Shown piece by piece: positions 1 to 64,000 of a DNA stretch of 64,000 nt (position 1 is the stretch's first letter; every line of letters begins with the position of its first letter). The stretch spans positions 1 through 64,000 of the forward strand of contig PUQB01000446.1 in the NCBI GenBank assembly GCA_003024785.1, read 5' to 3'. Under the pieces are notes generated by a model. It was given only the letters and a program-made list of their open reading frames with translations, made no database searches and was not told the origin of the DNA. A program made the position numbers and the translations under genes. This stretch comes from Selaginella tamariscina (Eukaryota; Streptophyta; Lycopodiopsida; Selaginellales; Selaginellaceae).

Positions 1-812
1 TAAAACTGGGACTTTAACAAAGGAGGGTTTAGACTTCGTTGGGGTTCAGGGTTTAACTAAACCCTCAGATAAACCACCTTGTTTTGGGCCTGTTTTATCG
101 CTTGAAAATGGAGATATATAAATATGGAGGTTTTACACGGGCTTGCCACGTGTCATGCGGTAACTAAGTATGGTGAAAGTCTCGTTGGTAACCAAGTGGA
201 GGTAAATATTAATATTTATTAATGTATAATTAGTTTATTATTTGTTTATATATTATTAGGTGAAAATGTTCTCAGCCGTTGGATGGAGGCTAATAGAATC
301 ATCAAACGGTGGCCCTGTAGTTGAAGATGGTAAGGATGCAGTTTGAGGATTATAAGAAGGAATGAGTTTGATCAATCAAGGGCAACTATGAGTGTTATTG
401 TACAAGATAATGCTGGAAATTTTCATATATATTGCAAGGTATAGTTTTATATTGTATATATTAATAATTATAATTAATATCACATATTCATTAATTTGAT
501 ATTTTCCACAGTTTCATATTTAAAATTACACTATATGAATCTTCACATTAAATTAATTATTTAATTTAAAATTATGTATTTTTAATTATATAAGAATATA
601 TACAATTAATGCAGTTGTATTAGTATTTAATAATATTAGTTAAGCATTATTTAATATTTTATTAATAATATTTATTAAAAAGTGACGTGTTTTTACAGGG
701 TTCTTTTGAGAAAATAAAAGAGTTAAGCAGGGTAGACAGTTTACCAGAGGAATACATGGAGACATCAAGTCAGCATGCACTGGAAGGTTGTTATGTGCTT
801 GGTTTAAGTTAC

Positions 813-852
<40 letters not shown>

Positions 853-1037
853 TTATATATACATTATTATAATTAATTCAATTATTAGGTATATCGGTTC
901 CAGTTTGACACTGGATGAAGTTCTAAGTTTACCACGGGACGTGGAAAAGGAGTTGGAATTTATATGCTTAGTTCTATTTAGAAACGAGCTTAAATCCGAT
1001 ACCTCAGACGCTATTACAACACTTAAGGCTGGCAAGG

Positions 1038-1077
<40 letters not shown>

Positions 1078-1776
1078 GCACACGCACGCACGCATGCACA
1101 CTTGTTTCCATGTACAGGTACGTCCTGTTATGGTTACAGGGGATAATGCACAATGTGGACAATACATTGCAAAGGAGTGTGGTATTATTTCATCACAAGC
1201 TAGCGTTCTCTTAGGGGATATCAACAAAGATACCAGGTATAATATTTAAATTTATTAGTTTAAAAATAAATTAATTATTGACTTAATTAAATTTAAATAC
1301 AGAGTGGTTTGGTCTCCATTAAATAGTAAAGCGGAAAAAACAATGAGCACAATAAGCAGTGAAGAATTATTAAAGAAAATGGATTAATTGAAAATGGAAG
1401 TTTAGAACTGGCTATAACTGGAAAAGCATTTAATGAGCTTCGAACCTCGGACATAATGGATAAGATACTCTTATACACACGTATATACGCCAGGTTTACT
1501 CCTGCTGACAAGGTAAACTACACACACGCGCACACATACGTATGTACATATGTATACGTGTATTTTTGTAGGAGAAAGTTGTGACTATGCATAGAAACCA
1601 TGGGTTAATTGTTGGTATGTGTGGAGACGGGGGAAACGACTGTGGAGCATTAAGGGCAGCTCACGTTGGTATTGCCCTTAGTGCTGCAGAGGCCTCAGTT
1701 GTATCTCCATTCACTGCAAAGAACAAAACGGTAAAATTATATATATATATATATATATTATATTATATATATATAT

Positions 1777-1814
<38 letters not shown>

Positions 1815-3355
1815 TATAATATATATATTAATGATTAATTTTAATGTTTTTTTATATATATTTTGTTTTATAAGGTTCAAGCAGTGGTTGATGTGTTACG
1901 TGAGGGACGGGGTGCTTTACATACTTCATTTGCATGTTACAAGTTTTTAATCATATATGGTTTGCAGTTCTCAATTTTTAAACTATGTTGCTATGGTATG
2001 CTTATTTAATTAACTTAAATTGATAATTATTATAATATTAATTTAATAGCAATTAAATGAAAGATTATTTACAGGTATGGTATTATTGCGTGCCAAATGG
2101 ACTATATATTCATAGACGGGGTGGCAGTTTCTAAGCCTTGGATATGCCATGACACAGAGTGATGCTAGAGGGGATCTTAAGAAGGTATATAATTAATATT
2201 TAATTTTAATTTTTTAATAATTTTAATAATTTTATTAATTTTATTAATATATACAGATAAGGCCTACTTCTAGTTTGCTGGGGCCAATAAATGTAACATC
2301 AGTAACGGGGTTATGGTTAAGCAACATTATCTTTCTAATGGGAGCAATCTTGTTTATGGAAAACCAAAAAGAATACGTGAGATGGCCTGCAGAGTAAGTA
2401 ATTTATTAATAATAATTATTAAATATTAATTAAATGATATTAATATTATTATTACATATTAATTAATGATATATGCTATTTACATTTAAACGGGATATTC
2501 ATTTAAAATCATGAAAGTAACGAATCAGTTTAATTCCATTTAAATGCTTTATCCATTTATTATTTAAATAATGTTTTAAGATAAATTCATTATCCATAAG
2601 TTTATTTAATTCATTAATTTAAAATAAAATAATTTGAAGGTATATACTGTAGATATTCTCACGGTGCGAGCTGGTGACACTAGGAGACAACTGGGAGGCC
2701 ACTGTTTTGTTCTTTACTATGTATTTTCAGTTTATTACTTCCGCTTTTGTCTTCTCTTTTGGATCCAAGTTTCGCAGAAATGTGTTTAACAATTGGATTC
2801 TAATGGTTAGTTTAAATCACATTAATCAAATATATTATATAATTATTTATTTGTTTAAATTATATATTATGTAATAATTATTTATTATTCAGCTTTGTTA
2901 TGGAGGCCTGGTGGTTATCTGCTCTTTACTTCTCTTTACTTCCTCATAGCAAGTTTATAAGTGTTTGGCATGTCGCCAGCGAGCAGTTCAACAAGCCAAA
3001 TCCTGTTTCTCCAGTTTGGGCCTCGTACCAGGTATTACTTAATATTAATATTTTATATAATTATTTCATTGTTAAGTGTAATTATAGTTAATATTAATAT
3101 TAATATTATGTTTCAGGCGCATGGTGGTAAGCCGTCTCCAGCGATGCCCTTCATGTTCCGGTTCAAGCTGTGGTTATTGATCCTTGCAAGTTTATGTGTT
3201 AACATTATCTGGCAAAAGGTGTGTGGTGGTGTGCGTGTGTGTAAGAGAGAGAGAGAGAGAGATGATTTTGATGGTTTCAGGTCGCTGTGGAGGGTCCAAT
3301 AGCAAGATTTGTTGCCGGAAAGTATCCGTCGAAGCGGCCCAAATTACATATATAA
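1..3355 (+). CDS. P5B-type ATPase (ATP13A-like), 3' half, 14 exons
   Basis: Membrane P-type ATPase of the P5B class; animal ATP13A2 members export polyamines from lysosomes, and the substrate here is inferred from the family. The window opens at the phosphorylation motif, reading KTGTLT followed by GLDFVGV, which is the P5B signature; the catalytic Asp lies just outside. In order come LATCHAVTK (near 140), RATMSVIV, the TGDN motif (near 1140), [15 protein letters not shown] (hinge, near 1620) and about six C-terminal membrane segments. Exons with GT..AG borders: 1-201, 260-438, 699-814, 889-1036, 1118-1236, 1303-1512, 1572-1730, 1875-1995, 2075-2184, 2257-2393, 2653-2805, 2893-3031, 3117-3218, 3281-3355. 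One-base frame slips occur near 115, 345, 1373, 2125 and in the exons at 2653 and 2893, while the residues around them stay conserved, so this is either indel error or very recent decay. Confidence 0.9.
1738..1830. repeat. AT microsatellite in ATPase intron
   Basis: Long TA-dinucleotide tract in the intron after the GDGGND exon. Smaller TA and CT tracts occupy other introns of the same gene (817-845, 1038-1077). Confidence 0.95.
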
Positions 3356-4121
3356 ACAGTTTTATTTATTTATTAATGTATAGTATTTATTTAACTAACG
3401 GATTAACATATTATTATTGGGATCTATTAAGCATATTATTATTATTTTTTACAAGTACTACTAAGTTACATGTATGGATGGTATTATGTCTCTCTGTCTA
3501 TCTATCTATCTATATGCTCATATGTATGTAACGTTGTTATGGATATGTATACATACACACGTAACACACGCAAACACATAATCCGATCTGATCTAAGATG
3601 ATATTATACGTCTGACTCGGACTATATATTGATTTAATCATTATAAATTAATTGACTTTATATTACATTACTATCCATACACGTAAACACACATACACAC
3701 GACTAATATATTGGAAGCCTTTTTGGAACGACTAATATATTGGAAGCATTGGAAGCCTTTTTTGGAGAGGCGTGTGGAGACTAGAGATAGTTCGGGAGGA
3801 AGGGTGGTTTTGTGAGGGTCTTTAGTCTGTAGAAGTAACAAAGACTTGACTTAGACTTATTTTATATATTGACTTGATCATTTACCCAATTAGGAAAAAG
3901 ATAATATTATTATTAATTAGTAGTTTCACAAATATAATGATTTAAATAAACATTAAATACCTATATTTTCTAGTTTCACTTTCCTATATACATATCATAA
4001 TTTTAAACTCTTTTTTATAGAAAATGATTTAAATAAACATTAAATACCAATAATTGTGTCCGTCGCTATAAAACTCAATGTCAATAACACCACATATATC
4101 AGAAAAAACAAAGACACATAG
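3356..4121. other. Intergenic, AT-rich, no gene seen
   Basis: Holds the 3' flank of the ATPase gene and the promoter of the terpene synthase. A short near-tandem duplication of a segment containing GACTAATATATTGGAAGC lies at 3702-3760. TATA-like and AT-rich sequence precedes the start at 4122. No coding signal was seen. Confidence 0.6.
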
Positions 4122-5303
4122 ATGGCTAGTGATAAGATTCTCAAAGAGCTCTCGGGCATCACTCACTTTGAGTTACCCCATATCAAAAGCACTATTCCAT
4201 TAGAGTGTTATCCCAACTTTGCTCGAGTCAACAACGAGGCCAACCAGCGGGCTATGGAGGTGCTGGGGATAACCGATAGCAAAGCTAAATTAAAGTTCAT
4301 CCAGTCCAGACTGGTCATGTGTGGAAGTCTCACGATTCCAAGAGGAGAAGATGATAATCGAATGATCCTCGCCAGCAAAAACTTCCTGGCTCTGTTCGTG
4401 ATCGATGATGTATTCGAGTCTCAACCTCGAGTTGCAAAGCATTTGCTGTGGTTGCTAGTGAATGATGCCTATGACGAGTCTTGCAACACAGGTACATGTG
4501 TATTATACACTTTGGAGGGAAATACTTACTTGAATTTACAGGGGGAGGATTTCAATATCCTCGCGATGGCTGTTCTTCCGAGAGGTACACTGTGAGCTCA
4601 GACGCCAGATGTCACCAGAATTATTCCAGCGCTACCAGAGCTCTCGTTACTTTTCTCTCAGCACGGTCTTGAATGAGGAGGTTGAAAACCACCTTCTCAA
4701 GGACCACATTCCAGATCCAGAGACATATCGCACCATGCGACGAAGAACTATTTTTGCAGATGGCCCAGCACTCTTAGTTGGCGAGTTCTGCTTGGGAGTC
4801 AAGCTGGACAAAGAAGATTACGAGTGTTCAGATTTCATCGACTTGATGGACGCCATTCTGATCACTGTGCACTCACAAACGACTTGTTCTCTTTTAGGAA
4901 GGAGCTGTATAGCAAAATGTACTACTTCAACTGGGTCTCTGTGCTTATTAACCACGGCCTTAGTCTCCAGGCAGCAATCAGCACAGTGTGCGACATGATT
5001 CTGGAAACCGAAGCCAATATATGGAAGCTGCAGAAGAGACTTGTTGAGAGAGCACGTATGAAAGAGAATAAAGATTTGCTCAAATTTGTACAAGCCATGC
5101 CCTTGGTTGCTTCTGGCAACCTGAGGTGGAGTTTCATCACCGGGCGGTTCCATGGATATAATAATCCTCTCATAACTGGCAAGCCGTTTCACGGAACCTG
5201 GTTGCTGCATCCTGAGGGCTACCATTGTTCTTCAGCTTCAGGAATGCCACCACTATTCACATCCTTTTCTGATCCCATCAGGATAGCTTTGTGTTTTCAT
5301 TGA
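4122..5303 (+). CDS. Microbial-type terpene synthase-like protein (MTPSL)
   Basis: Class I terpene cyclase with an alpha domain only, expected to ionise a prenyl diphosphate with Mg2+. The Asp-rich motif DDVFE is at residues 95-99 within FVIDDVFES, and the second metal-binding motif appears as NDLFSFRKE (N-D-x-x-S-x-x-x-E) near 4876-4902. Total length of about 380 residues fits microbial-type synthases rather than the 550-800 residues of typical plant synthases. The start is the first ATG of a long conserved frame (MASDKILKEL). A 50-bp GT..AG intron is likely at 4492-4541. The frame changes again between 4560 and 4600 and near 4850, just before NDLFSF, so the reading frame as given is broken by indels. 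In plants this family is known from non-seed lineages. The extreme C-terminus is uncertain. Confidence 0.85.
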
Positions 5304-6728
5304 AGCTGGCTAAATAAAGTGATTGGCTTTACAAATGTAAAAGTTCATCTGTTTACATCAAGCAAAAAAATATGCCATAGGATATACTTTACAGATTTTA
5401 AAATGTTGAGTGTTCAGGAGGTGAATCGATGTGAATCGACACAAGTTAATTTTATATCACTAATGAAATTAAAATTCGTAATGAATTATTATGAATTAAA
5501 AGAGATTCATAAGTTGATTTATTAAAATTAAAAATATAACCTTTTAAATTATATTTATTTAGGCCTAAAATCCAAAGTCATTTCCGTACCATAGATTCTT
5601 AAAATATTTCTGTTATAAATTTTCGACATAAACAATTGCACACACTATATTTTATTTTGTTTATGTCTGAAAACATTCTTCCCGTTGCAACCCTAATTGA
5701 AATCATTTTCCAATACCAATCGAGATGTAATCCTCAAGTTTTGTTAGAGTCAGTAATAAGATTATAATGATCCTAGATTATGATGAAGTTTTTCGAATGC
5801 ATGTTCTGAATGATATCACATGACTCAATCAACACTCTCAAGCCCTGAAGTGTGAAGAATTCCTCACAACATATGAGAAATGACCACAAATGTGTGACTT
5901 TGTGCTAGTTCTTATCCATTTGAATGTTGAGAAAGGTTGGTTGAGAAGTTTCTAATGCTAGGTCATATCCTTGCATTATGAAGATGATTTTGTTAATATT
6001 TAATTGTGGAAACTATACAATTTTCTCAATTCCTTCCTTCAACTCCAGTACATTGAAGGGTATCGGGTATCTTTTGTACTTGTAAAACTTTAAAATGTCA
6101 CGACATAAACATGAATAATACCTAGCTCTTTCTCAACAAATATAGTAAAATAATTGTATAATTCATCCTTTATAGATTTTCCTCATTTTTCTCTTTCCTT
6201 TTCATTCCACCTTTAACACTTATGCAAGTTGTAACTAAAATGGGCATGGCTATAGTCCCATTTCCTAATAATTAGCAATTTTAGCTATTTAATTAGCATT
6301 TTCTAATATTAAAGGAATATTCTTTAGAATATATGTTTGAAAAGAGAATATTCTTTAGAATATTCTATTTTGTATTCTACCCTTTAATAAATTATAGCAT
6401 TCATTGAACAAAAATTAATAACATTATAAAAGTAGAATGTATTAAATTATATAATATATTGCCTAATATAACAATTAAGGAAGAGCATAAGAGGTACATT
6501 ATATAAATATTGATGTTGTTATTAAAATATTAATATTTAAATATAACATTATTAATTAAAAATTTGTAGTAGTAATAATATATATATAAAATCCTATAAT
6601 AATATAGTCAATCTTCCATATCATTTTTTAAATTTATATAGTTAAGTATACAATTTGGTACTATTATTAAAGAGTTTATAATAATTATGAATATTAAATA
6701 TATGATATTTTATAATTTTGTAATTGCT
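5304..6728. other. Intergenic AT-rich stretch
   Basis: About 1.4 kb with strong AT bias and short direct repeats around AGAATATTCTTTAGAATAT (6315-6370). No convincing exon, RNA gene or element ends were seen. It separates two genes that converge on it. Confidence 0.6.
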
Positions 6729-9700
6729 TTAAGCTTCAGAAAACATACATTCCCTTGCAGTTTTGTTAATCGTGACTTTATCAACGCTTCTTGACATCCA
6801 CCCATATCGAATGGATTTAACATTTATAAAACATGCTGGGTCTTTTTGATTGGGAGACCATGTTTTCTCTAGGCATCCATTATATCTTTCGCTCTCCTTC
6901 TCGTGTCGCCTTTTTTGTGGTTTGAACCATGCAACCTTAACAATACTATTTTTTGTGATTACTTCAGGTGTGTCGATAATTTGACCCATCCAAATAGGCT
7001 GATTATATGACGCATCTGGAGTAATGAGAACCATCATTAGTTTTTGAAGATCCTTGCAGCAATCAAAGTATGCTTTAGGTTTTTGGTTCCTTTGTCCAAC
7101 AAAGTGTGGGGTTTGCACTTCCACATCACTACTGGCTTCTATGTCGTCTGTGCTCAGTGATGTCATTTCAATCTCCTCTCGCCACCTTGTTTTAGGCCAG
7201 AAAGGGTGTTGCAATTCTGTACTTGTGACAGTAGGCCCTTCCAACTCTCGAACAACAGTCTCCCAATAGTTGACCACATGCTTATATAGTTCTGAGTAAC
7301 CAGTTGCCTTATCAGAATTCTTTGGCATCGATTTTTGAACCCATGCCACATATTTTTTGATGCCATCAATAATAACCTCTTGTTCCTTGAGCTGGGCACT
7401 CAATGGAATAGGGTCTGGTTGTCCTTCTGGGAGAAGTGGCTTTCCATCCTCTCCACTTTTGAAGAGCATTAAGCCCTCTTTCGGTAACCACTCCTGCTCT
7501 GATGGCCGTAACTTGTACTGCATAATAGGTATACCATCTCGTATGGAGAAAAAGAATTGCGGCACAAGGTGACCAACTAAAGAATCACTCCCTTCTTTTA
7601 TATACTCCTTGAGAAATTTTTTGAAGTCTGGCACCTCAGTCACAAGCAAAGCACAACTTTTTTTGGAGATGCAATTTTCAAAAAGATTCATCATATGCGG
7701 TAAGGTAAGTGCACTTGTCCTTTTTGTAGAGTTGGAGACCTTGCTGAAGAACGCATCAATATCTTCATGAGTGTGACCAACCATAAGGAAACTGAGCGTG
7801 ATTGTTTCAAACACACCTTTGGCAACAAGCATTGACAAGTATGCTAGCACATATCTAGAAAATAAAAGTAAGTATGAGCTTGAGAAACCCTTAAGTAAAA
7901 TGATTTACCTATTTTTGTTCTCGCCTGCACAATTATCCATCTGTAAAAGCAAATGACGAGGAAGCTTATTTGATGTTGAGGACACATGTACACTATTTGA
8001 GCTAGATCCCTCCACTGAACCTGAACTCTCAACAGGGCCATCTGTTTTTTGTGCAGGTTGCTGACAATGCCTCTCATATTCCCAAGTAGCCTCAAGTGCA
8101 GACGTGTTCATGAGAGCATTATGTAAAGGTTGAAGGTGTTGTTTCTTCACTTTGAGATCACTGATAGGACTTGTCTGTGAGTGGGCTTCAAGGTTTCTGA
8201 AACACATGGCTAACGACCCAATAGTGAAATTGGAGTCGCTAGACCAATGTGGAAGTGAAAAGTGTCCATATGACTCACAACCGTGTCCATGTGTTAGCAC
8301 ACCTGTTAAAGAAATCGGAAGTTTCATGACATTTCCAAGGCACTTTGGTGTTGCAAAGAGCTTTGGAATGCTGGTCTTTGAATGATCCATCTTGTCATGG
8401 ATCAAGCACAGGTACTCTGATGGGCGTGACACAGAAAGCATGCGGTGTGCATAGTACTGAGACCGACAAGTTTGTTGTGCAATCATGTGGGCCTCCATCT
8501 TCCTTTGAATGGTAGTGATCTCCACCAAGGTTTTTGCACAAGCCTCTGCAGCCTTCAATGATGTACAAGTGTCACACTTAGAAAAGCTAGAGTGTTTTGC
8601 AATCTCCACATCCTTAAAATGAGTATTCCATATGTTGTTGAAGGTACCAGTGCAGATTGCTTGGAGCCCCATCAAACTGAGGCACTTGTTCACATGTTCA
8701 CACAGTTTCAATTGAGTGTAGATTGAAGGTAAAACCTTGAGATTTTCCCTGACCCCTGCATTTGTGGTTCGGCATTTGTGAGGCATCCTGTCTGCATTTG
8801 CTTCCACAAAAGCCTTGAGTATCTCTATGGCTGCCATGATGTGAGAGCGGGTTTTGACCAAGCCAGTGTTCCCATGAACTGAGGTTCGCGCTCCATCTAG
8901 CCACTCATCCCTCCGACGGTAGAACGTGGTCTTTGGGATCCCGTATATACTGTACCAAGCTTTGAAGCAGATGGCCACCTTATTAAATACCATGGATGTA
9001 CTCTGATAACCTGTGTCCGAGGCCATTCCATCAATACACCCAGTTAGTGCAGCATATACAAACTCATGCCTTTGCTTTTGGGTGAGCATACGAAAGACAT
9101 GTCTACATTGGGTAATTTCATTCCGGTCTGCCATCTGACAACACTTCTTCTTGCAACAGTCAATCGTGGAAATGCTCGTAACACTTTCGGAAGATGTAGG
9201 ATCCATCTTTACCCTCTTGCTGAAACTTGCAGGGGAAGATCTACAACCCATGAATCGCCTTTTTCTTACAATAGGACCAATGCAAGGAACCTCTTCAAAT
9301 ATGAGTTGTTCTTCCGGGTTGTTATTATTGAAATCCAACCCAGAATATGTTGAACCATCTTGCCGTCTTAATTCAGATGTTCGCCACCTCACGAGGGATC
9401 CAGGATACAATGTGCCATTAGGTGAAACCTCTGTCACAACTACACCCACGAAGTCGGACCCTAGTTTCTCTTCTGACACTGCTTCCATTGGATTTATAGC
9501 TGTGATGATGCCTCTTCCGACTTCAATCTCACGAAGAAAGAGAATCACCTCATCCATTACAGCAGGCAAGCCATCATCTGGTAAACTCGTGCTACTATTT
9601 GTTTGTGACTCTGCATATTTTGTGTCAGCCTTGACTTCATCCAAATTCCACAATACAGGAGAACCCTCCTCAAATTCCATTCCCAGAACCTCAACATGCT

Positions 9701-9857
9701 TGTAAATGGTGTTCACCCATACGTACACACAAGATCCTTGGGAAATATTGTGACATGATGCATTATTATCTCGAACTTCCACAGTTCCAGTGCCAACTAT
9801 CTCGTTGTTCCGAAGAAGACATACTTTATCTCCAGTATTAAACATATTGTCCTGCAC
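6729..9857 (-). CDS. Transposase-like protein with DNCAGENKN and GHTHEDID motifs
   Basis: Open frame of 1024 residues once a 54-bp intron (7855-7908, GT..AG on the minus strand) is removed; the junction reads ENKN-R-YVLAY in phase. The N-terminus (residues 1-160) has two small beta-type modules (TGDKVCLL, VGTGTVEV; later VGRGIITAI). A Cys-rich stretch follows (DCCKKKCCQM, near 235), then an HTH-like stretch (GIPKTTFYRRRDEW), KCDTC, and HDKMDHSKTSIP. The core has DNCAGENKN (near 641-649) and VGHTHEDIDAFFS about 30 residues on, the layout of RNase H-fold transposase-derived families (possibly the DUF7869 type; not checked). It is the longest intact gene in the window, with no stops or slips. 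Palindrome array 1 begins about 140 bp upstream of its ATG. Confidence 0.75.
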
Positions 9858-9999
9858 ATAAATAATTGTATTATTTATGATATCTGTTTATGCAATATTT
9901 TTAAGAAATCTGAATTACGGTTACTTAATAATATGCATATGCAATAATACATAATTATGTTTAGAGATAATATCTCATGTTTGATTAATACAACTGATG

Positions 10000-10914
10000 G
10001 GCGGGATTAATCCCGCCCACGAATCCCTCCGACGAGGAACGGTCGGCGGGATTAATCCCGCCGCCGACTCAACCCCTTCGGAGAGAGTCGGCGGGATTAA
10101 TCCCGCCTTGGACTCCCTCCGACAAGGAAGAGCCGGCGGGATTAATCCCGCCGCCTCTTCCTCCTCGGGGGGAGTCCGGCGGGATTAATCCCGCCGACTC
10201 TCTCCGACGAGGAAGGGAGTCCGGCGGGATTAATCCCGCCGCCGACTCAACCCCTTCGGAGAGAGTCGGCGGGATTAATCCCGCCTTGGACTCCCTCCGA
10301 CAAGGAAGAGCCGGCGGGATTAATCCCGCCGCCTCTTCCTCCTCGGGGGGAGTCCGGCGGGATTAATCCCGCCGACTCTCTCCGACGAGGAAGGGAGTCC
10401 GGCGGGATTAATCCCGCCGACTCATCCTCGCCGGAGAGAGTCGGCGGGATTAATCCCGCCGGACTCCCTTCCTCGTCGGAGGAAGAGGCGGCGGGATTAA
10501 TCCCGCCGGCTCTTCCTTGTCGGAGGGAGTCCAAGGCGGGATTAATCCCGCCCACAATTCTTACGACGGGGAATGGGTGGCGGGATTAAACCCGCACATA
10601 ACTCTCTCCAAAACTATGATTTCAAAGAGATCTCGGGATAAATCCTGTCCCCAAATCTTTAAAACAGGGAAGTGGTGGCGAGATTAATCCCGCCACCCCT
10701 TCCCTGCCTCCTAAAATGGTTGGCGGGATTAATCCCGCCGACAACTCTTTCTAATAAATTCTGGTAACTCTTCATCAGTTGAGAAGGTTATCGACGGGAT
10801 TAATCCCGCCACTCTTTTTCAGTGGCGGAGAAGCATTGCCCGGGAGATGGTGGCGGGATTAATCCCGCCACTTCTTCAAAGAGGCGAAAAAGAAATGGCC
10901 GGATTAATCCCGCC
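10000..10914. repeat. Palindrome array 1: 18-bp perfect palindrome at about 45-bp pitch
   Basis: The core is GGCGGGATTAATCCCGCC, identical to its own reverse complement. Perfect copies start at 10000, 10045, 10090, 10135, 10178, 10223, 10268, 10313, 10356, 10401, 10443, 10490, 10535, 10722 and 10852; variants start near 10579, 10677, 10793 and 10897. Start-to-start spacing in the first 14 is 42-47 bp. A 178-bp higher-order unit is tandemly repeated (10090-10267 and 10268-10445), and the part from about 10419 to 10552 is an inverted copy of earlier units. GC content is far above the flanks. It lies just upstream of the divergent transposase-like gene. Translating it gives GGINPA repeats in every frame that reads through, which is a by-product of the repeat. 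Confidence 0.97.
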
Positions 10915-12517
10915 GCCCCGGTTAACCTAGAATATTAAGTTAAAAGGATATTTAAACGTGATAAATCCCTAACGGAATATATTATAATCCTAATGCATTT
11001 CTAAACCCCTAAATTGTAATTTTAAGAGAGAATGTAAGAGAGTGAATCTTAATAAGTATTTTTAAATTTGTTTATAATACTTACTTGTAAACAGCACTGA
11101 AGGCGCCGTGCTTTCCTATAAAGAATAGCACCCAATTTAATCTCGCTCCTGAGATGATCACTATGAAGAAAAAAGAAGATCTAAAGAGTGAAAAATACAG
11201 AAATGAAGAAACCCTTGCCGGAGAAAGAACCAGATCTGAATTTGAGTGGGAAATTAAATGCATTTTCAAATTTACATGTCAGACCGACAATACATATGTC
11301 AGAAATTCAAATTTTTTAAAAAGAACAGAAAATAAAATTTAAGATGAGTTGACACAAATATCCGACACTCTGACATATATACTCTCCAGTTCCAATGAGT
11401 ATTTTAAAATTGCATTTAATGTTATTCAAGTGATTCAAGCTGTTTAATATTACGAAATTTTAGACTATATTCTACATTCTTAGTATTCAAGTATATTTAT
11501 ATTATATATATATATATAAATATACTTATACAATAAATAAATTGATATATTATTATGTATCATTTAAAATATATTCATAGTCTGTTTATTATTATTATTT
11601 TCTTAATTACTCGAGTATTTAGTTTTCATTTCCTAGTATCAATGGGATATTCTTTAATATTTTATTAATATTTGAAGAATATTCTAATATTAAACCTGAT
11701 TATCATAATTAAATTAGTCTTGTTCTTAATTATTGCAGTAATTATTCTACATTTGTATATATTAATGGGATTTTCTCAATTAATTTGTTATTATTTCAAG
11801 AATATTCATGTGTTAAACCTTATTATCAATATTAAATTAATACACACTATGAACATATTTTAAATTATACATAATAATACATCATTTTATCTAATATATA
11901 GTCATATATAGTTTTAATAATATATATATTAATATCATTTCCTTAATTACTTGAGTAATTAATCTTCTTTATATTAATGGGATATTCTTTATTATTTTCT
12001 TATTATTCCAAGAATATTCCAATATTAAACATGATTATGATAATTAATTTAGTTAATTATTTGAGTACTTAATTTACATTTGTATATATTAATGGGATTT
12101 TCTCAATTAATTTCTTATTATTTCAAGAATATTTCAATGTTAAACCTTTTTATCAATATTAAATTAATATATATTATTAAAACTATATATGGCTATATAT
12201 TAGATAAAATCATATATTATTATGTATAATTTAAAATATGTTCCTAGTGTGTTTATTAATTTTATTTTCTTAATTATTCGATGTTTGTTTTGCACACATA
12301 TATAAACACAATCATAAATTTACACACGCATTACAAGAACTTACAAAAACACATATGCACACACATGCACAACCCTAAACCAAACTGAAGAAATAGGTTG
12401 CTTCTTTATTGAAAACATCATGTTCAACGCATGTATGATATATGTACTCAATCTGTGTGACTGTATGTAACACATTGAATTTACATGTGTAATATTTATA
12501 TTAAGCTTGTTGGGAGC
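10915..12517. other. AT-rich spacer with degenerate long repeats
   Basis: No gene seen. Between about 11640 and 12170 a motif of the type 'AATGGGATATTCTTTAAT ... AATATTAAACCT' recurs four times in two pairs about 330 bp apart, so an older tandem duplication is visible. Otherwise low-complexity AT. Confidence 0.6.
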
Positions 12518-12547
12518 AAACCCTAAACCCTAAACCCTAAACCCTAA
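12518..12547. repeat. Interstitial telomeric repeat, (CCCTAAA)n
   Basis: Four consecutive CCCTAAA units, the plant-type telomere motif read on the C-rich strand. Confidence 0.95.
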
Positions 12548-12654
12548 TATGTAACACAATGAATTTACTCATGTAATATGTATGTATGTCTGTGTGTATA
12601 CACGTGTGCATGTATATATGTGTACTCTGTATGTATATATGTGTACTTTCTGTC

Positions 12655-12975
12655 TTCTCTCATACATACACACCATGCATGATCCATGTTAATATGTACT
12701 GTCTCTCTTCTCTCAAACATACACACCATGCATGATCTATAATATGTACTCGGTCTTCTCTAATATTATGTACTAATATGTATGTATGTCTGTGTGTATA
12801 ATACACACCATGCATGATCCATAATATGTACTGTCTCTCTTCTCTCATATACTATGTATGTATATCTGTGTATAATATGTGTAAGTATATATGTGTACTA
12901 ATATATGCAATGTGTACAAAAATAATTTTTCAACACTCTCTCTTCTCTCATACATACACACCATGCATGATCCAT
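12655..12975. repeat. Tandem repeat around CACACCATGCATGATCC
   Basis: Four copies of a unit containing TCTCTCATACATACACACC followed by ATGCATGATCC, at about 12656, 12708, 12800 and 12945, separated by ATATGTACTGTC-type sequence. The unit sits between the two telomeric tracts. Confidence 0.8.
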
Positions 12976-12985
12976 CCTAAATCCA

Positions 12986-13012
12986 AAACCCTAAACCCTA
13001 AACCCTAAACCC
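12986..13012. repeat. Second interstitial telomeric repeat
   Basis: Three to four CCCTAAA units, same orientation as the tract at 12518. Confidence 0.95.
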
Positions 13013-13384
13013 ATGTAATATGTGTGTATGTCTGTGTGTATACACGTGTGTATGTATATATTATGTGTATTAATATATGCAATGTGTAATGTGTACACAT
13101 GAAACTTTAACACTCTCATGGACACACACATGTTAAATCCCTGCATGATTTATATTTTTGAGGTGTATGTGATACACCCACACACGCACGCGCTAATAAT
13201 ATAATGAAAGAATATTCGTTTAGGGCGAATCTATATTTTATTCTTTTTAGGGTTTAAGTATATTCTCAGAAGGAATATTCTATTAGGGTTGATATATATA
13301 TTTAATTCCTTTAGGGTTTAGGTATATTCTTAGGGTTTCAAGAGGCGGCGGCTGTGAAATCGGCGGCGGCGGCTGTGCACACAG

Positions 13385-13665
13385 GTGAGATCTGTGTGTG
13401 TGTGTGTGTGTATGTATGTATATATGTATAGGAGTGTGCGTATAATTTTATTTATTAGTTTTATCTCTCGCACACACACGCACACTCCTGTGTATGTATA
13501 TGTGTGTGTGGGTGTGTGTTTGTTTATCTGTATGATTTATTTGTTTCGCTCACACACGCATACACACGATATACATATACACATATATATATATATACCT
13601 ATATACATATATACATACATATATTATGTGTACCAGTATCTGTAAATTTTTTTTATTGATCTTGC

Positions 13666-13710
<45 letters not shown>

Positions 13711-13775
13711 TATGTGTACCAGTATCTGTAAATTTTTTTTTATTGATCTATCTCTCCCACACACACGCGCACTGC

Positions 13776-13827
<52 letters not shown>

Positions 13828-14485
13828 CAACATATTATATATATGCTATATATTCATATGGTTATATATCTATATACACACATATATATATGTGTGTGTT
13901 TTCTGTATAATTTTATTTATTTATTAGTTTTATCTCTCGCACACACACGCACACTCCTGTGTATGTATATGTGTGTGTGTGTGTGTGTTTGTTTATCTGT
14001 ATGATTTTATTTGTTTCGCTCACACACGCATACACACAATATACATATACACATATATATACCTATATACATATATACATACATACAACACTAGTTTATA
14101 TATATGCTTATATATTCACAGACTCTCTCTCTTTCTCTATAGATTATATATCTATATACACACATATATATGTGTGTGTTTATCTGTATAATTTTATTTA
14201 TTTATTAGTTTTATCTTTCGCACACACACGCACACTCCTGTGTATATATATATGTGTGTGTGTGTTTGTTTATCTGTATGATTTTATTTGTTTCGCTCAC
14301 ACGCATACACACGATATACATATACACACATATATATACCTATGTACACACATATATTAGGTGTACCAGTACTGTATAATTTATTTATTTATCTATCTCT
14401 TGCACACACACGTACACTCCTATACATACATACATACATATATATACACACACACATATATATATGTGTGTGTTTTTATCTCGCT
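13385..14485. repeat. Compound microsatellite block (TG/CA/TA) with larger tandem units
   Basis: Dense (TG)n, (CA)n and (TA)n tracts embedded in a longer unit (TTTGTTTATCTGTATGAT, then CTCACACACGCATACACAC, then ATACATATACACATATAT) that recurs at about 13510, 13985 and 14265. No coding potential beyond dipeptide runs. It ends directly at the first palindrome of array 2. Confidence 0.9.
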
Positions 14486-14498
14486 AAGCCCCTCGAGC

Positions 14499-15990
14499 GG
14501 CGGGATTAATCCCGCCGCTATATAGTTGGGGCCATGGCGGCGGGATTAATCCCGCCGCCGAGGCCCTTCAGGCATGGGTGAGCGGCGGGATTAATCCCGC
14601 CGCCGAGGCCCTTCACGCAGGCTATGGGCGGCGGGATTAATCCCGCCGCTCTACGACAAACCGAAGAGCGGCGGGATTAATCCCGCCGCCCATAGCCTGC
14701 GTGAGGGGCCTCGGCGGCGGGATTAATCCCGCCGCTCATCCATGCCCTGCGCGGAATGCGGCGGGATTTATCTCGCCGGCAATGGCCTGTGTGAAGGTTC
14801 TAATGGGCGGGATTAATCCCGCCGGATTCCGCGCAGGGCATTTAGGGAATGGGCGGCGGATTAATCCCGCCGCTCTTCGGTTTGTCGTAGAGCGGCGGGA
14901 TTAATCCCGCCGCCCAGGGAATTCACGCAGGACATGAACGGCGGGATTTATCCGGCCCCACGCTCATGCCCTTCGCGGAGGGCGGCGGGATTAATCCCGC
15001 CGTTCATGTCCTGCGTGAATTCCCTGGGCGGCGGGATTAATCCCGCCCCCACCCATCCCTGTTCAAAAATGCCGCAGCCAATATATATGTGTGAGCGCAT
15101 GATTTACGAGAGGGCGGCGGGATTAGCCTCCGAACCTTCATTACCCGGTGGCGATTAATCTCCGAACCTTCATTATCCCATTGGTATGTTGAATCAATCC
15201 CGACTAACTCTGTCTGAGACGGAGAAGGTTTACAAAATACCAATGGAGGGAACCGAGAAGGGTGGTGGGATTAATTTCACCATCCCTTACATGGTGGGCG
15301 GGATTAATCCCGCCGTGTACGCATGCCCTGCGCGGAATCGGGCGGGATTTATCCCGCCGCCATTGGCCTGCCTGAAGGGCCTAGGCGGCGGGATTAATCC
15401 CGCAAGATTTCGCACAGGGCCTGGGAGGCGGGATTCATCCCGCCGAACGCCAATGCCCTGTGCGAAATCGGGCGGGATTTATCCCGCCGCCATTGGCCTG
15501 CCTGAAGTGCCTAGGCGCGGAATTAATCCCGCCCGATTCCGCGCAGGGAATTGGCGTCCGGAGGGATTAATCCCGCCGCATAGGGATCGAGTGAAGGCCC
15601 TGGGCGGCGGGATTAATCCCGCCGAGTCTTCAATGCCTGTTGGAGAAATGAATCTCGCCACCCTTCCCTTTTTCCTCCATTGGTGAGTTGGACCAATCCC
15701 AAACGTTTCTGTCTAAGACGTAGAAGGTTTACAACATACCAATGGAGGGGACTGGGAAGGGTGGCGAGATTCATTTAACCATCCCTTACATGGTGGGCGA
15801 GATTAATCCCGCCTCCTTTCTGGAGTCACTGAAGGGGTGTGAGAAATAAATCCTGCCCAGTTCTCTCTGAGACCGAGAAGGGTGGCAAGATTAATTCCGC
15901 ACTCCCGTTCAAGGCCTCCAGAAAGGTGGCGAGATTAATCCCGCCCACTCTTTCAGGAGGCATTGAAGGGGTGGCGAGATTAATCCCGCC
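14499..15990. repeat. Palindrome array 2: same 18-bp palindrome, 40-48-bp pitch
   Basis: Same core as array 1. Perfect copies start at 14499, 14539, 14584, 14630, 14670, 14716, 14806, 14894, 14984, 15030, 15297 and 15606. One-to-three-base variants start near 14760, 14854, 14940, 15341, 15387, 15427, 15471, 15514, 15561, 15796, 15928 and 15973. Spacers differ from array 1 but recur here, often inverted: the spacer GCCTGCGTGAGGGGCC is the near reverse complement of one upstream, giving nested foldbacks centred near 14658. Between 15050 and 15290, and again 15650-15790, a unit with GAGAAGGTTTACAA and ATACCAATGGAGGG is repeated and the core is eroded. The array ends about 340 bp before the first exon of the ParB/methyltransferase-like gene. 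Confidence 0.97.
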
Positions 15991-16102
15991 GCACCTTCCA
16001 TGTGAATATATATGTGTATTAGTATATATAAGTTGCATATCTCATTTTATTTACTTTTATCATCTTATCATAATATTTCGAGTAAAAGCTAGGAATCTAT
16101 GT

Positions 16103-16192
16103 AAAACTGTCCAGAGCTCACATTTGTGGTGGTTCTAAAACGAAATGTTATCTTTCTTTTGCACTAACACAAATGTGAGCTTCGGACAGTTA
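16103..16192. other. 90-bp foldback (miRNA-like hairpin or tiny MITE)
   Basis: The left arm 16103-16127 contains AGCTCACATTTGTG and the right arm 16168-16192 contains CACAAATGTGAGCT. The 25-bp arms pair with about three mismatches around a loop of about 40 nt. Size and arm length suit a plant miRNA precursor, but also a short inverted-repeat element. No target or expression can be judged here. Confidence 0.6.
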
Positions 16193-16332
16193 ATTACGTC
16201 TACTTCTCTCTGTGTATTATTTTTGTATATTCGGTTTATACAAGTGTGTGTGCGTTTTTATATAATTTATATTTATAGTGTATTATTTTGCAGAAGGACG
16301 ATTTGATCAAACAAGGAGATCGAGTCATTAGT

Positions 16333-19300
16333 ATGGAGTCGTCGTCAAATTCTGGGTAAGAATTAAAATAAAATCTGTTATACTCGGATACTTGAACTAA
16401 TCATTTTTGTATTCAGATGTGGAATTGAAGTGACATTAAAGACAAGAGCAGGAGAAGAGATGGGCAGGGGGATTTTGGAATCAACTTGGCCATATTTTAA
16501 GATAAATGGGAAGCGCATTGGAGCAACCATGGTTGCTGTCAAATTAACCTCTGTCACATCTCATGGACAAGAAAACAATGGAAAGTTGATTCGCTAGTCA
16601 AGCACCCGAAAGCAGGCTGCGAACCCAGATTGGACGATGCTCGACAGATATGCCTTGTTCCATCCAATGTCACGTTCTCGGATCCAGAGGTCGTCAGTTA
16701 CAACATTAATCTCGGTGGTTTTGTCGACTTGTGGATAATGATGTTCACGTGTTCACTAATGATGTTGACCTTGGAGTTCTTCTTCAACTCAACGAAAGCC
16801 CATCTATGGAGGGGATCCATCTGGATGTCTACTTCGAAGATCTTCAGACTCATCGAGTAGGTGTATTGTCAGGAGATATTGTTTCACAATACAGAGCAAG
16901 TGGAGCAATCTTCCCTCTTGACATTGAAGAAGAACACAGCGACATCATAAGGGAGATTGAGAAGGTGGCTCGGTCTCAGGTTCTCTACAGATCACGTTCA
17001 ATTTGCTTAGGAAGCTTCGGGAGCTGGAGGAGTGTGCCGAGAACACTAGAACAGCTGCAGTCGGGGATCACACATGTTGATTCGGATCGCAAAAGAAAAT
17101 CATCAATCGTTTTGTCAGCTGCACCTGTGGCATCTCATGCTGCAATAAGTCACAAGGAAATGATGTTGGATGATAAGATTTATCCTTGTAGGGTTAAATA
17201 TTGCAGCGTCAACCCAAACTTCAATTACAGGCCACTCAACCAGGAACGTGTAGCTGAGCTCATGGAGAAGATGAAGGACGACAATTCTTATACCGTTCCA
17301 CATAATGCTGTTTTGTGTCCATACTATGAAAGAAGGAAGGGTGCTGACAAAGTCTGGATCACAACACCAGAACAACTCATGAAGATTCAGACGGAGAATA
17401 AAAGATCTATCAAGTACTACATCATTAGTGGCCAGCACACAATAACGGCAGCCCAACGACTTCTCGATGAACACAACAAAGGAACGATGGCAACAAAACT
17501 TTCCGAGCATACCCGTGAGAAGCTGACAAAAAGATCGGCGTTTTTAGCTAAGCCAATCTCACAATCGAGCAGTACCATAAGTTATCGGCGGAATGGGACG
17601 CTGCCGACACCAACCACTACAACAGCAAAATATGGGAGAAGTTTAAACACATGCGAGCCGTGTGGGAATCTCTTCAGCGACCACAAAGAGCTACCGCAGG
17701 AATACACAATCTGCGGAATACCGGGTAAGCAAATTGTTTGGGCGGGATTTATCTCGCCGGTATATTAATCTGTCTTTTTCCTCAGAGAGTTGAAGAAATT
17801 GCAGCAGTTGATTTTGCCCAGGTGGGCGGGAAGGAAACATCATTTCTGATGATGTTGATTTCTTGCCCCGAAGATAGGATCTTTGCCAAATGGTTGGGGA
17901 TTATGGAATCCTTTTCAAAAGGAACACTGAAGAAGAAGCAGACAAGTGAAGGGGAGCCCTCAGAAAAGTCTGCAAAGAAACCCAGTAAGACGCCGAAGGC
18001 TAAGTCTGTTCAATCTACAAAGGATGTAGACAACGATTTCAAGCTCACATGGTTGAAGCCTTTAAATGGAACAACGATGGAGGAGATGGAAGTCTTGGCT
18101 GATTTGGTGATCGATGGCAAACTACAAATTAATAACAGCAGCCCAACCTCTCCTTTTCATCTCAAGGCAATGGAGTTGAAGACGGTCAGGCATTTCAAGG
18201 AGTGGTTGGGAATACACTGCCACAAACTGGGTTGGACCTCGACTTCAACATATGAAGAGGTTAGCAAATATTTGCATGTGACGAACGATGATATGCTTGT
18301 CGAATGGGTGAACCAATCGGAAGATCTAGGCAAAATCTATTGCACGCCAACGCCAAAAAGGAGAACATTGGGATGACGCCTTCTCTTATGGCAGTCCTTC
18401 AGCAGCAGAGACCGAATTGAACCTTATAAAGGAGGATGCTACGAATCACGACAAGCCCTACAGATGTTTGTTGTTAGATTCGGAGACTTTATGGGGTAAC
18501 ATCACTGCTTGTAGGAAACCGTTTCAATTGTTCGTGATGGATCGGCGGGTGTCAAAAAATCTTTCGACAGATAGGGCACTAGAGGATCTGGTGGAGAAAC
18601 TTAGCCGTGCAAGCATATACATAGAAGGTATTTATTATTGAATTCATGCTTGCGCTCTTCACTGATACCTACTTTTTCAGGTATTTATTTCTTGATTCTT
18701 GCTCATGTCACCGATACTTTTGCCTTCGCCTTCGCCAAGAAGAATAGACATCGTTGGACAGGATTTTATATGAACGATGCTAATCCCAAGTGCATTGATA
18801 CTGTTGTTCACTTGGTTGTTAGGAATGCGCCAAACAATTTCAAGCTTCCAAATGACTGGCCAGGCATCTGTTTGCACTCCAACGGCCCTGAACCTCCATC
18901 CGATACACCGATAGGTATGAGTGACGTATTCGGCAATGTACGTTATCCAAACATTACAAGTCAAGCGGCACGGAGCATCGTCAACTTGATCAGGGGTCCT
19001 CACAGTGATGCGTGGGTTTTTGACTACTGCACTAGGGGGTCCGTCTTGAAGGAGTGTTACCTTCGGCATACATGTGTGTTTGCCGTTGAGAAGGATAAGA
19101 CCATGGTTGAGGACCTGAACAAGTGGATAGATTGGGTCTCAACTGAGTACCCCAACGATTCCATAAAGGCGTATTTGAGAAAGTTCCCTCCAGATAAGTG
19201 CGATAGCTCTGAAGGTGAATCTGGTTCAATCTCGGAGTCTGAGAACGAACATCAATCAGATATTAGACCGGAAGTTATCTCGAGGAGTACAGAACATTCG

Positions 19301-19426
19301 CACACTCCAGGACCCATGGAAACATCAATAGAAGATGCAGAAGATCTTGAACCATCTCACAAGCGGCTTAGACCTTCTTCGCCTCATTCAGAAGGTAATA
19401 GCGAAGAAGAATTGATAATGAATTGA
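16333..19426 (+). CDS. ParB/sulfiredoxin-like plus methyltransferase-like protein, frameshifted
   Basis: Start chosen at MESSSNSGCGIEV; it could lie in an earlier exon. Introns with GT..AG: 16356-16416, 17725-17787, 18627-18680. Modules in order: (1) N-terminal beta-type module (GRGILESTWPYF, INGKRIGATMV), resembling the N-terminus of the transposase-like gene; (2) NYRPLNQERVAELMEKMKDD ... YYIISGQHTITAAQRLL (17220-17460), which matches the ParB/Srx fold pattern of 'choose residues, then G-x-H-x-x-x-A-A'; (3) a Lys-rich linker (KKPSKTPKAKS); (4) FQLFVMDRRV where beta-class DNA methylases have DPPY; (5) WVFDYCTRGSVLKECYLRHT followed by CVFAVEKDK where they have the SAM-binding DPFxGSG and E-D motif; (6) an acidic tail ending at 19426. 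Frame slips near 16596, 16733, 17540 and 18370. Both methylase motifs are degenerate, so catalysis is doubtful. Confidence 0.6.
17741..17758. repeat. Solitary copy of the 18-bp palindrome inside an intron
   Basis: GGCGGGATTTATCTCGCC differs from the array core at two positions. It lies in intron 17725-17787 of the ParB/methyltransferase-like gene, far from either array. Confidence 0.9.
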
Positions 19427-19882
19427 TAGAGTGATGAATAGTTGTAAATGAGTGTAACATAAGGCATTTTTGTATATTTCTTTTATATTTGTACAGAAAA
19501 TAAATTCTCAAGGATTAATGAAGCTTTTAGTTCAAACATGGGTCACACATTAACAAGGTAAATAATATACCTTGATAATTTTAAGGTCAGCTAATTATCA
19601 TTTTGCAGATGTAATGAAATAATTGAGAACATGGATTTTCAGCATTGCCATGAGGTAAGAGAGGGGTTTGGCGACAATTTCTTGTGCCACATGTCAGAAT
19701 GACAGAGTTCATGCAGGAAATGGATAATAATGCAGCTCAAAACATCGTTACCATGGGGGCCACTTCAGTTTTTCATCATTTTTATTGGCTTCAGTTCCGA
19801 AATCAATTTCTTCAGCGCATGCAATATCTGAATCTTGTAAGGATGATGTACAATTAAATGATGAAGGGATAGGCAACGAATA

Positions 19883-20865
19883 GTGGCAACGGATAAATGT
19901 GAAAGGGAGCAAACAAGTGATTTGCAAAGTATTCAAGAGGCAACGCTATCTCACGTTACTCATGGCCATATTGTGTTGTTGGATGTCAATGGTGTTCTGC
20001 TTCATCGACAAAGGCCCCAGGATAGAAAAACAGAAATCAAACAAGGAGATTTCATTCCTTGTCATGGTAAATTTCGATATGATATTATTTTTCGTCCAGG
20101 GTTGGATCGTCTCTTTCAAAAGCTTAAGGAGATGGGTGCGCTTGTGGGGATTTGGTCATGCATGCAGATTCATAACTTAACACCGCTGTTGAGTTTACTT
20201 AAGAAACATTGTAGTGTTGCAGAAGAGGTGATTCGTAAAGATTGGATTTTTGACCAGCGAATGTGTTATAAACCTCTCGAATTTCACAATATAAGAAAGG
20301 AAAGCAAGCCATACTTCTTCAAGAATGAAAGAATAATTGGGACTCATGGGAGATCAGTCGCTTAAGGATAACGAAGAAACATATCTTAGTAGTAGACGAC
20401 TCTCCTCAGAAGGCTATGCTCAACCAAAACATTGCTTGTATTCATCCAATCACTTTCGATCCATATTCTGATATCGATATCATGGATGAGCTAGTGAACT
20501 ACTTGGATACGTGCCTCAGAAAGAAGAATCTCGAAAATTTTTGTGAGCAGTATCCACCGTATCATACATTTCCTGAAGCTTTTCTTTCTCGTGATATTGA
20601 ATTTTATAAAATGAAGGATAGCAACCGGGCGCTTTATAATATTATTCTTAAGGAACGTCAGTTTTTAGATGAGCCTTTATGCAGACCTTCTCTTATCACA
20701 TCTTATGTATTAACAAGGATGGCAACTCCCAATTGCATTCGTGAGAGTGTTAAGTGGTGGCAACAACATCAAGATATTGACCAAAATGATTTGATTAATC
20801 CGGAGAGTGATGATTTAGACAAAATGAAAAGATTTCTTTGTATGATAGAAAGAAAGTATTTATAA
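19883..20865 (+). CDS. FCP1/NLI-interacting factor-like HAD protein
   Basis: HAD-superfamily protein of the FCP1/SCP type. Motif I is LLDVNGVLL; the second Asp of the usual DxD is Asn, a variant common in this plant subgroup that questions phosphatase activity. Then FRPGLDRLFQKLKEMG and the motif II region GIWSCM. Motif III/IV is KHILVVDDSP near 20380. The C-terminal half reads FPEAFLSRDIEFY to the stop at 20865. The frame changes once near 20345 (ERIIG to WDSWEIS), a single indel. Upstream, 19502-19558 and 19609-19652 have good splice borders and join in phase (HTLTR-CNEIIENMDF), so they may be 5' exons of this gene or 3' exons of the preceding one. Confidence 0.75.
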
Positions 20866-21149
20866 AAAATTAACATGTTGATAAGAAAATGATTTCATTT
20901 GTAATTATGTTTGATAGTATTTCTTCATTATTGTAAACTATTTTTAGAATAATATGAATATTCTAAGATATTTTAGGAATATTCCTTACTAAGTAAGGTT
21001 ATTGAAGGATTAATTAATTAATTAATTAATATTTAAGGCTTAATTACATAAAAAATGATTAATTAATAATTAAAACTTAAGTATTAATTAGTAATTTATT
21101 TTATATTCCCATTTTCACGTATCATGCCCACTTTAGTTACAACGTGCAT
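20866..21149. other. AT-rich gap before the duplicated block
   Basis: Includes a (TTAA)n run (21010-21035). Nothing coding. The large inverted repeat starts no later than 21150. Confidence 0.6.
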
Positions 21150-21195
21150 ATTCTAATTTAATTCTAGGAATAGCTACTTTATTATTATAAACTAC

Positions 21196-23055
21196 TCAAA
21201 CATCCTAACCTCACAATCTTCGACATTGTCTCTCTTCTTCTTCCTTTCCTGACTCAAGCTCGTCCTCCGGATGAGGAATTGTCTCTATAGTTTGTAGCTC
21301 ACAAACTTGTCATAGTCACTCATTTTTGCAGGTTAACACCTACTATTACAAGCCATGAAAACCAGATCTGTTGTCTTGTCCACAGTAAGTCTATTTTTTT
21401 TTCTTTGAAGAAACAGCTCGAAAGTGCTGAACAATCCCTCACCGAGGAGACGAGCATGCCTGACTTAGAACTCGAATGGCCAACTTCTGAAGAGTTGGAA
21501 TTTCATAACCAAGTCCTCCCACCAACATACAGCTCCCTTCTTAGTGCGATCAGCCTTAGCATCAATCGATTTGAAAATGTCTCCTATCCTCCTGTAAGTT
21601 AAAAGCTCATCTCGTATCACGTCCCTCTCATTGGATGTAAACATGGCCGATAAATAAGCATTCCAATCCTTCATGACTCTCTGTTGGCATGCTTTTCATG
21701 CTCTTGATACTTGGGTCCAGCATATATGCCACCGAGTGCATGAGCGAGTGATACTCATGCCACCGGTTCGACATGATCTGATAAGTTCCATGTACCTGCA
21801 TAAATCCGATTGTCCTTCCTCTAAACTTACATCCAACCTATTCATACACTCAATAATTTTCAATCGCAGGTATATCACCATCCACAAGATGAAGTAGCAC
21901 ATAACATCCTTGGACACCTCTAACATGTCCTTAACTTATTCCCAAAAAATGGTCATCAAAAAACAGTTTCATAACTGTCTCTACCGCTCTCGTCTTCGAC
22001 TCAAGCCTTGCTTTGCATGTAGGGCATACAACATTTGTTATAGAGCTCCCGGAGCTCCACCAACTCTCCATCATAATGAAGTTGTAGCCAAACCTCATAT
22101 CACATAGCGTAGCATTCGCTTGTGAGTAAACTCCACCAGCAGTGCCACCATATGAGAGTGGTTCTTAATGAAGCTCACCAAAGCCTTTTCTCGCTCCAGA
22201 AGTGTTACCATCCATGAAGTTCACCAAAGTCTTTCAAGGATTGTTCAATAATGGGAAAACATGTTGCCTATTGAACGTCGGGTACCTCTGTTTCAAAATT
22301 GATGCTGCTCTGTTTGCATTTCCCCATCTATTACAACCATGACAATGTTCTTGCACTCACAATGCTAATGCCTTCTCCCAACAACGCATATTCTCAGATG
22401 TTTTTCCTATTGAGGAATATCAATAGCCTTAAGAAAACTACCCGTCCTTGACTATATGCCACAAGCCCATGATATGCCAAATCCTCCTATCTGCCCACCC
22501 ATCTACGCTATGGTTCCCCCTCTACCCCACTGCTTCCTCATGGATGCCATCTCAACGTCAATGAATCCTTTCTCTTTCAATAGAAGCTTCTTCTGAAGAT
22601 CCATATTTTGGTTGTTCATAAGGCACACCATACCTGGCAATTCTAATCATGTTGAGGAAGTAAGGGGACCGAGCCTCACAAATGGAATGTGTTCATTCTA
22701 GAAACCTTCCAATCGCACATCAACTCAACTCTTCCTCTGGATCCATCAAATCTACAATATGGACTTGGGCTCTGCTTGGCTAACATGAGGAAAGGCAGCC
22801 ACTTCCACTTGCATGGGATGATACCACGGCACTGAAAGTTCTACAATAACCTTTTGCATGTTAACTAGCTCCGCTTCTTGTTACCTGAGATAAGGGGCAA
22901 CTCACAAATCCACTGTTTGGGCCCATCTCCTACAAATGAGCTCGCACACGATCAACGCCACTGAGCTTGTTCACCATTGTGCAATATTTGCATGACCATA
23001 GTTTGTGGCCATGCCCTTGCTCTCAAGCACATTTACCTCGTCCCACCACTGTGAA
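21196..23055 (-). pseudogene. hAT-family transposase, decayed (arm A)
   Basis: Minus-strand counterpart of the better copy at 62025-63949. Recognisable on the minus strand are a BED-type zinc finger (WSCKYC), the DUF659-like core (CVDGWADRR) and the C-terminal dimerisation segment near 21400-21500. Stops and indels break it. The last codons end at 21196 with KRKRDNVEDCE-type sequence. Confidence 0.8.
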
Positions 23056-23479
23056 GAAGGATGCTTTTGCTCCTATAGTATGCTGGATTGCTGTGACATG
23101 CTTGGCAGCAGCAGGGCAGATGAGTGCCTCTCCTTCAATCCGTAGCAAATGGAGACGCGGACGGCTGTACACCACATGCATTTCTGTGTTATTATCCCCT
23201 CTCTCTCTCTCACACACACACATACACACAGTATGTTGATATTGTATTGATTATTTTTAATTATATAGCTATATATGAAAGAAATATTAAAATTTTTGAA
23301 AGTAATATTTAAAATTAAAATAAACTATAAACTTTTCTAATATTTAAACCAGATCTAAACCTATCACTCACAGTCAGGTATTGAGCATTGTGCTGCCAGA
23401 ATCGGAAGTGGCAGCGGTGGCGAGCAAGATCAAGGAGATGGAGTCGAAATAGATTGTTGCGTGTGCAATAACCCTAAGT

Positions 23480-23620
23480 TGGTGTTACCCCAACAACCAT
23501 GGCCGGGATCACGACCTGTGTTCGTAACAATATATACTGTTTATGAACACGGCCGTGGGAACACGACCCATGGCCGTGTTCATGAAACATGGTGAACACG
23601 GTCGGGATCTCGACTATGTT
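23480..23620. repeat. Short GC-rich inverted repeats (GAACACGGCC)
   Basis: ATGAACACGGCC at about 23552 and GGCCGTGTTCAT at about 23571 form a 12-bp inverted repeat, with further partial copies beside it. The same block is present inverted at 61440-61580. Function unknown. Confidence 0.7.
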
Positions 23621-23644
23621 TGTAACTATGGCAGAAACTAAAGA

Positions 23645-23830
23645 TTGTGTGAAAATCTTAAGGACAAGGCTGACTTAAGTTTTCTTGAGTATCTCCAGGC
23701 TTACTTACAACATTTGAAGAGAAATTTTTACTCCCTATGCGAAGGGCACCATTCACCAACAAAGTGTCCAAGCCTTAAAGATATTTCTCAGGTGATGAGA
23801 CAATTCCAAGGACATTTAAGCTGGTTGTAA
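23645..23830 (+). pseudogene. Small conserved frame of unknown origin (copy A)
   Basis: Reads MCENLKDKADLSFLEYLQ ... CEGHHSPTKCPSLKDI, with partial continuation to 23985. Copies at 40690-41040 and 61075-61440 (inverted). The spaced Cys/His residues recall a retroelement gag, but no family is recognised. Broken by stops in all copies. Confidence 0.35.
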
Positions 23831-24899
23831 GACATAAAGTACAACAAAGATGGCAAGCCAACAATCCAATTCAAAGATAGTGTTCCCCATGAGAAGAAAA
23901 GGTTGAGCAAGAAAGAAGTGAAGGCCATGTACGTGGAAGTGGAGACAAGGCGAAGTGAGAAGAAAAGATTGAGAATGCATGGATAGTGGACAACCATGGC
24001 TTTATTTGGATCTAAAACAAGGACTCTCCCATACAAATTTTAGATTAGTTTGGCATAGAATGTGTGGATGGGTACTAATATATACATTTTCTACTATAGT
24101 TAGAATTGCATTAACAAGCATTATGTACATGCTTAAACAATTTCATTGATGTGCATTAGACTATGTGTATGGTGTGTGTGTGTGTCTCTATGTGTTTGTG
24201 AGAAAGCAAGAGAGGGATGTGTAGAAAGTAAACAACAAATGGCTGTTGGATGAAACAATTTTTTTACATAATCATTGCATGTGACACAAGATGTACCAAA
24301 ATAAATGAATGCCTCGGAAAAAACCCATCATTAAAATGGCAAGAAATGAATGCAATCCATTGATATGCTTCAACAATGCATGTATCTAAGAGTGCATTCA
24401 TTAACACACATGTTAAAGCAAAAAACAAAGCAGGTAAGAAAATGCATATATGAAACCTTCCTACCACGAAGGAATAAGTATAGAAAAAATTAATAAGAAA
24501 ATCCTATCTAACAATAAGGATTGGTCAATAAGAAAAATCCTGTTTGTAAGAAGGAAACTTATGATGACAAGAAGTGAACGGTTGAGACGGTTGGTGTGAT
24601 GTGGCACCAAGAATATGAGGATTCGGTTAAGGGCTATATAGGAGAGAGTAGCACGTGAGAGAGAGAATATACAAGAGAATAATAAGACTTCACATTTATT
24701 ATATCTTTATAGTCATTTTAATAATGCAAGTGCATATTTATGATTTTGTGTAATATATATATATATTTGTCTTATGAACAAATATTTTATGAATTTTCTC
24801 ACATGGCAAATGACCAAAGCAAAATCTTATCTTTAATTTTAAAGATGAGTTAAGAGATGTGAAATATATATAAAAGAGCTATTATCTTCACTTTATATT

Positions 24900-26700
24900 A
24901 AAACTTTTATGTATTGTGCTAACAATGATTTTTACACACATGAAACTTTTATACTTTAACACATGGCGACATGGAGGTATTGTGTCATTATTGTAATATA
25001 ATTTTTTAAATTCACGAGTGAAAAGTAATTATGGTGAAAATAACTTTAAAGAAGTACAACTTGGATAATGGCTTATATTATAATCTTGATCCATTATTAA
25101 TAAAGGAAAGAGATAATAGCAAGCTGAAAGAGAAGTTGCCTGTGAAGAACAAGTTAAGATTACTTGTAAAAAGTTATTGCTAAGATCATTGATTACATAT
25201 CAGAAAACCGGACCACACATGAGAAAGATATACATTACTTGATAAACTATTAAATTGTAGGAGAAGAGGAATTTTAAAGAACTTTTCAAAGAAGAGAATT
25301 TCTTAGTAGATCGAAAGGAAGATCTTCTAAAGGTTCCCGTGTTAACACAGAGGAAGGTGGTAGAAGAATGCCATTGATAATGTTTAATATAACACTTTTT
25401 CTCATAATATTAAGAGGAACATTGATGTACCCAATATTTTTCGCAGGAAAGAAGAAAAATCATAAATAACACTTATTATATTTGAAAAATTTATAAAGTT
25501 GTATAAAGTAAGAAATGCATATAAGTTGTTTATATTTCCTCACACATTAAAAGAAAATGCATCATGTTGATATATATCAAATAAAAATGTGAAATAAGAT
25601 TATGAAAAAGTAACAAAAGGTATTTTATGAAAGAAGAGTTGTTGAAAGAGCACTTAAAAAAACTTATAAATATTCTACAAAGAAAACTAAGACTATAAAA
25701 GATACACATAATGTTTTAAAAAACATAAAAAGAAGTGTAAGCTATGTGTTATGGAAGATGCCTTGCTTCAATAGTATAAATAAAGTTTGTAAAAGTTATA
25801 CATGCGTTATGCAATGACTATTCAAGAAGTTAATAAGAAAGATCTTGTTAAACACCTAAAAAGATTATGAAAAGAAGAGAAGGTAAATAAAAACATAACG
25901 GAACGAAAAATAAAATTCTCAAAGAGAAAGGAAGATAATTCAAATGATAAGGATGAGGTGTGAAGGTTTAAAATTAGAAGGTTGATAAGAAAATGTTATT
26001 AACAATTAGTTAAGATTTTGAAAGAAAGTCATGTATAAGCAGTTGGATACTAAGTTTAATGTGTGGAAAATTAGAAGATTTTAATGTATGTTGTTTAATT
26101 CAATTTAAAATTCTTATTAAGTATAAATAATTACAAGAATCTTGGTTATATTATAGATTAATGTAAATTGCAATTGCCAAAGTGTCAAATATTTGATAAA
26201 GAAGGGCATTTAGTAAAGATTGTAAATATCAAAATGTAACTCATGTGATTGTTGTTAGATATCTTCACGAAGGCATTGCCAATATATACTTAAATTTAAA
26301 TTTAGTTCTTTGTAATAAATTTATTAAATTAGTTAGTCATGTAGAAAATTTCTAGTTATATTTATTTCTTTGGACATATAATAAGAAAAACACCAAAAAT
26401 AAGTGAAAAACGAGAGTCGAATGGGAACACAAAATTATGGGTTACTGCCATAATACAAAGATTTAGACGGAATATGTATCAGTAAGTAAGAAATACGTAT
26501 AGTAGCTAAGCAAAATACGTATCCGTAAGCTAAGCAAAATAAGTATCAGTAAGCTAAGTAGAATATGGCTTATGCATAATGGTAAGAGAAGGTTACATAA
26601 TTGAATGGATAAGGGAAGTTATGATAACTCTTAGTACGAAAACGAAAGTAAGGGTATAAATAAATAGGATAAGACTAGGAAAGTATCTTGAGTATACTAT
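24900..26700 (+). pseudogene. Ty1/copia-type relic (copy A)
   Basis: Very AT-rich, mostly unreadable. Two landmarks: a gag zinc-knuckle remnant (CQIFDKEGHLVK, near 26180-26215) and, about 45 bp later, DIFTKALP (26258-26281), the usual C-terminal end of copia pol. With these two so close, nearly all of pol is deleted. No LTRs identified. The rest of 24000-24900 is AT-rich with no gene seen. Confidence 0.5.
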
Positions 26701-26713
26701 ATATTGTATTATG

Positions 26714-27016
26714 TGTCACGACCCGATACAGGATAGGATATAAGAATATAGGATACAGGATATACCTATAAGATATGCCTACATGATATGGGACATTATT
26801 TTTAGCTCATGACTAGATTAGCCCTTGGAGTATTTTTAGTTCATGCCTAGATTAGCTCTTGGAGTTGTGAGCATAAAAGCTCCGACCTAATTGTTGTACA
26901 ATCAGTTACTATCAACACTAGTCATTCTACGATCATTCTTATCTTGTTCCTTGCTCTTGCCTTGCTTTTGAAGTCAAGCCTCCTTTTCTTATCATGTCTT
27001 GGGTCGTGGCTTGACA
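26714..27016 (+). repeat. Chromovirus 5' LTR, arm A
   Basis: 303 bp, TG...CA ends, with short internal direct repeats of the GGATATACC/GATATGCC type and two TAGATTAGC boxes. Confidence 0.9.
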
Positions 27017-30000
27017 GTTTAATAGTAATTGCTTTTATAACTCCCCGATTTCCAGTTATTTTTTTTTCCTCTTTAGCTTTTCCCCCTTGTTTTCCTCCTT
27101 TCTTTCACGGATCATGGCAAATTTTGAGCAATTTCAACGCGTTGCTTCATGAGCTGGCCACTTTGCCCCAAGTGGTCACAGATCTGTAAGGTTCCACCAA
27201 TGTGGCGCATGCAGCTGCTGATGCATCCTCCAAGGCTGTTGCGCTCTCTCTCAAGCATCCATGGTTTCCTCTTCATCAAACTCTTCTTCAGAGTCAAAGA
27301 TCAGCATGCCAGAGAAGTTTAATGGCAATTGCGTCGATTTCCAAGGTTTCTTAAATCAGATCAGGCTTTTGATCAGTATGCAACCACCACTACTAGATTG
27401 ATGCACAAAAGGTTGGCCTTTTGGCATCCTTACTAGTTGGATCTCCACGGGCTTGGGTTGCCCCTTTGCGGAGCGTGACAACCCATTAATGGAAGACTTT
27501 GAAGGATTTGTGGCTGCCTTTGAAGCCTGCTTTGGAGATCCCGATAAGTACCGAACCTTAATGGAGATCATGCAACATGCCGTTCACTGCGACAACCATT
27601 TGTTCGAGCGTCATTAGGAAAAATCCCGTCAGTATTTCCTGCAAACCAATCCTGTAGTTGTAACACATGTTCCTATGACACCTTCTAGTGTAGTTCCTAT
27701 GGAGATTGACAAATACAAGCGTGGCCCACTTTCAACTGCGGAGAAGCAACGTCATCATGGTGAGAACTTATGCTTGTATTGTGGTGAAAGACACAAGGTG
27801 GTAAAATGTCCTATTAAAACTAGGAAGTTCAAGACGTGTGAAGTTAAAGCTGAAGTTTAGTCAAAAAACTTCAATGTCCACTTCGTCTAGGAGCTGCGAA
27901 GTTGGACGTAGGTGCAGGCTCCATTGGTGTTGCTTATACCATTCCATCACTCAAGTTTCCTATACACATTCGCCTTAATAATCGAGAGCTCAAGGAGTTT
28001 GCCCTGTTAGACATTGGTGCAAATGCATGCTTCATGGATGACACTTTTGCAACTCAGCATGGCATTCCGTGGTAAAGTTGAAGCGTGCAGTTCTTGTAGA
28101 GGTTGCATATGGTCGTCTGATTACTTTTGTGCAGTTACCCATGCTACCACACCTCTCTCTTGTACTCATGGCGCATTCAACTTGATTAAGACTCGGACGA
28201 CTCCCATTGTTTTGGGCATGCCATGGTTTGTGGTTGCAAATCCTCAGATAGATTGGAAGTCTAAAACGCTCATGTTTTCCTCTCCGGCAACTAGGATCAA
28301 TCTATACCTTCCTGCGTGTAGGATATGACCTTAGTATCTGAGGCAGTAAAACTACATGATTGACCATGCCTGTTCTTGTATCAATATTGAAGATTCTCCT
28401 CGACAGATTCACCTCATGGCAGTTCATAGGCTCTCTCCACTCCTATAAGTTCATGGATTCATGTACAGGGTTTTTATAACATGTATCAGTGTTGAAGGTT
28501 CCTCCTCAACGGGATCCACCTCCTATCAATTCGTCAGCACATTCGCAGGCTCTCCTCACTCTTGTGCATTCACAGACTTTTATACAGGATTCTTCTAATT
28601 CTGTACACTCGTCAACACCCACACAGGTTTTTCCCAATCATACTTCTTTTCATTACTCTGCTTCTGTTTCATCCCCCAAGATCCTTCCTTTTTTTCATTC
28701 ACAACTCTCTCCTTCTCCTCTCCGAGTTCTTACCACTACTATGCATGAATTTGCCACTGATTCTGCTCCTTTTCATCTCTTTGCTTTTCAAGTAACTCTA
28801 CGTCCTCTTTTACCTCTCTTGTATCTAACTCTCCTGTTTTTTAATCCCCTTCTCCTCCTTCTACTTCTTCCTTGCCATTCAAGTATCACTCCTTTCAGGA
28901 TATTTTTGATAAGCACAAAGCTGTAGTTCTTTTTATTCACAAGTCCTACGATTGTTCTATTGATTTTGCGGAAGGGAAGACTTCACCATTCGAACCGATT
29001 TATGCTCACCTATAGAATTGGAGGTTCTTCGCCAGTACATCGAGGACAACTTGGCATCCGGCTTCATTTGTCACTCAAAGTCCCTTGCAGAAGCACCTAT
29101 CTTCTTTGTCAAGAAGAAAGATGGAAGTTTGCGTTTGGTTGTGTATTACAGGGGTTTGAATCAAGTCACCATCCCATTGTTATTGATCCTGGAACTTTTC
29201 GATTGGCTACAAGGAGCAAAGGTGTTCACGAAGATCGACTTACGAGGGGCTTATAATCTTGTACAGATTCGTCCAGGCGATGAGTGAAAGACTGCCTTTC
29301 GTACAAAGTATGGACATTTCGAGTACACGGTGATGCCTTCCGAACTTATAAATGCCCTAGCCGTGTTCCAACACATGGTGAATGACATCTTTCGCGACTT
29401 TGAACCAGTTTGTGGTGATCTACCTCGATAACATTTTAATTTTCTCCAAGGACCAGCGGCACATGACAAGCATGTACGACTAGTTTTACAGAAGCTTCGC
29501 GAGTATAACTTGTATGCGAAGTTGGAGAAGTGTTTTTTTCGACGAGGATACTATGGAGTTCTTGGGCTACATTGTCTCTCATGCTGGCATTTCGTGGACA
29601 TGCACAAGGTGAAGACTATCGTGGAGTGGGAGAGGCCCAAGTCTGTATGAGATGTACAATGTTTCCTTGGCTTTGCAAACTTCTACAGGCGATTCATACA
29701 GAATTTCTCCAAGCGTGTGTACTTCCACTCATGAAACTCACCAAGCGCATAGGGGATTTCTCTTGGTCCGATAAGGCAGAACATGTATTCACAATACTCA
29801 AGGACACCTTCACGACAGCTCTAATTTTAACACATCATAATCTTCTCATCCCTTCTTCGTTGAAGCAAATGCTTCGGACTTTGCAGTAGGTTCTATCCTA
29901 TCATAAGTTGGAGAAGACAAGTTACTCCATCCTATAGCCTTTCACTCGTAAGTTCCTTTCGGCGAAGATCAATTACGAGATTCATGACAAGGAACTCAAG

Positions 30001-31811
30001 GCCATTGTGGATTCGTTCAAGGAGTGGCGACACTTCCTAGAAGGTGTTGCGCATCATGTACAAGTTCTTATGGATCATAAGAACCTGGAGTTTTTTCAAA
30101 CGGCTTGAGTTCTCAGTCGACGACAGGCTAGGTGGGCAGAATTCCTATCTGATTTTGTCATCGTCTACATGCCTGGTTTTCAGAATGGCAAAGCGGATGC
30201 ATTGTCTAAGCACTCTTACCTTGCACCGACCCCGGGCAATCCTGCATATGATTATCAAAAGCAAGTATTGTTGGGTCCTGATCGATTTCGGCTTGCGCGG
30301 CACTACATGTTCATCAGGCTCTAACAAATTCAACACTTTTACAGGACATCCGTTTGTAATTGACTACAGATGACTTGGCAAAGAAATGTTCACACATTAG
30401 TCCTGACATTGCAAGCTCCTCTTCCTCCAGTTCCTGTATAGACTACAAGTTGTTCACCATACAGGACGAACTCTTATACCGGGAAGGTCTCATGTACATT
30501 CCTGTTGGCATTTACAGGACTTGTGTGGTACAGGATTATCATGATACCCCAGCTACAGGACATTTTGGTGTGGCCAAGATAGTTGAGTTGGTGACTCGCA
30601 ACTATTGGTGGCCTAGGTTGCAAGGTTTTGTGGAAAAGTTTGTACGGAGTTGTGACACCTGCAACAGGTCGAAGATGCCTCGTCACGCGCCCTCTGGTCT
30701 TCTTCGTCCTCTTCCTGTTCCCTCTGCTCCTTGGAGATCCTTTTCTATGGATTTCCTCACAGATCTTCCTCCTCGTGGATTTGATGCAATTCTTGTGGTG
30801 GTTGACCGTTTCACTAAATAAGCTCATTTCCTACCATGTAACAAGATGACTACATGCCAGACAACTGCTGAGTTGGTGATCCGTGAAGTGTTCCTACATT
30901 ATGGTCTTCTTGAGAGCATTTTTCTGATCGAGGCCCACAATTCATGTCCAGATTTTGGCGAGAGCTTTCCGGAGTCTACAAGTTAAAGCGGATCTTTCTT
31001 CAGATATCATCTGCAAACTAATGAGCAGTCAGAACGCACGATTCAGACCTTGGAATAGTATCTTTCCTGCTTCATCAGTTACCAACAAGACAACTGGCTG
31101 AACCTTCTTCCTATGGGAGTTTGCTTACAACAACTCCGTTCACGCATCTATATGCCACACCTTTCTTCGCTCTTATAGGCTACCATCCACGTTTTGACTT
31201 TGCTCTCATGCTTCTTCTTTTTCCGCTCCTACAGTACATGATCATTTCCAGCATCTTCGTTAGGTACAAAATGATCTTCAAGTTCATCTTAGCAGGCACA
31301 GGAATGGTACAAGCATCATGCTGATGCTCATCGTCAGCCGCGCCTACATACAAGATTGGTAATCTCATGTGGCTTCTTCATCGGCATATTCGCACCAACA
31401 AGCCTTCTTTTAAGTTGGATTTTCAATGTTTGGGCCCTTATAAGATTGCGGCTGAGGTCAATCATGTAGCTTTCCGATTAAGCTACCATCTACTGTGAAA
31501 CTTCATCATGTGTTTCACACCTCTTTGTTGGAACCATATCATCCTTCTTCTCTCCTGGTCATGCTTCTTCTCTTCCCCCTCCTGTGATCATTGACGATAA
31601 ACCTAAGTATGAAGTTGCAACCATCCTTGATTCTCGTCTTCATCGTCGCCAACTTCAATACTTGGTGGATTAGAAAGGTTATTTGCTTACGATCGCACTT
31701 GGGAACCTGCATCCAATTTACTCCATACTTCTTCCAAGGTTGCTCTTTCATGGCATTATCCTACTAAACTAGGTCCCAAGACTCATGGAACTCGTCCTTA
31801 GGGAGGAGTGC

Positions 31812-32147
31812 TGTCACGACCCAATACAAAATACAGAATATACGGATACGGGATATAGGATATGCCTACATGATATGTCGACATGATATACCTACAGGAT
31901 GTGGAACATTATTTTTGTTCATGACTAGATTAGCCCTTGAAGTATTTTTTTTACTCATGCCTAGATTAGCTCTTGGAGTGTGAGCATAAAAGCTCGACCT
32001 AATTGTTGTTACAATTAATTAATATTAACACCAGTCATTTTTGATCATTCTTGTTATGTTCTTTGTTCTTGTCTTATTCTTGCTCTTGCTTTGATTTTAA
32101 AATCAAGCCTCCTTGTTCTTATCATGTTCTTTAATCATGGCTTAACA
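31812..32147 (+). repeat. Chromovirus 3' LTR, arm A
   Basis: 336 bp. Clearly diverged from its 5' partner by many substitutions and length changes, so the insertion is old. Confidence 0.9.
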
Positions 32148-32152
32148 TTATG

Positions 32153-32875
32153 TGTCCTGTGTAGACATAATATAAGTTCCGTTTTACTCTCAATACGTCT
32201 TCCTGTTTATTTCTCTATTCTATAGTATACTATTCTCTCCTTAATACTACAACATGATCCACAATGCTGTTACTTGCTACATACTATTCATTCTTACCCT
32301 TTCCGACCTTCTGAAATTTAATTTTTATTATATCTTGTATTCTCCTTATTCCGCTCGATCCTATTACGGGTTACGGTGACATCACTGTTATGTTTAGTCT
32401 TACAAAAATCTTAGGTCAACAAATTTTATGGTCAACTTTATCCTTAGAAAATAATTAAATATTTTTACTGTACATATACAAAAGAATGCATAAACTTATC
32501 TTTAGTGCAAACGTGCATATGCTCCTAAAATCACATTTTTTTTTATATTTACTTTAACGAGAGAGGGATGTGCTTCATTTAAAACAATTATATTTCTCCT
32601 TTTTTAATTTATATTTTATTAATTTTCAGATTTAATAAACTGGTTTTCATAAGTCGTTCGTATTATTTGACTATAAAAAGAAAATTTATTAATTATTAAG
32701 ATTTACTCGATGTTCTATGCTACAAGTTGGAAAGATGGTCAAGAAATGATAAATAGTGAAATTTGATGTTTTCGATTGGTCAAACTTCTTTGACGATGGA
32801 AAACTCATGGGAGAGAATAAATAAATAAAACATTTTTATTTGAAGATGATCAACCGTTACATTTTAAATTCCTAG
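32153..32875. other. AT-rich stretch shared by all three copies
   Basis: No gene seen. Counterparts at 43880-44650 and 52155-52881. B contains a local duplication of TTAGAAAAATCTTAGGTCAAC (44120-44190). Confidence 0.6.
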
Positions 32876-33241
32876 TTAATAAAAGGAAACCCAATTAGTG
32901 CCTTTTAACGAAATTCCCTTCAAAAGCCCAGTTCTCCCATCCAGACCACCCAGTGGTTTCAAAGTCTCCCCTGCCCATGAATGAAATACCCACAATTTCA
33001 GCTCCGTTTATTATCGTACTTTCCAAACCATAGCAGAACTGTGGTCGTAAATGAAAGTATAAAACTCATTCCCATTTCTCCATATGAACGTATTACTAAA
33101 GGGTCGACACTTATTCAATGCTTCACGCATGGCCTCGGACCAATTCTCTATCATTTATTTCAACCCTACATTCACACTGCTAAGAAAATACAGTAAAACA
33201 ATTGTGCATGGCAGTGTAAGATACTTGGAGACACTAGCCAT
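32876..33241 (-). pseudogene. Small secreted protein 1, copy A, frameshifted
   Basis: Signal-peptide-like start MASVSKYLTL, then a one-base loss turns NARVE into NVGLK and a stop; the rest of the frame survives as recognisable remnants. Family not recognised. See the intact copy at 44651-45049. Confidence 0.6.
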
Positions 33242-33290
33242 GTCTAATTAACCAAAACAACTTGAGAACTTACGAGTGTGATTAGCTTAT

Positions 33291-33337
33291 ACATGACAAT
33301 GTTAATACATAGCAATCATGTATTAACATTGTCATGT
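33291..33337. other. Short hairpin, copy A
   Basis: 20-bp arms (ACATGACAATGTTAATACAT and its complement) around a six-base loop. It is the collapsed form of the long hairpin at 51627. Confidence 0.9.
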
Positions 33338-33399
33338 ATTCAACTGTTGCACATGTTGTCCCTGTGTGTTCGTAGCAAATAACTATTTTTGCCATCGGG

Positions 33400-33745
33400 T
33401 TGCACACAGCACGTTTGTTTTCTTGTTGCATACATGATATATTATATTCAGTTTAGTTCCAACACTCTCCCCTAAGTCCGGGCCTACCGTTCAGCTTAGT
33501 TCCAACAGTCCCCCTAAGTCCGGCCCTACCGCATGCCATCCAACCATACCTCTGATACCATGTTGGAAGACGGATCTCCCAAGACCTCCTACACCAGTGT
33601 CAGATGCTCTACCATTGAACTACTTACCTAGGTTGTGCAGAAATGTTAGAAGTGTATTCATGAGGTAAAATACAAAAGTACATTGAGACATCCCAAGGGA
33701 TTTCATACTGCCCAGGTTGTGTGTATATTCAGCTTAGTTCTAACA
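33400..33745 (-). mobile_element. TRIM-like/copia LTR remnant, copy A
   Basis: On the minus strand: an LTR-like start TGTTAGAACTAAGCTGAATA, ending TCTTCCAACA, directly followed by TGGTATCAGAGG, the Met-tRNA primer site of copia-type elements. About 80 bp later come purine-rich tracts and a second start TGTTGGAACTAAACTGAATA. No coding internal region. Limits of the second LTR unclear. Confidence 0.6.
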
Positions 33746-33872
33746 GATAGACTAAGAAAAAATGAGCTTCAGGCTTTATAGTTTCGCTTTGGCATGGTTT
33801 TTTACTTGTAATTTATACCACGTCCTAGCTTTCTAAGATGCTATTACAACGGAAGAAGAAGCACTAATGTAA

Positions 33873-34249
33873 ATGATTTATGTGATTGTTCTGCCCTGGT
33901 TATTAACGACATTACAACTGATCGCACTCCACGTCAGTACACTCGTCGAAGAGGGTACATATCAATGTATGTTCGCGTCACTCAGTATCACGAGGGAGCT
34001 GCTGGAAGATACGATCCAAATGATTCTACGTTTGCAGATTTCTGGGACGCAGTCAACAATCTATGGGACACATGTCTTTCATATAATTATCCTGGAGGAG
34101 AAGTTACCTTTGACGATGGTTCTATGCGCGTTGAAATTGTACGTCTGAGGGATGAGTTGATCAAGTACCTCAACAACAACAACACGTCTAGTAACCTGAT
34201 CAAGGACGCAAACTTGCTCATATTAATGAATCGAGGATGCAAAGAATAA
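33873..34249 (+). pseudogene. Small secreted protein 2, copy A, frame change
   Basis: Hydrophobic start IVLPWLLTTLQLIALHVST, then a frame change near 33955 into QYHEGAAGRYDPNDSTFADF, YNYPGGEVTFDDGSMRVEIV and a tail ending RGCKE. No family recognised. Divergent from secreted protein 1, with the TRIM-like remnant between them. Confidence 0.5.
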
Positions 34250-34370
34250 AACATATAAGAAGAACATATGTATGTATGTATGGTTTGTTTTTGTGACTCC
34301 TAGAGAACATAAGATGTCAATTAAGTTTTTCTTCCACCACAGTAGAAGATGAATAAGATTTTGTACTAAT

Positions 34371-35515
34371 TCAGGCATTCACTATATTCTCATCTTTCCC
34401 CAACTTATCTCTTTTCACGTCCCCTCCAGTCCCATTCTTCTCCCCAACATTCTCTCGAATCCCGTCCTTCTCATCTTTAGCCATCTTCGTGCTTTTCTTT
34501 GCCCCTATATTCTCATCTTTCCCCAGCTTATCTCTTTTCACATCCCCTGGCTTCTCTGCTTTAGCCGAACTCTTCCCACTCTTAACCATCTCACTCTTCC
34601 CCTTCTTCTCTCCAGAATTCTCTCCAATCCCAACTTTCTCTAGAATCCTCTCCATCAAAAACCGCGCTCTCTCACACTCCTGTTCAATTCTCAGAACATT
34701 CTCAAACGCCACCTTCCCCACCTCAACGTCTCCACACTCACTACACGCCTCAAGAACTCTCATCCACGTTTTCCCATCAACCCCAGACCGAATATGCTCA
34801 GGCATCTTCTCAAAAACCTCTAGTACCTTCTTCCCATCCCCTTTCCTCCTGTATCCCGCCAACAAGGACTTAAACAACCTTGCATCTTTCCCACTAATCC
34901 CATCAAACACCTCCCGAGCTTTCTCCATTTTCCCATATCTCCCATAAAACTCAATCAACGAGTTGCTACATATACATTGGATGCATATCCGCTCTTCGAA
35001 AGCTCCTTATTGTAGCCTCCTTCCTTTGTTATAATACTCCTCTTCTTCAGCAAAGCTTGAGCAAGCTTTGAAAAGCTGCAACATAAGTCCTTGCATCAAG
35101 GCTAAAACCACTCTTCTTCATAAGCTCAAGAAACGAGTTTGGATGCATGCTGGTTGAGATACTAAAGGCAAACAGAGTCAACAGCAGGGGCATCCGTTTC
35201 GGTTCTCCATTGTATCGAACACTTGAACAGCATTCTCCATACTACCGCACTTCGAGTACATGTATATTAGTGCATTCCCCAAGAACACATCACCGAACAG
35301 GTCCTCCCCGATCATCCCATGGATCTCCTTCCCTTTCTCCCTCTTCTTCATCTCCCCACATGCTTTCACCACTGCAAGATATGTACGCGAGTTTGGCACA
35401 TACTCCTCATCCCGCATGCCTGTGAACAGCTCAAGAGCCTTCATATTATTATGTCACTTAAGTAGTCTCTCTCTGTCTCTGTGTGTGTGTGTGTGTGTCT
35501 GTCTCTGTCTCTCTC

Positions 35516-35559
<44 letters not shown>

Positions 35560-36353
35560 AACGAACCTTATGGCTTTGCCCATTCTGAACGCATCCCGAG
35601 ATGAGAGAGTTCCAAGAGACAGTGTCCCGATGAGCCATTCTTTCAAAGACCTTGATACCATAGTTCATGTGACCACACTTGGCATACACATCTATCAGTG
35701 CGTTTGAAACGTAGAGGTTCGACTCGTGGCCTGAGTCCATACCTGGGAGTGTAGATCCTTGGCAAGCTTGAAACACTCTGTCTTAGATGTTGAGCTTGCA
35801 AGCTTACTGAGTATTGATACGAATAAGCGCGAGTCGGGCACTATACCGGCTTTCTTCTGCATTTGTTTGAATAAAGAGAGTGCATGGTTGGTTTCCCCAA
35901 ATTCCACGTATCCCCGAACGAGCGAGTTCCACATTCCCACCGTTGGATTTGAGAACCTCTCGAAGATCTGATGGGCTTCAGACATGCTCCTCAGCTTGAT
36001 GTACATGTCTATCAGTGTTTTTGAGATCCTCTCGTCGGGATTTGGCAGGCTGTGGTGGAGCCTCTGTAACTCATCCAGCTGTTGTACAGGCTTTAAGTGC
36101 CTCTCGTGTTTCCAGTGTTTTGTGTGGCTTTCTTTCTGTGTCATATCTTGTGTACCTCGCTCCAATCTGGAAGGTAAACTACAAATAATAAGGATCTCTA
36201 TATACACAGACTAGCAAACAGTAGTACCTTGGATGATGATGGGTTGTGGGGGAAGCGCTGCCATTTGGATTCTTCACGCATTGTATGGCCTCTTGCTGTG
36301 GCTGCATTCTGTCTGAGTGCTTTCCCTGCTAACCCACGAGCCGCTGCTCTCAT
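34371..36353 (-). pseudogene. PPR protein gene, copy A
   Basis: Organelle RNA-binding pentatricopeptide repeat protein, PLS-like, with no E/DYW domain seen. Start MRAAARGLAGKALRQNAATA (36353) looks like a transit peptide. PPR motifs include SKTLIDMYIKLRSMSEAHQI, NALIDVYAKCGHMNYGIKVF and NALIYMYSKCGSMENAVQVF. The tail is a Lys-rich repeat (KRDKLGKDENIGAKKS). An intron near 36210 and a second one full of CT/CA repeats near 35440-35560. Breaks: one extra base turning CTTLDEL into CTTAG-stop (near 36085), a change near 35720-35750, and about 70 bp lost near 35140. Confidence 0.8.
35460..35560. repeat. CT/GT/CA microsatellite in PPR intron
   Basis: Compound (TCTG)n, (GT)n, (CT)n and (CA)n within the intron between GQSHK and ALELF. 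Counterparts at 47350-47450 and 49430-49512 differ in length. Confidence 0.9.
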
Positions 36354-36375
36354 TCAGGGTTTAGGGTTTTACCCT
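36354..36375. promoter_or_regulatory. Telo-box upstream of PPR copy A
   Basis: On the minus strand AAAACCCTAAACCC lies within 25 bp of the ATG at 36353. Plant promoters of translation and organelle-related genes often carry this motif. The same motif lies at 48246-48262 upstream of copy B. Copy C has lost it. Confidence 0.6.
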
Positions 36376-36411
36376 ATGCTCTGTTTTAGTGCTTAGGGTG
36401 TTTCATTGTGA

Positions 36412-36446
<35 letters not shown>

Positions 36447-36630
36447 CAATATATAATACAAAATATTAAGTACATAACATAAAAAATGTGTTTTTCTCTT
36501 TCCTTTTTATTGGCTTACTTGAAGTGCTTGGAGATGACACCTTTCATTTGCTCCTCGTCTATTTGTAATTTACTGTTTTCAAGTGAAAACAAGTCACATA
36601 TGAATCACACACACACATACACACACAAAC

Positions 36631-38651
36631 TTACGTCCCAGTTTTCTTGGAGTGTATTTCAGCAGCTGCCAATCTTCTCTCCCTCTTTGCACGGAAGGCC
36701 TCCCTTGCTGCAACTATTCTCGCAAATACCCTCCTTTCTAAATGCTTCTCCTCCCTCAGCTGCACTCGACAAAATGTGTGTGTATGTGTGTGTGTTCTAT
36801 GCTTATGCATAGAACACAGTCTTGCTTATAAGAACAGGCACACGCACGCACAGACATACCTTGCGAATCTCATCTTCAATCTCTTTGGACTTCTTCCTCC
36901 TCAGTTTCTTCTCAAGCTTAGAAATTTGCTCCTCAAGAACAGTAATCTTCTCGTTACTCATGGAGATAATCTGCTCTGCATCTCCATCCAGGTCCTTGGC
37001 ACTCAATGGTGCCGAAACATCCACCTCTATATACTCCCCTCCGTCGCCAACCAGCTTCTCGATGTCCTCCTGTTCGCCATCTTGTTCGTAGCCCTCCTCG
37101 TCTGATGTGAAATCCTCACTGTCATATTCTTCACTGTCTTCACTGTATTCTATCTCCATAGTGTAAGTCGAGGAAGGAGTAAGCTCTTCGTCTGCCTCGT
37201 CTTCTGAAGTCTGGACTGTCTCATCATCTTCTGAATATACACTTTCTAACACTACTGTACCATCTATTTCGTCCCGGACATTTCCGGAGCTTGTAGCTTC
37301 AAACACTTCCGCCTCTGAGCTTGTATACTCCTCTGTGTTCTCTAAATAGTCTGGTCGTTTATATCAGAATGTGATCCGCCTGAAACAGTAAGTTTATAGC
37401 CTTCATCTTCTTCATCATCTTCCGAGCTTTCCTGTTCTGCATCTGTAGCTGATACCTGCACATGGTTCTGTTTACCTGAATAATGGGGTGAGGAACCCTG
37501 TGTCTCTTCCGTCCTGATCTTCATTCTCTGTCCTGTTTGAGGTTTCTTTACTTCTACCTTACTATGCAGTTCATAGCCCACTTTCTTTTCCAGCCTCCCA
37601 AACATAAGCCTCCTTCCTTGGAACTTCTCCAGAAAGCTAGTAACAAACGAGAGAATTAATATATATGCACACACACAGATACACACACTTAACTGTTTGG
37701 CGTTTCTTTCGGTTGCAAAAGTGAGGATTGCAGATCCTTTACAGAGAGGTTCTCTAGTCTTCTTGTTGGCTAGTTCATTTGGTTTCATGTGTAGAAGGCC
37801 CTGTACGTCCTTAAATGCAGCTTGGAGATCTCTTGTGATGTTCTTCTTTTTTGGTAAATGAGTAACTTTCACTCTAACACCATCCGGTAATTGCTCTGTT
37901 TCACATTCAAGTTGTGTGCGCGTGCGTGCGTGCGTGCGTGTGTGTGTTGAAGAAAATTACCTGGTTTTCTTACTACAGGCTTGTCGATTTTCTTATCTGT
38001 AACTTTTCCTCCATTGAGAGTAATTCTGGCTAGTGGCTTTGACGTTCCCGGATTCTTGAGATTCCTTAATATATATAACAATAAGATTAATATTATCATA
38101 AAAGTACATAACGAGCATAAAGAGATAATACATATGTAGGATTAACAAGAACTATGTATGTATAATATGTATACTTACATTATTCTTTTCATTTCTTTTC
38201 GCTTTTGCAATTGTGCGGAGCTCCCTTTCCTTTTCAATGTCGGCCATCATCTCATCCTCGAGAGGTGTATCATATTGTTTACCAACTCCGAATCCTGGGG
38301 GAACGTTCTTTATCCACTGAGACATATTTGGAATTGTGTATACGTGTTCTTCATCATTGCTGGTCTTCTGAAGCTTGTTTTTCTTTTCCTAAATAACACA
38401 ACATGAGTGTGTGGGTGTATGTGTGCGTGCGTGCGTGTGTGCAGATTACCGATGTCTTTTTGTCTACAGATGTCTTCTTTGAACTGGGTGTTTGCTTGGC
38501 AGTGCTCTCTGCCTTACATGTCACCTATAACATACGATGAAACAAACACACGTATGTGTGTGTGTGTAGGTTTCAAATATTAAATGGGCAGGAAGCTAGC
38601 AGATAATTATGTGTATGTGCGTGCATGTGTGTGTGTTTATATGCAAATCTT

Positions 38652-38687
<36 letters not shown>

Positions 38688-38823
38688 CACACACACGCGC
38701 GCACACACACACATTTACAAAAACTATACATTTTAATTTAGAAAATCACAGCATTATACAGCATACCTGTAGCCGTATCTTATGAAGTGAAGGATTTGGT
38801 AGGAGAAATCCACAGGGCGCCAT
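36631..38823 (-). CDS. Plastid-type RRM protein with acidic/coiled-coil tail (RBD1-like)
   Basis: Probably an organelle RNA-binding protein. Exons on the minus strand: 38823-38767 (MAPCGFLLPNPSLHKIRLQ, transit-like), 38524-38450, 38388-38179 (WIKNVPPGFGVGKQYDTPLEDEM), about 38055-37966 (KPLARITLNGGKVTDKK), about 37905-37695 (RRM: VKVTHLPKKKNITRDLQAAF, CKGSAILTF), about 37637-36859, and 36776-36631. The RRM is followed by a long acidic region (YSEDSEEYDSEDFTSDE), a coiled coil (ISKLEKKLRRKKSKEIEDEI) and a basic end (RAKREKRLAAAEIHSKKTGT). One frame slip near 37350 (SDINDQ to DYLENTEEY). It resembles plastid rRNA-processing RRM proteins of the RBD1 kind; that assignment rests on motif pattern only. 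Confidence 0.7.
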
Positions 38824-38854
38824 GAACAACCATTCATCGCCATAGCCATTTCCT

Positions 38855-38882
38855 CATAAACCCTAAGGGTTTAGGGTTTTTG
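38855..38882. promoter_or_regulatory. Telo-box pair upstream of the RRM gene
   Basis: AAACCCTAAACCC and an adjoining CCTTAGGGTTT, 35-60 bp upstream of the ATG on the minus strand. Confidence 0.6.
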
Positions 38883-39028
38883 CCCATCCCCAAATTCATA
38901 CAAGCTGAAGGTTCTACCTGTATAATCTACTTATTATGTCTTATATCATTTATCAAAATCTAATATATTAGTTTTATTCTTTTTTTTTTTTGAAATTTAA
39001 TAATGTGAAACATATTTAACAAAACATT

Positions 39029-39337
39029 ATGTATACCATGTTCAATAGTGTAGAAAAATACAGTATTAGCAAGAGGTGTTTCACTCGTTTTTATTCGTCG
39101 GGATGGAAGCAAAGAGCAGAGTTCCTCTGGCAGGCTGACCCCTTGTTGGATAATGTGGTGAGATGGGAGAGTGCCATCAATGTAGTGAGGAAGGTTATGA
39201 AGGTACTCGATGCGAAAGATGGGAAGATAATGAGCATGTATGAGCTCTCAAAATCCATGACCAGGATGGAAAAGAAGCATATAATTCAGCAGATAGTTGT
39301 CAAGTTCCCCGGCATAGGCTGTTTATGTCTCATTTGA
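39029..39337 (+). pseudogene. PORR-domain protein, truncated
   Basis: Start MYTMFNSVEKYSISKRCFTR looks mitochondrial. Then DPLLDNVVRWESAINVVRKV, KDGKIMSMYELSK and VVKFPGIG follow the N-terminal pattern of PORR (plant organelle RNA recognition) proteins, which act in group II intron splicing. The frame ends after 102 residues, whereas family members usually have 350-450. The following sequence is microsatellite, so the gene appears cut off. Confidence 0.6.
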
Positions 39338-39355
39338 TTTACTGCCATCACATAC

Positions 39356-39356
<1 letters not shown>

Positions 39357-39409
<53 letters not shown>

Positions 39410-39410
39410 A
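39357..39410. repeat. (CATA)n/(TA)n microsatellite after the PORR fragment
   Basis: ACATACATACATACATAC followed by a TA tract. Confidence 0.95.
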
Positions 39411-39779
39411 TACACACATATATAGAAATTATATGATTACATGTGTATATACGTATATGTGATGTGTACGTCGAAAAATGTACAGTGCGTGCGGACACAA
39501 AAGTAAACTGCACTCCTGGTCTGTGTACCAACCATCCAACAACCAATCAAAAACAGTGTAACTTCAACTTCACACGCTTCTTAAAATATATTTAAAAAAA
39601 AATTATAATTAGTTTATAAATCATGATATTTAAAATAATTTTTTATTCTAAAAACCATGACATTTATATTAAAATATGGTTTTTTTTAATAATATTTCTG
39701 TCCAAATAAACTTAAGAAATTGAAAAGTGTATATTTGGTATATATTAAATAAAATATCAGTAGGATTATGCACTTACCT

Positions 39780-39890
39780 CTATTTTCCCGTCTTTCTTCT
39801 CCACACTCTCTCCTTCTCCCCAACATTCTCTCGAATCCCGTCCTTCTCATCTTTAGCCTTCTTCTTGCTTTTCTTTGCCCCATTTGTGTA
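39780..39890 (-). pseudogene. Stray fragment of the PPR C-terminal repeat
   Basis: The minus strand reads AKKSKKKAKDEKDGIRENVG, the same unit as the Lys-rich tails of the PPR copies. It lies in unique DNA between A and B with no other PPR sequence. Confidence 0.75.
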
Positions 39891-39984
39891 ATTTGAGTGG
39901 TTCGTGTTCGATAGTAAAGAGGACAAAACTTGTTTTATACAGTACATACTAAGGCAACTCACATACAAGTCCCTTCGTTAACAT

Positions 39985-40085
39985 ACTTACATAGAAGAGT
40001 TTACATTTTCTACTATGTTAACATAGAAGAGTTTACATTTTTCTACTATGTTAACATAGAAGAGTTTACATTTTCTACTATGTAT
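39985..40085. repeat. Three tandem copies of a 33-34-bp unit
   Basis: ACATAGAAGAGTTTACATTT followed by TCTACTATGTTA, three times, the last ending in TGTATACG. Confidence 0.9.
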
Positions 40086-40681
40086 ACGTTACGGAGAGGT
40101 GTAGAAATTGTCTGCCATTCCTGTGTATATCCTGTTCTAAAAGATACATTAACATGCATATATATAAACACAAACACACACACACACACACACAAATAAA
40201 CGGTTACTTGCACGTATACTTAAGCGAATGGCTCACTCAGAACTTTTTTGTTTTTTGTTTATATGAATAACATACCTGGTAATCATCATAAATGGGGCTG
40301 GCCTTTCTCTGATTTTAAAAAAATGAGTCATCGGTTAGTCAATGACTGACCACAAACACGTGGGGAAACCAGTTTGTGGTATGCATTGACTAGTAGAAAG
40401 TCAATGGCAGGAGCCACGAACTCAATTGAGTTCGCCGCGAACCTAGTCATATCAGTATTGACTTATAGGAAGAGACACTGGCCAGCTGTTGTCAATTTGT
40501 CACCGTGGGGTTCGTGGTGTTCGTGGTGAACCATTATTGGCTGGCCACGAACTGAAGAAGGTTCGCGTATGTTGCACGCACGCCACCAAGCAAGTCTACT
40601 ATGTGTGTATTGAATATTCTCATGGGGTTGTAATCCACTGCACTTTGTTGTTCTATGATGCTCTTGATTTTGGGTGAGTGG
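40086..40681. other. Unique spacer before copy B
   Basis: No gene seen. GTTCG/CGAAC-rich short repeats (GAGTTCGCCGCGAACC near 40430; GTTCGTGG twice near 40508-40525). Confidence 0.6.
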
Positions 40682-41663
40682 AGGGCAGAAACTAACGATT
40701 GTGTGAAAATCTTAAGGGACAAGGTTGACTTAAGTTCTCTTTAGTATTTCCAGGCTTACTTACAGCATTTGAAGAGAAACTTTTACTCCGTATACGGAGG
40801 GCACCATTCATCAACAAAGTGTTTAAGCCTTAAAGATATTTTTCAAGTGATGAGACAATTCTAAACACATTTAAGTTGGTTATAAGACATAAAGTACAAT
40901 GAAGATGGTAAGTCAACAATCCAATTCAAGGATAGTGTTCCCTGTGAGAAGAAAAGGTTGAGCAAGAAGGTCATGTATGTGGAAGTGGAGACAAGGCGAA
41001 GTGAGAAGAAAAGATTAAGAGTGCATGGACAATGGACAGCCATGGCTTTATTTGAATCTAAAACAGAGGACTCTCACATACAAATTTTAAATTAGTTTTA
41101 CATGGAATGTATGGATAGGTAATAATAGTTGCATTATTACCCATTATTACCATTATTAGTCATTATTACCATACAGACTATGTGTATGGTGTGTGTGTCT
41201 CTCTACGTGTTTGTGAGAGAAAGTGAATAACAAATGGCTGTTGGATGAAACAATTTTTTTCACATAATCATTGCATGTGACACAAGGTGTACAAAAATAA
41301 ATTAATGCTTTCCAAAAAAACCCATAGTTAAAATGATAAGAAATGAATGCAATCCATTGATATGCTTGGACAATGCATGTATCTAAGAGTGCATTCATTA
41401 ACACATATGTTGAAGTAAAAACCAAAACAGATAAGAAAATGCATATATGAAACTTTCTTACCACATATGAATAAGTGAAAAGAAAATCCTATTTAACAAT
41501 AAGGATTGGGCAGTAAGAAAATTCTTATTTGTAAGAATAAAACTTATAATGACAAAAAGTGAATGGTTGAGAAGGTTGGTGTGATGTGGCACCAAAAATA
41601 TGGAAGATTCGGTTAAGGGCTATACAGGAGAGAGTAGCATGTGAGAGAGAATATACAAGAGAA

Positions 41664-41732
41664 AATATGCATTTGCATTATTAAAATGATTATAAAGATA
41701 TAATAAATGTGAAGTCTTATTATTATTTGTGT
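41664..41732. other. Micro-inversion in copy B
   Basis: The segment between GAGAATATACAAGAGAA and the following TTTGTG/TTATGAAC is the reverse complement of the corresponding segment in A (24678-24737). C (near 60325-60373) keeps the A orientation. Confidence 0.85.
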
Positions 41733-41834
41733 TATGAACAAAATATTTTATGAATTTTCTTAGATGACAATGGCCAAAGCAAAATCCTATTCTTAATTTT
41801 AGAGACGAGGTAAGAGATGTGGAATATATATAAA

Positions 41835-42100
41835 GATGATGAAATCCCCAATTTATATACTATAACTTTAAATATTTACTTTAAAACCTTATAAAAAGAT
41901 TATTTTAAATTTATGTTATATATTTGACTGAATTAACTACTCATCCTTACAACACGTAACGCACGTGCGTGTGTCTGTGTGTGTGAGAGAGAGTATCACA
42001 CAACTGATCCGGAAACATTGGAGCTCCATGTCTCACGGTACACCATTAGAAAAGCATAATAGTAATTAGAATTTATTACTAATGTTAATTACCAGCTTAT
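41835..42100. other. Insertion unique to copy B
   Basis: About 265 bp with no counterpart at 24870-24920 or in C. It contains (GT)n/(GA)n and GGAAACATTGGAGCTCC. No element ends recognised. Confidence 0.6.
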
Positions 42101-42249
42101 ATTTATGTATTATGCTATCAATGATTTTTACACACATAAATTTTTTATACTTTAACACATGGGCGACCATGGAGGTATTGTGTCATTGTTGTGATATAAT
42201 TTATTTAAAATTTATGAGTGAAAAGTAATTGTGATGAAAATAACTCTAA

Positions 42250-43515
42250 AGAAGTACAACTTAAATAAAAATAAAGTGTGTATATGGCCTATATTATAAT
42301 CTTGATTCATTATTAATAAAGGAAAGAGATAATAAGCAGGCTGAAAGAAAAGTTGCCTGTGAAAAACAAGTTAAAATTATTTATCACTAAAAAGTTATTA
42401 TTAGGATCATTGATCACATATTAAAAAATTGGATCACACATGAGGAAGATATACATTATTTGACAAATTATTAAATTGTAAGAGAAGAGGAATTTTAAAG
42501 AACTCTTTAAAAAAGAGAATTTCTTAATATACTGAGAGGAAGATCTTTTAAAGGTTCTTGTGTTAGTACAGAGGAAGGTGATAAAAGAATGTCATCAATA
42601 ATGTTTAATATAACACTTTTTCTCAGAATGTTAAGAGGAACATTGATGTATCCAATATTTTTTTAAAAAAAGAAGAAAAATCATAAATGACACTTATTAT
42701 AGTTTGAAATTTTTATAAAGTTGTATAAAGTAAGAAATGCATATAAGTTGTTTATATTTCCTCACATATTAAAAGAAAATGCATCATATTGATATTATAA
42801 GTCAAATAAAAATGTGAAATAAGATTATGAAAAAGTAACAAAAGGTATTTTATGAAAGAAGAGTTGTTGAAAGAACACTTAAAAAAACTTATGAATATTC
42901 TATAAAGAAAACTAAGACTATAAAAGAATACACACATTGTTTTAAAAAACATAAAAAGCTATGTGTTACGGAAGATGCCTTGTTTCAATAATATAATAAG
43001 GTTTGTAAAAGTCATACATGCGTTATACAATGATTATTTAAGAAATTAATAAGAAAGATCTTGTTAAACACCTAAAAAGATTATAAAAAGAAGAGAAGAT
43101 AAATAAAAAACATAACGGAATGAAAAATAAAATTCTCAAAAACAAAGAAAGATAATTCAAATGATAAGAATGAAGTGTGAAAATTTAAAATTATAAGGCT
43201 GATAATAAAATGTTATTATAATTAATTAAGATTTTGAAAGAAAGTTATGTGTATAAGTAGTTGGATACTAAGGTTTAATGTGTAAAAAAATTAGAGGATT
43301 TAATATATGTTGTTTTAATTCAATTTAAAATTTTATTAAGTATAAATAATTACAAGAATCTTGGTTATATTATATATTAATGTAAATTGCAATTACCAAA
43401 ATGTCAAATATTTGAAAAAAAAAAAGGCATTTAGTAAAAGATTGTAGATAATTTATGAATCAAAATATAACTCGTGTGATTGTTACTAGATATCTTCACG
43501 AAGGCATTACCATAT
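42250..43515 (+). pseudogene. Ty1/copia-type relic (copy B)
   Basis: Same landmarks as copy A: a GHLVKDC-type knuckle remnant near 43420-43450 (here RHLVKDC) and DIFTKALP near 43488. B retains KDC where A has lost the final Cys. Confidence 0.5.
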
Positions 43516-43868
43516 ATACTTAAATTTAAATTTAATTCTTTGTAATAAATCTATTAAGATTGTAGTTAGTTCTATTTATTTCTTTGGATATATAATAGGA
43601 AAAACACCAAAAATAAGTGAAAAAGGAGGGTCGAATGAGAACACAAAATTATGGATTACTATCATAATACAAAGATTTAAACAAAATAGTATTAGTAAGC
43701 TAAGTAAAATACGTATTAGTAAGATAAATAAATTATGACTTATGCATAACAGTAAGGAGAAGGTTATATAATTGAATGGATAAGAATGAGGGGAAGTTAC
43801 GATCGATAACTATTAGTACTAAAACGAGAGTAAGGATATAAATAGACTAAGATAAGTATACTATATAT

Positions 43869-43885
43869 TGTACTATGTGCCTTGT
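43869..43885. other. Empty chromovirus insertion site in copy B
   Basis: TGTACTATGTGCCTTGTG corresponds to the left flank TGTATTATG of the arm A element joined to its right flank TTATGTGTCCTGTG, with only one target copy. B was never hit. Confidence 0.85.
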
Positions 43886-44650
43886 GTAAACATAATATAA
43901 GTTCTGTTTTAATTTCACTATATCTTTTTTGCCTATTTCTCTATTCTATAGTATACTATTCTCCTCAATACTGCAACATGATCTGCAATGTTACTACGTA
44001 CTATATACATATCCATTCTTATCCTGTTTGGACCTTTTAATTAATTTTTATTATATCTTGTATTCTCCTTATTCTGCTCGATCCTTATTAGACGATAAGT
44101 GTTATGTTCTAGTATTAGAAAAATCTTAGGTCAACAAAATTTGATATCCTTATTAATTATATTAGAAAAATCTTAGGTCAACAAAATTTGATATCCTTAA
44201 AAAATAATTAAATATTTTACTGTACATATACAAAAGAATGCATAAACTTATCTTTAGTGTGTCATAGCTCTGAAACGTGGATATGCTCCTAACATCACAT
44301 TTTTACGTTATATATTTTACTTTAACGAGAGAGGGATGTGCTTCTTTTAAAACAATTTATTTTCTCTTTCCTTAATTTATATTTATTAATTTTTAATAAA
44401 CTGGTTTTCATAAGTCATTCGTATTGTTTGACTTATAGAAAGAGAATTATGATTATTAAGATTTACTTGATGTTTTATGCTACAAGTTCAAAAGATGGTC
44501 AAGAAATGATAAATAGTGAAATTTGATGTTTTCGATTGGTCAAACTTCTTTTGACGATGGAAAACTCATGGGAGAGTTCAAAAAAATAAATAAATAACAA
44601 CATTTTTATTTGAAGATGATCAACCGTTACATTTTTAAATTCCTAGTTAA

Positions 44651-45049
44651 TTAAAAGGTTAACCCGATTAGTGGCCTTTCTAACGAAATTCCTTCAAAAG
44701 CCCAGTTCTCCCATCCAGACCACCCAGTGGTTTCAAACTCTCCCATGCCCATGAATGAAATACCCACAATTTCAGCTCCGTTTATTATCGTACTTTCACA
44801 TCCCTTAGCAGAACTGTGGTCGTAATCAAAACTATAAAACCGATTCCCTTTTCTCCATAGGAACGTATTACTAAAGGGTCGACAGTTATTCAATGCTTCA
44901 CGCATGGCCTCGGACCAATCTATATCATTTATTTCAACCCTAGCATTCACACTGCTAAGAAAATACAGTAAAACAATTGTGCATGGCAGTGTAAGATACA
45001 GTAAAACAATTGTGCATGGCAGTGTAAGATACTTGGAGACACTAGCCAT
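44651..45049 (-). CDS. Small secreted protein 1, intact copy B (132 aa)
   Basis: Open frame with a hydrophobic N-terminus (about residues 5-34) that looks like a signal peptide, then a soluble part of about 100 residues with DWSEAMREALNNC, FLWRKGNRFYSF, CESTIINGAEIVGISF and TGWSGWENWAF. Two cysteines in the mature part. The signal segment contains a tandem duplication (LTLPCTIVLLY twice) from a 33-bp repeat at 44965-45040, absent in A and C. Function unknown; a short secreted or wall protein is possible. Confidence 0.6.
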   Translation of the reverse strand: MASVSKYLTLPCTIVLLYLTLPCTIVLLYFLSSVNARVEINDIDWSEAMREALNNCRPFSNTFLWRKGNRFYSFDYDHSSAKGCESTIINGAEIVGISFMGMGEFETTGWSGWENWAFEGISLERPLIGLTF

Positions 45050-45120
45050 GTCTAATTAACCAAAACAACTTGAGAACTTACGAGTGTGATTAGCTTATAC
45101 ATTTCCAGAATTTATATAAA

Positions 45121-45172
45121 GGAAATAATGTAATAAATCAGCGGGGATTGCTATGTATTAACATTGTCATGT
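45121..45172. other. Single arm of the hairpin, copy B
   Basis: Only the right arm is present (AATAATGTAATAAATCAGC ... AACATTGTCATGTAT); the left arm is replaced by CATTTCCAGAATTTATATAA. Confidence 0.85.
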
Positions 45173-45234
45173 ATTCAACTGTTGCACATGTTGTCCCTGT
45201 GTGTTCGTAGCAAATAACTATTTTTGCCATCGGG

Positions 45235-45548
45235 TTGCACACAGCACGTTTGTTTTCTTGTTGCATACATGATATATTATATTCAGTTTAGTTCCAACAC
45301 TCTCCCCTAAGTCCGGGCCTACCGTTCAGATTAGTTCCAACAGTCCCCCTAAGTCCGGCCCTACCGCATGCCATCCAACCATACCTCTGATACCATGTTG
45401 GAAGACGGATCTCCCAAGACCTCCTACACCAGTGTCAGATGCTCTACCATTGAGCTACTTACCTAAGTTGTGCAGAAATGTTAGAAGTGTATTCATGAGG
45501 TAAAATACAAAAGTACATTGAGACATCCCAAGGGACTTAGTTCTAACA
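45235..45548 (-). mobile_element. TRIM-like/copia LTR remnant, copy B
   Basis: Same landmarks as copy A; lacks about 33 bp of the first LTR (TTTCATACTGCCCAGGTTG and neighbours). Confidence 0.58.
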
Positions 45549-45696
45549 GATAGTAATATGGGACTAAGAAAAAATGAGCTTCAGGCTTTATAGTTTCGCT
45601 TTGGCATGGTTTTTTACTTGTAATTTATACAGTAAAAGCCCCCACGTCCTAGCTTTCTAAGATGCTATTACAACGGAAGAAGAAGCACTAATGTAA

Positions 45697-46065
45697 ATGA
45701 TTTATGTGATTGTTCTGCCCTGGTTATTAACGACATTACAACTGATCGCACTCCACGTCAGTACACTCGTCGAAGAGGGCTCATATCAATGTATGTTAGT
45801 GTCAATCAGTATCACGAGGGAGCTGCTGGAAGATACGATCCAAATGATTCTACGTTTGCAGATTTCTGAGAACAATCTATGGGACACATGTCTTTCATAT
45901 AATTATCCTGGAGGAGAAGTTACCTTTGACGATGGTTCTATGCGCGTTGAAATTGTACGTCTGAGGGATGAGTTGATCAAGTACCTCAACAACAACAACA
46001 CGTCTAGTAACCTGATCAAGCACGCAAACTTGCTCATATTAATGAATCGAGGATGCAAAGAATAA
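45697..46065 (+). pseudogene. Small secreted protein 2, copy B
   Basis: Same start and tail as copy A. About 12 bp are missing near 45868 (the FWDAV segment), which returns the frame so that one long frame reads to the stop, but its middle is in the wrong frame relative to A and C. Confidence 0.5.
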
Positions 46066-46186
46066 AACATATAAGAAGAACATATGTATGTATGTATGGT
46101 TTGTTTTTGTGACTCCTAGAGAACATAAGATGTCAATTAAGTTTTTCTTCCACCACAGTAGAAGATGAATAAGATTTTGTACTAAT

Positions 46187-47348
46187 TCAGGCATTCACTA
46201 TATTCTCATCTTTCCCCAACTTATCTCTTTTCACGTCCCCTCCACTCCCATTCTTCTCCCCAACATTCTCTCGAATCCCGTCTTTAGCCATCTTCTTGCT
46301 TTTCTTTGCCCCTACATTCTCATCTTTCCCCAACTTATCTCTTTTCACATCCCCTCCAGTCCCCAACATTCTCTCGAATCCCGTCCTTAGCCATCTTCTT
46401 GCTTTTCTTTGCCCCTATATTTTCATCTTTCCCCAGCTTATCTCTTTTCACATCCCCTGGCTTCTCTGCTTTAGCCGAACTCTTCCCACTCTTAACCATC
46501 TCACTCTTCCCCTTCTTCTCTCCAGAATTCTCTCCAAGAATCCTCTCCATCAAAACCCGCGCTCTCTCACACTCCTGTTCAACTCTCACAACATTCTCAA
46601 ACGCCACCTTCCCCACCTCAACGTCTCCACACTCACTACACGCCTCAAGAACTCTCATCCACGTTTTGCCATCAACCCCAGACCGAATATGCTCAGGCAT
46701 CTTCTCAAAAACCTCTAGTACCTTCTTCTCCTCCTGTATCCCGCCAACAAAGACTTAAACAACCTTGCATCTTTCCCACTAATCCCATCAAACACCTCCC
46801 GAACTTTCTCCATTTTCCCATCTCCCATAAAACTCAATCAACGAGCTCGCTACATATACATTGGATACATATCCGCTCTTCGAAAGCTCCTTATGTAGCC
46901 TCCTTCCTTTGTTATAATACTCCTCTTCTTCAGCAAAGCTTGAGCAAGCTTGAAAAGCTGCAACATAAGTCCTTGCATCAAGGCTAAAACCACTCTTCTT
47001 CATAAGCTCAAGAAACTCCAACGCCATCTGGCTTTCCCCATTCTCCACGTATCCCGATATCATAGAGTTACACGTAACTGTCGTCCTGTTCTCCATTGCA
47101 TCGAACACTTCAACAGCATTCTCCATGCTACCGCACTTCGAGTACATGTCTATTAGTGCATTTCCCAAGAACACATCACCGAACAGGTCCTCCCCGATCA
47201 TCCCATGGATCTCCTTCCCTTTCTCCCTCTTCTTCATCTCCCCACATGCTTTCACCACTGCAAGATATGTACGCGAGTTTGGCACATACTCATCCCGCAT
47301 GCGTGTGAACAGCTCAAGAGCCTTCATATTATTATGTCACTTAAGTAG

Positions 47349-47383
<35 letters not shown>

Positions 47384-47386
47384 CTG

Positions 47387-47427
<41 letters not shown>

Positions 47428-48242
47428 GTCACACACACACACACACACAAACGAACCTTATGGCTTTGCCCATTCTGAACGCATCCCGAGGTGAGAGAGT
47501 TCCAAGAGACAGTGTCCCGATGAGCCATTCTTTCAAAGACCTTGATACCATAGTTCATGTGACCACACTTGGCATACACATCTATCAGTGCGTTTGAAAC
47601 GTAGAGGTTCGACTCGTGGCCTGAGTCCGTCACCTAGGAGTGTAGATCCTTGGCAAGCTTGAAACACTCTGTCTTAGATGTTGAGCTTGCAAGCTTACTG
47701 AGTATTGATACGAATAAGCGCGAGTCGGGCACTATACCGGCTTTCTTCTGCATTTGTTTGAATAAAGAGAGTGCATGGTTGGTTTCCCCAAATTCCACGT
47801 ATCCCCGAACGAGCGAGTTCCACATTCCCACCGTTGGATTTGAGAACCTCTCGAAGATCTGATGGGCTTCAGACATGCTCCTCAGCTTGATGTACATGTC
47901 TATCAGTGTTTTTAGATCCTCTCGTCGGGATTTGGCAGGCTGTGGTGGAGCCTCTGTAACTCATCCAGCGTTGTACAGGCTTTAAGTGCATCTCGTGTTT
48001 CCAGTGTTTTGTGTGGCTTTCTTTCTGTGTCATATCTTGTGTACCTCGCTCCAATCTGGAAGGTAAACTACAAATAATAAGGATCTCTATATACACAGAC
48101 TAGCAAACAGTAGTACCTTGGATGATGATGGGTTGTGGGGGAAGCGCTGCCATTTGGATTCTTCACGCATTGTATGGCCTCTTGCTGTGGCTGCATTCCG
48201 TCTGAGTGCTTTCCCTGCTAACCCACGAGCCGCTGCTCTCAT
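46187..48242 (-). pseudogene. PPR protein gene, copy B
   Basis: Best copy through 46790-47330, where MKALELFTRMRDEYVPNSRT runs to SLIEFYGRWENGES without breaks. Exon 1 ATG at 48242. Breaks: a one-base loss after PDERI (near 47915), a stop after DLHS near 47636, and frame changes near 46730 and 46830. The C-terminal Lys-rich unit is present about two and a half times. Confidence 0.8.
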
Positions 48243-48318
48243 TTTCAGGGTTTAGGGTTTTACCCTATGCTCTGTTTTAATGCTTATGGTGTTTCATTGT
48301 GAGTGTGTGTGTGTGTGT

Positions 48319-48349
<31 letters not shown>

Positions 48350-48622
48350 CAATATATACAAAATATTAAGTACATAACATAAAAAATGTGAGTGTGTGTG
48401 AGAGAAAATTGAAACTTTTATACCACTACAAAATATTAAGTACATAACATAAAAATGTGTTTTTCTCTTTCCTTTTTATTAGCTTACTTGAAGTGTTTGG
48501 AGATGACACCTTTCATTTGCTCCTCGTCTATTTGTAATTTACTGTTTTCAAGTGAAAACAAGTCACATAAGAATCACACACACACATAAACACACATACA
48601 CACACAATCTAAACAAACAAAC

Positions 48623-48718
48623 TTACGTCCCAGTTTTCTTGGAGTGTTTCTCAGCAGCTGCCAATCTTCTCTCCCTCTTTGCACGGAAGGCCTCCCTTGC
48701 TGCAACTATTCTCCATAC
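48623..48718 (-). pseudogene. Truncated last exon of the RRM gene in copy B
   Basis: Repeats 36631-36720 (AREAFRAKREKRLAAAE to KKTGT-stop) and then stops abruptly. It marks the distal breakpoint of the A to B duplication, inside coding sequence. Confidence 0.85.
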
Positions 48719-48828
48719 ATAGTTCATACTTCATATCCAACAGCATTCTCCATACTACCTTCAAGTTAATATCCAAGGTACTACTGTTTGCTAGTCTGTG
48801 TATATAGAGATCCTTATTATTTGTAGTT

Positions 48829-49433
48829 TACCTTCCAGATTGGAGCGAGGTACACAAGATATGACACAGAAAGAAAGCCACACAAAACACTGGAAACACG
48901 AGAGCACTTAAAGCCTGTACAACGCTGGATGAGTTACAGAGGCTCCACCACAGCCTGCCAAATCCCGACGAGAGGATCTTAAAAACACTGATAGACATGT
49001 ACATCAAGCTGAGGAGCATGTCTGAAGCCCATCAGATCTTCGAGAGGTTCTCAAATCCAACGGTGGGAATGTGGAACTCGCTCGTTCGGGATACGTGGAA
49101 TTTGGGGAAACCAACCATGCACTCTCTTTATTCAAACAAATGCAGAAGAAAGCCGGTATAGTGCCCGACTCGCGCTTATTCGTATCAATACTCAGTAGCT
49201 CAACATCTAAGACAGAGTGTTTCAAGCTTGCCAAGGATCTACACTCCCAGGTATGGACTCAGGCCACGAGTCGAACCTCTACGTTTCAAACGCACTGATA
49301 GATGTGTATGCCAAGTGTGGTCACATGAACTATGGTATCAAGGTCTTTGAAAGAATGGCTCATCGGGACACTGTCTCTTGGAACTCTCTCATCTCGGGAT
49401 GCGTTCAGAATGGGCAAAGCCATAAGGTTCGTT

Positions 49434-49484
<51 letters not shown>

Positions 49485-50681
49485 CACACACACACACAGA
49501 GACAGAGAGAGACTACTTAAGTGACATAATAATATGAAGGCTCTTGAGCTGTTCACAGCATGCGGGATGAGGAGTATGTGCCAAACTCACGTACATATCT
49601 TGCAGTGGTGAAAGCATGTGGGGAGATGAAGAAGAGGGAGAAAGGGAAGGAGATCCATGGGATGATCGGGGAGGACCTGTTCGGTGATGTGTTCTTGGGG
49701 AATGCACTAATATACATGTACTCGAAGTGCGGTAGTATGGAGAATGCTGTTGAAGTGTTCGATACAATGGAGAACAGGACGACAGTTACGTGGAACTCTA
49801 TGATATCGGGATACGTGGAGAATGGGGAAAGCCAGATGGCGTTGGAGTTTCTTGAGCTTATGAAGAAGAGTGGTTTTAGCCTTGATGCAAGGACTTATGT
49901 TGCAGCTTTTCAAGCTTGCTCAAGCTTTGCTGAAGAAGAGGAGTATTATAACAAAGGAAGGAGGCTACAATAAGGAGCTTTCGAAGAGCGGATATGCATC
50001 CAATGTATATGTAGCAGCTCGTTGATTGAGTTTTATGGGAGATATGGGAAAATGGAGAAAGCTCGGGAGGTGTTTGATGGGATTAGTGGGAAAGATGCAA
50101 GGTTGTTTAAGTCTTTGTTGGCGGGATACAGGAGGAAAGAAGGTACTAGAGGTTTTTGAGAAGATGCCTGAGCATATTCGGTCTGGGGTTGATGGGAAAA
50201 CGTGGATGAGAGTTCTTGAGGCGTGTAGTGAGTGTGGAGACGTTGAGGTGGGGAAGGTGGCGTTTGAGAATGTTGTGAGAGTTGAACAGGAGTGTGAGAG
50301 AGCGCGGGTTTTGATGGAGAGGATTCTTGGAGAGAAATTCTGGAGAGAAGAAGGGGAAGAGTGAGATGGTTAAGAGTGGGAAGAGTTCGGCTAAAGCAGA
50401 GAAGCCAGGGGATGTGAAAAGAGATAAGCTGGGGAAAGATGAAAATATAGGGGCAAAGAAAAGCACGAAGATGGCTAAAGATGAGAAGGACGGATTCGAG
50501 AGAATGTTGGGGAGAAGAATGGGACTGGAGGGGATGTGAAAAGAGATAAGTTGGGGAAAGATGAGAATGTAGGGGCAAAGAAAAGCAAGAAGATGGCTAA
50601 AGACGGGATTCGAGAGAATGTTGGGGAGAAGAATGGGAGTGGAGGGGACGTGAAAAAAGATGAGTTGGGGAAAGCTTAATT
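48829..50681 (+). pseudogene. PPR protein gene, copy C, lacks exon 1
   Basis: The inverted-repeat edge lies at intron 1, so there is no promoter or start. The PPR block 49560-49973 is open (NSRTYLAVVKACGEMKK to EEYYNKGRRL). One-base changes near 48903, 49088, 49978 and 50020. The C-terminal Lys-rich repeat is expanded, with three units at 50410-50680. Confidence 0.8.
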
Positions 50682-50747
50682 GACATCTTATGTGTCACCA
50701 CAAGACTTAAAAACAAACCATACATACATATGTTCTTCTTATATGTT

Positions 50748-51073
50748 TTATTCTTTGCATCCTCGATTCATTAATATGAGCAAGTTTGCGTCCTTGATCA
50801 GGTTACTAGACGTGTTGTTGTTGTTGAGGTACTTGATCAACCCATCCCTCAGACGTACAATTTCAACGCGCATAGAACCATCGTCAAATATGAAAGACAT
50901 GTGTCCCATAGATTGTTGACTGCGTCCCAGAAATCTGCAAACGTAGAATCATTTGGATCGTATCTTCCAGCAGCTCCCTCGTGATACTGAGTGATATGTA
51001 CCCCTTCGACGAGTGTACTGACGTGGAGTGCGATCAGTTGTAATGTCGTTAATAACCAGGGCAGAACAATCAC
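50748..51073 (-). pseudogene. Small secreted protein 2, copy C
   Basis: Here the signal-like segment runs in frame into HITQYHEGAAGRYDPND, which suggests the ancestral joining. About 26 bp coding the YPGGEVT segment are missing, and the frame ends early. Confidence 0.5.
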
Positions 51074-51221
51074 ATTAAATCATTTACATTAGTGCTTCTT
51101 CTTCCGTTGTAATAGCATCTTAGAAAGCTAGGACGTGGGGGCTTTTACTGTATAAATTACAAGTAAAAACCATGCCAAAGCGAAACTATAAAGCCTGAAG
51201 CTCATTTTTTCTTAGTCTATC

Positions 51222-51560
51222 TGTTAGAACTAAGCTGAATATACACACAACCTGGGCAGTATGAAATCCCTTGGGATGTCTCAATGTACTTTTGTATTTT
51301 ACCTCATGAATACACTTCTAACATTTCTGCACAACCTAGGTAAGTATTCAATGGTAGAGCATCTGACACTGGTGTAGGAGGTCTTGGGAGATCCGTCTTC
51401 CAACATGGTATCAGAGGTATGGTTGGATGGCATGCGGTAGGGCCGGACTTAGGGGGACTGTTGGAACTAAGCTGAACGGTAGGCCCGGACTTAGGGGAGA
51501 GTGTTGGAACTAAACTGAATATAATATATCATGTATGCAACAAGAAAACAAACGTGCTGT
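51222..51560 (+). mobile_element. TRIM-like/copia LTR remnant, copy C
   Basis: Plus-strand view: TGTTAGAACTAAGC at 51222, TGGTATCAGAGG at about 51405, two purine tracts (GGACTTAGGGGGAC and GGACTTAGGGGAGAG), each followed by TGTTGGAACTAA. Confidence 0.6.
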
Positions 51561-51626
51561 GTGCAACCCGATGGCAAAAATAGTTATTTGCTACGAACAC
51601 ACAGGGACAACATGTGCAACAGTTGA

Positions 51627-51739
51627 ATACATGACAATGTTAATACATAGCAATCCCCGCTGATTTATTACATTATTCCCATAAAGGAAATAATGTAATA
51701 AATCAGCAGGGATTGCTATGTATTAACATTGTCATGTAT
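51627..51739. other. Long near-perfect hairpin, copy C
   Basis: Arms of about 53 bp around a loop of a few bases (51627-51680 and 51685-51739), one visible mismatch (CCCCGC against GCAGGG). It could extrude as a cruciform, or be a foldback element or small-RNA precursor. Confidence 0.9.
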
Positions 51740-51786
51740 AAGCTAATCACACTCGTAAGTTCTCAAGTTGTTTTGGTTAATTAGAC

Positions 51787-52154
51787 ATGGCTAGTGTCTC
51801 CAAGTATCTTACACTGCCATGCACAATTGTTTTACTGTATTTTCTTAGCGTGTGAATGCTAGGGTTGAAATAAATGATAGAGATTGGTCCGAGGCCATGC
51901 GTGAAGCATTGAATAAGTGTCGACCCTTTAGTAATACGTTCATATGGAGAAATGGGAATGAGTTTTATACTTTCATTTACGACCACAGTTCTGCTATGGT
52001 TTGTGAAAGTACGATAATAAACGGAGCTGAAATTGTGGGTATTTCATTCATGGGCAGGGGAGACTTTGAAACCACTGGGTGGTCTGGATGGGAGAACTGG
52101 GCTTTTGAAGGGAATTTCGTTAGAAAGGCCACTAATTGGGTTTCCTTTTATTAA
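51787..52154 (+). pseudogene. Small secreted protein 1, copy C, frameshifted
   Basis: Same start MASVSKYLTL; a two-base loss at about 51848 shifts the frame after LYFL. The mature part is open from 51852 (NARVEINDRDWSEAM) to TAA at 52154, with an ending (KATNWVSFY) unlike that of B. Confidence 0.6.
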
Positions 52155-52886
52155 CTAGGAAATTTAAAATGTAACGGTTGATCATCTTCAAATAAAAATG
52201 TTTTATTTATTTATTTATTTGAACTCTCCCATGAGTTTTCCATCGTCAAAGAAGTTTGACCAATCGAAAACATCAAATTTCACTATTTATCATTTCTTGA
52301 CATCTTTCCAACTTGTAGCATAGAACATCGAGTAAATCTTAATAATTATAATTTTCTTTTTATAAGTCAAATAATACGAACGACTTATGAAAACCAGTTT
52401 ATTAAATCTGAAAAATTAATAAAATATAAATTAAGAAAAGGAGAAATATAATTGTTTTAAATGAAGCACATCCCTCTCTCGTTAAAGTAAATTATAAAAC
52501 GTAAAAATGTGATTTTAGGAGCATATGCACGTTTGCACTAAAGATAAGTTTATGCATTCTTTTGTATATGTACAGTAAAAATATTTAATTATTTTCTAAG
52601 GATAAAGTTGACCATAAAATTTGTTGACCTAAGATTTTTGTAAGACTAAACATAACAGTGATGTCACTAAGGATCGAGCGGAATAAGGAGAATACAAGAT
52701 ATAATAAAAATTAAATTTCAGAAGGTCGGAATAGGGTAAGAATGAATATGTATGTAGCAAGTAACAGCATTGTGGATCATGTTGTAGTATTAAGGAGAGA
52801 ATAGTATACTATAGAATAGAGAAATAAACAAGGAAGACGTATTGAGAGTAAAACGGAACTTATATTATGTCTACATAGACACATAA

Positions 52887-53223
52887 TGTTAAGCCATGAT
52901 CTAAGAACATGATAAGAACAAGGAGGCTTGATTTTAAAATCAAAGCAAAGCAAGAAATAAGACAAGAACAAAGAACATAACAAGAATGATCATAAAATGA
53001 CTGGTGTTAATATTAATTAATTGTACAACAATTAGGTCGAGCTTTTATGCTCACAACTCCAAGAGCTAATCTAGGCATGAGTTAAAAATATACTTCAAGG
53101 GCTAATCTAGTCATGAACAAAAAATAATGTTCCACATCCTGTAGGTATATCATGTCGACATATCATGTAGGCATATCCTATATCCCGTATCCCATATTCT
53201 GTATTTTGTATTGGGTCGTGACA
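52887..53223 (-). repeat. Chromovirus 3' LTR, arm C
   Basis: Closer to the 3' LTR of arm A than to the 5' LTR of its own element, as expected if the whole element was duplicated after insertion. Confidence 0.88.
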
Positions 53224-56200
53224 GCACCTCCTCCCTAAGGACGAGTTCCATGAGTCTTGGGACCTAGTTTAGTAGGATAATGCCGATGAAAGACAGCAAC
53301 CTTGGAAGAAGTATGGAGTAAATTGGATGCAGGTTCCCAAGTGCGATCGGTAAGCAAATAACCTTTCTAATCCACCAAGTATTGAAGTTGGCGACGATGA
53401 AGACGAGAATCAAGGATGGTTGCAACTTCATACTTAGGTTTATCGTCAATGACCACAGGAGGGGAAGAGAAGAAGCATGACCAGGAAGAGAAGAAGGATG
53501 ATATGGTTCCAACAAAGAGTGTGAAACACATGATGAAGTTTCACAGTAGATGGTAGTCTAATCGGAAAGCTACATGATTGACCTCAGCCGCAATCTTATA
53601 AGGGCCCAAACATTGAAAATCCAACTTAAAAGAAGGCTTGTTGGTGCGAATATGCCGATGAAGAAGCCACATGAGATTACCAATCTTGTATGTAGGTGCC
53701 GGCTGACGATGAGCATCAGCATGATGCTTGTACCATTCCTGTGCCTGCTAAAGATGAACTTGAAGATCATTTTGTACCTAACGAAGATGCTGGAAATGAT
53801 CATGTACTGTAGGAGCGGAAAAAGAAGAAGCATGAGAGCAAAGTCAAAACGTGGATGGTAGCCTATAAGAGCGAAGAAAGGTGTCTGGCATATAGATGCG
53901 TGAACGGAGTTGTTGTAAGCAAACTCCACCATAGGAAGAAGGTTCAGCCAGTTGTCTTGTTGGTAACTGATGAAGCAGGAAAGATACTATTCCAAGGTCT
54001 GAATCGTGTGTTCTGACTGCTCATTAGTTTGCAGATGATATCTGAAGAAAGATCCGCTTTAACTTGTAGACTCCGGATAAGCTCTCGCCAAAATCTGGAC
54101 ATGAATTGTGGGCCTCGATCAGAAACAATGCTCTCAAGAAGACCATAATGTAGGAACACTTCACGGATCACCAACTCAGCAGTTGTCTGGCATGTAGTCA
54201 TCTTGTTACATGGTAGGAAATGAGCTTATTTAGTGAAACGGTCAACCACCACAAGAATGCATCAAATCCACGAGGAGGAAGATCTGTGAGGAAATCCATA
54301 GAAAAGGATCTCCAAGGAGCAGAGGGAACAGGAAGAGGACGAAGAAGACCAGAGGCGCGTGACGAGGCATCTTCGACCTGTTGCAGGTGTCACAACTCCG
54401 TACAAACTTTCCACAAAACCTTGCAACCTAGGCCACCAATAGTTGCGAGTCACCAACTCAACTATCTTGGCCACACCAAAATGTCCTGCAGCTGGGGTAT
54501 CATGATAATCCTGTACCACACAAGTCCTGTAAATGCCAACAGGAATGTACATGAGACCTTCCCGGTATAAGAGTTCGTCCTGTATGGTGAACAACTTGTA
54601 GTCTATACAGGAACTGGAGGAAGAGGAGCTTGCAATGTCAGGACTAATGTGTGAACATATTCTTTGCCAAGTCATCTGTAGTCAATTACAAACGGATGTC
54701 CTGTAAAAGTGTTGAATTTGTTAGAGCCTGATGAACATGTAGTGCGCAAGCCGAAATCGATCAGGACCCAACAATACTTGCTTTTGATAATCATATGCAG
54801 GATTGCCCGGGGTCGGTGCAAGGTAAGAGTGCTTAGACAATGCATCCGCTTTGCCATTCTGAAAACCAGGCATGTAGACGATGACAAAATCAGATAGGAA
54901 TTCTGCCCACCTAGCCTGTCGTCGACTGAGAACTCAAGCCGTTTGAAAAAACTCCAGGTTCTTATGATCCATAAGAACTTGTACATGATGCGCAACACCT
55001 TCTAGGAAGTGTCGCCACTCCTTGAACGAATCCACAATGGCCTTGAGTTCCTTGTCATGAATCTCGTAATTGATCTTCGCCGAAAGGAACTTACGAGAGT
55101 GAAAGGCTATAGGATGGAGTAACTTGTCTTCTCCAACTTATGATAGGATAGAACCTACTGCAAAGTCCGAAGCATTTGCTTCAACGAAGAAGGGATGAGA
55201 AGGATCATGATGTGTTAAAATTAGAGCTGTCGTGAAGGTGTCCTTGAGTATTGTGAATGCATGTTCTGCCTTATCGGACCAAGAGAAATCCCTGTGCGCT
55301 TGGTGAGTTTCCGTGAGTGGAAGTACACGCTTGGAGAAGTCTGTATGAATCGCCTGTAGAAGTTTGCAAAGCCAAGGAAACATTGTACATCTCGTACAGA
55401 CTTGGGCCTCTCCCACTCCACGATGTCTTCACCTTGTGCATGTCCATGGAAACGCCAGCAGGAGAGACGATGTAGCCCAAGAACTCCACAGAATCCCGTC
55501 GAAAAAACACTTCTCCAACTTCGCATACAAGATGCTCGCGAAGCCTGTAAAACTAGTCGTACATGCTTGTCATGTGCCGCCTGGTCCTTGGAGAAAATCA
55601 AAATGTTATCGAGGTAGATCACCACAAACTGGTCCAAGAAGTCACGAAAGATGTCGTTCACCATGTGTTGGAACACGGCTGGGGCATTGGTAAGGCCGAA
55701 GGCATCACCGTGTACTCGAAATGTCCATACCTTGTACGAAAGGCAGTCTTCCACTCATCGCCTGGACGAATCCGTACAAGGTTGTAGGCCCCTCGTAAGT
55801 CGATCTTCGTGAACACCTTTGCTCCTTGTAGCCATCGAAAGTTCCGGATCAATAACAATGGGATGGTACTTGATTCAAACCCCTGTAGTCCACAACCAAA
55901 CGTAAACTCCATCTTCTTCTTGACAAAGAAGATAGGTGCTCTGCAGGGACTTTGAGTGACGAATGAAGCCGGATGCCAAGTTGTCCTCGATGTACTGGCG
56001 AAGAACCTCCAATTCTATAGGTGATATGCATAAATCGGTTCGAATGGTGAAGTCTTCCCTTCCGCAAAATCAATAGAACAATTGTAGGACTTGTGAATAA
56101 AAAGAACTACAGCTTTGTGCTTATCAAAAATATCCTGAAAGGAGTGATACTTGAATGGCAAGGAAGAAGTAGAAGGAGGAGAAGGGATTAAAAAACAGGA

Positions 56201-58023
56201 GAGTTAGATACAGAGAGGTAAAAGAGGACGTAGAGTTACTTGAAAAGCAAAGAGATGAAAAGGAGCAGAATCAGTGGCAAATTCATGCATAGTAGTGGTA
56301 AGAACTCGGAGAGGAGAAGAGAGAGTTGTGAATGAAAAAAAGGAAGGATCTTGGGGATGAAACAGAAGCAGAGTAATGAAAAGAAGTATGATTGGGAAAA
56401 ACCTGTGTGGGTGTTGACGAGTGTACAGAATTAGAAGAATCCTGTATAAAAGTCTGTGAATGCACAAGAGTGAGGAGAGCCTGCGAATGTGCTGACGAAT
56501 TGAGGAGGTGGATCCCGTTGAGGAGGAACCTTCAACACTGATACATGATTATAAAAACCCTGTACATGAATCCATGAACTTATAGGAGTGGAGAGAGCCT
56601 ATGAACTGCCATGAGGTGAATCTTCGAGGAAGAATCTTCAATATTGATACAAGAACAGGCATGGTCAATCATGTAGTTTGTACTGCCTCAGATACTAAGG
56701 TCATATCCTACACGCAGGAAGGTATAAGATCCTAGTTGCCGGAGAGGAAAACATGAGCGTTTTAGACTTCCAATCTATCTGAGGATTTGCAACCACAAAC
56801 CATGGCATGCCCAAAACAATGGGAGTCGTCCGAGTCTTAATCAAGTTGAATGCGCCATGAGTACAAGAGAGAGGTGTGGTAGCATGGGTAACTGCACCAA
56901 AAGTAATCAGACGACCATATGCAACCTCTACAAGAACTGCAGCTTCAACTTTTACCATCGGAATGCCATGCTGAGTTGCAAAAGTGTCATCCATGAAGCA
57001 TGCATTTGCACCAATGTCTAACAGGGCAAACTCCTTGAGCTCTCGATTATTAAGGCGAATGTGTATAGGAAACTTGAGTGATGGAATGGTATAAGCAACA
57101 CTAATGGAGCCTGCACCTACGTCCAACTTCGCAGCTCCTAGACGAAGTGGACATTGAAGTTTTTTGACTAAACTTCAGCTTTAACTTCACACGTCTTGAA
57201 CTTCCTAGTTTTAATAGGACATTTTACCACCTTGTGTCTTATTTCACCATAATACAAGCATAAGTTCTCACCATGATGACGTTGCTTCTCCGCAGTTGAA
57301 AGTGGGCCACGCTTGTATTGTCAATCTCCATAGAACTACACTAGAAGGTGTCATAGGAACATGTATTACAACTACAGGATTGGTTTGCAGGAAATACTGA
57401 CGGGATTTTTCCTAATGACGCTCGAACAAATGGTTCGCAGTGAACGGCATGTTGCATGATCTCCATTAAGGTTCGGTACTTATCGGGATCTCCAAAGCAG
57501 GCTTCAAAGGCAGCCACAAATCCTTCAAAGTCTTCCATTAATGGGTTGTCACGCTCTAGCAAAGGGGCAACCCAAGCCCGTGGAGATCCAACTAGTAAGG
57601 ATGCCAAAAGGCCAACCTTTTGTGCATCAGTCTAGTAGTGGTGGTTGCATACTGATCAAAAGCCTGATCTGATTTAAGAAACCTTGGAAATCGACGCAAT
57701 TGCCATTAAACTTCTCTGGCATGCTGATCTTTGACTCTGAAGAAGAGTTTGATGAAGAGGAAACCACGGATGCTTGAGGAGAGCCTGCGCAACAGCCTTG
57801 GAGGATGCATCAGCAGCTGCATGCGCCATTGGTGGAACCTTACAGATCTGTGACCACTTGGGGCAAAGTGGCCAGCTCATGAAGCAACATTTGGTGCTCG
57901 CGTTGAAATTGCTCAAAATTTGCCATGATCCGTGAAAGAAAGGAGGAAAACAAGGGGGAAAAGCTAAAGAGGAAAAAAAAATAACTGGAAATCGGGGAGT
58001 TATAAAAGCAATTACTATTAAAC

Positions 58024-58352
58024 TGTCAAGCCACGACCCAAGAACATGATAAGAACAAGGAGGCTTGACTTCAAAAGCAAGGCAAGAGCAAGGAACAAGA
58101 TAAGAATGATCGTAGAATGACTAGTGTTGATAGTAACTGATTGTACAACAATTAGGTCGGAGCTTTTATGCTCACAACTCCAAGAATAATCTAGGCATGA
58201 ACTAAAAATATACTCCAAGGGCTAATCTAGTCATGAGCTAAAAATAATGTCCCATATCATGTAGGCATATCTTATAGGTATCCTATAGGCATATCCTATA
58301 AGCATATAGTATCCCGTATCCTATATCCTGTATCATGTATCGGGTCGTGACA
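58024..58352 (-). repeat. Chromovirus 5' LTR, arm C
   Basis: Minus-strand start TGTCACGACCCGATAC at 58352, end at 58024. Matches the 5' LTR of arm A. Confidence 0.88.
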
Positions 58353-58639
58353 CATAATACAATATATAGTATACTCAAGATACTTTCCTAGTCTTATCCT
58401 ATTTATTTATACCCTTACTTTCGTTTTCGTACTAAGAGTTATCATAACTTCCCTTATCCATTCAATTATGTAACCTTCTCCTTACCATTATGCATAAGCC
58501 ATATTCTACTTAGCTTACTGATACTTATTTTGCTTAGCTTACGGATACGTTTTGCTTAGCTTACTTATACGTATTCCGTCTAAATCTTTGTATTATGGCA
58601 GTAACCCATAATTTTGTGTTCCCATTCGACTCTCGTTTT

Positions 58640-59960
58640 TCACTTATTTTTGGTGTTTTTCTTATTATATGTCCAAAGAAATAAATATAACTAGAAATTT
58701 TCTACATGACTAACTAATAAATTTATTACAAAGAACTAAATTTAAATTTAAGTATATATTGGCAATGCCTTCGTGAAGATATCTAACAACAATCACATGA
58801 GTTACATTTTGATATTTACAATCTTTACTAAAATGCCCTTCTTTATCAAATATTTGAACACTTTGGCAATTGCAATTTACATTAATCTATAATATAACCA
58901 AGATTCTTGTAATTATTATACTTAATAAGAATTTTAAATTGAATTAAAAACAACATACATTAAAAGCTTCTAATTTTCCACACATTAAACATTAGTATCC
59001 AACTGCTTATACATATGACTTTCTTTCAAAATCTTAACTAATTGTTAATAACATTTTCTTATCAACCTTCTAATTTTAAACCTTCACACCTCATCCTTAT
59101 CATTTGAATTATCTTCCTTTCTCTTTGAGAATTTTATTTTTCGTTCCGTTATGTTTTCTATTTACCTTCTCTTCTTTTTCATAATCTTTTTAGGTGTTTA
59201 ACAAGATCTTTCTTATTAACTTCTTGAATAGTCATTGCATAACGCATGTATAACTTTTACAAACTTTATTTATACTATTGAAGCAAGGCATCTTCCATAA
59301 CACATAGCTTACACTTCTTTTTATGTTTTTTAAAACATTATGTGTATCTTTTATAGTCTTAGTTTTCTTTGTAGAATTTATAAGTTTTTTTAAGTGCTCT
59401 TTCAACAACTCTTCTTTCATAAAATACCTTTTGTTACTTTTTCATAATCTTATTTCACATTTTTATTTGATCAACATGATGCATTTTCTTTTAATGTGTG
59501 AGGAAATATAAACAACTTATATGCATTTCTTACTTTATACAACTTTATAAATTTTCAAACTATAATAAGTGTTATTTATGATTTTTCTTCTTTCCTGCGA
59601 AAAATATTGGGTACATCAATGTTCCTCTTAATATTATGAGAAAAAATGTTATATTAAACATTATCAATGGCATTCTTCTACACCTTCCTCTGTATTAACA
59701 CGGGAACCTTTAGAAGATCTTCCTTTCGATCTACTAAGAAATTCTCTTCTTTGAAAAGTTCTTTAAAATTCCTCTTCTCCTACAATTTAATAGTTTATCA
59801 AGTAATGTATATCTTTCTCATGTGTGGTCCGGTTTTCTGATATGTAATCAAGATCTTAGCAATAACTTTTTACTGGCAAGTAATCTTAACTTGTTCTTCA
59901 CAGGCAACTTCTCTTTCAGCTTGCTTATTATCTCTTTCCTTTATTAATAATGGATCAAGA
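58640..59960 (-). pseudogene. Ty1/copia-type relic (copy C)
   Basis: Inverted counterpart of copy A; DIFTKALP is encoded on the minus strand at 58761-58783 and the knuckle remnant near 58825-58865. Confidence 0.5.
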
Positions 59961-62024
59961 TTATAATATAAGCCATTATCCAAGTTGTACTTCTTTAAAG
60001 TTATTTTCACCATAATTACTTTTCACTCATGAATTTAAACAAATTATATTACAATAATGACACAATACCTCCATGTCGCCATGTGTTAAAGTATAAAAGT
60101 TTCATGTGTGTAAAAATCATTGTTAGCACAATACATAAAAAGTTTTAATATAAAGTGAAGATAATAGCTCTCTTTATATATATTTCACATCTCTTAACTC
60201 ATCTTTAAAATTAAAGATAAGATTTTGCTTTGGTCATTTGCCATGTGAGAAAATTCATAAAATATCTTGTTCATAAGACAAATATATATATATATATTAC
60301 ACAAAATCATAAATATGCACTTGCATTAAAAATGACTATAAAGATATAATAAATGTGAAGTCTTATTATTCTCTTGTATATTCTCTCTCTCACGTGCTAC
60401 TCTCTCCTATATAGCCCTTAACCGAATCCTCCATATTCTTGGTGCCACATCACACCAACCGTCTCAACCGTTCACTTCTTGTCATCATAAGTTTCCTTCT
60501 TACAAACAAGATTTTTCTTATTGACCAATCCTTATTGTTAGATAGGATTTTCTTATTAATTTTTCTATACTTATTCCTTCGTGGTAGGAAGGTTTCACAT
60601 ATGCATTTTCTTACCTGCTTTGTTTTTTGCTTTAACATGTGTGTTAATGAATGCACTCTTAGATACAATGTCATGCATTGTCGAAGCATATCAAAGGATT
60701 GCATTCATTTCTTGCCATTTTAATGATGGGTTTTTTCCGAGGCATTCATTTATTTTGGTACATCTTGTGTCACATGCAATGATTATGTGAAAAAAATTGT
60801 TTCATCCAACAGCCATTTGTTGTTTACTTTCTACACATCCCTCTCTTGCTTTCTCACAAACACATAGAGACACACACACACACCATACACATAGTCTAAT
60901 GCACATCAATGAAATTGTTTAAGCATGTACATAATGCTTGTTAATGCAATTCTAACTATAGTAGAAAATGTATATATTAGTACCCATCCACACATTCTAT
61001 GCCAAACTAATCTAAAATTTGTATGGGAGAGTCCTCTGTTTTAGATCCAAATAAAGCCATGGTTGTCCACTATCCATGCATTTCAATCTTTTCTTCTCAC
61101 TTCACCTTGTCTCCACTTCCACGTACATGGCCTTCACTTCTTTCTTGCTCAACCTTTTCTTCTCATGGGGAACACTATCTTTGAATTGGATTGTTGGCTT
61201 GCCATCTTCGTTGTACTTTATGTCTTACAACCAGCTTAAATGTCCTTGGAATTGTCTCATCACCTGAGAAATATCTTTAAGGCTTGGACACTTTGTTGGT
61301 GAATGGTGCCCTTCGCATAGGGAGTAAAAATTTCTCTTCAAATGTTGTAAGTAAGCCTAGAGATACTCAAGAAAACTTAAGTCAGCCTTGTCCCTTAAGA
61401 TTTTCACACAATCTTTAGTTTCTGCCATAGTTACAAACATAGTCGAGATCCCGACCGTGTTCACCATGTTTCATGAACACGGCCATGGGTCGTGTTCCCA
61501 CGGCCGTGTTCATGAACAGTATATATTGTTACGAACACAGGTCGTGATCCCGGCCATGGTTGTTGGGGTAACACCAACTTAGGGTTATTGCACACGCAAC
61601 AATCTATTTCGACTCCATCTCCTTGATCTTGCTCGCCACCGCTGCCACTTCCGATTCTGGCAGCACAATGCTCAATACCTGACTGTGAGTGATAGGTTTA
61701 GATCTGGTTTAAATATTAGAAAAGTTTATAGTTTATTTTAATTTTAAATATTACTTTCAAAAATTTTAATATTTCTTTCATGTATAGCTATATAATTAAA
61801 AATAATCAATACAATATCAACATACTGTGTGTATGTGTGTGTGTGTGAGAGAGAGGGGATAATAACACAGAAATGCATGTGGTGTACAGCCGCCTCCGTT
61901 CTCCATTTGCTACGGATTGAAGGAGAGGCACTCATCTGCCCTGCTGCTGCCAAGCATGTCGCAGCAATCCAGCATACTATAGGAGCAAAAGCATCCTTCT
62001 TCACAGTGGTGGGACGAGGTAAAT

Positions 62025-63949
62025 GTGCTTGAGAGCAAGGGGCATGGCCACAAACTATGGTCATGCAAATATTGCACAATGGTGAACAAGCTCAGTGGCG
62101 TTGATCGTGTGCGAGCTCATTTGTTAGGAGATGGCCCAAGCAGTAGGGATATTGTGAGTTGCCCCCTTATCTCAGGTAACAAGAAGGCGGAGCTAGTTAA
62201 CATGCAAAAGGTTATTGACTCTGAAAAAGGCACAAGGGGGAAGAAAGGGTCGAATGTAGAACTTTCAGTGCCAGTGGTATCATCCCATGCAGGTGGAAGT
62301 GGCTGCCTTTCCTCATTGTTTAGCAAGCAGAGCCAAGTCCATATTGTAGATTCGATGGATCCAAAGCAGAAGAGTTGAGTTGATGTGGCGATTGGAAGGT
62401 TTTTCTAGAATGAACACATTCCATTTGTGAAGGCTCGGTCCCCTTACTTCCTCAACATGATCTAGGAAGTTGCCAGGCATGGTGTGCCTTATGAACAACC
62501 AAAATATGATGATCTTCAGAAGAAGCTTCTATTGAAAGAGAAAGGATTCATTGATGTTGAGATGGCATCCATGAGGAAGCAGTGGGAGCAGAGGGGTGTA
62601 ACCATATGCGTAGATGGGTGGGCAGATAGGAGGAATTGGCATATCATGAGGCTTGTGGCATATAGTCAAGGACGGGTAGCTTTTCTTAAGGCTATTGATA
62701 TTTCCTCAATAGGAAAAACATCTGAGAATATGCGTTGTTGGGAAGAAGGCATTAGCATTGTGAGTGCAGAGAACATTGTCATGGTTGTAATAAATGGGGA
62801 AAATGCGAACAGAGTAGCAGCAGCAATTTTGAAACAGAGGTACCCAAAGATTCAATAGGCAGCATGTTTTCCCCATTGCTTGAACAATGCCTTGAAAGAC
62901 TTTGGTGAACTTCCATGGATGGTAACACTTCTGGAGCGAGAAAAGGCTTTGGTGAGCTTCATTAAGAACCACTCTCATATGGTGGCACTGCTGGTGGAGT
63001 TTACTCACAAGCGAATGCTACGCTATTGTGATACGAGGTTTGGCTACAACTTCATTATGATGGGAGGTTGGTGGAGCTCCGGGAAGCTCTATAACAGATG
63101 TTTGTATGCCCTGCATACAAAGCAAGGCTTGAGTCGAAGACGAGAGCAGGTAGAGACAATTATGAAACTGTTTTTGATGACCATTTTTGGGAACAAGTTA
63201 AGGACATGTTAGAGGTGTCCAAGGATGTTATGCTGCTACTTCATCTTGTGGATGGTGATATACCTGCGATTGAAAAATATATGAGTGTATGAATAGGTTG
63301 GATGCAAGTTTTAGAGGAAGGACAATCGGATTTATGACAGGTACATGGAACTTCATCAGATCATGTCGAACCGGTGGCATGAGTATCACTCGCTCATGCA
63401 CTCGGTGGCATATATGCTGGACCCCAAGTATCAAGAGCATGAAAAGCATGCCAACAGAGAAGTCATGAAGGATTGGAATGCTTATTTATCGGCCATGTTT
63501 ACATCCAATGAGAGGGACGTGATACGAGATGAGCTTTTAACTTACAGGAGGATAGGAGACATTTTCAAATCGATTGATGCTAAGGCTGATCGCACTAAGA
63601 AGGGAGCTGTACGTTGGTGGGAGGACTATGGTTATGAAATTCCAACTCTTCAGAAGTTGGCCATTCGAGTTTTAAGTCAGGCATGCTCGTCATCCTGGTG
63701 GAGGGATTGTTCAGCACTTTCGAGCATGTTTCTTCAAAGAAAAAAAATAGACTTACTGTGGACAAGACAACAGATATGGTTTTCATGGCTTGTAATAGTA
63801 GGTTGTTAACCTGCAAAAATGAGTGTGACTATGACAAGTTTGTGAGCTACAAACTACTAGAGACAATTCCTCATCCGGGGACGAGCTTGAGTCAGGAAAG
63901 GAAGAGGAAGAGAGACAATGTCGAAGATTGTGAGGTTAAGGATGTTTGA
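62025..63949 (+). pseudogene. hAT-family transposase, decayed (arm C)
   Basis: Begins with a BED-type zinc finger (HKLWSCKYCTMVNK ... RVRAHLLG), then SMDPKQKS, a core with GVTICVDGWADRRNWHIM, VAYSQGRVAFLKAID, AAILKQRYPKIQ, CFPHCLNNALKDFGELPW, YCDTRFGYNF, and a C-terminal hAT dimerisation segment (WWEDYGYEIPTLQKLA; LFSTFEHVSSKKKNRL). Total length of about 640 residues suits the family. Breaks: stops after DPKQKS and before EVARHG, a stop after KIQ, and frame changes near 62880, 63290 and 63690. The catalytic Asp region reads VVINGENANRVAA where VVTDN is usual, so the second Asp appears lost. Non-autonomous at best. Confidence 0.85.
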
Positions 63950-64000
63950 GTAGTTTATATATAATAAAAAGTAGCATATTCCTAGAATTAAAATTAGAAT

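Follow-up and report, generated by a model that had tools for sequence, protein, structure and literature searches.

The locus raises the question of what a single palindromic word, repeated many times between two genes, is doing there. In the window (the whole stretch of DNA analysed, 64 kb) the 18-mer GGCGGGATTAATCCCGCC was found 44 times at up to three mismatches, with 27 exact copies within arrays, against a chance expectation of 0.01 matches and a largest value of 1 in 100 shuffles of the window. The preliminary description had reported two arrays of this 18-bp palindrome with about 19 and about 24 copies, and the same numbers were counted at up to three mismatches: array 1 (10000-10914) holds 19 cores, 15 of them exact, and array 2 (14499-15990) holds 24, of which 12 are exact. 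The layout is as follows.

10000..10552, no strand: proximal part of array 1, 13 exact cores at steps of 42-47 bp, spacers related to one another and running in either orientation, higher-order period of 178 bp
10553..10914, no strand: distal part of array 1, six cores at up to three mismatches and one with five mismatches (10632), irregular steps
10915..14498, no strand: interval between the arrays, AT-rich (28% GC), with microsatellites, a 327-bp tandem repeat and two short CCCTAAA tracts
14499..15047, no strand: proximal part of array 2, 13 cores, few spacer families in both orientations, nested-hairpin folding
15048..15990, no strand: distal part of array 2, 11 cores at up to three mismatches and degenerate ones, 8 of the 11 fairly regular (15297-15623)
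17741-17758, no strand: solo core GGCGGGATTTATCTCGCC, two mismatches, the single copy outside both arrays

The fixed pitch that had also been described (40 and 43-47 bp) holds where the arrays are well kept, with core-to-core steps of 40 and 42-48 bp and spacers of 22 and 24-30 bp, but not in 10553-10914 and most of 15048-15990 (outside 15297-15623), where the order is decayed, steps range from 33 to 121 bp and several cores have 4-6 mismatches. The pitch follows the spacer families (22, 26, 27 and 28 bp) and is explained by their duplication. Spacers occur both direct and flipped, some being exact reverse complements of others, and the 120 homologous pairs divide into 57 direct and 63 inverted ones; this inverted orientation is absent from the preliminary description. 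The higher-order period of array 1 (178 bp, 3.1 copies, 91% matches) and the unchanged recurrence of spacers 2-5 as spacers 6-9 mean that the copies of this array are not independent. Alternating spacer orientation was tested and dropped; the association of order with orientation has p = 0.0004 when the duplicated units are counted and p = 0.37 when they are removed. Between the two arrays, 15928-15990 matches 10677-10739 inverted at 86% over 63 bp, the only match at this level among the 25 alignments listed, the others having 66-72% identity in both orientations. The 20 bp that begin with the solo core (17741-17760) are identical to 14760-14779 in array 2. In this arrangement the segments between cores have been both duplicated and inverted, the palindrome serving as the joint, and the arrays are therefore nested hairpins; their folding gave z values of -29 and -28.

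To compare the change in cores and spacers, edits were counted on minimum spanning trees for 13 cores of array 1 and 21 cores of array 2, the decayed parts (10553-10914 and 15048-15990 outside 15297-15623) being excluded from the rates. The trees of array 1 contained no core edits and 34 spacer edits; those of array 2 contained 10 core edits and 98 spacer edits over 17 of the 18 edges (109 over all 18). Core change was thus about 8-fold or more slower than spacer change, a figure to which identical cores contribute free edges in the core trees. The earlier view that cores are better kept than spacers is borne out overall, but not for the closest units of array 2: where spacers are most alike, in six pairs differing by 3.2%, the cores beside them differ by 7.9%. 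Whatever the class of spacer divergence, the cores of array 2 differ by 6-8%. Selection or homogenisation of the palindrome, as also proposed, agrees with the overall conservation of the core, but selection may not be needed, since gene conversion at palindromic joints could keep cores alike without it.

The core carries a CGG-CCG dyad, with CGG at positions 3-5 and CCG at positions 14-16, and the dyad symmetry showed no significant extension past 18 bp in either array (the value of array 1 was reached by at best 16 of 200 shuffles). Changes at core CpGs are not in excess (7 of 34 changes at 4 of the 18 positions, some of these changes being shared by descent), and the two CpGs are retained in 41 and 42 of 45 copies. 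Spacers and the rest of the window are about equally CpG-poor (observed/expected 0.62-0.74 and 0.58-0.69). A compensatory second change restoring the symmetry was seen in none of the 18 variant cores, which argues that the sequence rather than the pairing is preserved. The CpG pattern and the lack of compensation agree better with a protein that reads the sequence than with a hairpin alone, in partial support of the dimeric DNA-binding protein suggested in the preliminary description.

Both arrays lie between the 5' ends of two divergent genes.

6729..9857, minus strand: gene A, encoding a DUF7869 protein, two long open exons and a 54-bp intron read by eye
16294..19426, plus strand: gene B, its open segments spread over several frames (broken gene or sequence errors), start set by eye

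The first in-frame ATG of gene A is at about 9845, some 155 bp from array 1, and the start of gene B, read by eye, is about 300 bp from array 2. Gene B also contains the solo core, in a 61-bp stretch read by eye as a putative intron (17725-17785). No open reading frame of more than 166 amino acids was found within 10000-15990. The window also has PPR open reading frames and a terpene synthase match, which together with the CCCTAAA tracts point to a plant origin of the DNA. DUF7869 is the only domain found in gene A, which had no match to PF03017 (TNP1/EN/SPM). That family appeared in one of five gene A relatives scanned (P0002; E = 6.6e-4, 19.9 bits, under the cut-off of 21). The structure model of a gene A relative (pLDDT 54) had no PDB match at E <= 0.001, its top matches being Spindlin and PWWP barrels. 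No gene A relatives were confirmed in viral contigs, and a literature search for the DUF7869 name and accession found no paper. The first coding piece of gene B matches the N-terminal domain of two gene A relatives chosen by eye (BLASTP, E = 0.001 and 4e-5, one comparison each) and their family profile (hhalign probability 46%, E = 2e-4, one comparison). Protein searches found no relatives of gene B, and the pieces of this broken gene that were scanned gave neither a Pfam family above cut-off nor a VANC-type domain. A motif read by eye in gene B, YYIISGQHTITAAQ, was presumed to be ParB-like; this reading was dropped, as Pfam, NCBIfam and PDB gave it no support and the model (pLDDT 34) was unusable.

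Searches for the 18-mer elsewhere gave little. No paper was found for it or for three shorter forms. Viral contigs yielded one stretch with a single site and none with paired sites, and plasmids gave no match with array 1 as query. In prokaryote genomes the 18-mer occurs in 49 stretches, 48 with one exact copy and one with two; at up to three mismatches the most in one stretch is four (in 8 kb), and these stretches were rejected as relatives.

No convincing element ends were found, so that membership in an element family is not claimed. The best inverted matches, among the top eight listed for each of four pairs of regions, were 14-15 bp long; the one at 6443/16269 is AT-rich with a 3-bp flanking match, and the other best ones had no flanking match. 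CACTA-type terminal inverted repeats with a target-site duplication were not found in the four region pairs and flanks scanned. No foldback-type flanking duplication was found in the flanks listed or between 9850-10000 and 15990-16340, and no LTR-like pair surrounds the arrays among the 20 listed of at least 60 repeat families.

Our favoured explanation, held tentatively and at somewhat less than even confidence, is that both arrays act in cis as docking arrays at a transposon-type locus. One dyad-symmetric word is repeated many times just upstream of two divergent genes, and a dimeric protein encoded by an element of this type would fill the copies cooperatively, as TnpA fills the Spm subterminal repeats and VANC the motif arrays of VANDAL elements. 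The arrays would have grown by tandem duplication and by the inversion of complete spacer segments whose two ends lie in cores; because the core is palindromic, such an inversion leaves every site intact. Gene A may be a transposase, a reading of DUF7869 that neither the model of the relative nor the PDB search confirmed; a protein may bind the 18-mer, and its binding may regulate the genes or mark the element. In favour of docking arrays are the excess of spacer edits over core edits, the retained core CpGs, the lack of compensatory changes, the position of the arrays at the 5' ends of both genes, the solo core in gene B, the DUF7869 identity of gene A with the PF03017 match of one relative, the match of the first coding piece of gene B to the N-terminal domain of gene A relatives, and the comparable arrays already published (PMC2829016, PMC2613891, PMC5735166). 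Counting against them are the lack of convincing ends, gene A without PF03017, gene B with broken frames and no relatives, the closest units of array 2 differing more in their cores, and the absence of significant symmetry outside the 18 bp. On another reading, which we consider distinctly unlikely, the palindromic core would be an active joint at which a recombinase or transposase of the locus inverts and duplicates the spacers lying between identical symmetric sites, or guides replication through hairpins to the same end; the locus would then be a plant nuclear counterpart of a shufflon, and the symmetry of its sites would preserve them through every inversion.

Docking arrays are favoured over a neutral palindromic minisatellite, which nevertheless is a substantial possibility. 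Here the core would be a hairpin or recombination hot spot with no protein reader, template switching and unequal exchange at cores would copy and flip spacers, and gene conversion would homogenise the cores. Such a process agrees with the exact reverse-complement spacers, the hairpin z values, the 178-bp period, a near-random orientation (57 direct and 63 inverted pairs, with p = 0.37 for a link to order once duplicated units are removed), and array 2 cores that differ to a similar extent whatever the spacer divergence and exceed the spacers in the closest class. It sits less well with the 13 perfect cores of array 1, whose neighbouring spacers show 15% substitutions and 12.5% indel columns, and with the position of the arrays next to both gene starts. 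Free conversion is also at odds with array 2, where core variants partly follow spacer type (two of four TTTATC cores precede GCCATTGGCC spacers and a third precedes GGCAATGGCC). In an ordinary minisatellite the whole unit evolves alike in one orientation; the arrays do neither, the closest array 2 units pointing the other way.

A host locus, either a cluster of transcription factor sites or a hairpin transcript processed into small RNAs for silencing related sequence, is unlikely. The long nested hairpins and the divergent genes on both sides would suit it, but no Rfam match was found in 9000-18000 at gathering cut-offs, the cores show no compensatory changes, and 43 sites far exceed usual promoter clusters. 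An assembly artefact could account for the unchanged spacers of array 1, as an assembly duplication, and sequence error for the broken frames of gene B; the number of matches already refutes chance for the two arrays taken together, and with the graded divergence between units we consider chance or artefact very improbable.

If the DUF7869 protein or a sister binds the word, such binding would give that family a function. The locus most resembles, by analogy, Sirevirus palindrome boxes, CACTA subterminal repeats and VANC motif arrays. In Galileo foldback-like elements (PMC3688188) the inverted repeats are long, repetitive internally and provided with several transposase sites (three); arrays 1 and 2, by contrast, do not form a matched inverted pair in the alignments listed. 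The VANC motif of VANDAL elements is short and accumulates in tandem upstream of, and in the introns of, the genes that the element itself carries (PMC5735166); similarly, our arrays adjoin two gene starts and one copy lies in a putative intron, but the VANC21 motif given there, YAGTATTAY, is non-palindromic and in one orientation, and gene B showed no VANC-type domain in the pieces scanned. Sirevirus RM boxes, as described in PMC2829016, number 8-32 per element, are palindromic and lie in non-coding DNA close to genes; they have a CGG-CCG dyad, and their clusters form CpG islands. The copies near genes, the dyad and numbers of 19 and 24, where at least eight define RM, are shared; the two arrays with inverted spacer copies and the lack of a listed LTR-like pair are differences, and none of the 13 RM words published there equals the 18-mer. 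The soybean CACTA element Tgmt* has two unequal arrays (4 and 24 copies) of a motif of up to 17 bp, direct and inverted, and CACTA (En/Spm) subterminal repeats have stem-loop potential and GC-rich and AT-rich parts and are thought to be read by TnpA-like proteins (PMC2613891). The present arrays are likewise two and unequal, in both orientations, with stem-loop potential and GC-rich and AT-rich parts, but they lie between two genes, lack detected CACTA-type ends or target duplication, and have a motif that is itself palindromic. Plant retrotransposons and CACTA elements are already known to carry arrays of palindromic or inverted words, and as far as these accounts go the reader of the word is mostly not demonstrated; the present locus separates core from spacer unusually clearly and shows inversion to be a way in which such arrays grow.

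The 18-bp palindrome GGCGGGATTAATCCCGCC was found 44 times in the window with up to 3 mismatches, against a chance expectation of 0.01 (100 shuffles of the window), in the following places.

10000-10914: array 1, 19 copies, 15 exact
14499-15990: array 2, 24 copies, 12 exact
17741: solo core, one copy, outside both arrays

The preliminary description had put about 19 copies in array 1 and about 24 in array 2, and these are the numbers counted at this threshold. The palindrome arrays are real, far from chance and structurally striking. Their GC content is 58% in each array versus 38% for the window. Array 1 repeats with a period of 178 bp (3.1 copies at 91% matches), and its inner part (10677-10739) aligns at 86% with the inverted outer end of array 2 (15990-15928).

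To compare cores with the spacers between them, edits were counted on minimum spanning trees. In array 1, taken over its first 13 cores, there were 0 core edits versus 34 spacer edits. The 21 cores of array 2 showed 10 core edits (13 if counted from the consensus) versus 98 spacer edits across 17 of the 18 edges, or 109 across all. Poisson values for these counts are too strong, since they assume independent edits and the core trees hand identical cores free edges. Within array 2 the cores differed by 6-8% whatever the spacer-divergence class (6, 8 and 35 pairs). The earlier claim that cores are better conserved than spacers holds overall but not in the six closest pairs of array 2, where cores differed by 7.9% and spacers by 3.2%, a spacer value lowered by the choice of these pairs for spacer likeness. 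Taken together, the cores are clearly conserved, without any exception among the first 13 of array 1, and the source of this conservation may be either selection or conversion.

Across 45 copies we counted 34 core changes, leaving aside 14854 (seemingly a one-base deletion), the solo copy at 17741 and the copies that fit most loosely (15116, 15187, 15264, 15642 and 15763). The four CpG positions account for seven of these and the remaining fourteen positions for 27, so that no CpG excess was found among them (7 of 34 changes at 4 of 18 positions). Some changes are shared by descent, such as G to A at position 5, seen six times, and full symmetry was restored in none of the 18 variant cores. 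The observed/expected CpG ratio was 0.62-0.74 in spacers of the well-kept runs, 0.58, 0.69 and 0.60 in the rest of the window and 0.89-1.18 in whole arrays.

The spacers fall into a few related families. When 42 spacers were compared all-vs-all (two intervals longer than 60 bp excluded), 120 pairs exceeded the shuffled 99.9% threshold, 63 inverted and 57 direct, counts that repeated units of array 1 enter several times. Inverted pairs were exact for 10108 vs 10508 and 10286 vs 10508 (27/27 each), 14912 vs 15002 (28/28) and 14648 vs 14872 (22/22), and nearly so for 14602 vs 14688 (27/28). Because spacers recur as inverted copies, the arrays fold as nested hairpins, with z of -29.0 for array 1 as DNA (20 shuffles) and -28.2 for part of array 2, 14499-15047, as RNA (100 shuffles). 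A link between spacer order and orientation (p 0.0004) was not upheld once duplicated units were removed (p 0.37).

Two genes flank the arrays.

6729-9857, minus strand: gene A, DUF7869 protein, with a 54-bp intron read by eye
from about 16294, plus strand: gene B, readable only as pieces in several frames

Given this placement, the arrays adjoin two divergent genes at their 5' ends. As a remark on two cases only, array 1 faces the apparently intact gene A with its better-kept end, and array 2 faces the broken gene B with its more decayed one. Protein searches gave eight relatives of gene A (E <= 1e-5); in the alignment, gene A and its relatives are 26-38% identical to the first-listed relative. 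The motifs HDKMD, QMDN and GHTHEDID in this alignment may represent a DDE triad. One of five scanned relatives had a sub-threshold TNP1/EN/SPM match. The predicted structure of one relative (pLDDT 54) is strand-rich in its first 200 residues; no PDB entry matched this model with E <= 0.001, the top matches being Spindlin and PWWP barrels.

No relatives of gene B were found in protein searches. Its first coding piece resembles the N-terminal domain of two gene A relatives (the two compared) and matches the gene A family profile with a probability of 46%. The solo core lies within a putative 61-bp intron of gene B and shares 20 identical bp with the array 2 copy at 14760. Just downstream of gene B is an ORF of a NIF-type phosphatase (PF03031, 19883-20365), followed by one without a family match (20416-20865). 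On the other side, ORF 4686-5303 matches terpene synthase family 2 (PF19086, E 8.7e-9), a kind known from non-seed plants. Neither the borders of the arrays nor the surroundings of the two genes yielded a convincing pair of terminal inverted repeats with target duplication; the best candidate (6443/16269) is an AT-rich 15-bp repeat flanked by a match of 3 bp.

Elsewhere, short interstitial CCCTAAA telomere-type tracts lie between the arrays (12518-12547 and 12976-13012). A large inverted duplication with many arms spans 23198-61858, pairing 23.2-36 kb with 49-61.9 kb; among the 25 longest arms listed, most are 97-100% complementary. It contains PPR ORFs, and parts of 33.3-36.3 kb are repeated directly at 45.1-48.2 kb. 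The 18-mer also occurs in bacterial genome stretches, inside a shared repeat, mostly close to the stretch end, at nine loci of one Prevotellaceae bin (L013, L022, L026, L027, L033, L035, L037, L039, L050) and three of one Bacteroidales bin (L021, L023, L049). Several other bacterial copies have GTAG or CTAC flanks and in this resemble REP palindromes.

The favoured, though tentative, reading of the arrays is a mobile-element docking array expanded via duplication and inversion. A literature search did not find the 18-mer, and among the papers listed by broader searches, titles and abstract openings held no plant array in which inverted spacers separate perfect palindromes, which does not prove absence. 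The arrays most resemble four systems without fitting any of them in full: the RM boxes of Sireviruses, which are palindromic, mostly CGG-CCG based, in 8-32 copies, and make CpG islands upstream of a promoter region (PMC2829016); the stem-loop-capable subterminal repeats (4 and 24) of the soybean CACTA element Tgmt*, regarded as TnpA-type sites, a point that paper leaves to be determined (PMC2613891); the VANC motifs of VANDAL elements, which multiply in tandem within introns and upstream regions (PMC5735166); and Galileo, with three THAP sites inside repetitive long ends (PMC3688188).
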